A stretch of 64,000 nt of DNA, taken from Erodium maritimum. Taxonomy: Eukaryota; Streptophyta; Magnoliopsida; Geraniales; Geraniaceae. This document shows, piece after piece, positions 1 through 64,000 of the stretch. The DNA lies in the NCBI GenBank assembly GCA_963921825.1, contig OY997588.1:157233618-157297617 (forward strand), given 5' to 3'. A model generated the notes under the pieces. That model ran no database searches and was not told the origin of the DNA. It saw only the letters and a program-made list of their open reading frames with translations. A program made the position numbers and the translations under genes. Position 1 is the first letter of the stretch. Each line of letters begins with the position of its first letter.

Positions 1-932
1 TGGTAACATGTTTTTTGTACCCATGTGTTTTGTAACGTTCAATAATAGTCCTTCCGTTTTGGTAACTGTCATTTAGTACCATTTATGAATTGGTCACAAA
101 TCATTTAACACCTCTTATGTATTGATAATAGAACATTTAATACCCCTTGTGAGTTGGATTATCAAAATAGAGTGAACTTGATCAAAATTTCGTTCAGAAC
201 ATTACTAATGCATCAGAGTGTTGAAAAGTAAAATGAAAACTAAAAATTCATCTGAATCATTAGATCAAGTAGAGTGGATTGTTCGGATTAAAAAAATAGT
301 CAATAGTTACATGAATTCTAAACGTCCAGAATATTTAACTTATTTTTATTATTATTAAAAATTCTAAAAAATATAGACCGTTGGATCCTTTTGATATATG
401 TAAAGAGAAGTCGGCAACTTGTTCTTGTCACAGGATTGTTGAGCATGTGTAAAGTGGGCATCAAGATGGTTAGGCTTAGGTCAATCATAGCACCAAATCC
501 AAACAAATAACATTATTATTTTTGGGGTTAAGACATGAAGAAGAGAAAATACGTCACAATAGTTTGGTTGGTTCAAACGAATATTATTCGGGATATTTGT
601 GAAGGTTGGAGGTAGAGATAAGTTAAGAATAACCGGATGGGTCTGTATTTATCGATAAGATATTTCCGTTGTTATATCGAACCCCCCTTAAAAAATTACC
701 CGACTAGCTTTGATTGGGCATGAGAAATCCTTGTTTCCTAAAAACTGTCAACAAAATAAATTTTTAAGTTTATATGCATCAAAACTAATATTTTACTTCG
801 ATTTCAATGTCGGTTCTAAACATGTTTTGTCAGGTTCGACAAAAAGAGACTTTAATTTTGTTTTTCCGAGTTTTACATGTTCGGTACACTATCCGCTCCA
901 ATTGAATACGACATAAGATAGATTACGATCGT
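1..932. other. Intergenic, AT-rich, no gene seen
   Basis: No coding region is supported here. The first 170 bases carry phrases of the type 'tagtaccatttatga' and 'aacaccccttgtgag', which recall the dispersed repeat that is better preserved at 7.8-8.6 kb and 24.9-25.3 kb. The rest is AT-rich sequence with short chance reading frames only. Confidence 0.5.
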
Positions 933-1207
933 CTTAAACACCCACAACGCTCTCTGCCGGCACATGCGGGGAACTGCTGGTGGTGAGCATTAAAATAATA
1001 TTTTTTTGTCACCGTGCACTGGTAGGTGGTAAGAGCTGGTGGTAAATGCCTTTTTCTTCATAACTTTGCTCACCGTTGGCGTTCAGAAGGGACGGTGAAC
1101 TAACCGTCCACACTCACCCCCAACGTTTTTCCAACCAGCTCATCGTCAACTCCCCACAATCAATTGTTCACCGCCAACTTCCTGCCAACATTGTGGATGC
1201 ACTTAAT
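933..1207. repeat. MITE-like inverted-repeat element
   Basis: The two ends are imperfect inverted repeats. The left end reads cacccacaacgctctctgcc and the right end, reverse-complemented, begins catccacaatgttggcagg. The interior is richer in GC than its surroundings and has no reading frame of note. Similar ends (a 'catccacaa' core) occur at 3950-4236 and 53226-53505, so this looks like one old non-autonomous DNA transposon family. No clear target-site duplication was found. Confidence 0.45.
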
Positions 1208-1503
1208 AGACAATATTAAATTCTCTCTTGAATCCAAATACCAAATAGAACAGAGTTCCGATTCTCATTGGATTCGAGATATTTTATCACTACAAGTCGA
1301 CATACTTTAATAATCTCCCTTTAATTAAAGTAACATGGTGTGAGATGTGTCGTGCCACCGTGTGGAGAGCGTGTCCGGTTCCAAAAGCTCCATAATTCAC
1401 AACCATATATATATGAAACTTATCTTCAACAACAATAATCTCAATAACTCCATATCCATCAACAACAAGCTTCGCCGGGAAAAAAAGCTTCTTCTCCGGC
1501 GAT

Positions 1504-2665
1504 ATGAGCACACCCAAAGTATGTAACTCAAAACCCAGATCTTCATTTCCATGAACCCGTATCGAAAAACACATAAAAATCTCATCTTTATGACTCTATT
1601 GTGTGTTGTTCTTCATTTTGTGTTTCTGGTTAGGTGACTGAAACTCAAAACCCATATCAAAAAACATCTAAAAATCTTGTCTTTATGATTCATTTGTTTG
1701 ATGTTCTTCATTTTATTTTCTGATTAGGTGACTTGAACTCAAAACCCAAATCACCATTTCCACTAACCCATATCAAAAAAACATCTAAAAATCTATCTTT
1801 ATGACTCTATTGTGTGTTGTTCTTCATTTTGAACTCAAAACCCATATCAAAAAACATCTAAAAATCTTGTCTTTATGATTCCATTGTGTGTTGTTCTTCA
1901 TTTTTTTCTGATTAGGTGACTGAAACTCAAAACCCAAATCTCCATTTCCACGAACCCATATCAAAATTCATATAAAAATCCCATCTTTATGACTATTGTG
2001 TGTTGTTCTTCATTTTGTGTTTCTGATTAGGTGATTGAAACTCAAAACCCATATCAAAAAACACCTAAAAATCTCCTTTGTGATTCAACTGTGTGTTGTT
2101 CTTCATTTTTTATGATTAGGTGACTGAAACTCAAAACCCAAATCTCCATTTCCACTGACCCATATCAAAATTCATATATAAATCTCATCTTTATGACTCT
2201 ATTGTGTGTTGTTCTTCATTGTGTGTTTCTGATTATGTGACTGAAACTCAAAACCCATATAAAAAAACATCTAAAAATATTTATTTTTTTCTGATTAGGT
2301 GACTGAAACTCAAAACTCAAAACCCAAATCTCCATTTCCACTAACCCATATCAAAAATCATCTAAAAATCTCATCTTTATGACTCTATTGTGTGTTGATC
2401 TTCGTTTTATCTTTCTGATTAGGTGACTGAGGAGGTGAACGAGAAGGGGGAGAAGGAGACGATCACGACGGTGGAGACGGTGGATTACCGGACATCGGCG
2501 GGGGAGCAGGAGCCGACCAAGGAGGAGGTGGAGGTGGTTCATGTGTCTAAGGATCAGGACGGTGGTTCCGGCGGTGGTGTGGTGGCGCGTGCTGTTGCTG
2601 CGGTGGCTCGGGCCCTGCCGTCCGGCGGCGGTTCGGAGACCGCCGATGAGCAAAGCAAGAAATGA
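1504..2665 (+). CDS. 85-aa charged plant protein, two exons (hypothetical)
   Basis: Coding exons are 1504-1518 and 2423-2665. Exon 1 is only five codons (MSTPK) and ends at AAA|gtatgt. Exon 2 begins after ctgattag and reads VTEEVNEKGEKET... to ...ADEQSKK and stop. Both junctions are in phase 0, giving 85 residues. The first half is rich in Glu, Lys and Thr. The second half has a Gly-rich run, an Ala/Val/Arg helix-like stretch (VVARAVAAVARAL) and a charged tail. There is no signal peptide or membrane segment and I do not recognise the family. A TATA-like tract (atatatatatgaaac) lies about 90 bases upstream of the ATG and the leader is CAA-rich. The short exon 1 is inferred from the splice signals and frame; no transcript was seen. 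The intron is a tandem array described separately. Confidence 0.6.
1519..2422 (+). repeat. Intron built of tandem repeats carrying decoy 3' splice sites
   Basis: The intron of the 85-aa gene is about eight diverged copies of a unit of roughly 60-125 bases. Each unit has 'tgtgtgttgttcttcatttt', then 'ctgattag', then 'gtgactgaaactcaaaaccc'. The last unit ends at the real acceptor (AG at 2422), where the exon opens with gtgactgagg. Thus each repeat contains a copy of the acceptor plus the first eight or nine exon bases. AG decoys lie at 1633, 1727, 1915, 2030, 2119 and 2298. One near 2236 has lost its AG (gattatgtgactg). The donor region (gtatgtaactcaaaaccc) also resembles the unit. Confidence 0.8.
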
Positions 2666-3949
2666 GTTTGAGTCGATTTTGTGTGTGGTGTAGCTTTGTT
2701 TATGGTTGTGAAATAAAGTTAGATGAGTGATGTTTATGTGTAGACATTTCACATTTGGTTACTCAAGTGATAATAATAAAGATCTCAATGTTTGTTTGAT
2801 TATGTGTAAAATTTACCAATTTGTCTTTTGATTCTTATGAACACTACGTAATTGCATCCCAAAATCTTATATCTTTTTATATGTCAATTGAAAAAACATT
2901 TGGTTTTTTCGAACGAGTTGGAAGAAAAAAGTCATCGTTTAATTCTTATGAACACCAAGTCGTCGTCAAAAGAAGCAAAGGGAATTACATCCAAAGTGTT
3001 GGAGATAATTATTTGAGTTGTTGTTCCTAGTATTAGCAATACAAGGCTATTTTATTTGCATTTTCAAAAATGACAAAATAGAGAGGTTTAGGTCCCTGGG
3101 TTACCCTTTTTTGGATTTTCAAGATACTTTAAGATGGAGTCATCAACAAAATAAAGCTTGGCAAGCCGAGTGAGACCAAATCATTACATCGACGGTAGTA
3201 ATCTCCATCAAATCGTGTCGAGCTTTCTAACCTCTAGATCTGGAAACCAACGCCGCGACGATTAAGCTCAACACCAACGAATTCACTACTTCCAAAGACC
3301 ACAAACAGATCTTGGGCTCACGGAAACAACCAAGCTAGAGCCCATCAGTGTCGTCGTCACCTACACACAAAGTTCAACTTCCATAGCAATAATCCTCAAA
3401 ATCCTAGTAGAAGCGATAAAACTTGATTCCTTAGGTAGGTTAGAGAGAAACGGATGTTGTATGCTCCAACGAGAGAAAGGGTTTGAGGACCTCGTCTTCT
3501 TCATCCTTCTCCAGTCAGCTCTGCACACGTCGTGCTTCTCTTATCTGGTGCATGTGACTCCAATGTTGCGATGTACGACGTTGGCTCGGGTTAGGTTTGT
3601 TGGTGAGCGATTTCAGTTGAAATCCCCATATTAACTCGTAGTGAAGCAAGACGATGGTGGCTTTGTTAAAATTGAAACGGCTAATAAGATTGCGTTGAAT
3701 GATCTGAACTTTGAGGAAGTGGGTTTGGATTTACAAAATATAAAGACCTAAAAGCCCTTGACATCAATGAAATTACATAAATAAATTTTAAAGTAACGCA
3801 TATTTACCTAATATGATGTTCAAACGCATTACAATTCACAATGTACATGGGCCGGAAAGAGTTTTTATTTTATATCAAATTATATAATTGAGAAAACGTT
3901 TAATTTCAAAATGATATCATGGCATAAATTTTTTGCATTTTCATACCTA
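2666..3949. other. Intergenic; 3' flank and degraded sequence
   Basis: The first 100 bases are probably the 3' UTR of the 85-aa gene (gaaataaagttagatg resembles a polyadenylation region). Between about 3150 and 3740 the sequence is less AT-rich and reads like a decayed gene or transposon fragment, but no frame stays open and no family could be named. Confidence 0.4.
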
Positions 3950-4236
3950 AAAGCATCCACAACCATGGGTGAGATGGTGCTGGCGAGGAGAAAACGTCGG
4001 CGAGGAGCTGGCTGGGAGCTAGCGGGGAGCTCGTTGGGGGGAGTGCTAGTTGGGAGCTTAAAGCCGGCACTTATCGCTGGCGGGGAGCAAAAATGTGAAT
4101 AAAATGGGCTGCTATAAGGCAACAAAAAGGCTTTACCATTGTAGCTTGCTGGCTGGGAGCCAAAAAATGATTTTTTTATTGTTCCCACCAACGCCATCTC
4201 GCCAGCTGCCGGTGAGATGGTTGTGGATGCTCTAAA
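3950..4236. repeat. MITE-like element with GC-rich ends
   Basis: The left end is gcatccacaaccatgggtga. The right end (ggtgagatggttgtggatgc) is its near-perfect reverse complement, and inner motifs (tggctgggagc, ggcgagg) are also repeated in inverted form. The interior (ctagcggggagctcg) is GC-rich. The reading frames over this interval come from the palindrome and are not a gene. It shares its termini with 933-1207 and 53226-53505. Confidence 0.6.
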
Positions 4237-4293
4237 CCAAATATTTAATAACACTTTCAAACCCAACAGTTAACTTTCCATCCATTTTGGATT

Positions 4294-4455
4294 GAAAACA
4301 GTCACCCTATATATATTTTTTAAATGACAAGTTCACACCTCATTAATTAAAACTCTAACTTCTTCTTCTTCGATGGAAAACAGTCACCCTATATATATTT
4401 TTTAAATGACAAGTTCACACCTCATTAATTAAAACTCTAACTTCTTTTTCTTCTT
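4294..4455. repeat. 82-bp tandem duplication
   Basis: A segment beginning gaaaacagtcaccctatata and ending in a CTTCTT tract is present twice in a row (about 4294-4375 and 4376-4455), almost without changes. It lies just upstream of the unexplained GC-richer stretch at 4460-4800. Confidence 0.8.
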
Positions 4456-4800
4456 CCACTCACCCCAACCACCCATGGTCATGGCACGGGCGGCCGGATC
4501 TTGGACAACGACGGCGGTGATCGGGTCTAGGGCGGCGACGACGACCGGGTTTAGGGCGACGATTTCTCCTACCAACGAAAGAGTTTCAGCAACTGCTTCT
4601 TCCACCATTCGCCAGGTCTTGGGCAAAATCATCAAGCTCTGCCACAAGGGCGCCGACCTGAGGTTCATTGCCCCTTGGACTAAGGACCAAGTCCGACGAA
4701 GTATTCTCAGATTCATATCCGAACAGCGTGTTTGTGTCAAATTTTCCCTCCATTTGTCCTTCTCTTCTTCTTCGCTTCTCTTAGGTTCTCAACTCTGAAT
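4456..4800. other. Unrecognised open stretch, possible gene fragment
   Basis: A GC-richer stretch is open on the plus strand (from ATG 4475, about 107 codons, MVMARAAGSWTTTAVIG...) and also on the minus strand (103 codons). The plus frame includes QVLGKIIKLCHKGADLRFIA, which looks protein-like, but I recognise neither frame. It is followed by intron-like AT-rich DNA. It could be a first exon, a relic of a host gene, or part of a repeat. No function is proposed. Confidence 0.25.
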
Positions 4801-5104
4801 TTGAACAACAATTTGGGTTTAGTTTAGGTTCATACAGATTTGAAATGTATCAATTTAGGTCTCAACTCTGAATTTTAACAACAATTTTTGTTTATGTTGT
4901 ATGCTATGAACAGTTTGAACAACAATTTTTACAGATCTGAAATTGCATTTTTTATGCTACCTTTACTATTGTTTGATTATAATGTTCTATGACTTTAATG
5001 GTTAGAAAATGAAAATCAAGATGTGTGGGTATGGATAGAGATGGAGCTTGGAAAATTTAGGAGATGCACAGATGAATTTGTGAAAAATATGGGTAGTTTA
5101 TGAA

Positions 5105-5515
5105 ATTGAAGTAAAAATATTATTAAATAAAAACTAAATTTTAATAATAAAAATTGAATTTCAAAAATAAAAATTTAATTTTACTAATAAAACTGATTTT
5201 TTAAAAAATGAATTTTACTAATAAAAAATGAATTTTAAAAATAAAAATTGAATTTAAAATTTTAGAACTGATTTTTAAAAATAAAAAACTGAAATTTTAA
5301 AAATAAAAATTAGTTTCATAAATAAAAACTGAATTTTTTAGATAAAAATTTAAAAATAAAAAATTATTTTATAAATAAAATTATTCTTTGAAATAAAAAT
5401 TATTTTTAAAAAAATAAAAAATGAATTTTAAAAAATAAACTGATTTTTTTAAAAATAAAATAATATTTTTATTATAAACTGATTTTGTATAAAATAAAAA
5501 TATTTTTTGAAAATC
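5105..5515. repeat. AT-rich low-complexity tandem array
   Basis: About 400 bases consist almost only of variants of 'ctgaattttaaaaataaaaa', repeated at irregular spacing. There is no coding content. The flanks at 4800-5100 and 5515-6270 are ordinary AT-rich intergenic sequence. A copy of the 'tactaaaatgaaattaa' type dispersed repeat lies near 5560-5710. Confidence 0.75.
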
Positions 5516-6290
5516 AATGGCATGAGTTTGAAATTTTGAGTAATAGTTAAGGGTATTATGAACATTTTACCTATTTTGGAAAAAGTTAACAGAATATGAT
5601 GGTTGGGTATGAAAGTGTTATTAAATGTTTGGTTTATCTATGAAAGTGTTAAAAATTTATGTTAGAGTATCAAAATGAAATTAAATGTTTGACAGGATGT
5701 TAAACTAAAAATTTCCTATATAATTTACATTGGATAGTCATCCATGATCACTAAGCACGCATGGGCTTGGGTTAGGTTAGATAGGATGAAGACGGGCCCA
5801 ATGTGTATAAGCACTGAGTATTGGCTGGTCAGTCGATTTTATCACTATGTTTTTTATATATAAAAAATTGGTAGGCATCGTAAACCTTATCGGTTCGAGG
5901 CGTTTTCGTTGGCTCCAAAGTTGATATTGGTGGTTACGATGACTAAGGTTTCGGATGTTTTTATTGCAACCGATGCTTTTTTCTCATCCCTAACTAAGAG
6001 AATTTGATCGGTATCTTTTTTTCTTATGAAATAATATAATAGAAAAATAAGTAATTTTGTTCCTATAAAAAGTATATATCATATGATATTGAAAAAATGA
6101 ATTTCAAAATCTATATATAATACTTAAAATCTAAATAAAATGGTAAAGATTAATTTATAACAAGACATGTTCGATGGATAAGATTTAATGTCTAGAATTT
6201 TATATAAAAACCTAAATACTTAACGATATACATTTATTCATCAATGAGATATATTCATGAGATAAATTGACATGACATGTTTTAAGATTA

Positions 6291-7710
6291 TTTTTTTGAA
6301 ACGGGAAAGAAGTAGTATTACGATAAAATCGTGCTTACAAGGAGGGACCTAACAGTCCCGGATACCAGCTTTTGTCCCAATCGGTCGTAGCCCAGCGGGC
6401 GCACATGGTTCCATACATATAGTCTGTTTTGATTCGCATATCCAAACACACAGTTCCTCGATCCAACGTTTCTGATTGAAAGTAAATAACGATATGAAAT
6501 ATACCTAGCCAATATCTTATTCGTCCTAAAACAATAAAAATAGATTGAAACAGAGCCTTTACTACGGATTCCCCGAGACCTCCCGGCTGCAGATGTCCCG
6601 GGTCTGTGGGTATAGGCCCAAGATGGTCCTTCCCACCCCCGCCCTGGAGGATCATTCACCCCCCGGGAGGTGGGAACCCCCCGAGCTGACTTCCCTTTCC
6701 TGTTCCTGCGCAATAGTGGGCGGCTCCAGTGAAGGCTCATGTGGTGTCTTTTGTGTTTTTTCCCGGGTCGATGGCTTATGACCCGTCTTGATCACCCTGG
6801 GTCTGGGTCCAATGGCAGTAGTGAATCTTAGGATCCCTTTGCGAGCCAAAGTACATTCCTTCAGGTCTCCCAACCTAGGGTCAGGTGACCATTTCTTAGT
6901 GCCTATCTTCCTCTGTGGTCTAAGCCGGTCAGACGCCACCCCCTTCTAGTTGACCTCCATTGGGTTCCGAGCACGGTCCCTATTAGGGCTATCACAATCC
7001 CCCATGGCTGTATAATCACTAGGGATAGTAGGGATCATACGGGGGTGCACGCACACTAGGGTTTGGGAGTACCCCAGGGTTTTCGTATACCCTAGGGTGT
7101 ATGACTGCCCCCGGGTATATTGGTCGCATGGAGCGACCAAACCCTATCTGATATTCTGGCGGCCAAGGCAGACTCATATTATGTTCCCGCCGATACAGGT
7201 ATGGATCAAAGCTTGACGGTGGGAGGCCGAAATCCAGGTCCCGGCCTTGCGATCCTTCCCAGTGCATCCACCGGTCCGGTTGAAGGTGTTGATTCCTCTG
7301 GCGACCTTCAACGGAACGATCCGGTTCCATCTGTGGCGCTCCCATCCTGAACGGGAACGACCACGTCGAATCCCGAGGTGCTCCATTCATGAACCACCCG
7401 TCACGGCCAGACATGACCGCCGGGGGCCTGGGCTGGCCATGCACGCCGGGACGAGTCCAGGCCAGGAGCTCCGGCGCCCACGGTCCTCTAGGGCTCAAGT
7501 AGTGATGGCGATGAGACGGCGGAATCATGGCTGCGATAGGAAAGCGTGTGTGCTTGGTGTGACGGGGGCGGCGCGATCAAAGGGACGTGTGATGATGGAG
7601 ACGATCATCGGGAAGGTGGGCCGGTGGGAGGCTGTGGCGGCGACGAACCCTGACGGCTATGGTAAAAAGAAACTTTGGTGGCTAGGGTAGACGAGAGCTG
7701 CTTACTGATT
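6291..7710 (-). pseudogene. Retroposed, broken gene copy (tentatively MOS1-like) with target-site duplications
   Basis: This 1.4-kb block is much more GC-rich than its flanks. On the minus strand it ends in an A run (plus strand ttttttt at 6291-6297), and it is bounded by near-identical 15-mers: gacatgttttaagat at 6274-6288 and gacatgttaaaagat at 7711-7725. Those are the marks of LINE-driven retroposition. The longest minus frame (7528-7019, 169 codons) is rich in Pro, Arg and Tyr. Its end, MRPIYPGAVIHPRVYENPG followed by PPYDPYYP, then SDYTAMGDCDSPNRDR after a one-base shift, resembles from memory the Pro/Gly/Tyr-rich part of MODIFIER OF SNC1 1 (MOS1). A second minus frame covers 6939-6652. 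The 3' part (6291-6600) is unassigned and might be a 3' UTR or a LINE tail. Retroposition is well supported; the MOS1 identity is a guess. Confidence 0.5.
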
Positions 7711-7774
7711 GACATGTTAAAAGATAGTTCTACATCATTACACCAAATTATGGTAGTTATAATAAAGTGATTAT

Positions 7775-8590
7775 TATATTTGGGGCTAATTCCGCCTTAG
7801 TACCTTAATTTTTTTTTTGTCATCTCAGTATTTTAAATCTTTCATATTTCATTTAGAGAACTCAAAACTCTTTTTTTTGTCACCTCAGTACTCTATTAAT
7901 TTTATTTTAATACTAACCGTTAACTTTACCATAATTTTGGTTGTTGGTGAGAGATAATATGGTCATTTTACCTGTTTTGGATGGAAAAACATATGTAAAA
8001 TTAACAGTGGGTACTAAAATGGAATTAATGAAAGTTTAGGGTACTGATGTTATACAAAAAATATTTAGAGTACTCTAAATGAATTAAGGGATAATTCCAC
8101 ATCAGTACCCTAAATCTTTCATATTTCATTTAGAGTACCCTAAATCTTTTTTGTGTCACCTCGGTACCCTAAACTTTTATTAATTCCATTTTAGTACCCA
8201 CCGTTAACTTTACATATGATTTTCCATCCAAAACAGGTAAAATAACCATACTACCCCTCAGCAACAACCAAAATTATGGTAAACTTAACGGTGGGTATTA
8301 AAATGAAATTAATGAAACTTTAGGGTACTAAAATGAAATTAATAAAAGTTTAGGGTATTAAGGTGATACAAAAAAGATTTAGATTACTTTAAATTAAATA
8401 TGAAAGATTTAGGGTACTGAGGTGACACAAAAAAGATTTAGGATACTCTAAATAAAATATGAAAGATTTAAGGTAATGAGGTGGAATTAACGCATAAATT
8501 AATGAAAGGTTAAGATATTAGATAACAAAAAAAAATACTCTAAATAAAATATGAAAAATTTAAGGTATTGACGTGTAATTATCTTTTATA
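7775..8590. repeat. Dispersed inverted repeat, 'tagtaccctaaa' family, two nested copies
   Basis: The block is a chain of near-identical phrases (gtaccctaaatctttcata, gtgtcacctcagtaccc, acccaccgttaacttta) in both orientations. The segment opening at 8089 (gggataattccacatcagta) is mirrored at about 8433-8500. It has no coding capacity. Related copies lie at 24899-25325 and, weaker, at 5560-5710 and 51885-52160. It is best read as a non-autonomous DNA transposon (MITE) family with a long palindrome. Confidence 0.7.
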
Positions 8591-9017
8591 TTTGAGATTA
8601 ACGCATAGAATGAAAGGATCTGCCATTTAAGCAACCTCCAATTGTCTGCTAGTCACGTGACCTGCTTCGTCTTGTCTCCTCGTTGACCGAACCGATCTTT
8701 TCCGGCCCAACCCAATCAATCGTTTCGAATTTCAAACCAATCCTCGGTGGGCCCAAGGCCTGCACCGAAGCTTCATCAAACGGCGATAAAGAGTGAAGGT
8801 CTACAGTAAGCCCTGAGCGGTTCCGTACCCGAAACCTCCATCCCCAGATAGAACCCAATTGAAATCCAAATTTCAAGTCCGCTCATTTCAAAGTCAAGTC
8901 TCAGAGAAGAAGAAGACCCGAGACATGGCTTCCGATCGGAGGAGGAACTTTCCGGCGGCGGAGAGGCGCTGAGGTGTCGACATCTCGACCGTACGATCTC
9001 ATCCCACGGCGTCGTGG

Positions 9018-10628
9018 ATGGGCCAGTCAGCTTCAACGGCCGCGATATCGAGCCGCCACAGCCAACGGTACGATCTCAGACCAGCGGCGGCGCTGATCTC
9101 TCCGATGGTGGAAGTTTCCGATTCCGTTGATTCCGGCGAGTTGTCGATCGTCTACGGCGGCGTCGATTTTCCCGATTTCATCTCCGATCTCCCCGACGAG
9201 TGCCTCGCCGCCGTGTTTCAGTCGCTCGGCTCCGCCGACCGGAAGCGATGTTCGCTCGTGTGCCGGCGGTGGTGTATGATCGAGGGGCAGAGCCGGCACC
9301 GCCTCTCGCTGAACGCTCAGGCGGATCTGTTACCGATGGTTCCGTCGATCTTCTCGCGGTTCGATTCGGTGACGAAGCTGGCCTTGAAATGCGACCGTAG
9401 ATCTGTGAGCATCGGGGACGAGGCGCTGACCCTGATCTCGCTCCGGTGCCGGAACCTCACGCGGCTGAAGCTCCGAGCCTGTCGGGAGCTGACCGATGCA
9501 GGGATGGTGGAGTTCGCGAAGAATTGCAGAGCTTTGAAGAAGCTCTCGTGTGGATCTTGTACCTTTGGAGCGAAGGGTATGAACGCTGTGCTCGATAATT
9601 GCTCCGCCCTCGAGGAGCTGTCGGTGAAGAGGCTCCGTGGAATCACCGACGGAGCCGCCGCGGAGCCAATCGGACCTGGGGTTGCCGGAAATTCGCTGAA
9701 AACGATTTGCTTGAAGGAGCTCTATAATGGCCAGTGCTTCGGGCCTCTCATCATCGGCTCGAAGAATCTTAAGACCCTCAAGCTGTTTAGGTGCTCTGGT
9801 GATTGGGACAAGCTTCTGCAGCTCATATCAGATCGAGTCGTGGGCATGGTCGAGGTCCATCTCGAGAGGCTTCAGGTAAGCGATCTCGGCCTCACTGCCA
9901 TTTCCAATTGTTCAAACCTAGAAATATTACACCTTGTGAAGACACCCGAGTGCACGAACACTGGTCTCGTGGCAATCTCGGAGCGCTGCAAGCTCTTGAG
10001 AAAGCTTCACATCGATGGATGGAAAGCTAACAGGATAGGGGACGAGGGTTTGTGTGCTGTATCCAAGCATTGCCCAAACCTTCAGGAACTAGTCCTCATT
10101 GGTGTGAACCCCACAAAATTGAGCTTAGAAATGTTAGCATCGAATTGCCCAAACCTAGAGAGACTGGCATTGTGCGGGAGTGACACCATTGGAGATGCTG
10201 AGATCTCCTGCATTGCTGCAAAATGCATAGCGTTGAAGAAGCTTTGTATTAAGAGTTGCCCGGTATCGGATCACGGGATGGAAGCACTCGCGGGTGGGTG
10301 CCCTAATTTGGTGAAGATTAAGGTCAAGAAGTGTAGGGCAGTAACTTGTGAAGGGGCGGATTGGTTGAGAGCTAGTCGGGGTTCTCTAGCAGTGAATTTG
10401 GATACAGGTGAGCCTGAGCATCAGGATGCTAGTGATGGTGGGGCTCAAGAGAATGCTATCGAGTTCCCTCCTGTGGCTTCTCAGGTAGCGCCTGCTAGCA
10501 TTGCTTCGAGCAGTTCTAATAGGCCGGCGACCTTCAAGTCAAGGTTTGGCCTTTTGAGTGGGAGGAATTTGGTGGCTTGCACTTTGAGAAGATGGTCCGG
10601 TGGTAACCCTAGTTCTCCTAGCAATTAG
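9018..10628 (+). CDS. SKIP2: F-box/LRR protein, SKIP2/VFB family (SCF ubiquitin-ligase substrate receptor)
   Basis: An intronless 536-aa gene. The F-box lies at about residues 54-97 (DFISDLPDECLAAVFQSLG... CSLVCRRWCMIEG). About 12 leucine-rich repeats follow (TRLKLRACRELTDAGM, KKLCIKSCPVSDHGMEAL), then a Ser/Asn-rich tail from about residue 455. This is the layout of the Arabidopsis VIER F-BOX proteins, including SKIP2, which is about 527 aa, so the gene looks complete. The F-box binds the SKP1/ASK subunit of an SCF complex and the repeats select substrates. VFB proteins are linked to auxin-related growth and lateral rooting. The start at 9018 is preferred because family members also begin MGQ. 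MGQSAST also fits an N-myristoylation signal. The 370 bases upstream are GC-rich 5' flank/leader without a clear TATA box. Confidence 0.93.
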   Translation: MGQSASTAAISSRHSQRYDLRPAAALISPMVEVSDSVDSGELSIVYGGVDFPDFISDLPDECLAAVFQSLGSADRKRCSLVCRRWCMIEGQSRHRLSLNAQADLLPMVPSIFSRFDSVTKLALKCDRRSVSIGDEALTLISLRCRNLTRLKLRACRELTDAGMVEFAKNCRALKKLSCGSCTFGAKGMNAVLDNCSALEELSVKRLRGITDGAAAEPIGPGVAGNSLKTICLKELYNGQCFGPLIIGSKNLKTLKLFRCSGDWDKLLQLISDRVVGMVEVHLERLQVSDLGLTAISNCSNLEILHLVKTPECTNTGLVAISERCKLLRKLHIDGWKANRIGDEGLCAVSKHCPNLQELVLIGVNPTKLSLEMLASNCPNLERLALCGSDTIGDAEISCIAAKCIALKKLCIKSCPVSDHGMEALAGGCPNLVKIKVKKCRAVTCEGADWLRASRGSLAVNLDTGEPEHQDASDGGAQENAIEFPPVASQVAPASIASSSSNRPATFKSRFGLLSGRNLVACTLRRWSGGNPSSPSN

Positions 10629-12519
10629 GTACTGAATTGAAAACAGATAATGCAAATTGCTAAACAAAAGCACTTCTGGGTCTTTGTGATTCTACTTTGG
10701 TCAGCATCAATCAAGTCAAGGTTTAAAGGCTTGCACTTCGAGAAGATGGTCGGGCGGTCATGCTAGTTCTGGAAGTAATCAGGTAACGAATTGAACAGAT
10801 TATTGCAATTTGCTGAACAATAGCACTTCTGTCCTTTGTGATTCTACATTGTATGGTTTCTGCATCATCTGATTCAATCTATATATGTATTTAACTCAAC
10901 TTGTGTGCTTTTTACTGCCTTTGAGGTGGTGATTGCAAGAAATGTTCGTTCTATTTGATGTTCACGAGTCGTTTATCTGGTTTTGAGCATTTGAATCGAT
11001 CCTAGTGTAGTTGGTATCAAAACGTGTTGGAATGTTGTGTATTGACCTTTATCTGACTTGTTAGTATTGAAGCTTGTTTTTGAAGCTGCATTAGGCTAAG
11101 TGTTCATTAAAATGTCTATGTCATGCTTAATGCATTTCTCTTCCTTATCTTGGTGGTACTATGTTATTGAAACAAATGATGGCTCCGATAACTGAAGCTT
11201 CAGTGTAATAGTCATGAGAGCATCGATAATAGGATTGAATAGACAAATCGTGAAAAATCATTTTTTTCTTTACCAATTCGTCCAGTTAAATGGCCTCAAT
11301 TTGGTCTGTTACGGTGAAAGCAATCATGAATAGATCGTTAACGGGGAACATATGAGTGTTTTGGTGGTTGATGTGTAGTCTTACCCTAAGTTTGACTCAT
11401 TTTTATTTTCTATGTTTCCCCGTCCTTTTTGGTAGGGGTCGTCGGTTAGTTTAGGTGTTGATCTCTAATGGGTGGTTATTGGTCTATGGGTTTCTATTGG
11501 AAGTCGAAAGGATCCTGTCACTTTTGGTTTTGAGTTCTGATGGTTTTCGCTACTGGTAAATCTCTTCCGTTTAGTGGTGTTTACCGTCGGTGTCCTCCTA
11601 TGAGGTACACTATTTACTACAAGTACGAGTTAGGTTTGGGGTGTTTTGAGTGGAGATCGGCTGTATTTTCTGGCTTCGTGGTTGGAAAATCAGAGTTGTA
11701 AACCTTCTTTTTTCTGGGTTTCATGGTTGCAAAATACGGGTACTTGACTTTTTTTTTTTAATTCTTACTAGTTGTGTGTTTAATGGTTGTAAAATATGTT
11801 TTTTAGGCATTGGTTATCGATTTTGTTGGTTTGTTGAGGTTCTTTCCATAAGAATGTTCTTTCTCTATATTGTCTCCTTTGATTTTGAGGCTGAGAACCG
11901 TTCAATCCTCTGATTTCTTTTGTTTGGGCTGGAATTAGTTTGGTTCTCAAAGTTATACGGGTTTTACCGTTGTCTTTGTTTTTATCTCTCCTTTTTCATT
12001 CTCTGCAAAAGGTTGAACATTATAATATGCGTTGTTGATAATAAAAAAAAGAAGAAGAGCTATGTGAATACCATCTCAGTGTCGGTCTGATTATCACCGA
12101 TTAATGATGGTCTTCGAGACAACGAACCAACCACCGATCGAACAATGAACAATGATTCAATTTGTGGTTTCTTTGTTGGATCCATCAGAGCTTGACGACA
12201 TTAATTTTTTGTTCCGATCCATTTTTGTAGTAGTTTATTCTGTACACCATTAGTCTCTTCAGGGCAAGGCCAAAAAGAAAATGAAAAAGAAATCATTTTT
12301 TTCTCTCGAACGACACATTTTTGATGTTGCCTATGTAAAAGCCAACCCAATACGTCGACATAATCGTCTTCTACATGATTTTTCTTATCACCTTATTGGA
12401 AACACTCAACACAAGCGTCTTTAAATCGCCGTTATCGGCTGGAGAGGCTCTGAGCCTATCAAGTCTTGAAAGGTTGTAGTCAAACTCGACGTTGACCCAA
12501 GCTATACGATAACGAATTG
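10629..12519. other. Intergenic region downstream of SKIP2
   Basis: The first part holds the SKIP2 3' UTR. It contains a short imperfect duplication of the last coding bases (10724-10800 repeats 'cttgcacttygagaagatgg' with changes, and 10820-10850 repeats the 'cacttctgg/cctttgtgattctac' tract). Between 11350 and 12050 a T/G-rich stretch ends in aataaaaaaaagaagaagag, which could be the tail of an old retroposed sequence. No frame or duplicated target site was found to prove it. Confidence 0.4.
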
Positions 12520-12860
12520 GAATTAAATAGGAAAAACTCTGAGAACTAACCATCATCAACTTGTACTTTTCAAAAACTGACTATAGACTTACTAGTCGAT
12601 AAATTTGACATTGTAGACTTAAGATAACTACGCAAACTAATATTTTCCATTAGAATTGATATAAAACGTTAGGAAAAACTTTAAGAACTAATTATCATAT
12701 GACTATTGAACTAAAAAATTAATTGTAGACTTGTTAATTTTTTGAGTTTTCGGAAAATGTTAGTTTGCTTAATTACCTTAAGTCTACAATATCAAATTAA
12801 TCGACTAATAAGTAATAAATCAATAGTCAGTTTTTGAACGGTACAAATTGATGTTTTGAA
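12520..12860. repeat. Palindromic dispersed repeat, 'ttaagtctaca' family
   Basis: Phrases such as gactaactataga, cattgtagacttaag and gaaaatgttagtttgc appear twice in inverted order around 12690, so the element folds back on itself. A related, shorter copy sits at about 39975-40140 between the two BAHD genes. There is no coding capacity. Confidence 0.6.
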
Positions 12861-13179
12861 TTGTGCAATTTGATAAGGACTCCCCTCGTTCACTTGTTTC
12901 TTCGGGTATATATAAAGCCCATTGAGAAGTCTATATGGGCCGGGCAACACGGGTATTGGGCCGAAATCTCGACCCAAACCCATTAATGGGCTCAAAAAGC
13001 CCATTAAGAATCGCAAGCAGCCCAAAACCCGCAAATGGAAAATGATTGAAAACGCAGAGAGATTGAGAAGAAGAAGCAGAAAAAGCTAGAACAATCTAGC
13101 TCCTCGCCGAAGCCGACCACAGATACAAACCACACCATCACTGAAGTAGCGAGTCAAATCGGAGAGCTCGACGCGTGTA

Positions 13180-15906
13180 ATGCCAGATGAAATGGACACC
13201 GAGATGATGGAGACCCAAAACCCTCCGCTTCTCTCTCCGTCTCAGCAAGGATTCGCCTCCGGTTCCGGCGCCGGCGCCGGCCAATCCGACGTCGTCCGGG
13301 ACCTCCTCACACTGGCTCGCCAGCTCATCGATCAGGGAAAGCCCAAACAGGCTCTCCAAACGGTAATCTTCTGTTTCTCTACTGGCTCAGCTGCAGCTAA
13401 TTCGAACCCCTTTTTGCTTAGTTGTTGATTTTGTTCATGGGGTTTGTTTTTTTCCTCGAAAAGTTTGCATCTTTGAGCTGATCTCGATTGCCCAGAAAAG
13501 TTGATTGTTGTCTAGTTGATCTTCAGCTGTTTGATTTTAGTGGGTCGTTTTTGAATTACAGTTCAGTACAGTTGATTAAGATTTGTGATGACTGATGAGT
13601 GTTGTTTGATCAAGTGGCCTATGTTTAGCATGTTTCCTCTGTGATTGATTGCAATTCTCGAGCTGTTTTATCACTTGTTGCTGGTTGGGGTAACTTCATT
13701 AACACCCATTTGATCTTTGTTTCCAATTAACGCGCTCTTAACGTGGTTTGGTATCAATAACATACTGTCACCTTTCGAATTAATCAAATACGCCCCGATT
13801 CAGGTAGAAAATGTGATAGTTTTATCACGAACAAAGTGGGTATGTAAATGTAGTTATTGATTTAAGGATATTCGGTATCAGTAACATAATGTCACCTTTC
13901 GTATCAATCAAACACACCCCGATTCACTTAGAAAATGTGATAGTTTTATCGGGAACAAAGTGGGTATGTAAATGTAGTTATTGATATCAAAAGGTCATTG
14001 TGGGTATCTCATTTATCAGCCCGGATTGACGCTGAAAAGGTGACAGTTTTATTGGAACAAAGTGGGTATGTAAATGTAGTTAATGATAGCGAAAGGTCAA
14101 AGTGGGTATCTCATTTATCAGAAAAGGTGATATAGTGTTACTGATACCGACTCACTTTTAGGGTATGTTATTGATAACGAAAGGTCAAAATGGGTATGTA
14201 AATGTAGTTTTCCCTTGTTGGTTTATTAGTAGGAATTGATTTTGTTCATGTTGTCTATTTGTTTTTTCTTTGAATAGTTTACTTCTTTTTAGCTAATCCT
14301 GGTTGCCCAGAAGCCCAGAATTGTTAGTTGATCTTCAACCATTCTCTTATAGCCGTTCTTTTTTTATTTCCAGTTCAGTTGATTAAGATTTGTGAATTGT
14401 GATGAGTGTTACTTGATCAAGTGGCCTATCTTTAGCATGTTCCCTATGTGAGTGGTTGCAATTCTCAATTGTGATCATCAAGCCGTACAGTTTTTCTTCA
14501 ACGTTTTGTTGTGAATTGTTGTTGGTTTATTGGTAGGAATAGACTTTTTTTCATGGTGCTCTCTTTGTTTTTTTCCTTGAAAAGTTAACATATTTTTAGC
14601 AAATCTCGATTACCCAGAAAACCCGAATTGTAGTCTGGTTGATCTTCAACAGTTTTATTTGTAGTGATTAGTTCTTCAATTCCATTCCAGTTCATTTGTG
14701 ATGAGTGTTATATGTTTCATCTGTAAGTGCTTCAAACCCTCAATTATATGTGCATCAAGCTGTACAGTTCATCTTCAGTGGTTTTTGCAAGTGACTTCAA
14801 ACACTCTTATATTTGTCCAATTCGGGATAAGTTTTGAGTCAAAATATCATCATAAGTAAATAATGAAGTATGATTCATCACTAAGTTAGCAAAGCTTCGG
14901 TGCTAGGCTGGGCTAATATGGGTGATCATAGCCACGTGTCCCGTGGTAAGGGGGCACAATCCTTTCTCCTTCTGCGTCCATGGATGATTCGCCCAGACTT
15001 TAAAACCCCCTTTTTAGGCAATTTGCCCAGCTGATTCGCTCGGGCAAAGAATCCTTCGCCCAGACAAACCCCCAAACTCATTTAGTAAGCAACTCGCCTA
15101 TATGATTCCCCCGCCATTGGAGGTGCTCAAAGTTATGTAATCCTTCGCTGAGACAAACCCCCGAACCCTTTTATAGGCAATTCGCCTAGGTGATTCCTCC
15201 GCCATTGGAGGTGCTCAAAGTTAAGTAATCCTTCGGTGAGACAAACCCCCAAACCCTTTTATAGGCAATTCGCGTAGGTGATTACCCCGCCGTTGGAGGT
15301 GCTCTAAGTTATGTAATCATTCACCCAGACAAACCCGCAAACCCCTTTTATAAGCAATTCACCAGCCATTACAGGTGTTCTAAGTTATGTAATCCTTTGC
15401 CCATACAAATCCCCAAACCCCTTTTACATACAATTCGCTCAGGTGATTTGCTCGCCATTAGCGAGCTCTAAGTTATGTAAGGTGGTGTATTCTATGAAGA
15501 ATCAGTGTATAACCTGACTGTTTTCGTTCAGGTGGTGATGGCAATGAGAACCCAAGGAGGAGATGAAGCCGTGTTCCAATCCCTCCACCGTGCCCGTGAC
15601 CTATACAGAACCAAACTCCAAGACAATGTTGCTGTAGACCAGCTCGCCTCACTCTTCGCCGAGTGCGCCATTGCTGAGGTCCAACCCTCCAAAACCGAAC
15701 CATCACCAACACAGCCACAGAACATGGCTCACACCTTGGCTGCACCCGACTCTCATGCCACATCCATCTTGGCCGAGTCTGGCAGGTCGCAGATCGTGCT
15801 CGATGCATTTTCAGATGGGAGCAGCTTCATTTGCTTGCAATGTGGAGGCCTTGTGAGTAACCTTCGAAAAGATGAGCACTATGCATACTGGTGTTATGGA
15901 ATGTGA
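13180..15906 (+). CDS. Conserved plant protein with C-terminal CxxC...H...C motif, 185 aa, two exons
   Basis: Exons are 13180-13362 and 15532-15906, joined in phase 0 (CAA ACG|gtaatc ... ttcgttcag|GTG GTG). The N-terminus is Ser/Gly/Ala-rich and disordered. From about residue 38, [20 protein letters not shown] and the following exon form a TPR-like helical region ([20 protein letters not shown]), with [17 protein letters not shown] after it. The end, ICLQCGGLV...KDEHYAYWC, has C162, C165, H177 and C182, spaced like a small zinc-binding site. I remember such proteins as conserved and uncharacterised in plants, but cannot name one with certainty. The ATG at 13180 lies a few tens of bases after a GAAGAAG-rich leader. 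The 2.2-kb intron is filled by repeats (listed separately), so it has expanded. Confidence 0.75.
13735..14215. repeat. Intronic MITE-like repeat, 'taacatactgtcaccttt' family, with internal tandem copies
   Basis: Within the intron, the phrase gtatcartaacataMtgtcac, then the phrase aaaatgtgatagttttatc, then gtgggtatgtaaatgtagtt recurs two to three times. The end carries it in inverted form (agtgttactgatacc, aacgaaaggtcaaaa). A relative lies in the NAC intron at 47735-48010. It is probably a foldback DNA element with internal duplication. Confidence 0.65.
15045..15480. repeat. Intronic minisatellite, about five units of about 100 bp
   Basis: The unit runs from 'cccagacaaacccccaaacc' through 'ttttataggcaattcgcc' to 'cgccattggaggtgctc' and 'aagttatgtaatcc'. 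Five diverged copies end about 50 bases before the exon 2 acceptor. The motif ccattggaggtgctc, read on the other strand, is the 'gagcacctccaatgg' type terminus common to plant MITEs. The array therefore probably arose from within a MITE. Confidence 0.8.
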
Positions 15907-17790
15907 AAAACTCGTTTGGAGTCTGGGAAAATTATCGAAATGTAGGTCTTTTATAGTAATCCGATCGATGTATTTGTTTTTTTATCGAACTGACGTATTC
16001 GATATATTTTGTTCTTCAAGTACTGTGTGAAATGTTTGTCTCAAGGTACATAGATGATTATCATGTGAAATATTTGATATGGTTTGTTCTTAAAAGGACC
16101 ATTTATTGTTCAAGTAGAACAAATTGTGATTACAATCATTTCGGGTAATGACTTTCTAGTAGTCAATAAAGCACATAATCAAAAGATAGTAAATGATTTT
16201 TTTTCCATACAAAATATCATTTACTATGATAATAATAAATTGTAGTATATGTATGGGGATAACTACAAAAGAATAATAGGTTAATTGCAAAAAATTATAT
16301 TATGTATTATTCACGTTTTAAATTACTTTAAGTATTGTTCATATGCAAAAAACTACAATATGTATTGTCTACATATCCTATTTTGTTGACAGTCCAAATT
16401 TTATAAGTAAGAGCGTGGTCAAAAGATAATGCAGTTTAAAAGAGTAGACAATACAACGTAAAAATGTGAACAATACATAGTGTAGTTTATCGTAAATAAA
16501 CATTACATAAGGTAGTTTTTAGTATTTAACCCCAAAAAGTATCTAAGTGAGAATTTATTTTTTGTAATTTCTAGTCCTCTTTTTTTTTTTCATAATCATA
16601 AGAAAATATCTTTAAGTTATATTTTTGTTAAAGTTTATATAAAAGTGTCGATTTTATCTTTATAATTTAGTTTTCAAAATAATAAATAAATAAATTCTTC
16701 ATTTATTTTTATTGGATATTTTTTTAATTCAAAACTTGAAGCATAGGATCGAGATTTTAAAATAAAAGTATATGAAGTCCTACAAAAGGGCGGTTCAGGT
16801 CATTCTTTTACAAATATGAAAAATGATGGTTGTAAATCGTAAAAGATGAATTCATTTTATTTTACAATTATCCCTATATGTACGGGACATAACGAAGAGT
16901 GATCACTTTGTTCTTGTTCGTTAAGTTCGGAAACATCGAATTTATATCGAAATTTGACAAGGTTCGGGATCATAGAGTTTAAATAAGATTCAATTCAAAA
17001 CGATCGAAATTTTATGAAGCTCGAGGTATTTTGCCATCGACCTTCTGTTGAATCGAACACATCATGGCACGTGTTTTTGCCATGGAAGAAAAAGGAGGAG
17101 AAAGATGAAACAATGATTATGATAAGAGTCAACTGCAACTATGCAATTACACTAATGAGTGGTCGTGCGTGTATGATAAGCATTAATGAGTGTACCAAAT
17201 AAAGCAAAGCACACATAAACTTTCCTTTATTTTACGTCAAAGTTAATTAATTAGGTACAGAATTATTAGTCCCCATCAAAAATTCAAATTACCACTTTAA
17301 TTATGAGATAATCTGTAAATTGTGATGTCAGAATCTGCAAATTTCGATAGAACCTTTACACGTAATCGTATCACGTGTCGTCTGTGGATACGGTTGGTCA
17401 AAGTCTTCGTTGTAGAACCGTAGACGATGTTTTAATAAGGCACCGAATCGACGTTGAAAATGATTTGGATTTAAACGATTCGATACGATAATTTAGTATT
17501 TCAACCGATTAGAAATGACTCTCGCATTTGATACTCCCGACGTCATAGGTGCTCTTGATTAAAACCTCTTTAGTCAAAGCCTTTGATTGGGGTTCTTCGA
17601 AAGGGGGGATTTCTTTTCCATATTCTTCTAGAAAAATCATGTGCTAATCTCAAGACTTTCACGTACGTGACATTGATTAAAATGATAAACAATGATGGTA
17701 AATTATTGGTAAAATACACAGTAATAACTTGTAGTTAATTGTAATTAATTATTATTACCGAGTTCAAATCAACTATGATATTAAGACCTT
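15907..17790. other. Intergenic; contains one degraded MITE-like copy
   Basis: After the 3' UTR (to about 16130) there is a palindromic stretch at about 16255-16540. There 'atgtattgttcacatttt' and 'tacaatatgtattgtct' are answered by 'gacaatacaacg' and 'gaacaatacatagtgtag'. The same repeat is found at the 5' end of the first coding-region intron of the MBR gene (57001-57120). The remainder is AT-rich with no gene seen. Confidence 0.45.
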
Positions 17791-17799
17791 TCACAGTGA

Positions 17800-18450
17800 A
17801 GGTTGAAAAAGTTATTGACAGTGGAGAAAAAAAAAGGTTTGCTGACGTGTTGTCTCTGATTTTCTTTTTCTTGACAGTTCTCTCTCTTTCGAGTTTGTAG
17901 GTTCATCGACGTCGATTTTCTCTTCTTTTCGTCTCTCTACTCCCTCACCCTTTCTTTTTTCGTTTTTCTTCTCTCTCTCTCCTCAACCAATCTTCTCTTT
18001 ACACGTGTTGATTTTGTTCAGATTCGACCCATCAAATCCGATCCTCCACTACATAATTTACAAATCCAACCCTGATATAATTCCACCGATGAAACAAAAT
18101 ATCCTCCTCCGATCCCATTATGGAGAAAGAATCATCGAAAGTGGAGATAAAAAGGGGCTTGCTGACGTGTTGTCTTAGATTTTCTCTCTCTTAGTGATTC
18201 ACTCTCTTTCGAGTCTGGAGTTTCATTAACGATGATTCTCTCTTCTCTTTGTCTCTCTCCTCTCTCACTCTCTTTTCTTTCCCTTTTTCTTCTCTATCTT
18301 CTCTCGACGAATCTTCTCTTTACACGTGTTGATTTGGTTAGATTCGACCCACCAAATCCGACCATCCACTAATTTACGAATCCGACCTTGATTTAACCCC
18401 ACCGATTCGACGGAAAAAATAACCTCCTCCGACCCTACTACAGATGCTCC
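17800..18450. repeat. Two direct tandem copies of a MITE-like element
   Basis: Copies at about 17800-18120 and 18121-18450 share 'gctgacgtgttgtct', a long CT-rich run, and 'ttctctttacacgtgttgat' followed by 'cgacccaycaaatccgay'. A third, diverged copy is at 61745-62075 and an inverted one at 18766-19121. No reading frame is conserved between copies. The family members are about 330 bases long. Confidence 0.7.
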
Positions 18451-18667
18451 AATCATCATCTGTCCAAAGGAATAGGAAATGGCTCTTGAAGCAGCAAAAG
18501 GCAACGTGCACCGAATCGACAGTACGATAAAGCTTACAAATTTGTGGCACAAAGCACAGTTCTCCAACAAAATGTGCAATGATTATACGACTTTACCAAT
18601 TGTCCTCCAATATGTATAAATGTAAATATTCCTCTATGCACAGTACTCTGAAGATTAAAGTTTCCAA

Positions 18668-19222
18668 TAATGTTGTACATATCCATTAGGATTCCTCGTG
18701 GTCTGTTAATGGGTTATTGTCGACCTGAATAATCAGATCGTATTTTTCGATTTAAATTGTTCTTAGACCGTCCACAATGAAAGCCAATCAAGAGATCGAT
18801 TTGGTATCGAAAGAGATAGAAATTTAGGGACGGATTTAGTGGATTATGTAGTGGAGGGTCGGATTTGATGGGCCGAATCTACATGTGTAAGGAGAAGATT
18901 CGTTGAGGGGGGAGAGAGAAAAAAAAAGAATCGGCAAGAGAGGAGAGAGACAAAGAGAAGAACGAATCGGATGAGAGAGATTCGACATTGGTGAATCTGC
19001 AACTCAGGAGAGAGAGAATCAAAAGGAGAGTGAAAATCGGTAGCGACACGATAGCTTTTCCTTTTCTTCGGCTCCTTTGACGCCGAATCAACGTGTGGAA
19101 TCGACCCCATTGTGGACGGTCTAATGTTGTATATATCCATTAGGATTCCTTGTGGTCTGTTAATAGGTAATGTTGTCGAGCTGAATAATCAGATTGAATC
19201 TTTCGATTTAAATTGCTCTTAT
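18668..19222. mobile_element. TIR element (18766-19121) flanked by a 98-bp direct duplication
   Basis: The element has perfect 14-base terminal inverted repeats (gaccgtccacaatg and cattgtggacggtc) with TA on both sides, as for Tc1/mariner-type MITEs. Its interior is the reverse complement of the family at 17800-18450. It is flanked by two copies of the same non-element sequence: 18668-18765 and 19122-about 19220, both running from taatgttgtayatatccatt to the phrase ttaaattgytctta. The flank was therefore duplicated along with, or around, the insertion. Confidence 0.75.
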
Positions 19223-20060
19223 GCGTATTGACGTTGAGAATAAAGATGTTATCGGGTTATAAATAAGTTGGTCTATCGATCGGTTACTGGTTTTAAACCC
19301 GACCGACTGAATATATGGGTCCATCAACATGCTATTATTCATGATTCTGTTAGATTTTTATTCGAAACCCGTCATTATTATAAAAAAATTACCCGATCGA
19401 AAGTCTTCAGATTTGGTTGAGGTGTTATTGTCGTTTTTGAACATTCTATTCCACATTAGATCCTTTTTGAAAAAAACAAAAGTTAATTTTTTTTTCTTTT
19501 ATCTTTTCAGTTGTGTGTTCTAGCTCTCACTGAAAAAGAACCGAAAAGCAAGTCCATCTTATCATGAAAGCAAGGAAAAGAGACGAGCCTATAATGGACT
19601 CGACGGGCCTAACACACGCGCACAAATCCACATTCACATTATTTGTTTTGTCACAGAGTTTGGATTAACTAAGATGAACTTGTAAAAAACGGATTGAACA
19701 TTAAATTGGCAGATAGAAAATAATCGTAATTATAAAAAGTTGAACCTAAAGTGAACAAACCGATTGTTTAACATGCATTGTTGATAATGGCGATGAGAGA
19801 GAGAAACGAATGTTCGTACGTTTCGATCGATTTTCTGACGCATGTGGCTGGTCGTTCTCCGTTGCAAGGATCAAGTGGAAATCGTGATTTTGTAAAATTG
19901 AAAGGGATCGGTTCTTTGACAAATACGGTTCTTTGAAATGGTTAAATCGCACCACAAAGGTTTTTATTTGCAACCTTCTATTTGATGTCGATAAAGCTTG
20001 ATTTGATTCATATTTTGGAAGTGTTGTTCGGATAGTAAATTCAGTCCTGATTAAGGGATC
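19223..20060. other. Intergenic, no gene seen
   Basis: AT-rich sequence without conserved frames. A 135-codon minus frame at 20153-19746 overlaps the LINE-like fragment that follows and shows no recognisable domain. Confidence 0.4.
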
Positions 20061-20367
20061 GAACAGGAAAAGGAGATACTTCGGTTTCCTGGAGGTCGGA
20101 TCGAGGATGGATGCAGAAAAGTTGATTGCTAGCCAAAATAATGTTCGTGTCAAGGGCTTTGATCAGTTTATAGCTCTGGAATGGTCTGAGGTTCGGAGAC
20201 TTAATCGCCAGTCCCGGCTTCAAAGGAGGTCATTCTGCGATAGGACTCTTCTTCAGTACAAATTTAAATTAAACCTCTTGGTAGATGAAAGAGGAGTTAC
20301 AATAAATCCAGTTACAGACTCCAAGAGCTCTAACAATATGGGCATCACAAAACAACAACCAAGATAA
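20023..20367 (+). pseudogene. RRM-like fragment, possibly from a LINE ORF1
   Basis: In one plus-strand frame, 20041-20367 reads SVLIKGSNRKRRYFGFLEVG followed by SRMDAEKLIASQNNVRVKGF and then DQFIALEWSEV. KRRYFGFLEV fits the RNP1 core of an RRM, and 'AEKLI..NNVRVKGF..FIALEW' fits the next helix and strand. RRM-bearing first ORFs are known in plant L1-type LINEs. There is no downstream reverse transcriptase, so this would be an isolated relic. A diverged host RRM gene fragment is the alternative. Confidence 0.3.
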
Positions 20368-21068
20368 GGTATGCAAACTCAGAAGAACATAAATTACACC
20401 CTGAAGATAATACAACATTAAGAAGGGGTATACCAAACCAGATAAACACCAAACCTACAAGAAGAAGAAAGAACAACTAGAAAACACAACAGAAGCACTC
20501 TCAAGAAACATCGTAATGGGGCATGTAACCCAAATGTGTCCACCATTAAGCTCAAAATTTCTAAAAACAGATCTACAATACCCAAATGTGACCACCATGA
20601 AGCACATTGAGGAGAAAGCTTCCTACTGGCCGAGTCAAAACCCAAAGGAAAACTAGACCCTAACCTTGAAGAAAAAGACTCCTGGCTCATTAGAACAATC
20701 ATCATTAAAAAGGATGACGGTAGTTAATTGTCGGTGACCAACACCATTAGCGGCCGAGACAGGCCCGATTGATCATACAAACCCTAACAAGAGACTTTTG
20801 AAGAAGGCAAATAGCATCCAAAATTTTTATCGAAGGTCTACACCTTTAACCGACGAATTCGAACCACATCAAATCGAAAAAAGCATGATCATCCTGCTTG
20901 TTACTTTTAAATGGTCTTTTAAATCATATCTATTTTAGGCCGAGATTACGACAAAGAACATGACTTATATCTTTCTTTTTTGATCCCCAAGTCAACCTCA
21001 CCTCATCATTTAGTCTTAACATTTGCTTTTTTGCTGCTCCAATTACTCTCCCAATCTCTCCTCCACCA

Positions 21069-21070
<2 letters not shown>
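20368..21070. other. WOX4 upstream region
   Basis: No gene is seen. The sequence is A-rich on the left. At 20990-21070 it becomes a C/T-rich leader that merges into the CT microsatellite before WOX4. No convincing TATA box was identified. Confidence 0.4.

Positions 21071-21071
<1 letters not shown>

Positions 21072-21144
<73 letters not shown>
21072..21144. repeat. (CT)n microsatellite in the WOX4 leader, about 36 units
   Basis: An uninterrupted run of CT for 73 bases ends 73 bases before the WOX4 ATG. It lies in the probable 5' UTR or core promoter. On the minus strand it is (GA)n, the type of sequence bound by plant BBR/BPC GAGA factors. Confidence 0.95.
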
Positions 21145-21147
<3 letters not shown>

Positions 21148-21217
21148 ATATTAGCACCTACTCTGTGTCATGCAACCCTAGCCCACGAGAAGCATGAACA
21201 TCGACTCAACTACTTGC

Positions 21218-23822
21218 ATGAAGATTCATCAATTCGCACGTGATTTAATCAACTGGGATCAGCTCGACCCTCTTGCTCCAAATCTCTCCGACACTTCTCC
21301 ACTCACCACCTTCGACCTCAAGACCTTCATCAGACCTCGGACTGGTTGTGTTGCTTCAACCACTAACAACGTTTCATCTCTTCATCCCAAGCCTCAGGTA
21401 CAAGGAAGTCTCTTCTCTAGCTAATTAGGGTTTGTCCGGTGGATCACAACACCAACTTAAACAACGGGGTTGGGGCTCCATCTATCAGTTCGAGTTTCTA
21501 AGTGAGTCGGGTTTGGATAATTCGATCTTTATTGATTTGATGGGTGTTGATGTAGGTGGAAACGCTCTCAGTTTAGATTTTTACCTATCGGTTTGAGTTT
21601 TTAAGTGAGTCGGGTCTTGCTAGTCTGATGTTGATGGATCAGATGGAGGCTGGTGTAGGTGGAAGCACACTCAATTCAAGCATCCATCTATCGTTTTGAG
21701 TTTTAAAGTTTGTCGGATCTTAATCTCTACTGATTTAATGGATGTTGGTGTAGGTGGAAACGCTCTTAGTTTAGACTTCTACCTATCAGTTTGAGTTTCT
21801 AAGTGAGTCGGGTTTGGATAATTCGATCTTTATTGATTTTATGGGAGTTGATGCAGGTGGAAACGCTCCTAGTTTAGACTTCTACTTATCAGTTTGAGTT
21901 TTTAAGTGAGTCGGGTCTTGTTTGTCTGATGTTGATGGATCAGATGGAGGCTGGTGTAGGTGGAAACACACTCAATTCAAGCATCCACCTATCATTTTTA
22001 GTTTTTAAGTATGTTGGTTCTTAATCTCTACTAATTTGATGGGTGTGGTGTAGGTGGAAACGCTCTTAGTTTAGACTTCTACCTATCAATTTGAGTTTTT
22101 AAGTCAGTCGGGTCTTGTTAAATGTTGGTGTAGGTGGAAACACACTCCATTCAAGCATCCACCTATCATTTTTTAGATTTTTAAGTTTGTCGGATCTTAA
22201 TCTATATTGATTTGATGGATGCTGGTGTAGGTGGAAATGCACCCAGTTCAGGCCTCCCCTGGTTTGAGTTTTTAAGTGAGTTGGGTCTTAATAGATTGAT
22301 CTTTATTGGTCAAACTGGTGTTGGTGTAGATGAAAACGTACCTAGTTTAAGCCTCCACCTATTAATTCGAGTTTTTAAGTTGGGTCTTAATAGTCTGATC
22401 TGACGGGTGCCGGTGTAGGTGGAAACGCACCCGGGAGGGACGAGGTGGAACCCGACGCAAGAACAGATAGAGATACTCGAAACGGTGTACAAGGGAGGGA
22501 TGCGAACCCCGAACGCGCAACAGATCGAGCGCATCACCGAACGGTTGAGTAAGCACGGGAAGATCGAAGGCAAGAACGTGTTCTATTGGTTTCAAAACCA
22601 CAAGGCACGAGAGAGACAAAGACAGAAGCGCGACAACACTACCGTGTTGGCCCTCCGCCGGTCTCCGAGAACCTCACCAATGTCCTCGCTCACTACCGTA
22701 ACTCTTGAAACCAAGGTTTGTATATGTCATGGACTAATATATGGACTTACAGGATAATTACAAAAAAAAAGTACCTAGACATATTTAGTTGTAATCTTTT
22801 TATTTGGTGCTCTTTTTGAAAACTTGTAGTTTATTTCTTTAATAATAACAAAATGCACCTTGAAATTGTATTTTCTTTTACTTTTAGTATAAAACTGACG
22901 ATTTAATTCTTATAAATTAGATTTAAAAAATAAATTATCCTTTAATTCTTTTCTTTTTGTACGTACAAAGAGTAATAAATATTTTAATTATTTTTAAAAA
23001 TTTATATTTCTTATTTTAAGAAAATAATAATCCAATTTCACCTTATAAAATCATCAATTTAAAACAGATTGTAATTATACCAAAGAAGAGGACTACAATT
23101 TATAAATAAACAATAAATACCTAGTGATTCTTTTTTTTTATCCCTTGCAAAAAAATGTCTTGAACTTATTTTTTAATTTCACTTTGTGTAGTTTTGATTT
23201 AAAATGAAGATTTAACCCTTAAAAAAATAACAAGTAATGAGAATCTAGAATACATTTATCCTAGTTTTCTTTCTAGTAATTCCCAAAAAAGAAAAACCAG
23301 AAAGGTAAAAATTCTAGATATTTTATAAGAAAAACTTATTAACTTATTTAACTTAATCCCTGTTTAGGTAGGGATTGATCCGATTTTTTCAAATCTGCTT
23401 AAAGCCATCCGATTTGTTAAAATCGGGTCGGTGTTCTAAAAATTCCCGTCTAAACATCAATTAATTCCCGCTTAAGCCCGACGTTTAAAACACTGTTTCC
23501 ATTTATAAGTTTAATGTGTTCAAGGATATAATCGTTATTTTAAAATATACAACAAACAAATTCATAATATTTTTAGAAAGTGGGTATTTTATAATAATAT
23601 TTTTAATTTTATCCCTAGACTTAATCATCTTTTGAGTTAATGAATTGTTATTTATTAATGTAGAGTGATCATTGTCAACAAGAGGAAAGCGTGTACAAGA
23701 GGAAGTGCCGGAGCTGGGAATTCGGACAAGAGAGTCGCAGGTTGTGGCCGTGTTCGTGTACGGACGAGGACGGAGATCGAACTCTGGAGCTCTTCCCGTT
23801 ACACCCGGAAAGCAGATCGTGA
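21218..23822 (+). CDS. WOX4: WUSCHEL-related homeobox 4 (vascular cambium stem-cell regulator)
   Basis: Three coding exons, all phase 0: 21218-21397, 22419-22715 and 23664-23822, giving 211 aa. Exon 1 starts [10 protein letters not shown] and has PLAPNLSD and [11 protein letters not shown], as in Arabidopsis WOX4 (MKVHEF..., RPLAPKLS, TFDLKNFIRP). Exon 2 carries [20 protein letters not shown] and the WOX homeodomain (residues 67-131) with the helix-3 motif [15 protein letters not shown]. Exon 3 has [11 protein letters not shown] and the WUS box TLELFPL (199-205), followed by HPESRS and stop. WOX4 is a nuclear transcription factor acting downstream of the TDIF-PXY/TDR peptide-receptor pair to keep procambial and cambial cells dividing. 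An in-frame ATG at 21194 would add eight residues; 21218 matches the family. The N-terminal region is shorter than in Arabidopsis (the Ser/Leu-rich CKRLR part is missing). The tandem-repeat intron 1 is described separately. Confidence 0.95.
21398..22418 (+). repeat. WOX4 intron 1: tandem array carrying nine decoy 3' splice sites
   Basis: Almost the whole intron is ten diverged units of 80-103 bases. Each unit ends in ggtgtag followed by gtggaaacgcwc, exactly as the true acceptor (AG at 22418) is followed by exon bases gtggaaacgcacccg. Decoy AGs are at 21555, 21658, 21753, 21856, 21959, 22053, 22133, 22230 and 22329. Spacing alternates near 103 and 95 bases, and two unit types alternate ('cgctcttagtttag' and 'cacactcaattcaagc'), so pairs were probably amplified together. 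Confidence 0.9.
22752..23150. repeat. MITE-like repeat in WOX4 intron 2, 'attgcaaaaaagtac' family
   Basis: Opens with aggataattacaaaaaaaaa and gtacctagac, and closes with caataaatacctagtg and a T/A run ending cccttgcaaaaa. The middle is AT-rich with ttaaaacagattgtaat. It is one copy of a family also seen at 31370-31625, 37130-37465, 40265-40630, 48880-49105, 57585-58003 and 59470-59760. It has no coding capacity. Confidence 0.55.
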
Positions 23823-24898
23823 TCGTCGATTAATCCACATGATCATGATCGTGATCTCTACGGCCATGATCTTGGTAGTGTAGTGTAGTTCGGCGTGGAG
23901 CTTTTTTCTTTTTCTTTTTTCCTGTTTGAGGAAGAAGAAACTGGGCAAAGCTGCTTCTGATCCCTCGTACTCTGCTACTCTCTCTGTGCTAAGTTCGTTG
24001 TTCCCACTTTGTCATAACTTGTCTCCACCATTGATTTGATGCTCTCTCTTTTTCTTTGTGTTGTGGTTGTGTATTTCTATGCTTACAATGACCCGTTAAA
24101 GTCGATCTGTTTTCGAGTTATGTTAGTTTTAAGGAACGAACTCGGGAGATTCGTCCAACCTCTCACAACGGTATTAACTCTAAATGAGACGACGGGGATT
24201 ATCATTTTTGGGTGTGGCTTGACAAATAGCCACAACCCTTATTACCCCCCCTTTTTGTACGCTTGCATGGTTGAATAGTCTAGACGATTAGCTCATGTGA
24301 ACAATGATTTTATTAGATGATTCGTTCAGTCTTCCACAATGGTGTTACGTCATACGGTCCAATAAGGGTTTATCATTGTTAGAACTATTAGTGCGTATAA
24401 CCGAAAACTAGGTTATAATGTAAAGTTGAAATAAACTAATCGAATCAGCTTAGTATAGAAAGTCATAACAGATTCTGAATTACAACTTGGTTTTTTAAGG
24501 TGATTTACCGTCTCGTATAAGTAGGGGTCTCTTAAGATACAACGATATGTCAACAAACGGGAAACCAAGAGAGGAAGTCTCCAAACACGAGAAAACAAGA
24601 GCTCAGAACAGAGAGGGAAACACTCGATTTTCTGACTTATAACATGCGATTCAAGTTATAAACACATTTTCTCCAACAACTATCGCTATAGACGAAGTGA
24701 TTAATCGACACAATCCTTTGTCTTCCTTTCATATGTGAACATAAATGAATATTCTTGAGTAAAAAACCTTTCATCTAATTTTTTTTTTTGAGGATTCCTT
24801 CCATCTAATTAAGTCTTATATATAAGTTATTTGTTCATTCAATTCGTTCTAATTAAAGATGCTCCGAGTATAGATACTCGAGTCTATGAATTAATTTA
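23823..24898. other. WOX4 3' flank and intergenic
   Basis: The WOX4 3' UTR probably extends to about 24040. The rest shows only short frames. A phrase at 24140-24200 (cgggagattcgtccaacctc, acaacggtattaactc) is loosely repeated at 24320-24350, but no element could be closed. Confidence 0.4.
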
Positions 24899-25325
24899 AG
24901 GGTAATTCCACTTCAATACCTTAAATCTTTCATATTTTATTTAAAGTATTTTAATATTTTTGTCACTTCAGTACCCTAAACTTCCATTCATTCATTTAAA
25001 GTACCATAAATCTTTTTTGTGTCACCTCAATACACTAAACTTTCATTAATTTCATTTTAGTACCCACGATTAACTTTCCATCAATTTTCCATCAAAAACA
25101 AATAAAATGACCATAATACTCTTCACTAACAATCAAATTTAAAGTAAAGTTAACGGGGAGACTAAAATAGAATTAATAAAAGCTTAGGGTTATGAGGTGA
25201 CACAAGAAGATTTAATGTACTCTAAATAAATTAATGAAAATTTAGAATATTAAAGTGATATAAAGTAAATTAAAATATTCTAAATAAATGTGAAAGATTT
25301 GAAATATTAAGGTAAAATTATCTTA
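24899..25325. repeat. Dispersed inverted repeat, 'tagtaccctaaa' family
   Basis: Starts gggtaattccacttcaatac and ends gaaatattaaggtaaaatta, approximate inverted repeats. Inner phrases (acccacgattaactttcc, ttaaagtaaagttaacggg) match the family at 7775-8590. It is a degraded, non-coding copy. Confidence 0.6.
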
Positions 25326-27785
25326 TTAATTTATCGTCTCCTACATTAATATAAACAAAAATAATAATATTAATTAATCGATTTGGTTCATGGATATGTG
25401 ATGTGATTTCAATGATCAAGCATAAAGCAAGTAGTGGTTAATGTTGGATATATTAATTATTCTGGTCTCCCTCTTTTTTATGTGTAATGTGACATTTTCC
25501 TAATCACAGGTAGCTAGTGTTTTTGTGGGCCTGCCACTAGACAGGAAATTTGAAAATGTGAAGCTCAATATTTGTATATATTAAATTAGTATAAATTAAT
25601 TATTTGTACATTTAATTAGATGAATAGTTAGACTACAGATTAAATAAACTAACGATTTTGGGAAACGTAGATTTGACATTTTGCAATTTTTTTTTACATA
25701 AATATATGAGTTTGAATAAATAAATGATTGTTTGGTGGTTATATTGAAGATAGCGAATCAATGTTAAATTATTTTTATTTCATTAAGATTAATTGAATTG
25801 ATCGAGGTGAACGGTAAATATCAAAAGGCACAATTGAAATATGTATTCTTTTGAGGATCCGGCTAACATTTGTGATGATAATTAAAATCTTTAAAAACGT
25901 AAAAATATTGATTCACGAAATAATAGAAGTATATCGTGTTGATACTTAATAGAACCAATGTCAGCTTATGACGAGTGAGAATGTGGCACCCGTAAATCCC
26001 TTACCGACCCATTTGCTATTCATTGGAGGAGGCGAGGGTGTTGACCACCCCTCGCATGCCCCATTTGAGCTTTGCTCATGTACTTGCCGATATCATCGAG
26101 GTATTGTCCCTTTCCTCGAACGCCAATACCGTGTCCTCGGAGAGAAAATTAGTGTGGCACCTTCTTTAATTCATAACGTATTAGAAAGACCATCACGACC
26201 TTCCCATGCACATCAAATATGTATGAGAGACATCGATTGTCGTTGGATATGATCCTTCCAGCCTCAAGCCTGCATGAACGATGACTAGACTCGATTCAAC
26301 CCCCCACTTCTACAGGTGACAACCTGCCTACTTGTGACACACATCTACCTATTATTGGGTCCCGACTGTTAGAATGTAGATATACTTGGGTCTTCAATTA
26401 TCAGCTTAAGTTTTTAGTTGAATTGGTCTTTTAATATGATATCAAAGTTTGGTACCTCACGAACACGAGTTCAAACTCCACTGTCAAAGTTAAGCAAATA
26501 TGTGTACTTGTGTCCAAGTTTGTTTGGATAATTAATCGAGCCTATCAATCACAATCACATCACATTTTTGGTAAAACCACCATAATTAGAAATTTGATGC
26601 ATGTCTTAATCATACTTAGACTTGCGATAAACTTAACAACAACTTCGGTTGTGCTGGACCACGGTGTCCAATTACGTATCTTAAAGTGCCCGAATAATTA
26701 AATAACTAATCATATAATTAACTTTGGTTTATTTGCATATAATAAAAGCAAAAAGGGTCACCTCTTCCACTCGCTAAAAAAGACAGGATTAAGTATAATA
26801 GATAAACGTAGGGGTGGGAGGAAACCAACGTCACAACGACTAAAAACAGCTCGAAGAGAACTCTAACATAAAGATCCTAATAAAACTCATAGCGAAAACC
26901 CTAACAAATCTTGGAGGTGAGCGTTTTGTCTTCTTTGAGTTATAAAAGTTTATTAACGGATTCATGTACCAAAGGACTGTGAAAATTTTGACAAAAGAGC
27001 ATGTTTGTTGGTTTGGACAAAGTTTTCTTAATTTTATTTTATTTTAATATATCTCCCTTTCATAGAAATGTCAAAACACAAGCAACTTGATGTTTTTAAA
27101 TATTATGATCAAACTTTATTGATTTATTTTGTCTTGGTTATAAATATACTTTAATAGAAAGAAATCGAGTATGATCATGACGTATTTTAACAATTAATAA
27201 AATATAATTCTGTCATTTATTATTAAATTAGACAAGTGTAAGAAAATTGAAGGTCTAAATAATTGAGAGAGATGATACAATAACTATTATTGATGAATAA
27301 TACTATAAACTTATAATATCTTCCCGATCATTGTAATCACAACAACAACAACAAAAATTGTTATATAACATTCACACGAAAAACACTTTGAACTTTTCAA
27401 GATGATAATCATTTATAAGATTCTAATAAATAGAAATGCTTATAGGTGATCAAATTTCTAGAACCGATCGACACTTGTTACGATAATTGTCTGATGTCGG
27501 TCTAACATTGGCATTCATGCAGACATATCGGTTGTTACCCGTTTGAGCGCCAATTTTGTTGGGTATACCCACGACTAAATTGACTCCAATCCATGGTTCA
27601 AATGGATAATCGATCGTCTTTTCACCAGTGAAAAAAATCAATAATATTCTCCATTCAAACGCTGGATGTTTGCGAAAAATCGAGGGTCTCGATTCGGGTC
27701 GAGAAATTTCGTCGGTGCTAGTTAACCGCCCGATGCCTACCCTAGAGAAACTTTTTCCTTTTGCCATCTAGGTGACAAGGACAAA
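25326..27785. other. Intergenic, repeat-derived, no gene supported
   Basis: A 95-codon plus frame at 25968-26252 and a 105-codon minus frame at 27767-27450 show no domain I recognise. The stretch 26330-26500 ('gggtcttcaattatcagctt', 'atgatatcaaag', 'acgagttcaaactcc') resembles sequences common beside plant retroelements, and 27530-27570 does too, but neither can be classified. The remainder is AT-rich. Confidence 0.35.
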
Positions 27786-28054
27786 AGTATGGACTACTGG
27801 GAATGGGCTGGGCTTGTAGAGGTATGGGCTAAAATTGCTAGGACCCTCACGAGACACACACTCAATTCCAACACCAACAGGCCCAAACTCGTGAGCCCAA
27901 ACCCAGAACGCATAAAATCCCCTAATCCCGCCACGACGTCGTTTAACCGAAAACTCTGTTCCAAAACACTACGCGACTGTCCAAGTCGTCTCTGACGCAA
28001 TCGAGACACTGAAAAGCTCACAAACCCCAACTGCGTGGACGCTCACAAACCCGC

Positions 28055-28237
28055 CACGTGTCCCCAAACACCTATAGATCCTCGACAGCATCATCATCAT
28101 CACTGTCTTAAGCCGTTAAAATCAATCTAATCCGTCCATCAACCATAACCGTCACGTGGGGTCAGAGATACGGATCGGACGGCCCACGATCGTCGACCAC
28201 ACCAAACCTAGGGTTCGGACCAGCCCTCACTATAAAA
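28055..28237 (+). promoter_or_regulatory. PABP core promoter: two CACGTG boxes, telo-box-like site, TATA box
   Basis: CACGTG motifs are at 28055-28060 (gccacgtgtcc) and 28153-28158 (gtcacgtgggg). An aaacctagggttcgg tract at 28204 resembles the telo-box (AAACCCTA) found upstream of plant translation-machinery genes. TATAAAAG is at 28231-28238, about 275 bases before the PABP ATG. Transcription would start near 28260-28270. Confidence 0.65.
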
Positions 28238-28269
28238 GCCCTGCGGTTTCTCCTCAGCCGGTGCGGTGC

Positions 28270-28512
28270 AGTTACAGTCCTGCCCTCCCCAAAAAAAACG
28301 AAAAAAACACTTTAATTTTATTCCTAGTTCTCTGCGTTTTCTCCATTTCTCTCCGCCGCCTACGGTGCTTCTCCACTCTCTTCTCCGGCGGTTCTATCAT
28401 AAAAAAAACCTCAAAAACCTCCACACTTCTCTATCGTTGCACTCGATTTCGTGCCTGAAGTTTAGGAAAAAAATCCGATAAAAAAGGGGAAAATATTTGT
28501 AAAATTTTTGTG
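28270..28512 (+). promoter_or_regulatory. A-rich 5' leader of PABP (possible autoregulatory element)
   Basis: The leader carries several A tracts (ccccaaaaaaaacg, gaaaaaaacac, cataaaaaaaacctc, taggaaaaaaatcc, gataaaaaagggg) set in CT-rich sequence. In animals, PABP mRNA carries an A-rich leader to which PABP binds to repress its own translation. Similar use here is an inference. Confidence 0.5.
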
Positions 28513-31500
28513 ATGGCGCAGATTCAGGTCCAGCCTCCGGCGACGGGACCGAACGGTGCGGCGGCGGTGGCGGCGGCTGGTGCTCCGGGCGGTGGCGCGA
28601 GCCAGTTCGGTACTACTTCGCTGTATGTGGGAGATCTGGACTTCAATGTGACGGACTCTCAGCTCTATGATCTGTTCAACCAGGTCGGTCAAGTTGTGTC
28701 GGTCCGGGTCTGCAGGGACTTGACCACCAGGCGGTCGCTTGGTTATGGCTATGTCAACTACAGCAACCCTCAGGATGGTTAGTTTTTGTCCTGATTAGTG
28801 CGTTTGGTTACTGAGAATTTGAGTTTGGTTTGGGTGATTTGCTTAGTTGCTTGATGGATATGAAGATTTTGTGTCGTTGTTTGCTTAATCTGGAATGTAT
28901 AGCATAGGTGGAAGTGGAAGTGTTTTTGCTTAATTGATTGATGGATAAGGAGAATTTGGTTTGTTTTTTTTGCTTAATCTGGAATGTTTAGCACTGATTG
29001 AAGTGTTTTTGGTTAATTGATTGATGGATAAGTAGAAAATGTTTTGTTGTTTGCTTAATCTTGAATGTTAAGAGGATTGTTTATGTACTTCAAACCCTAT
29101 AGATCCCTTGGACACTTCATAATTAAAGTAAAATTAGTTTTGAGTAAATGATATCAGGGAAGTCTGGTAATTAGCTTTCTGTTTAGAACCTTTTGTCATT
29201 GTTCTTATCAGATGTTTATTGTTGAATGCGTATCAATGTGTAATGGTTATTATGATTATGTAATGGCTTTTGTGATTATGTCATGCTTGTAGAGTTTGCA
29301 CTCATTGAAATTTATACATTCAAGGTTTGTTACTTGACTTGTTTTTGTTGGCTACAGCTGCGAGGGCGCTGGATGTGCTTAATTTCACTCCACTTAATGG
29401 AAAGTCCATTAGAGTTATGTACTCTCACCGTGATCCTACTATCCGGAAGAGTGGGTCAGCAAATATTTTTATCAAGGTAAATTTTGTTTTTGTTTTCTTT
29501 ATTGCGTCCCGAATATGTTTGTTGGGGAAGTCTCTAAACCGTGAATTTATTTGTGTTTGGAATGTGTCATTCTTTTTCTGTGCTCATTTTCTATGACTTG
29601 TCTGATAAACATTTATTCTTACTTCTGGTGGGTGCAGAATCTGGACAGGTCAATTGATCACAAAGCTTTGCATGACACATTTTCGTCATTTGGCAACATC
29701 CTTTCTTGCAAGATTGCCACTGATGGCACTGGCCAGTCCAAGGGCTATGGTTTTGTGCAATTTGACAATGATGAGTCTGCTCAGAATGCAATCGACAAGC
29801 TGAACGGTATGCTGATCAATGACAAACAAGTTTTCGTCGGACCTTTTCTCCGTAAACAAGAAAGAGACTCTGCAACGAGCAAGACACAATTCAATAATGT
29901 GTATGTGAAGAATTTGGCTGAATCGACAACTGATGATGATCTGAAGAAAACGTTTAGTGATTTTGGTCCGATCACCAGTGCTGTGGTTATGAGGGATGCG
30001 GATGGAAAATCAAAAGGGTTTGGATTTGTCAACTTTGAAAAAGCTGATGATGCTGCTAGAGCAGTCGAGGGTCTAAATGGGAAGAAATTTGATGACAAGG
30101 AATGGTATGTTGGGAAGGCACAGAAGAAGTCTGAGAGAGAGGTCGAGCTGAAAGGAAAGTTTGAACAGACTATGAAGGAAGCAGAGGACAAGAACCGAGG
30201 GGTCAATTTGTATGTTAAGAACTTGGATGATAGTGTTGGTGACGATAAGCTGAAGGAAATGTTCTCTGAGTTCGGCACAATTACATCATGCAAGGTTTGG
30301 ATGCTAACACTCGTACTTTGGCGTTCAAGTTTTTATCCCTCTGAAACTTCGGAATTTATCTATTTTGTTTATTTGTAGGTCATGCGTGATCCCAGTGGTA
30401 TCAGTAGAGGTTCTGGATTTGTTGCCTTTTCAACTCCTGAAGAAGCATCCCGTGCTGTATGTCCATATTCTTATCACCATATTCAATTTTGTATTATATA
30501 AGTACTGTACCCTATATTTCTTGTTTTTTTTTCTAGCTTGCGGAGATGAATGGTAAGATGATTGTCAGCAAACCACTTTATGTAGCTGTTGCACAAAGGA
30601 AAGAGGATAGAAGAGCAAGGTTGCAGGTACAATTACATTACTTCCATAAAGACTTTGATGAAATTTAATGGTTCTGGTTTTATTGATTTTTTTTGGCCTA
30701 GAAGGGGAATATATAGCTGGATTTGTGGCATAACAATTTATTTTCCTCGTGGATCCTATTTCAATGGGTGATGTTATAGTTCACCAATAATGTTTGCAAA
30801 ACGCATATAGTTCAGCACAAGTTTTTGCAGTTACTCCTTTGGTTTATGCTGACTTTTAACTTGCTGATGCTGTTAAACTGTAATTTACCCTCTGGTATGA
30901 ACATATGATTTCACTTGGTTTTTATCTCTATGCGAAAATTTCTCTTTCCCTGTGCTGAAATCTTATATACTTACTGCCCTGAATTTTATTTACATGACAA
31001 CCTTCACGCTAACACATTGCTCCATATATTTGTACTGCTCAGGCACAGTTTTCTCAGATGAGGCCGGTTGCTATGGCACCTTCAGTTGCTCCTCGTATGC
31101 CTATGTATCCTCCTGGTGCTCCTGGTCTTGGGCAACAGTTCATGTACGGTCAAGGTCCTCCTGCTATGATCCCTCAAGTAAGTTTCATTTTGAATTACCC
31201 TTCATGTGTTAAATGTTTTCTTCAGTCTGTGGAAAATTTCCTTCTCAACTTTTAACATTATTTTGTATTTGTCTAGTTAAACATATTATGTTCTGTGATA
31301 CTGGAAGTACAATTTGGTATATTTGAAAGTGAAGCATTTTGGTAATTGAAAGCTTCCTTGTACTAGAACTAGGGTTAATTGCAAAAAAGTAGCCTGATGT
31401 GTTCACTTTTGTTGCACTTTGTATAAATTTGTTTGGATATTAAATTTGGTATATAAACATGTGATGTTGTTTTCAAATTTTTAATCAAAATGGTAAGGTA

Positions 31501-32771
31501 AAATCCCCATTTTATTTAAATTGAAACAAAAAGTAAAGTTCCGGCTATTCTATAGCAATTATCAGAGAAGAAGGCTACAAGTTACAAAAATTGAATACCT
31601 AAGGGACTTAAGTAATTGCACCCAAGTTTAAGCTTTATTAGATGGCACTGTATTGCATGCTTGACCTTGCCCAATGGTAAACCCAATGTTTAACTGGCTG
31701 TAGATTACTATTTGGGTTTCTCATTGTTGATATTTTTCTGCTCTTTCTCTTCAGGCTGGATTTGGTTATCAGCAGCAGCTTGTTCCCGGAATGAGGCCAG
31801 GCGGGCCCGCAATGCCAAATTTCTTTGTTCCAATGGCCCCACAAGGGCAACGCCCCGGGGGCCGACGTGGGCCAGGCCAGTTGCCGCAAAATCAGCAGCC
31901 CGTTCCCATGATGCAGCCACAGGTATGTTGAGGTGTTGCAAACATGCTTATTTATCTTTCACTCTCCTTCACACACCATGGCTCAGTTCTGTTTTATATT
32001 GCAGATGATGCCTCGGGGACGCGTCTACCGATACCCTCCTGGGCGAAACATGCAGGATGTTCCGATGCCGGGTGGCATGATGTCTGTTCCGTATGATATG
32101 GGCGGCGTGCCAATGCGAGATGCTGGTGCACAGCCTATGCCCATTACTGCTCTCGCTACAGCACTCGCAAATGCGTCACCTGAACAGCAACGAACGGTTT
32201 GTCACTAATCCTACTTACGGTTATAATTTCTATGGATAATCCTTGACACATTCCTTGTTTGACCATACTGACTTTTAATTTTCTTACTTTACCATTGCTG
32301 CCTTAAATTTACTCGTGTGCCGTGAACAACTGCAATCTTATTTTTGTTGTTTATTATCAAAAAATTTACCCCTCTTTACTATTTCCCTACAGCAGTTGAA
32401 GGTAATTGCCTTAAAAAACACTGATGTTTTTTGTCATTTGTCACCAAAATACATATCCCGTATCTCTAACTTCTAGTATCTCAAATTTTATGCTGATGGA
32501 TTCCCTGCCTTAATTTGCTGAATAGATGCTCGGTGAAAGTCTATACCCCCTTGTGGACCAGCTGGAGCACGAGGCAGCAGCTAAGGTCACCGGCATGCTC
32601 CTCGAGATGGACCAGACCGAGGTTCTGCATCTGCTCGAGTCTCCAGAAGCTCTGAAGGCCAAAGTTGCAGAGGCCATGGAAGTTCTCAGGAACGTTGCTG
32701 CTCAACAGCAGGCCAACAACTCGGCGGATCAGCTTGCGTCATTGTCTCTCAAGGACAACCTCGTGTCTTGA
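28513..32771 (+). CDS. PAB: Cytoplasmic poly(A)-binding protein, nine coding exons
   Basis: Coding exons: 28513-28777, 29358-29476, 29638-30294, 30379-30456, 30537-30626, 31043-31177, 31755-31922, 32005-32196 and 32526-32771. All junctions are GT-AG and the frame stays open for 649 aa, the usual PABP size. The order is: an Ala/Gly-rich N-terminus; four RRMs (RRM1 [15 protein letters not shown]2 ANIFIKNLDRSI with [11 protein letters not shown]3 [12 protein letters not shown] with [11 protein letters not shown]4 [12 protein letters not shown] with RGSGFVAF); a Pro/Met/Gln-rich linker; and a C-terminal MLLE domain ([18 protein letters not shown]) split by the last intron. It coats mRNA poly(A) tails, contacts eIF4G and PAM2-motif proteins, and controls translation and mRNA decay. 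The sequence is closest, from memory, to the widely expressed PAB2/PAB4/PAB8 class. The ATG at 28513 gives the family start (MAQIQVQ). Confidence 0.96.
31370..31625. repeat. MITE-like repeat inside PABP intron 6
   Basis: Opens agggttaattgcaaaaaagt and closes with cctaagggacttaagtaatt and gcaccc, an imperfect inverted repeat. The interior is AT-rich (atttttaatcaaaatgg, gaaacaaaaagtaaag). It belongs to the same family as 22752-23150. It lies well away from the intron's splice sites. Confidence 0.55.
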
Positions 32772-33097
32772 ATATGATGTCGTCCGATGAGAGCTGGAGA
32801 TTTTGGTATGGTGGAGGAAGAACCTAGTTTTGACCAGTACTGAGTTGTTTTATCAATGATGGATCCTATTGCTATGTTGGTTGATTTTGTGAAACTACAT
32901 TTGTGGGTTTCTTCAATTTGCTGCTACACTTGGATTGCAATTGTTGGTCTGTTATGGTTATGAATTTAGTTTGTTGGATATTTTGGGTATTTTAGTCTTA
33001 ATGCTGTTATGCTATTGTTATGAATTTATATTGCTGGATGAAATTGACTTTGCGAGGTTTGCTAACTAATTTGTTAAATTTAAAAATGAACACTGAC

Positions 33098-33275
33098 AAA
33101 TATATTAGGTATATAATCTTCTTGATTCTAATCGATCTGAAAAATACGAGAGTGAAAATTGATTATCACATATTCGGTTTTTGTAAATATATTAGGTATA
33201 TAATCTTGATTCTAATCGTTCTGAAAAATATGAGAGTGAAAATTGATGATAACATATTCAGTTTTTGTAATTTGT
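33098..33275. repeat. Tandem duplication of about 85 bp downstream of PABP
   Basis: The phrase 'aaatatattaggtatataat' through 'gagtgaaaattgattatcac' to 'atattcggtttttgt' occurs twice with few changes. A MITE-like palindromic stretch follows at about 33400-33640 (gttgaagatgctctaa end). No gene is seen between 32772 and 33840 apart from the PABP 3' UTR. Confidence 0.7.
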
Positions 33276-33906
33276 CTCCTTGAACAAAAAGCTCCTGTAA
33301 TTTCAACCAATAAAATTTGCCTCGTAATTTGGCATGCACATATAAGGCATATAATTCAGAGTAATTATGTAAAAGCATCTATACTATTAGCCTGATGGTT
33401 TGATTGAAAAAAAATATTTCAGTCATTTTTCAACCAACAATCAACAACTTCTAATATTAACTTGTTCGTGCCATTTTCTTCACAATTTTTCAACCGTTAG
33501 CGGTTCGTGACGATGATGAGCTTACCACCCGTCCTCGTCGTCAGCACGCAAACATCGGTAAAACGCCACCTCAGTGCCGATGTTTCCTCCCCGTCAACGA
33601 TTTACCGTCGGTTTTACCACAGCGTTGAAGATGCTCTAAGAACATTTTTATTATTTGATTTGTGACAATAATTATCCAAAACCATATAAAAACAGGTAGG
33701 AAAAGAGATATTTATGAATATGGACACATGTTAATAAAGGCTGGAAAGCAAATCAAAACATGACATACGTAGTGACATAAGCAAAAAATAATCAACCAAC
33801 CAGTGAGTAAGAATATAAGAAAGCAACAAAGTTCAATACACAATAAAAAATTCCATTGAGGCCTCGCATCGAACACCTTTCGTGCACACCCACAACAAAT
33901 CCAACC

Positions 33907-35319
33907 ATGCCCAGCTCCGCCGCGCCACACGCTCTCATCTACCCATTCTCCGCCGCCGGCCACATCGTCCCCCTCCTCGAGCTCGCCCACCGCCTCTCCT
34001 CCGCCGGAATCGTCCTCACCGTCGCCGTCACACCCAAATGGGTCCATCTTCTACACTCTCTCCGCTCCGCCGAAACCCTCATCCTCCCGGAGATCGAAAC
34101 GCCCTCGCCGCCCCGCCTCCACCGCAAGCTCCGCGCCGTCGCCGAGCACCACCGCCCTGTGCTCCTGGACTGGTTCCGATCCCATCCTTCGCCGCCCGAT
34201 GTTATTGTTTCCGATTACTTCCTCGGCTGGACCAACGGCCTCGCCGCCGAGATTGGAATCAAGCGAATCGTGTTCTCTCCCTCCGGAGCCTTCTCGATCT
34301 CGGTTTCGCTCTCGGTGTGGGGCGATCTGCCGGAGATCGGACCGGATCTCGCCGTCTCGTTCCCGGAGCTCCCGAGTTGTCCGAGATATCGGTCGCCGGA
34401 GCTGCCGCACAGTTACGGGAGTTACAGAGAAGGCGATAAGGATTGGGATTTTTTCCGAAACTCAATGGTGGATAACTCGGCGAGTTGGGGGGCGGTTTTT
34501 AATACCTTTGTCGAATTAGAGCGACCTTACATCGACCACTTGAAGAAAGAGATGGGCCACGAGCGGGTTTGGGCCGTAGGCCCGTTGTTACCCACTGGGC
34601 CGGCCCAAAAGGAACGGCCCAGCCCGGCGCCGGATCACGAGGTGATGACGTGGCTCGACGGCCAGCCGGATTGTTCGGTGGTCTACGTTTGTTTCGGGAG
34701 CCGGGTCGTCTTGACCGGCGACCAGGAGGCGGCGCTGGCGGCGGCGCTGGAGCGTAGCGGAGTCAGGTTCGTATGGTGCGCCAGGGAGTTCACGACCGTC
34801 GATCGGGGGTTCGAGGATCGTGTGGCTGGGAGGGGGTACGTGGTCAGGGGGTGGGCCCCGCAGGTGGCGATCCTCGACCACCGCGCTGTGGCGGCGTTTT
34901 TGACGCATTGTGGGTGGAACTCGGTGCTCGAGGGGATCACCGCAGGGGTGGTGATGCTGACGTGGCCGATGGACTCGGATCAGTACACGAACGCGAAGCT
35001 GTTGGTGGATCAGTTGGGCGTCGGGGTCAGAGTCGGAGAAGGGAAATGGGACTCGCCGGATTCGGGTAAACTGGCGCGTGCACTGAGCGATTCTGTGGCC
35101 GTGGAGTCGCCGGAGAGGGATCGGGCGAAGGAGCTGAAAGAGGCGGCGATGAGGGCGGTAAAGGCGGGAAGTTCGAATGAGGATTTGGGTGACTTGGTGA
35201 GCAAGTTATGGGAGCTTAAGTGTGGCAAAAAGAGGACTAATTACTCTTGGTCTAGTATTGTTTTGATGAGCTTGTTAATTGGGGTTAGTGCTCTTGGTTT
35301 GGGTATTTTGTTTAGGTAA
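33907..35319 (+). CDS. UGT89: UDP-glycosyltransferase, UGT89-like, with hydrophobic C-terminal tail
   Basis: Intronless, 470 aa. The family-1 GT-B fold is shown by the N-terminal catalytic His (H19 in YPFSAAGHIVPLLELAHRL), the partner Asp in DVIVSDYFLGW, and the UDP-sugar-binding PSPG box at 316-359 (WAPQVAILDHRAVAAF... HCGWNS... DSDQ). The final Gln of the box is typical of UDP-glucose users; UGT89 members glucosylate phenolics, or in UGT89C rhamnosylate flavonols. The usual 'GVPML' reads GVVML here. The last 25 residues (SSIVLMSLLIGVSALGLGIL then FR, after a KKR cluster) form a likely membrane helix, which soluble plant UGTs lack. The ATG at 33907 fits the family start; frame upstream of it has no ATG. 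Codons are strongly GC-rich. A TATA-like tatataa/catataaaa tract lies near 33684. Confidence 0.9.
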   Translation: MPSSAAPHALIYPFSAAGHIVPLLELAHRLSSAGIVLTVAVTPKWVHLLHSLRSAETLILPEIETPSPPRLHRKLRAVAEHHRPVLLDWFRSHPSPPDVIVSDYFLGWTNGLAAEIGIKRIVFSPSGAFSISVSLSVWGDLPEIGPDLAVSFPELPSCPRYRSPELPHSYGSYREGDKDWDFFRNSMVDNSASWGAVFNTFVELERPYIDHLKKEMGHERVWAVGPLLPTGPAQKERPSPAPDHEVMTWLDGQPDCSVVYVCFGSRVVLTGDQEAALAAALERSGVRFVWCAREFTTVDRGFEDRVAGRGYVVRGWAPQVAILDHRAVAAFLTHCGWNSVLEGITAGVVMLTWPMDSDQYTNAKLLVDQLGVGVRVGEGKWDSPDSGKLARALSDSVAVESPERDRAKELKEAAMRAVKAGSSNEDLGDLVSKLWELKCGKKRTNYSWSSIVLMSLLIGVSALGLGILFR

Positions 35320-36899
35320 CTTATTGCCAAAAATAGGACTAGTCTTGGTGTTAAAAGACAATCATGGTCTCATATATAGTTACAAAGAAATATTAAATAT
35401 TAATTTGTAATATTCAGGGTTAATTGTATATAGTTATGATGGCCTCTTTCTAACAAGAATTAAATCACCATTTTAATATTGAAAACACTCCCCTCTTCAT
35501 TTTATAACAAATATGTGAAGACAACTTTTCTCTTTGTTACTGATGTGGTACATGCGTAGCTTACGTGTATTTTCTGTCCAAATCAACATTATGTTTAACA
35601 AATTTCGACTTTTTTTAAAAATAATACTGGTAAGACATGTAACAAAATGTCACTGACAATATGGATTTACAAAGTCACCTTATTTGTCCACAACTCGGAA
35701 TGGTATTAACACCTTGATTCAATGGGGGCTGTTAAATCAGATACTGAGTCCGTGGATTCAACAACAATTCCTAGAAATGTACCCTAATTACACGCACCAT
35801 AACAACACAAAACCCTAAATCAGAAACAACTATAAAAAATCGGATGAACAAAAATTCAAACGTAACGAAATCATCCATCGCACGAATCCAAAAGAACACA
35901 TATTAAGCACGGAGAACCGAACCCCATCCAAAGACTTAGGGTTTCATATCAGTGTTTCCTCGGGAAACACTATCGTCACCGAGAAGCGTCGATGATGTGG
36001 GTCCCAATGACGGAGTGAACTATGCACACTATGTTTATTTATCGACCGAGTAAATATAAACAAGCAATAGAGGAAAGGAAGAGATTTAAACCATAAACCT
36101 ACCGTGTAAGGAGAAGGTAATTATTGGGTGGTCGGTTAAAACCAGAAACCAACCGAACGTGATCCCGATGTCGGTGGGATAACTGGTATTACCGGTTTAG
36201 TGATGAGAGGTGGTGCCCACCCTATTTGTAATTCTCTTCCTTGATAATTATAAAAATAAGAAAATCATAAATTTGTTTTGTTGTTGCATTTTATATAAAA
36301 AAAATCCAAAATTTCATGTCCTATACTTAATTAAAAATAAAAACTATTTTATGTATTTTGGAAAACTACTTTGATGTCTAAAAAATAATTTTGTTAATGG
36401 AGATGTATTTGACTTTCTCTGCATACCCACCACCAAACCAACAACACCAACTTATTATCTACAGTCAAATTTAACTCAGTGATTAGTCCCAAATTGCTTT
36501 CTCCTTTAATATAAAAGTATTACAGAACAAAGATGGTTACAATCTTCAAGGTCATTCCTTGAGACCCACGAAACACAACACTAGCCGTTATTATAATACA
36601 TTTTTTTAAAGCTTTATTTTTTTATACAATACAATGGAGCACCCACTACCATTATAGAACAGGAGAGAAAATACAAAGCAGCTTAAACAAACCAGAAAAT
36701 GTAGTCACTTACAAAATTACAATTGGGTTGGTTGATCCTGACAAACACTTGTATATACGTAAAAAAAAAACCGAAGAATTATCGATATATAAGAATATAA
36801 GTAACTTCGTTGGCCACAAACATGTAATCAAAGGCCGTGACATAGCAAAAAATAACCCGAGGCATTCATTTTTTTTCACAACTTTTAGCCTTTCTCTTA
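35320..36899. other. Intergenic between UGT and BAHD genes
   Basis: No gene is supported. The segment 35700-36235 is less AT-rich and contains remnants such as ccctaaatcagaaacaac and ggtcggttaaaaccagaaac, with no open frame. It may be the relic of an old element. Confidence 0.4.
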
Positions 36900-37465
36900 G
36901 ATAATTGCAAAAAAAAAATAGATAACTCCAAGAAATAGCTATTTTTTACTTTTATTTTCCCATCCTACTCGTTTGGCTTATTTTTTTTTGCTTCCTACCA
37001 TTGATTTGTAGAAATTAACGTTAATTTTTTTATAAAACGTAAGTTACCATACAGGTAAAAAGTAAGTCACGAATAATAGGATGTGTAAATGAAACTCAAA
37101 GAACAGTTATTTTCTGGAGTTATCGCAAAAAAAAAAAACACTAAACTTGTCATTTTTTACAATTTGTATAAAATGACAATTTTACTCTTATAGTTTAGAT
37201 TTTACAAATAATAAATAAAAAGAGAAAATTCCAAAATTTCATATCTTTTACACCGTACACAAAGAGTAAAATAATTAAAGCATATAATGTTTTGAAAATT
37301 TATATTTTAAAAGATAAAATTATCATTTTGAAACAATTTTATACATAATGCAACAAAGAAAATTGTGTCATTTTTTTCCTGCAATTATCAGCTTAGAGGA
37401 CTACAAGTTACAAAAAAAATGGATATCTTACTGGTTTTTTAATTTTATTTTTGCAATTATCCTCT
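36900..37465. repeat. Two adjacent MITE-like repeats upstream of BAHD copy 1
   Basis: The first copy (about 36900-37125) has the ends gataattgcaaaaaaaaaat and ttattttctggagttatcgc. A relative is at 50747-50968, and the right part recurs at 40150-40275. The second (37130-37465) runs from tcgcaaaaaaaaaaaacact to ttttgcaattatcc and recurs at 40265-40630. Because most of both stands at the same position upstream of the second BAHD gene, these insertions predate the BAHD duplication. Confidence 0.65.
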
Positions 37466-37466
37466 C

Positions 37467-37851
37467 AGAGCATATACAATGGGTCGGCCCTGAGGCTTGG
37501 CTCGCGTTTTTGCGGGCTGTCCCGTTGTGGGACGGCTTTTACGCGTCCCGCAAAAACGCGGGCCAAGCCGAGGCTTGCGTCCCACGTCCCACTATTGCGG
37601 GACGGGCCGCGGCCCGAGTCCCGTGTCCTCGGCCAGCCACTCCCGTGCTGCTACGCGTCCTATTTTTTTAAAAATACGAAAAATCAGATTTAACTCAATA
37701 TGATTGGTCCACTCACAATACGAGCCTCACATCCAAGCCCCATTGTAAAACACCCATTATTTTGAGTACGGAGTCCCACTATTTTGTCAGTCAACATGTG
37801 AGCCTTACATACGAGTCTTGCATACGAATCTTTCCATTGCACATGCTCTGA
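37467..37851. mobile_element. GC-rich TIR element inserted upstream of BAHD copy 1 only
   Basis: Terminal inverted repeats are cagagcatatacaatgg and ccattgcacatgctctg (15 of 17 matching). The left half is very GC- and CpG-rich (gcgggctgtcccgttgtggg). The matching place upstream of BAHD copy 2 (about 40630) lacks it: flanking 'ttgcaattatcct' and 'gaagggccaaaa' are there separated by only about 13 bases. It is therefore a later insertion, about 250 bases before the coding start. The frames inside are not genes. Confidence 0.75.
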
Positions 37852-37900
37852 AGGGCCAAAACCACATCTGACTTTTTCCTCTGCTGTGTTTGGTGAGAAA

Positions 37901-38025
37901 GTCAAGGTTTGACAAGAGTAGGTGAAGCTACAGTTTTTTTCTGAGAAACTTACACATGACAGGGCTTATGTACCAGTGTTTTTGGACCTTATTGTGAAGA
38001 ACAAGGCTCATCTCCACCTATATAA
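37901..38025 (+). promoter_or_regulatory. BAHD copy 1 promoter: paired W-box cores and TATA box
   Basis: gtcaaggtttgac at 37901-37913 holds two TTGAC cores on opposite strands, a plausible WRKY-factor site. TATATAA is at 38019-38025, about 75 bases before the ATG. The same two elements stand at the same distances upstream of copy 2. Confidence 0.6.
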
Positions 38026-38098
38026 CAAGACAGAAGCTCCCAATATAAGGAAGGCTTAAACCTAAGACCTTAAACCAAGTTCCTTAATCTTTCAGAAA

Positions 38099-39460
38099 AT
38101 GAGTCCTGAAAGAGTTGATTTCATCTCAGAATGTTTTGTGAAGCCAAACCCAACCCCAGAAGCTTCAATGAAGCCCCATCACATGACACCATGGGACCTT
38201 GCAATGCTCTCTGTGCAATACATCCAAAAGGGTCTCCTCTACCCAAAACCCAGTGATCCACACTTCTCCATGGAGGCCTTCCTGGGCAAGGTGGAGTCCT
38301 CCCTCTCCCAAACCCTCTTCCATTTCTACCCCCTTGCCGGCCGGTTTGCCACGACGAAATCCCAAAACCCGCCTCTTTACTCGGTCTTTGTCGATTGCTT
38401 GAACAGCTCGGGCGCCAAACTGATCCACGCGAAACTCGACCTGACCACGTCGGTTGTCCTTTCACCGTCTCCCGTGCCGTTGATTGTCCAATCGTTGTTC
38501 GACCACGACAGGGCGCTCAACCATGACGGGCACGAGATGCCACTGCTGACCATCCAGGTGACAGAGTTGGTCGATGGAATTTTCTTTGGGTGCTCCATGA
38601 GCCACGCGGTGGGGGACGGGACGTCGTTCTGGAACTTCCTCACTTCGTGGTCGGAGATCTTTCGTGCGCAGGACGGGAACCCTCCTGCCCTGTGCCAGCC
38701 GGTCCATGACCGTTGGTTTCCCGGTCAGACCGGACCGGTGATTAACCTTCCCTTCAAGGATCACACCGAGTTTGTCAACCGTTACGAAGCTCCTCTTCTC
38801 GTGGAGAAGATCTTCCACTTCTCGGCGCAATCCATTGCCAAACTCAAAAGACGGGCCAACTCTGAATACAACACAGAAAAGATCTCATCATTCCAGTCAC
38901 TGTCCGCGCTGGTGTGGAGATGCATAACAAGAACCCGTCGTTTCCCACCCGACCAAGTAACCAGTTGCAGGCTAGCGATCAACAACAGAACAAGACTGAA
39001 TCCGCCATTATCGCCCAACTACTTCGGGAACGCAATCCAAACCGTTAGAGGATTCGCCACCGCCGGTGAATTACTCGATCGCGACCTTGGTTGGGCGGCT
39101 TGGCAGCTACACCAAGTCGTAGCCAACCACAACGACCAGAAGGTCCGAGAGTTCCTCGAATCCTGGATCAAATCCCCTTTCATATACCAACTCGGCCAAT
39201 TTTTCGATCCCTATAGTATAATGATAGGGAGCTCGCCGAGGTTCAACAAGTATGGGATCGAGTTCGGATTGGGCAAGGCATTGGCTCTCCGCAGTGGATA
39301 TGCAAACAAATTCGATGGGAAGGTAACATCGTATCCTGGGTACGAAGGAGGAGGAAGCATGGATTTGGAGGTGTGCTTGTCGATGGATTCAATGAGATCT
39401 CTTGAATCTGATAACGAGTTCATGGAAGCTACAACATTATCAAATCAAATAATCCTCTAG
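38099..39460 (+). CDS. BAHD (HXXXD-type) acyltransferase, tandem copy 1
   Basis: Intronless, 453 aa, full length for the family. The catalytic HXXXD is at H169-D173 (SHAVGDGTSFWNFL). The C-terminal structural motif, usually DFGWG, is EFGLG at 388-392 (EFGLGKALALRSGYANKFDG), followed by SYPGYEGGGSMDLEVCL. Such soluble enzymes normally transfer acyl groups from acyl-CoA to alcohols or amines of secondary metabolites. MSPERVDFISECFVKP plus the motif variant place it, from memory, with the At3g50280/At5g67150/EPS1 group. Arabidopsis EPS1 of that group acts as a lyase in salicylate formation, so the reaction cannot be predicted. It is about 90% identical to the copy at 40893 (about 43 differences by eye). 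Its promoter has gained a 385-bp element. Confidence 0.92.
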   Translation: MSPERVDFISECFVKPNPTPEASMKPHHMTPWDLAMLSVQYIQKGLLYPKPSDPHFSMEAFLGKVESSLSQTLFHFYPLAGRFATTKSQNPPLYSVFVDCLNSSGAKLIHAKLDLTTSVVLSPSPVPLIVQSLFDHDRALNHDGHEMPLLTIQVTELVDGIFFGCSMSHAVGDGTSFWNFLTSWSEIFRAQDGNPPALCQPVHDRWFPGQTGPVINLPFKDHTEFVNRYEAPLLVEKIFHFSAQSIAKLKRRANSEYNTEKISSFQSLSALVWRCITRTRRFPPDQVTSCRLAINNRTRLNPPLSPNYFGNAIQTVRGFATAGELLDRDLGWAAWQLHQVVANHNDQKVREFLESWIKSPFIYQLGQFFDPYSIMIGSSPRFNKYGIEFGLGKALALRSGYANKFDGKVTSYPGYEGGGSMDLEVCLSMDSMRSLESDNEFMEATTLSNQIIL

Positions 39461-39639
39461 CAACAGTATCACATCAATAAAATTGTTAGATGATAAAGTA
39501 ATCATCTGATTTCTGTAACAATTTTTTTTCCATAGTAAATAGACGTTTCAGTACTCTGAATGATAGGACTACAAACTACCTGTAGTCATATGGATTAGAT
39601 TACTACAAACTCTGATAGTACTCAGATCAAATAACAAAC

Positions 39640-39967
39640 CACCTACAATGGAGGGTTCAATTTTTGTTTGGAATTAGATTAGATTGCAAGTGGTTACTTT
39701 GTAGGTTGGAATCGAATACCAAACTTGCTAATCTGCATCCCGAGTTCACAATGAATACAGGTAGTTTGTAGTCCTACCGAAGTACTGAAACGTTTATTTG
39801 ATACAGAGAAAAACTGTTACAGAAATTAGATGATTACTTTACCATCTAACAATTTATTGATATGACATTCTTGCTAGAAGGTTATCTTATTTGATAATGT
39901 TGCAGCATCCATGAACTCAGTTATTAGATTCCAGAGTTCTCATTGAATCTATCGACAAGCACACTTC
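39640..39967 (-). pseudogene. Inverted fragment of a third BAHD copy (3' end and 3' flank)
   Basis: Read on the minus strand, 39967-39735 gives gtgcttgtcgatagattcaa and the phrase gcaacattatcaaataagat, then a stop at 39876-39874. A 3' flank (gttagatggtaaagtaatca, tttcagtacttcggtaggac) follows, matching the ends of both BAHD genes. Only about 30 codons remain, with small changes. It faces copy 1 tail to tail, so 39380-39600 and 39735-39967 form an inverted repeat with a spacer of about 135 bases. The adjoining 39645-39730 (ggaattagattagattgcaa) recurs, inverted, at about 42630-42720 beside copy 2, so this junction belongs to a larger rearrangement. Confidence 0.75.
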
Positions 39968-39974
39968 TAACGGA

Positions 39975-40640
39975 AAATGTTAGTTCTTAGAGTTTTTCTT
40001 AACGATTTCTGTTATTTCTAACGGGAAATGTTAGTTTGTGTAATCACCTTAAGTCTACAGTGTCAAATTAAATCGACTAACAAGTCTATAGTTAATTTTT
40101 AAGCGGTACATTATTTTAATAGTTAGTTCTTGGTGTTATCTATATATTTTACTTCCTACCATCAATTTAGTTTTATATAAAAAATAATTACCACACAGGG
40201 AAGAAGTAAAAAATAAGTCACGGATAGTAAGATGCGAAAATGAAAGTCAAAAAACAATTATTTTCTGGAGTTATCCAAAAAAAACACTAAACTTGTCTTT
40301 TTTGTTTACAATTTATATAAAATGACAATTTTACCTTTAAAGTTAAGATTTTACAAATAATAAATAAAAAAGAAAATTCCAGAAATTCATATCTGTGATT
40401 TTGTTATTTTTTACACCGTACAAAGAGAAAAAATTTAAGCATATATTATTTTGATAATTTATATTTTAAAAGATAAAATCGTCATTTTAAAACAAATTTA
40501 TACAGTGCAACAAAAAACAACTTCGTATCATTTTTTTTCCTGCAATTACCAGCTTAGAGGACTACACATTACAAAAAAAAAATGAATATCTTACTGGTTT
40601 TTTATTTTAATTTTGCAATTATCCTTTGTGACATCAATGA
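39975..40640. repeat. Repeats between the BAHD genes
   Basis: 39975-40140 is a partial copy of the family at 12520-12860 (gaaaatgttagttctt, cttaagtctacagtgtc). From about 40147 the sequence becomes collinear with the region upstream of copy 1 (from about 36985). It includes the 'tcgcaaaaaa' family repeat at 40265-40630. The duplicated block therefore starts near 40147. Confidence 0.65.
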
Positions 40641-40688
40641 AGGGCCAAAATCACATCTGACTTTTCCTCTGCTGTGGTTGGTGAGAAA

Positions 40689-40812
40689 GTCAAGGTTTGA
40701 CAAGAGTAGGTGAAGCTACTGCTTTTTCTGAGAAACTTACACATGACAGGGCTTATGTACCAGTGTTTTTGGACCTTTTGGTGAAGAACAAGGCTCATCT
40801 CCACCTATATAA
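40689..40812 (+). promoter_or_regulatory. BAHD copy 2 promoter: paired W-box cores and TATA box
   Basis: gtcaaggtttgac is at 40689-40701 and TATATAA at 40806-40812, the same arrangement and sequence as for copy 1. The roughly 250 bases upstream of the ATG are nearly identical in the two genes, apart from a short insertion (taaaccttaaacc) in this one. Confidence 0.6.
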
Positions 40813-40892
40813 CAAGACAGAAGCTCTCAGTATAAGCAAGGCTTAAACCTAAGACCTTAAACCTTAAACCCAGATCATTAATCTTTCAGAAA

Positions 40893-42254
40893 ATGAGTCC
40901 TGAAAGAGTTGATTTCATCTCAGAATGTTTTGTGAAGCCAAACCCAATCCCAGAAGCTTCAAAGAAGCCCCATCACATGACACCATGGGACCTTGCAATG
41001 CTCTCTGTGCAATACATCCAAAAGGGTCTCCTCTACCCAAAACCCAGTGATCCACACTTCTCCATGGAGGCCTTCCTAGGCAAGGTTGAGTCCTCCCTCT
41101 CCCAAACCCTCTTCCATTTCTACCCTCTCGCCGGCCGCCTCGCCACGACGAAATCCCAAAACCCGCCTTTATACTCGGTCTTCGTCGATTGCGTCAACAG
41201 CCCGGGTGCCAGACTGATCCACGCGAAACTCGACCTGACTGCGTCGGTCGTCCTTGCGACGTCTCCCGTTCCGTTGATAGTTCAGTCGTTGTTCGACCAT
41301 GACCGGGCGCTCAACCACGACGGGCATGAGATGTCCCTGCTGACCATCCAGGTGACGGAGCTGGTCGACGGAATTTTTGTCGGGTGCTCCATTAACCACG
41401 CGGTGGGGGACGGGACGTCGTTCTGGAACTTCCTCACCGCGTGGTCGGAGATCTTTCGTGCGCAGGACGGGAACCCTCCTGCCCTACGCCCGCCGGTTCT
41501 CGAGCGTTGGTTTCCTAGTCAGACTGGACCGGTGATCAACCTTCCCTTCAAGGATCACACCGAGTTCGTCAACCGTTACGAAGCGCCCATTCTCGTGGAG
41601 AAGATCTTCCACGTCTCGGCGCAATCTATAGCCAAACTCAAAGAACGGGCCAATTCTGAATACGACACAACCAAGATCTCCTCGTTCCAGTCCTTGTCAG
41701 CTCTCGTCTGGAGATGCATAACAAGAACCCGTCGTTTCCCACCCGACCAAGTAACCAGTTGCAGGCTAGCGATCAACAACAGATTAAGACTGAATCCGCC
41801 ATTGTCGCCCGAGTACTTTGGGAACGCGATCCAAACTGTCAGAGGAATCACCACCGCTGGTGAATTACTCGATCACGACCTTGGTTGGGCGGCTTGGCAG
41901 CTACACCAAGCCGTAGCCAACCACAACGACCAAAAGGTCCGAGAGTTCCTTGACTCATTGATCAAATCCCATTTCATATACCAGCTCGCCCAGTTCTTCG
42001 ATCCCTACAGCATAATGATGGGGAGCTCGCCGAGGTTCAATAAGTATGGGATCGAGTTCGGATTGGGCAAGGCATTGGCTCTCCGCAGCGGATATGCACA
42101 CAAGTTCGATGGGAAGGTAACATCATATCCTGGACACGAAGGAGGAGGAAGCATAGATTTGGAAGTGTGCTTGCCAATGGATTCAATGAGAGCTCTCGAA
42201 TCTGATAACGAGTTCATGGATGCTGCAACATTATCAAATCAGATAATCTCGTAG
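40893..42254 (+). CDS. BAHD (HXXXD-type) acyltransferase, tandem copy 2
   Basis: Intronless, 453 aa, same length and motifs as copy 1: HXXXD at H169-D173 (NHAVGDGTSFWNFL), EFGLG at 388-392, and a closing SIDLEVCLPMDSMRALES. The catalytic and structural residues are intact in both copies. Differences cluster around residues 108-125 and 166-245, near the HXXXD centre (FFGCSMS to FVGCSIN) and the following CQPVHD to RPPVLE segment, so substrate choice could have shifted. The start is fixed by the shared ATG context (tttcagaaaATGAGTCC). Its promoter lacks the GC-rich element found before copy 1, so expression of the pair may differ. Confidence 0.92.
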   Translation: MSPERVDFISECFVKPNPIPEASKKPHHMTPWDLAMLSVQYIQKGLLYPKPSDPHFSMEAFLGKVESSLSQTLFHFYPLAGRLATTKSQNPPLYSVFVDCVNSPGARLIHAKLDLTASVVLATSPVPLIVQSLFDHDRALNHDGHEMSLLTIQVTELVDGIFVGCSINHAVGDGTSFWNFLTAWSEIFRAQDGNPPALRPPVLERWFPSQTGPVINLPFKDHTEFVNRYEAPILVEKIFHVSAQSIAKLKERANSEYDTTKISSFQSLSALVWRCITRTRRFPPDQVTSCRLAINNRLRLNPPLSPEYFGNAIQTVRGITTAGELLDHDLGWAAWQLHQAVANHNDQKVREFLDSLIKSHFIYQLAQFFDPYSIMMGSSPRFNKYGIEFGLGKALALRSGYAHKFDGKVTSYPGHEGGGSIDLEVCLPMDSMRALESDNEFMDAATLSNQIIS

Positions 42255-42359
42255 CAACAATGTCATATCAGTAAATTGCTAGATGATAAAGTAATCATCT
42301 GATTTCTGTATCAGTTTTTCTCCATATCGAATAAATGTTTCAATACTCTAATAGGACTA

Positions 42360-42590
42360 CTAACTACCTGCAATGGAGGGTGAATTGAGGGCGAATTCGA
42401 CGAACGAATGGTAAGACGAAGGATTCATCGCCACGCTCAATTCACAGGTGAACTGAATTCGCCACTTTGTGGCCAATTCGTCCAAATTCGCCTCACTAAT
42501 CGCCTCCAACACTGAGAAGCTGGACGAATCAACCAGATTCATTTGGACTAATCGTCTCCAGTGAGCTAATCCCACTGGAGATGCTCTTGA
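42360..42590. repeat. MITE-like element after BAHD copy 2
   Basis: The left end (ctgcaatggagggtgaattg) and right end (ccactggagatgctctt) are only partly inverted. Inner phrases gcgaattcgacgaacgaa and ttcgtccaaattcgcc are inverted copies of one another. The 'ggagatgctct' terminus is typical of plant MITEs. It has no coding capacity. Confidence 0.5.
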
Positions 42591-42912
42591 GGTTTATACG
42601 AAATCATGGATCAATTACCACATTAACACCAATTTACCAAGTTTGTTATTTGATTCTAACCCACAAAGTAACTACTTGCAATCTAATCTAATTCAAAACA
42701 AAAATTGAATCCTAATCTAGATCATATCATTCCAGAATTCATAAAATCCCCATAGATTTTTACACACACTGAGTAATTAATTGTGATATAGCAAAAATTA
42801 GGATTCAATTTACACAGACAATCATGAAACCAAGTACTGTGCACATCCTGAAATCGAACGTTTATATATGAATCGAAGATAAAATGTGAGCATAGTCATG
42901 GATCGACCGTAC

Positions 42913-42995
42913 CTGGGTCTCTCCGGCGCCGACCCATCAAGGACTGGAGCCGCCGGGGCGATGTATTCGAGGGTCACCGTCACCGTCACCGACAT
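42913..42995 (-). pseudogene. Orphan first exon (28 codons) of an unknown gene
   Basis: On the minus strand an ATG in good context (aaacccATGtcgg) opens MSVTVTVTLEYIAPAAPVLD followed by GSAPERPR, and stops at a textbook donor (CCCAG|gtacgg). The stretch is GC-rich beside AT-rich DNA, as other first exons here are. No second exon can be seen in the 650 bases before BAHD copy 2. It may be the head of a gene cut off by the BAHD rearrangement. A chance frame is the alternative. Confidence 0.3.
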
Positions 42996-44058
42996 GGGTT
43001 TGGTTTAGGGATCTACACATCACCATGTTTTTTGAATCGAACCATGGATCGGGACTGTTGGTGATTGTAGGACTGTGGTGTGGCAAGAGATCGGAGCTTT
43101 CTGTTGCGGAGGCTCTGGAATGGAAGCTTTAGAGTGGAGGAGGCCACCGGAGAAGAATGGGGTGGGTAGAGGTTGTTGATGGGCCAGTCAGGTACTTGGG
43201 CCCATTGGGCCTCCCATGGGTTGGGCCTAAAAGCCCAGCGTTTGTATTCGTATTCCAACCTTTTATCCAAAATTTGAATTGGGCTGACAAAATTTAACGG
43301 GAACTGATAACATCTTGATACTATAATTAAATATGCCAAAGATGATATTGTCGTTTGGCTTCCCTACCTGTGGCTCAGGGACTTGGACCTGTCTCGGTCG
43401 GGTCATGGAGCAAACCAGTAATATAAGTAAAGAAGTTGTTAATTGTAAATCTTTTTTTTTATGACGATAAAGATACTAATTGAGGATGATTTTGATCATA
43501 CACCGAAGTCGATGGGGTTTCTTCTTTTTCTTTATCATCATCAGGTTCTATTGCAATTGAACCGGCCTTTTTGACATGTAATCGGAAAAATTCAAACGGG
43601 TGTCGGTTTAACAGTATAAGAAACGTCAATACTGAACAAATCAAACTCTCATTCTCCTTCCGATTTTCGTCTCGTTATCTACATCCAACGTCTAACAATC
43701 TAAATCAATAACTAACCAGAATTTTGTCCATTTAAAATCGAAGAATTATTAAATATAAGTATTTAGTCGAAAGTTATGGGAAAAAAATCGGATTTGAAAT
43801 TTTCTACCGATCCTCTCTCAAGCATACTTACCAAACAAAAGAGGAAAGGAAATATTCCGACATACCTTAGCATATCCCATTTGAAACAGCCGTCATTTTC
43901 TAGATCCTTAAAATTAATGTCCCTTTTCCTCGGTCCTTGTCGGAAGTACGATAATGCCTCCCCTACTCGCTCCCTCATCTCGACACCTCTCCTAGTACAC
44001 GCCGCGTCGCTATCTTAATCTATCCACCTCAGTGACCTCAGTACACACCATCACCGCC
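42996..44058. other. Intergenic before the NAC gene
   Basis: The minus frame at 43339-43013 (108 codons) would lie in the upstream region of the orphan exon and shows no domain. The rest is AT-rich with no support for a gene. Confidence 0.4.
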
Positions 44059-44198
44059 CACGTGCTTCTCGATCACACATCCAACGGTCCAGAATCAAGT
44101 AGCACGAAACAACAGTACCACCTGGAGTACAAAACCCTGTCTCCCCAATCCACGCTTTGACCACGTCATGTCGCCGAGTCAGCGGAAAACTACACGTG
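44059..44198 (+). promoter_or_regulatory. NAC promoter motifs: two G-boxes, TGACG-type and W-box cores
   Basis: CACGTG is at 44059-44064 (gcccacgtgc) and 44193-44198 (acacgtggcg). tttgaccacgtcatg at about 44157 combines a TTGAC core with ACGTCA. These are 200-350 bases before the ATG and suggest bZIP/WRKY (ABA or stress) control. Inference from motifs only. Confidence 0.45.
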
Positions 44199-44407
44199 GC
44201 GACACCAGAGTCGTTAATCAGTACAAAAGTGAAAAAAAATCAACGGCTCGGAGATGAGGAGAAGGTACACTCCGTCACACCAGAGAGTGACTCAGGCGAC
44301 TCTTCTTCCTCAACACGCAAGCTCATTTGTTAAGGGTCGAGAGAGACAAATCTCTCACAAAAAAACCCCAAATTTCGATTTTGACCTAATTCCATGATCT
44401 CCCCTTC

Positions 44408-47400
44408 ATGGGAGATCCGGTGAGAAGCTTCACGCCGTTCTCGTTACCGCCCGGTTGCCGGTTCTACCCGTCGGACGAGCACCTCCTCTGCTACTACCTC
44501 GCCGGAAAGAACGCTTCGCCGCCGCAGCAGGCCGAGGGAGGCGCGAATTCGCGCGGTTTCGACCTGATTCGGGAGCTCGATTTGTACGATTACGATCCCT
44601 ACGAGTTGCCGGAGACGGCCTGCTTCTCGTACGGGTACGGCGGGAGGCGGCGGCATTGGTACTGCTACACGGAGAGGGATGGGGAGGGGAGGGTTGGGTG
44701 GAGGAGGAGGGCGAAGGGTGGGTACTGGAAGAGGAGAGGGAGCGTGAGGAACGTGGTGGGTGTGGGAGGGAAGGTCGCCGTGGGGACGAGGACGAGGTTC
44801 ATTTTTTACTTGGGCAATTCGGTGAAGTCCGCGGTCAGGACGGATTGGGTTATGTATGTTTATGCTCTTGTGGATCATGTGAAGGTAAATTTGGATTGAA
44901 TTGCATTGAAATGTTCATGCCTGATCTTGGGTTGTTTATCTTAATTGTGTTTGTGCTTTGGATGGTGTATTGGTTTATATCATAACCCTGTTGGGATTTT
45001 TCTTTCTTGTGGGTTGAATCATATGAACTTCAATTTTGTTGTTTTGTTTTTTCTCCAAGTGATACTATTTGTTGCATTAGGGATGGGTAATCAAGAGGGG
45101 TTGGATTAAACTCAAATTTATTAGTAATCAAGAGGGGTTGGATTAAACTCAAATTTATGTCTTAGGTTATGTTTGTAGTATTTGGATATAGGTGTTGGTT
45201 AGTTCTAGCACTTAGATACAAGAATGTAAGATGTTAGCGTTTATGTTCTTTTTGGTTTTGGGAGTAATTATAAAAAAAGGAACTAGTTAAGAACATGTTC
45301 TTGAAGAAACCCAAATTCATCATGCTTTGTGCTTTGGATGGTGTATTGGTTTATATCATAACCCTGTTGAGATTTTTCTTTCTTGTGGGTTAAATCATAT
45401 GAACTTAATTGCAAAAAAAATCATATGAACTTCAATTTTGTTGTGTGTTTCTCTCCAAGTGATACTATTTGTTGCTTTAGGGATGGGTAGGTCAGCTTGA
45501 TTAGTAATCAAGAGGGGTTGGATTAAACTCAAATTTGTATGTCTTAGGTTATGTTTGTAGTATTTGGATATAGGTGTTTGTGGGTTCTAGCACTTAGATA
45601 CAAGAACTTAAGATGTTAGCGTTTATGTTCTGTTTGGTTTTGGGAGTAATTTAATAAAAAAGGAACTATTTCAGACTTCAGACCATGGTCTTGAAGAAAC
45701 CAAAATTAATCATGCTTTTGGATGTCAAAATAGAGCCAGTTTAGATTGGCACTTCCCCAGCAAGTGTGGGATGGGTGGATAGATATTATATTGGGTTTTG
45801 TTTTATGTTTAAATGCCCATTTGGCAAGGCACATACTATACAAAAGCTTAAATGCCCATTTGTTTTATGTACATAGGGTGATGTGAGGGGTTGGGAATGG
45901 ACATAGGCATCATAAGAACTTTGCATCTTCCCTCATTTATGCCCGCACCAAAGCTGTCCAAATGCACTCTTAATGTTGAAATGTAATTTCACCAGGAACT
46001 TTTTATCCGTCAAACTGCTAATCATTATTGAGCAGGTTTTAGTTGCTCATAGTCAAGGTTCTAAATAACCTGAGATCACGCCGAGATCGCGGCGAGATCA
46101 CGGTAAAATAGGTCGGCCGTTACCGCGATGTGGTATCGGTTGAAATCGCGGTCAACTCGGTCAACACAGTCGGTCAACTCGGTCAACGCGATAAAAATGC
46201 GACTAGAGTGGGGTATGTTAGGGTTTTTAGGTTTAAAATTACTTAACTTTAGTCAGTTAATGGGTTGAGTTTATCAATTGTTGGGCTGAGTCAAATTGGA
46301 CCTGATATAAATTAGTTGTTGGTCATTTAGGTTAATTTAAGTGGGCAAAGACTAGAGTTAATGTAATTTTATTATTATATCATTATTTTTATATGTTTTA
46401 ATTATTAATTATTAATAATTTAAAATAAAAAATCTGAAAATATATTAATAGATACATGTGTATTAGTAATTCAAAAATAAGATAATTTATATTTAACTGT
46501 TATTATTGTTCTATTTTTATAGAGTATTAGTTATATTTTTATTATATATGTATATTATATATATTTAATACAAAACGTGATTTGCCGAGATCTCCCCGTT
46601 AAATTAAAATAACCTTCAAGGTGACCTCGCCGTTATCTCACCGCGACCGTTATTTAGAACCATGCTCATAGTAAACTCCACAGGTTGAACCAGGCTTATA
46701 TATATGTACTTTGTCCCTTTTAGATGATTCGACTCCAGTTCTGAATTTGTTAATTAGGTTATTTGTCCGAAGTTTTTTTGGTTATAGGTGTCTATTATCA
46801 CAATTCTGTAACCACCATTGAAACGGGGGAGGTTGAAACGTTTGAAATTAGCTATTGGAATTGTATATTGAAATAGTCGTTTATTTTCTCTCTCCCCGCT
46901 TGTTTTTCCCTTGAAATATTTCCACTCTTGTTTTCTTGTTTGAATCAAGCTTTCCTTATGTTTCTGTGTTGCTTAAGACAACAGGAGTAATCCTGTGTGG
47001 GTTGTATTCGTGCTGGTGACATCTTTGCAGGTCATGTTAGTCAATATATTGTGTAAATAAATAAATATCAGTATCTACCCCGTTTTGTTATTCAATTAAG
47101 AGTTGTACTCCGTGTTGTGACGGGTAATTTTTTTCTGCTTCATCAATAAGTTGTTGGGGAGTCCTCAAAATATCCGGTAGAAGTCTCCTATTGCAATATG
47201 ATTGTGAAAAATGAAAAAAAGAAACAATAAATCAGTAGTCATGGTTATATTACAGTAATATCTTACGTTATGTCATACCATTTTATACTCGTGCAGGCTT
47301 CATTTGTCCTTTGTCGCGTGTTTGTTAAATCTCGTGGAGTGAATAGTTTGTCAGAGATTGGCTTAAGTTCGTGTGCTGAAGAAAGTGTTTCAGCGGTGCG

Positions 47401-48491
47401 ACATATTGGAATTCAGCATGATGGATTTGTGGCATCTGACGTTGTTAAAGGTAAGATCAATAATGAGAACTTGGCTGACAAGAATGATACCTCGAGAAGT
47501 CCTAGACTGCTTAGCAAAACTGATGATCAGGTTATGATTGGACCAGTCTCTGTTTCCAACCTTCAACTTCCAGGAATTCAGTCCAATGAGCTGGTATTGA
47601 ATTATATTTATCTTCTTGTACTCACTCTATCGTTCCAAGTTTATCATGTATATTTTCAACTGCAGCATATTGATATTAAAATTAAGGGAAGACGTTACTT
47701 ACACGCCTCGTCAACCTTTGATTCTCAAATACACTATAAAAGTGAGGGGTTATTGGTACAGTAACAGTACACACTGTCACTTTTTGTTATTATTCAAAAA
47801 ACCCTGATTCACACTGAATAGGTGATGGTTTTATCAGTAACATAGGGTCACCTTTCTCATTTATCAATTGTTTTTTGGAACAAAATCAACGGAATCCATG
47901 TTTTTTTAGGAATGATGAAAGGTGATAGTGTGTGACTGATAACCCCTCACCTTTACTGTCTGTGTTAGAGAATCAAAGGTGGCCGAATGTGTGTTAATAA
48001 AGTTACCCCTAAAATTAAGTGCTTACACAACTGACAATAAGCTATAGTTGCCAAATAACAAGAATTCCACATGCGCTAGTAAATTCATGATGAGGGTTAA
48101 AGAAAGTGGAAGCGATGTGAGTTTTGATTAATAGTGGAGACGATGTGAGTTTTGATTTGTTTTTTGGCTGTGTAAAGATGTAACACTTGAATTTGAATTC
48201 AACTGTTACAATTTCACTTATAGGTACTACCTTGTATAAGTAGAAGTTCTGACAGCACTTAAATATTTTGATTTTGCTTTGTTAACAATTGTTCGTGCTA
48301 CATCTTCCCTGTTACACCTCAATTACAGGACTCAAAATGTTTTACCTTCTGCTTTACAGGTAAGATCTTCCGGGCTAATAGGTAGAGTTGAAACGGGTGA
48401 TGTTGTGTCTGCCGAAGAGCTGCTGTCCATATTAGAGGAAGATTTCATAGAGCTAGATGATCTTATCCTCCCATTGCAAGGTGTACATTGA
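44408..48491 (+). CDS. Divergent NAC-domain transcription factor, three exons
   Basis: Coding exons 44408-44884, 47297-47593 and 48360-48491, all phase 0, give 301 aa. The NAC domain fills exon 1 and the start of exon 2. Its subdomains are LPPGCRFYPSDEHLLCYYLA (A), IRELDLYDYDPYELPE (B), RRHWYCYTERD... KGGYWKRRG (C), VGGKVAVGTRTRFIFYLGNS with RTDWVMYVYAL (D), and SFVLCRVFVKSRG (E). GYWK and the DNA-contacting D subdomain are present, though the WKATG of typical NACs is replaced by WKRRG. After the domain the protein is acidic and Ser-rich, ending in EELLSILEEDFIELDDLILP, a possible activation segment. There is no membrane helix. The subfamily could not be fixed. Introns are large (2.4 and 0.8 kb) and hold duplications and MITEs. 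Confidence 0.88.
44950..45712. repeat. Direct tandem duplication (two units of about 380 bp) in NAC intron 1
   Basis: A segment beginning ttgtgctttggatggtgtat occurs at 44950-45325 and again at 45326-45712. The units share long runs, including atatcataaccctgttg, ccaagtgatactatttgttg and tacaagaa, then ttaagatgttagc. Within unit 1 the phrase aatcaagaggggttggatta is itself doubled (45090-45158). Divergence is small, so the duplication is recent. Confidence 0.85.
46062..46657. mobile_element. TIR element in NAC intron 1
   Basis: The ends are inverted: aggttctaaataacctgaga on the left, and ctcaccgcgaccgttattta followed by gaacca on the right. Subterminal parts are GC-rich (gagatcgcggcgagatcacg; ggtgacctcgccgttatctc) and the centre is very AT-rich. 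It is about 600 bases with no reading frame, so non-autonomous. A relative with weaker ends may lie at 49370-49870. Confidence 0.65.
47735..48010. repeat. MITE-like repeat in NAC intron 2
   Basis: Ends aaagtgaggggttattggta and gactgataacccctcacctt are inverted repeats, and cctttgattctcaaatac is answered by gagaatcaaaggtg further out. Inner phrases (gatggttttatcagtaacat) match the family at 13735-14215. Confidence 0.65.
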
Positions 48492-50678
48492 CCATTGGAA
48501 CAAGACATTTAATGGGATTATTACCGGAAAGAGACGTGATTACTGTAATCACGTGGATAAGCAATGGAGCGATCAATCTCGATAGATAATCGAGTTTTCT
48601 TGGTCCCCGTGTCAAATTATTTCCCGAAACAATCGAGAAGTCAAAACTCGATATAGGGGGTATAATGTTAAGAACGCGTTTAGAGAAAACGCTTAGGAAG
48701 TTTATCATCAGGTGTGAATGTGAAGATGAGATGGATATCATCCTGGAGTTCCCTTCACCTGATTTGGATTGTAAATTTTGAATGATGATTTGATGAATCA
48801 ATTGAATCTTTGCTTAGGTAAAAAAGGGTCTACCTTAAATGTGGCACATTTGTTTTCTTAATCTCTGATAAAGAAGGGACAGTTGCAAAAAAGTACCCTA
48901 AGGTACTCAGTTTTTTGTAATCTTCGCAGTAATCTTCTTATATAAATGCAAAAAGATACCCTAAACTTTGATTATTGAGAATTTGGATTTTTTTTTTGTT
49001 CTTGCAACGAAAAGACAAGTTCAGCCTGAAACATGGTATAACATTATATAAGATAAGTGACTAAAAGTTGCAAAAAAATATATAAGGTACTTTTTTGCAT
49101 ACCTGGAAAAATTCAAACTAAACCACCAACAAGAGGTTTGGTAGGTGCATTCATTGTGATTTGGAACTTGTTCTTGCAATGATTTTTACAGGCAGCTTTG
49201 CAGTAGACACTATTGACTTTTCAATAACTTGTTGTGACAATCTAAAATTGTCCTTTACACAATTTCTTCTTATATTTTTTTACCGTCACATACCACATAA
49301 ATATGACAATATATCTAGGAGTGGGTACCGGTCGATTGACCCACCTCTGAACACCACTCTTAAGTTCTTAACACCATGGTTGTAAGAAGCGTTGGCGTTA
49401 ATCGGACGGTGAGGATCCCTAGATGTTAGGTGGGCGGAGACAAGTCGGAGTCTAAACGGACTTAATTTTTTAATATTTTCATTATTAATAAATATATATT
49501 ACATAAATATATAAAAAATCAAAATATATATTATATTTATAATATAAAAATACATCAAAATACAAAAAAAACTAAACTAAATAATATTTTTATTTTTATT
49601 TTACTCTTTATTTTAATACAAATCTAAATTATAATGATAAAACACCAAAGAAGTTCACATCCCATATTTGTTTTATCAAGAAATTCAAGACTATTACAAA
49701 TATATGGTCTCTCTTAACTTCTCATCTCTTATTGAAATGTCTAATTTCACTAACCAAAGTTCTAAGTTTTCGACTAATCGAACGAGACGATTAATCGAGT
49801 GCTTTTCAGATTTTGGGGCTTAGGCTGGACGGGGAGTCGGGCGTTTTTACAGATTCTGGAGCCTAGACTGAGACTTTTACAACATTGCTCAACACCAATC
49901 CGGTAATACTGTTATTTTCAGAAATTCAAACCAACACCGTCATTAGTATCAGAAAATCCGTACAAATCTGACTAGTTGACTGACCGATTGATAATCAATT
50001 TTAATCAACCAATCATAAATTTGTTAGGCCTTATATATGGGCCCGAATAGTTGGACTTAAACCAGCCCAACCGACCTATCCGTTCAAATTTTAGATGCAA
50101 AAAACTACCGACATATATGCATTGTTCCTCCCCCCATAATGGTTGACTTGTCTCTCATGCACAAGCACAGGCTTTGCTCTTTCTTCTTTGTTATCATCAA
50201 CTTGCAGCAGTTTCCCACTTAAACTGTACATGTTTGAGATTCATGCTTCTTGCCTTGAGAAACCTCCCCTCAATAGCTATATATACTTGAGGTCTTGGTG
50301 GTGTAGTAGCTATGGAGCAATCTTGCTTTCTAGGGTTTTGATGGAAATAAATTGGAGAAGAAGGTCATGATTTTGTGGATCCAAGGTCCAACTTGCAACC
50401 CTATGCTCACACATGGTGCTTGGTAGAGGTGGGTGGGTTTTGTGTACTAATCCATCAATGTTGTTCATTCATTTCAGACCCTTTTGCATCAAGTGGTCTT
50501 GTCTCATCTCACACCACCCTTTATAGTGTACTATTCTTTTTTTTTTCTTTATAGGTGGTATATATATCATTATATTATTGTCATGATTTGATTATTCAAC
50601 ACATTATAGTTTTTTTATTTATCGGCGATTGAAAGTAACGGATACATGTGACAATCCCGTCTTATCGAGTTTAATCAC

Positions 50679-50721
<43 letters not shown>

Positions 50722-50746
50722 CACCGTTTGCTGTGTTTAATATTTT
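48492..50746. other. Intergenic after NAC; MITE-like copies, microsatellite
   Basis: 48880-49105 is a copy of the 'ttgcaaaaaagtaccctaa' family. 49370-49870 contains a palindromic, AT-centred stretch with aatcggacggtgaggatccc and gttttcgactaatcgaacga. A run of about 13 AAT units is at 50679-50719. The 75-codon frame at 50143 has no recognisable features. No gene is supported. Confidence 0.5.
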
Positions 50747-50968
50747 AAAGGAGTAACTTCAAAAAATAACGGTTTTTTTACTTTTATTTTCACATTCTAC
50801 TAATCTGAATTATTTTTTCACATCCAAATATCAATTTGTAAAAATTAACGTTAGTAAAATGTAAAAAATAAGTTACTATATAATTAGAATGTGAGAAAAT
50901 AAATTAGAATAATATAATGTGAAAATGAAATCCAAAGAAGCATTATTTTCTGGAATTATACCTAGTCA
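50747..50968. repeat. MITE-like repeat, 'cttttattttcacattcta' family
   Basis: Ends ggagtaacttcaaaaaataa and ttattttctggaattatacc are inverted. The body (cttttattttcacattct, taaaatgtaaaaaataagtt) matches 36900-37125 and 40150-40275. Confidence 0.65.
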
Positions 50969-53225
50969 CGTGGAATTCATGATTGCAAATTATATTTATG
51001 GTTATCGAACTTAATCTAATCCTTGATGATAGTGTGATAATTTACAACAATAATAAACATTAGAATGACATGGTTTAAATTTTATAAGGAAAAGAATGGT
51101 AAAATAGGTTTAAAATTTAACTACATTATATGTAACTATATTTTATATTTTATTTATTTATCGAACATATATTTCAAAAGTTTCACATGTTATTTAAAAA
51201 AAAGGGTTTTGGCCCCAATACCAAATCTGTCTAGTTAGTCGACTCATTGTGACTCGAGTATTGAAAAGTCGTAAAAACCCCAAAACCCAAGTTTTCAAAT
51301 AGGTTGATTTTAGCATGGTATCACAATTTGATGGTCTTCTGGTTCATCGTCTCACGTACGAAATCATGCATGACGTCGGAGTCATTTGTCAGACTGAGAC
51401 ACGAAAATACATGTGTTTAGACATTGAATATTTTAAGATATTTTGTCACAACTATGTCTTTACGTGAGTCGGGTTTTAACATTAACAAATAACCAAAATA
51501 AACTCCGTTACCGAGTCGGGTCAAAAAACCCATTTCTTTCTCGTGTGTGTTACTGTCGCCAAAACATACTCTATATTATCAATCAATACACGTAATATAC
51601 ACAACTTGGTGTTGTGTGGTGTGGACACTTAATAGCTTAGCCACAACTACACATGCTTTCGCTGGCAGCAAAAGTTATGGTTTTTCCTTAGTCTTTGCCC
51701 TTTAATAACTTGCCCAAGCTTTCTTCGGTGTTGTCAATCAAGACACACCAAAAGCAAAGATAAAGATAAGTATTTATAATTATACGAAAGAAACTCAATA
51801 TAATATTCCGTCAAACATTTATTTGTAAAATAATACCTCAATATTATTTTTATAATATCTTATTAAACATTTATTTGTAAGATAATTCCCTACCAAACGT
51901 TTAACTACATTTTGATACTTAACTGTTAGCTTTATGTTATTTTTTCATCCAATGAATGCAAAAAGTCCAAAATACGTCAATTTGTCCTTCATTCATCTTT
52001 AATTTTCCAATTTTGATTTTTGATGGTAGATTTAAAAAAATTTAAGATGAATGTAAAACAATTTTTATATGTCACGGTGAGGGTGTTTTGAACTTTTTAC
52101 ACTTATTGGATGAAAAATAACCTAACATTAACGATTAAGTACTAAACTCTGATTAAATGTTTGATAGCGTATTATATTATATTATATCAAAAAATCATTT
52201 TATAAATAATAAAATAAAATATTTGGTAGAATATTATATATATTATGTCAAAACTTGTAATTATTCGGTGGGGGGAGAACCCAAAATCTTATCTTAGTAT
52301 TACTACTAATACGACTTGGAGATTAGATTTAATTAAACTAGCTTTGAGTGGAGGTACCACCTAATTCTAATTGGGGTTTGTCATGTGCACACGTAGTTGA
52401 GAAAATGATATTGAGTTTTGAGAACTATATAGTTCATAATCCTCGTGGCCCATGTAATGCACCACTCTATACACTTCACAAATATAAAGAGATACTATTT
52501 AAAATAAAATAAATAAATGTAAGAGATACTTGTATAAAAAAGAAGACCCTGATTTTGTGCAAGTTATATATTCATTTTTTTTCTCATTTATAAATAAGGG
52601 TTATAAATTTGTCTTGTTGTTATATTTTGTCTTAAAATTAAATTTGAAAAATGATAGCTTTAAAATCTAAAATTTTAATTGTCTTTAATTTTTTTTTTCA
52701 TTTGAACGTACAATGGGTATGAAAATTGTAGATTTTTTTATATTATTGCTTATGAAAATAAAGTCGTCATTTTAAAACGAATGTATGCAAAATATAACAA
52801 AAACAATAAAATGTTACAACTTTCATAGTAGTTTTTAAAATTTATCACTGGGTGTAAAGAACCCGCCCTTTTCCCCTCAAACCCGAGTAGAAAAAATACA
52901 ACTTTTTAGGGGAATAATAAACCTATTCGTTTTTATGGTTTATTAACTTAAAACGGTAAATTTTAATAGACTCTTGAAACCCACGTAATACATTTACTCT
53001 CAATAATCAACTCGGGCATATAATATTTTTTATTGGACAGTGATCATGCAAATTTCACTCATGAGTAAAATAATCACGCATTTATATAGATTGAAAAAAT
53101 ATATTAAATATTTATCCATCAACTTGAGTTTTCAGTAAACCCGACATTAATACGATATTAGTGATATTTTTCCCTTCCATACCCTCATGAATCATTGATT
53201 TATTTACCTTTCCATGGAGAGTTAG
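50969..53225. other. AT-rich intergenic with degraded repeats
   Basis: 51885-52160 is a diverged palindrome of the 'ccaaacgtttaactacattt' type, with both orientations of 'ttcatccaatgaatg'. 51220-51440 includes a 'gcatggtatcacaatttgat' phrase of the kind seen near retroelements, too short to classify. No gene is seen. Confidence 0.4.
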
Positions 53226-53505
53226 GGCATCTACAGGCATTGTTGGCGGAGAGTGGCCGAGAAGGAGCAGAAAAAAATAATTTTTGTTGACTTATAGTCA
53301 GTTCTCTCAGCCTGTACCCTATAATATTAGGTGGCTTATAGTTAGCTCTCTCAGTCTTTTTTCTTCACGGTTTTGTTCCCAACCGGCGATGAGAAGAGAC
53401 GGGGTGCTCCCAGCCAGCCCTCCCAGCCAACTCCCAACCAACTCCTCACTGACGATTGTTTCCCGCCAACGCTTCCCCACCCACAACTGTGGATGCCATT
53501 ACGCA
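53226..53505. repeat. MITE-like element, 'catccacaa' family
   Basis: The left end (ggcatctacaggcattgttg, then gcggagagtgg) pairs with the right end (cccgccaacgcttccccacc, then cacaactgtggatgcc). The interior has a doubled 'cttatagtcagttctctcag' phrase at about 53290 and 53336. Related to 933-1207 and 3950-4236. Confidence 0.6.
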
Positions 53506-53777
53506 ACGCATCACAAATCATTTTTTTTCATCTTTGTCACGTAAATCGTTCATCATTATTAAATTAAGTTTATTATTAGTTTAATATGTAAAATAATAAA
53601 ACCCAGAAAAAAAAAAGAGTAGGGTAGGGTGTGAGGGGACATGTGAGGAGGAGTGTGAAGGTGTGTAGGGATGTGCTTGGCGTGGATATGGAAACAGCAG
53701 GCCTTCATTTCAAAGGTGCCCTTTGGCTCTGCCTTCGCCGAATTGCCGCTCATTGGGACATGGGTCCTTCACCTTTT

Positions 53778-54212
53778 TTATTTTATTCACATTACATTAT
53801 CAATTAATCATCACCCAATTTCATAAATCACAGACCCATTCGATAAAAACGTGAATCTACAGTCGAAACAGATGAAAAAGCTTCGATTTTTATTTGTTTG
53901 CGGTTGAAATTGTGGTATAAAAATCGTATTTTTATGTTTTGGGGAAAAAAGGAAAGGGGAAGAAAACTGATTTCAATTTCAATTATGACTCGTATTATTT
54001 TATTCACATTACATTATCAATTTATCGTCACCCAATTCCATAAATCACAGACCCATTCGATAAAAACGTGAATCTACAGTCGAAACAGATGAAAAAGCTT
54101 CGATTTTTATTTGTTTGCGGTTGAATTTGTGTTATAAAAATCGTATTTTTAAGTTTTGGGGAAAAGGAAAGGGGAAGAAACTGATTTCGATTTCAATAAT
54201 GACTCGTATTGC
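53778..54212 (+). repeat. 218-bp tandem duplication in the MBR promoter/leader region
   Basis: The segment from ttttattcacattacattat through acgtgaatctacagtcgaaa to tttcaattatgactcgtatt is present twice (about 53778-53995 and 53996-54212), with only a handful of changes. It ends about 100 bases before the probable start of transcription. Elements in it would be doubled. Confidence 0.9.
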
Positions 54213-55578
54213 TCTCTCTCTCTCTCTGGGTTATTTCGTAAATTGTAGATTACTCCCCTTTTTTAATCTCTTCCTCTCTCTCTTTTTCTCTTCCCCTTCT
54301 CTGAAATTTCCTTTTCTCTGTGTTCTCACCTCTCTCTCATAGCCTCACCGATTCTTCTTCCTCTCCTCCCGAGGCCCTCTGCTCCCGATTTTCTCATCTG
54401 GGTTTGTGTTTTTGAATCTTCTCTTACATGGAAAGAGGAAGCAGATTGCTGAGGGTTTTTTCTTTCGTTTGATTTTTTTTATTTAGTTTCTCTTCTGGGT
54501 TTTGTGTTTCTCTGTTCTCTCTCTCTCAGGTTCTTAGATCGATCGGGTTCTTCCGTTGGATATGTAAGTTTTTCTGGGTTTTGTTTGCTTTTTACATCGG
54601 TTTATGCTGTTTCTGGAGATGATTTTGCTTGAATTTTTCTGGGTTTCTGTTTAAATCTGTGGGGGATGTAATCTGAGCTTGGTGTTTGGTGTTGGTGTGT
54701 TTGATTTGTTTGTTGTGAATCTATTGAACCTGGTATTGTCTTCACATTTGGTGTTTGGTTGGTGAGAAAAGTCAGAAATTTTCCCTGATTCCAGCTGGGT
54801 GATTTGTGGCTCAGTGCTTGTTGTTTGTTTATGGGTTTGATTTTTTATATTGAAAATCTGGGGTGTTGTGGTTGTTTGTGTGGTGGCTGTTTGGTACAAA
54901 GGTTGGGTCTCTTTGTGTTTCTTAAGTTTCAATATGGTTTTGGGAATTCTAGATCTTTGATGGGTGTCTTGTGTATCTGATTTTTATCGCCTTAAGCTGC
55001 TGTGAGAACTCGATATAGTCATCGAGTTCTTATAGCTTCGATATAATTATGGCTTCTGCATTGCTATATTACTTGGTAATTCTCTAATTCCATTACAGCT
55101 TGATGCTCTCAGGACCTTTCAGCTGAATGGTTGAACCATTGAGTATGAATAGTTGGAGGAAATTAGGATTAGTTAATTTAATTATTGCCTTAAGCTGCTG
55201 TGAGAACTAGATATAGTCATTGACTTCTTATGCTATATTGCTATGCATATCGATATAATTATGGCTTTTGCATTACTACATTACTTAGTAATTCTCTAAT
55301 TCTCATCTGTTTTGGTTCAATTTGCAATCTTGTGCCTTTGTCATTGAATATAATCATCTTTAGAGTTGCAAATGCTGAATAGTTCAATGAAATTATAATT
55401 ATTTTGTTTTAATCTCAGCTGATCGAAAGGCCAGGTTAATTGTTGCTATTAGAATACATTGTTTTGCTATATCTAATTATTATTATTTTGTTTTTTTTGT
55501 TTGTTCCAGATTTGCCCTTTTGTTCTTGAGTGTATTCGGATTCTTATTCTCAAGTGATCAGGAGATATACTAGCCCTA

Positions 55579-58500
55579 ATGCAAGGGCAGAGGGGAACCC
55601 TTGGATCTTTTCCTGAATCTTTCAATTTCGATCATGGATCTTCATCGAGCAGCACTGTAATGGACACCCAGATTTTCAGGAATAATACAAGAAACCAGAC
55701 AGAAATCGGGTTGCAAGATTATACCCTACCTGTTGACACAAATGTCACACATATGAATAATTGGGCCATTGGAGAGCCAAGTTCTAGTGTCGGTACTGGG
55801 CTGGGCCTAAGATTAGAAGAACACCACTTTGCACCACCAAGCGTCGTGTCGCTAGACAATGCCAGTAGGAGCCAAGTGTTCAAGCAAAGCGAAAACTCGG
55901 GTATGACCTTACCGGGCATAAACCTGAACGAAACTGCTGTGGGTCATGGTAACGACGATTGTCAGGTAATGGGCTTTCGTAATTTGTTCAGGCCCAACCC
56001 GCATGAAAGCGAGCAGCTTCCTCCTGCAAGTGCGCCCGATCCGTTTTTCCTTCATCCTGGGCGAGGCGGGTTTTTGGTGGAAGAGGATGAGGGCAGGGCA
56101 GGTTCTTCTTCAATGGAGGGTCGGCGTGGCTCTTGTAAAAGAAAGGCGGTTGAGGGACAATCTTCCGCGAGTGGGAGTAGGAGTGGTAGCGTGTGGCCTC
56201 CGCCTTTGAGTATCTCCACTCCATCAGAGCCACTGAATCCAAGGATCGGGCTTGGTGTGAGAAGGCCATCTCCGCAAAGTCAACCCAATGGTGAAGGACC
56301 ACAAAGAAACTTCCGGGTCAGGATAAATCCACCTATTCAACGTGATCCGAATAATGTTAGGCGCCCGAGCAGATCATCGTCTTCAACATCAAGGTCAAAC
56401 ATACTGATCGATGATTCGAATCCTCTAAACCAATCTTCTTCGGTTCAAGTTCCAATTTTGCCCCCGAATGTCAATGACCAACCGTTTAGGTGGAACGGGA
56501 GTTCTAGCTCGAGAACCAGCAACTCTTCAAATCCTTCCATGGAAGCTTTGACAAGAAACACCCGGAGACACATTCTAGAACACCCCATGTTCACACAAGC
56601 ACCTGAAATGAGAAGCTTGGCCCACAATCCATCGAATGCTAGTCTACCCGGTCAAAATAGTAATTTCACCATGCAACCTTCACCGGCTCCTTCATGGGTT
56701 CCTGACCAGAACCTTCCCCGGATTCCAAGGAGACTATCTGAATACGTTAGGCGATCATTGTTTTCTCCGGGCCAAGAGCCTGGAGGCCCAAGTGGCGCTC
56801 ATTCTCCTGTTCATGTGGGCCTTCCAGCTTCCTCACAGAATATGGTGCATCCATCTGGGCCTGTTAACTCTGGGCTTCCTCACACATACCCTAGGCTTGC
56901 ATCGTGGGCCGAGAGGCAAGGTGATGGTGTTCTCGGGTTTTCTCATCCACTTCGGCATCTTCCCGCTGGTAGTGAGGGAAGGCGCAGGCTTGCATCCGAG
57001 GTATGTATTGTTCACATGCAAAAAAAATCCCATTTATGTATTGTCCACGTGTGAAAAACTAGTGTAGGTTAAAAGCGTGGACGATACATAATGTAGTTCT
57101 TTGCAAAAGATAGTGTAGGTTAAACGCCACGGTTAATAATTTGAAAATATTTATATTCACCTGTCAATTAATATACATCTTTAGAAAACGATGTTGCATT
57201 CTGCATATATAATTCACAGAACCTATTGTTGCCTATTCAAATTTCTATTTCTTTAATGTTTAGAAGTTTAGTGTACTGTCACTGATTAACCCAAAATTAA
57301 GGTTTTAGAATAAACTTCCCATGAATATCCGCTCTTTTAATGCGGAAGATGTTGACTCGCTTTTAAAATGAATAATTTTCTAGCCAGCACTCGACTTAGG
57401 AGGACATATAAAATACTAATTACTATATACTGGATCGAAGTTCTTCACTTTGAAGTTGCGTGACTGAATTGTCACAATGTTTCTTTTGTGTGGAGCAGAT
57501 ACGCAATGTCTTAGATCTCATGCGCCGGGGAGAGGGTTTGCGATTGGAGGTAAGGTTTTACCGCATATTTATTTATCTTTATAGGGATAATCGCAAAAAA
57601 GTACGTTGAGATATTCAATTCTTGCAACTTGTGTCCCTCTTCTTTGGTAATTGCAAAAATGTACCATGAACTTGTCTTTTTATTGCACTTTGCTTAAATT
57701 TGTTTTGAATGACAATTTTACCCTTTGAAGTTTAAAATTTTAATTTATAATTAAAGAAAAAATTCCAAATGTTCATCTCTTAAATTTCTTATTCTTTGCC
57801 AGTACAAAGAGGAAGAAAATTAGGGGATATGAAAAATTGGATTATATATTTATTATTTTTTAAAATCTAAACTGAACTGTAAAATCACCATTTATACTAA
57901 TTGCAACAAAAGACAAATTCAGGTTACTTTTTTGGAACCATCAAGGTGGGCTACAGATAGCAAAAAATGGGTACCTCAGGGTACTTTTTGTAATTATTCC
58001 CATTTATTTATTAAAAGCAAGCAATAGCACAGTTGATATACATAATCTTATTATACATTCTTATCGGACTTTTGATTGCTAGGATGTTATGATACTCGAT
58101 CCTTCGGTATTATTTGGGGTAGCGGATATTCATGATCGGCATAGGGACATGAGACTGGATGTTGATAACATGTCGTATGAGGTAACATACATAGTGATTG
58201 ATCTCAATATATTTATCGTTTCGTTCCCTTTGTTGATATCGTTCTTATTTGACTTTTTTCCTCGATTTTTAGGAGTTATTAGCTTTAGAAGAGCGCATTG
58301 GAAATGTGTGCACCGGATTGAATGAAGGAACCATTCTATCTCGTCTGAAGCAGAGAAAATATTGCCAAGCAGGGATCGAGACTGAAGCTGCTTCTGAACC
58401 GTGCTGTGTCTGTCAGGTACTGGATAACACATAACTTGTTCTTTTCTTTTACTATAGGTTTAAAAGATATGCCAAAATTGACAACAATGCCATCGACTCT

Positions 58501-59171
58501 ATTCTTGGAAATAGCTTTTTTTTTTCTTTTGACTCGTTTTATTTTGTAAGGAGTCTTTACATCTACTCACCTGTCTTTTACATCTAATCAAAATATTTTG
58601 AGTAGGTGATGGAGCTCATTTTTGTCTGATAATGACAAAAACACCCTCAATTCTAATGCAAAAAAAAACCTTTTGTGTTTTTAATAGTTTTATCCGGGAA
58701 GGAGTCTTTTTTTTTTTGCCAAAAATACCCTTGATTCTAATACCAAAAAGGCCCTTTATCTTTTTAAGGAGTCTTTTACATCTACTGAACACTATTTACA
58801 TCTTATTAAAATATATTTGATAGTTGAGAAACTTTTCGTTTCAAGGAAGTGACGAAAATACCCTGGACTCTAAATGCCCAAAAAACGTCCCTATTGTTTT
58901 GAGGAGCCTTTTTAAAATCAGGATCAATGGTATTTTTGCCATTTTTTTGAAGAGTTACGAGAAATGTAGGTGTAGCTAGGCGTAATTAACCTTCTTACTC
59001 TTGCGAGTTTATTAACCGTTTGTTTAATGACATGCACAGGAGGAATATAACGATGGAGACGACATGGGGATGTTAGAATGTGGACACGACTTCCATAAGG
59101 ACTGTATCAAGCAGTGGCTGATGCAGAAGAACATATGCCCCATCTGCAAAACAACAGGCTTGTCCACCTAA
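55579..59171 (+). CDS. MBR: MBR1/MBR2-type RING-H2 E3 ubiquitin ligase
   Basis: Coding exons 55579-57000, 57499-57549, 58083-58181, 58273-58416 and 59040-59171, all phase 0, total 615 aa. The long first exon encodes a Ser/Asn/Pro-rich disordered region (MQGQRGTLGSFPESFNF..., SCKRKAVEG). The conserved C-terminal half reads SEIRNVLDLMRRGEGLRLED, then HDRHRDMRLDVDNMSYEELL, then LEERIGN. It ends in a RING-H2 finger: C568, C571, C586, H588, H591, C594, C605 and C608 (CPICK), then TTGLST. Arabidopsis MBR1/MBR2 have the same layout and near-identical end, and ubiquitinate the Mediator subunit MED25 (PFT1), promoting flowering. All eight zinc ligands are present. A leader intron is likely: the CT-rich leader from about 54320 ends near 54563 (ggatatgtaagtt), and the sequence resumes after tgttccag (55509). 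Confidence 0.93.
57001..57125. repeat. Short MITE-like repeat starting at an MBR splice donor
   Basis: Directly from the donor, gtatgtattgttcacatgca and ttatgtattgtccacgtgtg are answered by gcgtggacgatacataatgt. The same repeat is seen at 16255-16540. It begins at or within a base or two of the 5' splice site. Confidence 0.5.
57585..58003. repeat. MITE-like repeat in an MBR intron, 'ttgcaaaaaagtac' family
   Basis: The clearest copy of this family. It starts gggataatcgcaaaaaagta and ends ggtactttttgtaattattc, then cc: inverted repeats of about 20 bases. The interior has no coding capacity. Related copies are listed under 22752-23150. Confidence 0.75.
58548..58960. repeat. Repeat with internal duplications in the last MBR intron
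   Basis: Phrases 'aaggagtcttttacatctac', 'aaaataccctygattctaat' and 'caaaaarrcccttt' recur three to four times. The ends are weakly inverted. It is probably an old, internally duplicated MITE. Confidence 0.5.
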
Positions 59172-61744
59172 TGGAGGCAAGTTCAGTGGCCATTATTGGT
59201 GATGAAAGTTCAGAAAACAACACTAGGTTTTTGGGAACTCTAATTCATTCATTAAGAAGGGGAAGAGGAGGCACTGTTATTTTGTTAAGCTTTATGGAAG
59301 AAAATGTAACTTCTGTTGCTTCTGCACCATATTTATATGTTCTTTTGATCACATTCAATTTCAGAACATTTTGTTTTTAGAAATCTGGGTTTAATTTATA
59401 AGTATTTTAGCAAGTTTATCTGAATTGATCTGTTTGTTTGTTGGGATGATTGAGAAAAGTACCTCTATATATTCAATATTTGTAACTTGCACATCTTAGT
59501 AATTGTAAAAAAAAATCTGAAGCTTTTCTTATGATTTTGACATTCCAGTTTAAAGTTTTAAAACCATAAGAACTCTTCTTCAATTATTGTACTAAAATGT
59601 AATTTGTGATGATAACAGTTCTACACTTATTTTTGATATTTTGTTGCAATTTGTAAGAAAGTGATGATTTTATCTTACAGTTTAGATTTTTCTATATAAA
59701 AAGATAAACAAACAATACACATAATTTTTTATATTATATTTTCATTTTGTTGCAATATGTAAGAAAGGCAAGATTTTGTCTTACATTCAGATTTTTTTTA
59801 TATAAAAAAGATAAGCAAAAAAATAAAAATTAAATCAATTATTCTATTTTTTTCCCTCTATGTATTTTTTGTTTTCCAATTATAATTTTAAATTTTGTAA
59901 TGATAAAAGTGTTATCAAAAAAATATTTAATAATTATAAAATAAATGGATAAACTTTACAAATTTTTATTTTTTTAAAATATCTATTATCTATTTGTTTG
60001 ATTTTAATAATTTGAGAACTTGTTTCATTCTCTATTTGTTTATTGGTTTCAATTAATTCAGGTAAGTCTAGGCCCAAGCTTTGCATAGTCTTGTTGGGCT
60101 TTACGTTTGGGCTCTGTTCGGACTCAGGGCCCAAAGTTGAAGTCATCAAGGCTTAAGTTCTGCGTCTGCAACTCGACAGCAATCTTTATGGTCCGGTCCG
60201 GATTGTAGCAAGAAGAACTCAATTTAATTCGTTAAATATTCGATATGAGTTTGTTGTAATCATGTTTGAGTTGAATCCACGATGAAAGTTGAACTCGTTC
60301 AATAACGAGTTTTGCTCGAGCAGAATCCTTATAGCTCAATACACTAGCAAGATAAGAAAACTTATTTATCGAACTGATCAACCATTTGAATTTGGGTTTA
60401 TGAGATTCCGGTGTAAGTTCCAATAGTAATACCTAACTCTTTATTTATTTTCAATTTTTATTGAGTTTCACTCGATCTAACTTTTTAAGCCTCTTTCTAT
60501 AGGGGTCAAAAAATATTTGGGCGCTCCATTTCTTCTATGTTTCTCGAGACCCAAATTGTTTGTTAGATCAAATATGATTTTTAATAATAAAAAATATTCG
60601 AGTGCTTCATTGCTTCTAGGGGTGAGCAAGATTCACCGAAACCGGCCGGCACCGTCACCAGAATCACCGACACCGGGATGAAAACGGGTCGGAGACTAAA
60701 TGCTTTCATACACTTGATTTAGTCAATAAAAAAATATTCTTTCATCAAAAACTACATAATTTTTTTTCCCTGGGAGTGTATAAAAATTACCAAAAGAAAA
60801 TAAGATAAACCGAACCAAATCAAAGGTAATTATCATCAAATAAGATAAGTGTTAGGGCCCTGATTCAACTCCAACTACAATTTCTAGGTAATCGAACATT
60901 TCGGTTAAAGCAACTACAATGGGTCTAATTTGGAGGTCGAATAGGCGAACAAGAGTAATTTTAGAGGAATTACTGTTTTTTAAGGGTGTGTTAAAACATT
61001 TGGTAATCCGCTCCACGCATATCCGTCGGTCCGTTATTCATCTGCATATAAGTGGATGAATAGTGGATCAAATTTTATTGATCTGCAACAATATGCACAC
61101 ATTGTGGACTAGGCTAGATAAGTATGTGGATGATCCACCCGCCCGAACTAGGTACTGATATTTATCTAACATATAGAGTTTAACCAACCATACTATAAAA
61201 GTCATCACTAGTCGGTCCAATTATATGTGCGAAATCAATTTTTTATAGTAAAATCATGTGTAGTTTTTTATAATATAATTAGGACCAAGAGAATTGCTTG
61301 AATAAAAACTGGTATTAGTTTATTTTTTCTTTCTAAAAGTAATTTCATTTTAGATTTTGACTATAGTTTGCGAATCACGCGGATTATATCTGATCCATAT
61401 GTATATTTTACGGATGAAATCATCCAAATGTTCATTTGTTATAGGCGGGTGGTGGATCCCAAAAATCAAAATTTGCATCCGTGTGCGCGGATATCCACCC
61501 ATGTGTCCCTAGTTTTTTTCTCTGTCCCTGCCTACGTCGAGGAAACCGTCAACGTCGATAAGGGATCGATTTTATTTTTTCAACTTCTCCCTTGAAAACA
61601 CCCGTCGATTCTTCTCTCTTTTCTACAGAATACTCGGCATGTTATGTTATCATGCAGAATCGACTTCGGCCGTAAAGAATTATAGAATCAACTCTATTTT
61701 TTTTTGTCAAAAGACGATACAAAATCGACTTTCAACTGCATATG
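59172..61744. other. Intergenic after MBR
   Basis: The MBR 3' UTR extends to about 59420. 59470-59760 holds a degraded 'ttgcaaaa' family copy with a doubled segment (gttgcaatttgtaagaaag, gttgcaatatgtaagaaag). The rest, including frames at 60149-59934 and 61368-61595, shows nothing recognisable. Confidence 0.45.
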
Positions 61745-62075
61745 CTCTTAAACCTTCCAAGGTGGAGGTCGAAAGTGACGAAAAAATGGGTTTTGCTGAC
61801 GTTTCGGCTCTAATTTTCTCTCTCCTGACGAATGGACGTCCTCCGAGTCTGCAGATTCATCGACTGTCGAAGTTTTCTCTTCCGATTTACTCTTCTCTCT
61901 GCCTCTCTCCTCCCTCACGATTCTCTTACCTTGTTCAACGAAACTTCTTCTTACCCGTTAGATTTTGGTCAGATTTGACATTCCGAATCCGACACTTTAT
62001 TACAAGATCTACCGAACCCGGTCTGATTTAGACCCACATATTCGACCTCAAGAATGAACACCACTGTAGATAGCC
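61745..62075. repeat. MITE-like element of the 17.8-19.1 kb family
   Basis: ggtggaggtcgaaagtgacg, ttgctgacgtttcggctct, a CT-rich middle, then gattttggtcagatttgac match the copies at 17800-18450. The left end 'ctcttaaaccttccaaggtg' and the right end 'caccactgtagatagcctta' are weakly inverted. The copy lies 350 bases upstream of the subtilase start. Confidence 0.6.
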
Positions 62076-62373
62076 TTAGATGTCAATTATGAGCTCCGGT
62101 CTAATTAACCGAACCACACCCACCCTATTTAAACCGATTCGATACTGTTGGAGATGGTGTAAATTTCCTGAAGTCTTCAATGTCCGACCTTTCTGTCCTA
62201 TACGTTCGGAGACACAAAGGTCGACCAAAACAATGTTGCTACTTGCTACTAAGAATATTTTTCTTATTGAAACCATCACCATTTTGCTAGCTGGTCATGC
62301 ACACAACCTTTCCCATCATAAGAATTGCAACCAAGATGTGACTACCATTTATTCCCTTTTCGGGAACTTTCCA

Positions 62374-62383
62374 TATATATAAA
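62374..62383 (+). promoter_or_regulatory. TATA box of the subtilase gene
   Basis: atatatataa lies about 45-55 bases before the ATG at 62427, a suitable place for a short-leader gene. Confidence 0.5.
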
Positions 62384-62426
62384 CCGATCTAATACCCAAA
62401 TCCAAGCCAAGATTTGGTTTCAAAGC

Positions 62427-64000
62427 ATGGGTTTGGGTTATAAGGTTCGATTTTTGATACACTCTTTGTTCATGACATGGTTGTTACAAAGTTACTATGT
62501 TGATTCGTTGGTGGAGAGCTCGTCTTATATCGTCCACATGGACAAGTCGATGATGCCCGAGACATTCACCAACCACGAGACTTGGTACGTGTCGACCTTG
62601 AGTTCGTTGAGGTTTGCGAATTCGGATGAATCCGAACCAACGGTTCTTTACATTTACGATGAAGCGATGCACGGGTTTAGTGCGGTGCTATCTGATGATG
62701 AGCTAAGGGCTCTCGAGGGGTCTCCGGGTTTCGTGTCGGCTTACAAGGACAAGACCCTAAAGCCGCACACGACCCATACCCCTGATTTCCTCTCTCTCAG
62801 CCCTAATTTTGGTCTTTGGCCCGAATCTGACTTCGGTCAGGATGTTGTGATTGGAGTTCTTGATAGCGGGATATGGCCGGAGAGTGAGAGCTTTGGTGAC
62901 CACGGGGTGGTCACTGGGCCCCCTCCGAGGTGGAAAGGTAAGTGCGAGGAGGCGCCTGATTTTGGCGCCTCCTCGTGTAATAATAAACTGATTGGGGCAA
63001 GGACTTTCGACAAGGGTGCGAGAGCAGCGAATCCTGAGCTTGATGTGAGCTCTCCTCGGGACAACAATGGTCACGGGACGCATTGCGCCTCTATAGCAGC
63101 GGGGAACTTTGTTAACAACGTGTCTTACTTCGGGTACGCTGGAGGGACGGCAAGAGGGGTTGCTCCGCTTGCAAGGTTTGTAAATTTTGTTTGAAACATA
63201 CCGCTTACTTAAGGTCGGATTTCTACTACTAAAATGTCAATCTTGCTAAACATCCCTAACCATGATGAGAAGTTATTTACATTAGAGGAACATTTCAATT
63301 AAAAACTTAGACTGATAGTTGAAAACCTAATTATAGTTATATTCTAACACGCTTCTTTACGGATAAATCGTTTATGATTTTAGATGTTTAATATTTAGAA
63401 GGGATAACTCTAGTTCCTAACCTTATTGAATGTTTCGTTTTCACATCCTAACCCAAACCAACGTTTCGTTACAGTTCCATACACGAAAGGTTGGAACTTT
63501 TACAAAACCTGATATGAACCGTTTAAAATAACGATTTCGTTAACACGTGAAGTGAAAAGTCGAAACTACCCCTCCATTCACGCTAACCTTTCAGCTCCCC
63601 ATTCCCGTTAAACATGCAATTAGAACACTTAGTATACATATCCAACAATTTTTCAACACTAAATTTCAAAATAATGCATTATTTTGGGAAAGAGGAGCTG
63701 AAAGGTTAACGTGAATGGAGTTGTAGTTTTGACTTTTCACTTCCTATGTTAACGAAATCGTTAATTTAAATGGTTCATATCAAGCTTTGTAAAAGTTACA
63801 ACCTTTCGTGTATGGAACTGTAACGAAACGTTGGTCTGGGTTAGGACGTGAAAACGAAATGTTGAGAAAGGTTTGGACCCAGAGTTTTCCCTATTTAGAA
63901 TACAAGAAGAGCTTACTGAGAATAGAGATAAGGACTGACCCATAAGAGACAAATGAGATAAATAGAGAAAAATACATTTTTTTTTTGTAGATACAAGGGT
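62427..64000 (+). CDS. SBT1: Subtilisin-like serine protease, SBT1.9-like (5' part; continues beyond window)
   Basis: Exon 1 is 62427-63175 (249 codons plus two bases, ending GCAAG|gtttgt). A second exon may start at 63991 after tttttttgtag. The order is: signal peptide (VRFLIHSLFMTWLLQSYYV); inhibitor I9 prodomain (SSYIVHMDKSMMPETFTNHE ... VLYIYDEAMHGFSAVLSDDE); then mature enzyme from TTHTPDFLSL. The catalytic Asp is in VIGVLDSGIWPES and the catalytic His in NNGHGTHCASIAAG. The Ser lies outside the window. Such proteases are secreted to the cell wall. The wording of the prodomain and of SYFGYAGGTARGVAPLAR is closest, from memory, to Arabidopsis SBT1.9. Many SBT1 genes lack introns, so the intron here (with a large foldback inside) is notable. 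A gene broken at this point is possible. Confidence 0.85.
63395..63895. mobile_element. Foldback element with about 200-base arms in the subtilase intron
   Basis: The left arm (aactctagttcctaacctta, then ttccatacacgaaaggttgg, then gaacttttacaaa ... cgctaacctttcagctcc) is answered in reverse by the right arm (gagctgaaaggttaacgtga ... ggttcatatcaagctttgta ... gggttaggacgtgaaaacga ... ggacccagagttttccct). The arms pair along almost their full length, with an 85-base loop near 63600-63690. It is non-coding and MITE-like. Confidence 0.85.

Follow-up and report, generated by a model that had tools for sequence, protein, structure and literature searches.

The 64-kb stretch of DNA analysed here (hereafter the window) exhibits on its forward strand a predicted gene with coding parts in three exons (Table 1). 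Joined together, these parts encode a 219-aa protein containing a homeodomain (Pfam PF00046, E-value = 2.2e-15). The only solved sequences matching this protein at E ≤ 0.001 are those of STENOFOLIA (6wig, E-value = 3.1e-26) and WUSCHEL (6ry3, E-value = 2.1e-23). By its predicted product, the gene is a WUSCHEL-type homeobox gene with the plant WOX homeodomain. We take it to be WOX4, which both the end of the protein (ELFPLHPE) and the junction motif fit. About 50 nt upstream of the start codon, a perfect CT dinucleotide run of 36.5 copies (21072-21144) lies probably within the 5' UTR of the gene.

The first intron of this gene (21398-22418, 1021 nt) is unusual in its structure. Its last ~940 nt are filled by ten tandem units, each corresponding to the 3' end of the intron, the acceptor and about 14 nt of exon 2. 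With ≤3 mismatches allowed, an 18-nt word covering the acceptor and the exon head, TGGTGTAGGTGGAAACRC, is matched 10 times, always between 21548 and 22428; shuffled sequences (n = 100) gave 0.06 matches on average. The ten-unit array with copied acceptor and exon head, described in an earlier note on this DNA, is thus real. The spacings between successive acceptors are 103, 95, 103, 103, 94, 80, 97, 99 and 89 nt, and the period reported by TRF is 103 nt. The head of exon 2 matches the decoys at 10-13 of 14 nucleotides from +1 to +14, and at only 1-4 of 16 from +15 to +30; this end of homology right after the copied head supports a unit that spans the exon-intron boundary. In a tree of the units, U1 pairs with U4, U2 with U5 and U3 with U6, while U9 and U10 stand apart from the others. 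This pairing and the 301-bp higher-order repeat fit the duplication of a block of three units. Outside the acceptor core, the mean pairwise identity of the units is 0.74. The donor and the first decoy are 158 nt apart, which is an ordinary size for a plant intron, and it is plausible that this stretch corresponds to the original intron.

Table 1. Positions in the window of the two genes, their boundary-spanning arrays and the individual acceptor copies
Feature	Position	Strand	Remarks
WOX4 exon 1, coding part	21194..21397	+	ends in phase 0 (...CCT CAG); from translation
WOX4 intron 1, putative donor CAG/GTACAA	21398..21403	+	no G at +5; from sequence; predicted U1 duplex -7.1 kcal/mol
WOX4 boundary-spanning tandem array, ten units	21482..22432	+	first unit truncated; left edge perhaps ~21470 by eye
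301-bp higher-order repeat, 2.1 copies	21482..22113	+	91% matches; TRF
Decoy acceptor 1, AG 21555, TAG/GTGGAAACGCTCTC	21554..21569	+	stop after 6 codons
Decoy acceptor 2, AG 21658	21657..21672	+	stop after 15 codons
Decoy acceptor 3, AG 21753	21752..21767	+	stop after 6 codons
Decoy acceptor 4, AG 21856	21855..21870	+	sole CAG among the ten; stop after 6 codons
Decoy acceptor 5, AG 21959	21958..21973	+	multiple of 3 from true acceptor; stop after 13 codons
Decoy acceptor 6, AG 22053	22052..22067	+	stop after 6 codons
Decoy acceptor 7, AG 22133	22132..22147	+	multiple of 3 from true acceptor; stop after 16 codons
Decoy acceptor 8, AG 22230	22229..22244	+	exon head nearest the real one (13/14); stop after 14 codons
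Decoy acceptor 9, AG 22329, TAG/ATGAAAAC	22328..22343	+	GT lost; stop after 6 codons
WOX4 intron 1, putative true acceptor AG	22417..22418	+	in-frame junction with WOX4 exon 2
WOX4 exon 2, homeodomain	22419..22715	+	translation, Pfam, solved-sequence matches
WOX4 exon 3, coding part	23664..23822	+	from translation
Second gene, predicted exon 1	1504-1518	+	open frame and splice signals alone
Second boundary-spanning array, putative intron 1 of a short predicted gene	1519..2422	+	TRF list, sequence
Second-array decoys	1633, 1727, 1915, 2030, 2119, 2236, 2298	+	2236 has AT in place of AG
Second array, putative real acceptor	2422	+	
Second gene, predicted exon 2	2423-2665	+	open frame and splice signals alone

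All nine decoy AG positions given in the earlier note are right. Its description of every unit as ending in tag/gtggaaac holds for the most part: eight of the nine decoys exhibit AG/GT, but 22329 has AG/AT, 21856 has CAG, and 21658 and 22230 differ inside gtggaaac. The exon head has been copied as well, over about 14 nt, which is more than the note described. Read from exon 1 in phase 0, each of the nine decoys soon runs into a stop, as the same note had it, the stops coming after 6-16 codons. The exon 2-exon 3 junction is about 370 nt or more further downstream; any of the nine decoys, if used, would thus give an early stop ahead of a later junction, as in splicing coupled to NMD.

The ten acceptors differ in their sequence surroundings. 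The GC content of the 50 nt following the site is highest at the true acceptor (62%, against 34-50% for the decoys), and exon 2 is richer in purines (60%) than the array (48%). The contrast in GC content between the two sides of the site is +0.16 at the true acceptor, and decoy 22230 reaches the same value. From -20 to -5, seven of the nine decoys contain 38-50% T against 25% for the true site, the other two being equal to it; in total pyrimidines over the same interval, decoy 22133 alone is above the true site. Predicted local RNA accessibility is low for all ten acceptors (percentiles 0.05-0.61; true site, 0.06).

A second boundary-spanning array is found near the left end of the window, in the putative first intron of a short predicted gene. 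This gene encodes 85 aa, and its product exhibits no Pfam match up to E = 1. Its array contains seven decoys, six with AG/GT and one with AT/GT, each meeting a stop after 2-30 codons. The 8-nt exon head GTGACTGA has been copied here: 6-8 of its 8 nucleotides match, followed by 4-5 matches over the next 16. The units of this array start with sequence also present close to the 5' end of the intron itself, and therefore nearly the whole intron constitutes the unit. The first decoy is 115 nt from the donor. As in WOX4, the sequence following the true acceptor has the highest GC content (58%, against 22-40% for the decoys), and exon 2 starts with GT in both genes.

We scanned the 64-kb window for exact 13-nt words around YAG occurring at least three times with gaps of 31-250 nt. 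Five words were obtained, all inside one or the other of the two arrays, while none was obtained in any of 20 resampled controls. They are the acceptor word of each gene (ending at 2422 and 22418), one more plus-strand word in the WOX4 array and two minus-strand words in the second array. Inspection by eye of the arrays at 15050-15360, 17820-18432, 28838-29069 and 53778-54210 revealed no boundary duplication; the remaining TRF arrays of the window were checked by the exact-word scan alone. The occurrence of the second array in a different gene argues for a general repeat process and not for a device specific to WOX4.

Two properties of the WOX4 array might be taken as signs of selection. One is the presence of a stop after every decoy. 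Among the start positions in the array (n = 848), 69.8% meet a stop within 16 codons, and the figure is 78.1% for the start positions tested in intron 2. Contrary figures come from the other AGs of the array, 23 of 48 of which stop as soon, and from resampled arrays, 57 of 2000 of which have stops at all nine decoy positions. As the nine decoys are not independent, being copies of just a few types of unit, we give the stops no weight as evidence of design. The other property is that the acceptor core, taken as 8 nt on each side of the splice point, is better conserved, with 0.44 inferred changes per column against 0.99 elsewhere. Values as low were found in 334 of 20000 random column samples and in 2 of 80 contiguous windows, the core having been chosen after viewing the alignment; in a shuffle taking the maximum over windows, the count is 4028 of 20000. 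The integrity of AGGT in both arrays is reached by 540 of 6364 window pairs, and in the single arrays 12 of 86 and 37 of 74 windows are as good. With a core picked post hoc, these figures make weak evidence for selection.

Arrays of this kind have a precedent in animals. In amphioxus, minisatellites spanning an exon-intron boundary are called mirages, and AG/GT occurs in many but not all of their units (PMC3087553). The same is found here: a tandem, minisatellite-like repeat, a unit extending across the exon-intron boundary, and AG/GT in many but not all units (8/9 decoys in WOX4, 6/7 in the second array). Like the array of amphioxus BflGb6, the WOX4 array consists of tandem units running across the 3' end of an intron and the 5' end of an exon, and its unit length (80-103 nt) is of the same order as those of BflGb6 (150-160 bp) and Adh3 (10-72 bp). 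Judged from its sequence, the WOX4 array is a plant member of the known mirage kind; we do not claim that plant mirages are unreported. It differs from the amphioxus examples in belonging to a plant developmental transcription factor gene, in having nine decoys, in its more diverged units and in being described from sequence only.

Several other systems share a part of this structure. In a potato gene, thus also in a plant, a duplication across the boundary of intron 1 and exon 2 gave rise to a new intron supported by 106 RNA-seq reads (PMC4974935); that case involves one duplication and a new spliced intron, as opposed to the ten units found in WOX4. In human, internal tandem repeats at exon-intron boundaries are reported to form new introns (PMC2812944), and for some novel introns of Drosophila the proposed origin is a proto-splice site duplicated in tandem (PMC2891723). 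The repeat unit in intron 18 of human ABCA7 carries a donor, and retaining one unit shifts the frame (PMC5954066). The likeness to WOX4 lies in an intronic tandem unit with a splice site whose use leads to a frameshift and a premature stop; the differences lie in the ABCA7 unit (25 bp, about 12 to 427 copies), in the side concerned (donor in ABCA7, acceptor in WOX4) and in its splicing having been measured. Recursive splicing has been proposed in Arabidopsis for a one-nucleotide exon (PMC4674806), and stwintrons are another case of consecutive excision (PMC7138796). Similarly, the splice signals of the WOX4 intron are so placed that a stepwise removal would be possible; unlike in those systems, the sites arose as copies of a repeat, and the intron measures 1 kb. 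The WOX4 array also stands apart from the potato, Arabidopsis and stwintron cases in being known from its sequence alone. Among the matches listed by our literature searches, none dealt with such an array in WOX4, and a full-text search with phrases on decoy or duplicated splice sites returned no match among the papers covered.

We consider it probable, at roughly two chances in three, that the WOX4 array is a mirage-type boundary-spanning minisatellite that is mainly neutral, with its decoys used at a low level at most. A segment of ~95 nt, made up of the 3' end of WOX4 intron 1, its acceptor and the opening ~14 nt of exon 2, would have been duplicated in tandem. Amplification would then have followed, including one duplication of a three-unit block; the block structure is seen in the sequence, while the order of events is a reconstruction. 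The copying appears to have proceeded from exon to intron, given that the protein motif encoded by the exon 2 head is conserved in WOX4. The earlier acceptors would thereby have been left as decoys ahead of the true one. Splicing would mostly use the last acceptor, because no other is followed by coding sequence rich in GC and purines and bearing the signals that belong to exon 2. The decoys may be used at a low level at most, and the resulting transcripts, stopping early and ahead of a later exon junction, would presumably undergo degradation. The array would thus be mainly a neutral by-product of local repeat turnover, with a likely variable copy number. Variation in unit number between individuals, suggested in the earlier note, is plausible: in amphioxus, two haplotypes of BflGb6 carry 6 and 3 units (PMC3087553). 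We read the array as mainly neutral because of the amphioxus precedent and because the most GC-rich sequence follows the true acceptor in both genes. The lower rate of change in the core, the T-richer decoys, the GC contrast of decoy 22230 and the fact that decoys are transcribed first are points against neutrality.

An alternative, which we regard as rather unlikely, is that the decoys are spliced and then spliced again. Exon 1 joined to a decoy would rebuild a donor, which would be spliced on to later acceptors until the true exon is reached; decoy use would thus be self-correcting and leave no trace in the mRNA, and tolerance of such arrays would be largely confined to exons starting with GT. 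As exon 2 of WOX4 starts with GT, joining exon 1 to any of eight decoys indeed produces the donor-like CAG/GTGGAA. The earlier note had treated decoy use as a terminal event, whereas this junction would offer a further donor. An acceptor abutting a donor, as AG/GT, is present at most decoys of both genes, and at eight of the nine WOX4 decoys the rebuilt donor is predicted to pair with U1 at -7.6 kcal/mol (-1.7 at 22329), compared with -7.1 for the real donor. The distances between decoys (80-103 nt) are enough for a plant intron. The new spliced intron of the potato gene (PMC4974935) and the recursive splicing proposed in Arabidopsis (PMC4674806) point in the same direction. However, the rebuilt donor has no G at +5, and the U1 measure has little discriminating power: it places the real donor 14th among 154 GTs (those of introns 1-2 and of exon 2) and also gives -7.6 to the junction formed when exon 1 is correctly spliced to exon 2. 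In the second gene, the rebuilt donor (-2.4) is weaker than the real one (-4.2). Nor is the integrity of AGGT clearly above that of other 4-column windows in the counts given above. A more general form of the idea holds that plant introns can grow harmlessly by boundary-spanning duplication whenever the next exon starts with GT, each array being a self-healing splice ladder independent of the other, with GT as the filter. We find this generalization improbable, and two genes are too few to claim an enrichment of exons starting with GT.

The earlier note itself proposed that the array acts as a brake, splicing to decoys giving truncated, NMD-sensitive mRNA that sets or tunes WOX4 output, perhaps according to unit number. 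The early stops at all nine decoys and their distance from the exon 2-exon 3 junction agree with this proposal, as do the mild conservation of the acceptor core and the lower proportion of other array AGs that stop as soon (23/48). The length of the ABCA7 intron 18 VNTR, moreover, is associated with altered splicing (PMC5954066). Against it, early stops are common in intron sequence and the units are copies of one another; the conservation is weak, in both the maximum-over-windows shuffle and the AGGT comparison; and a second array sits in a different gene. RT-PCR of amphioxus mirages suggested undisturbed regular splicing (PMC3087553), and the ABCA7 authors saw no effect of length on NMD (PMC5954066). 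We therefore consider a role of the array in tuning WOX4 output unlikely. The decoys might instead pair with downstream donor-like words to form poison exons of about 45-49 nt, and suitable words do occur (TAA/GTGAGT at 21502, 21605, 21803, 21906 and 22276, TAA/GTATGT at 22009). Their predicted U1 pairing (-5.7 and -5.0) is weaker than that of the real donor (-7.1), and the central positions of the donor-like word differ from unit to unit with no sign of maintenance, so that such pseudo-exons seem very improbable. Hardly credible, finally, is a multiplication or shuffling of units by misassembly. The BflGb6 array of amphioxus did appear aberrantly assembled in the genome draft (PMC3087553), but the WOX4 units differ at many sites (0.74 identity outside the core) and the match between the higher-order copies is 91%, short of 100%. 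This divergence indicates that the array itself is real sequence, and that the exact number of units alone could be wrong.

Two plant cases are found in a single 64-kb stretch, for a structure that was named and described in amphioxus in the literature examined, and one of the two concerns a developmental regulator. With nine near-copies of a 3' splice site, the WOX4 intron amounts to a natural experiment on the spliceosome's choice between repeated acceptors. The copies also raise a testable question: is it the GT start of the exon, by letting mis-splices be re-spliced, that makes boundary duplications tolerable?

Other repeats and duplications are present in the window. The array at 28838-29069, an 83-bp repeat of 2.8 copies, is located within intron 1 of a gene carrying RNA-recognition motifs and, by eye, crosses no exon boundary; this gene is presumably PABP-like. 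At 53778-54210, a 217-bp direct repeat in two copies (94% matches) lies upstream of a long reading frame (55558-57054). Two tandem reading frames, at 38066-39460 and 40836-42254, are very similar to each other by eye, and the former matches the Pfam Transferase family (acyltransferases).
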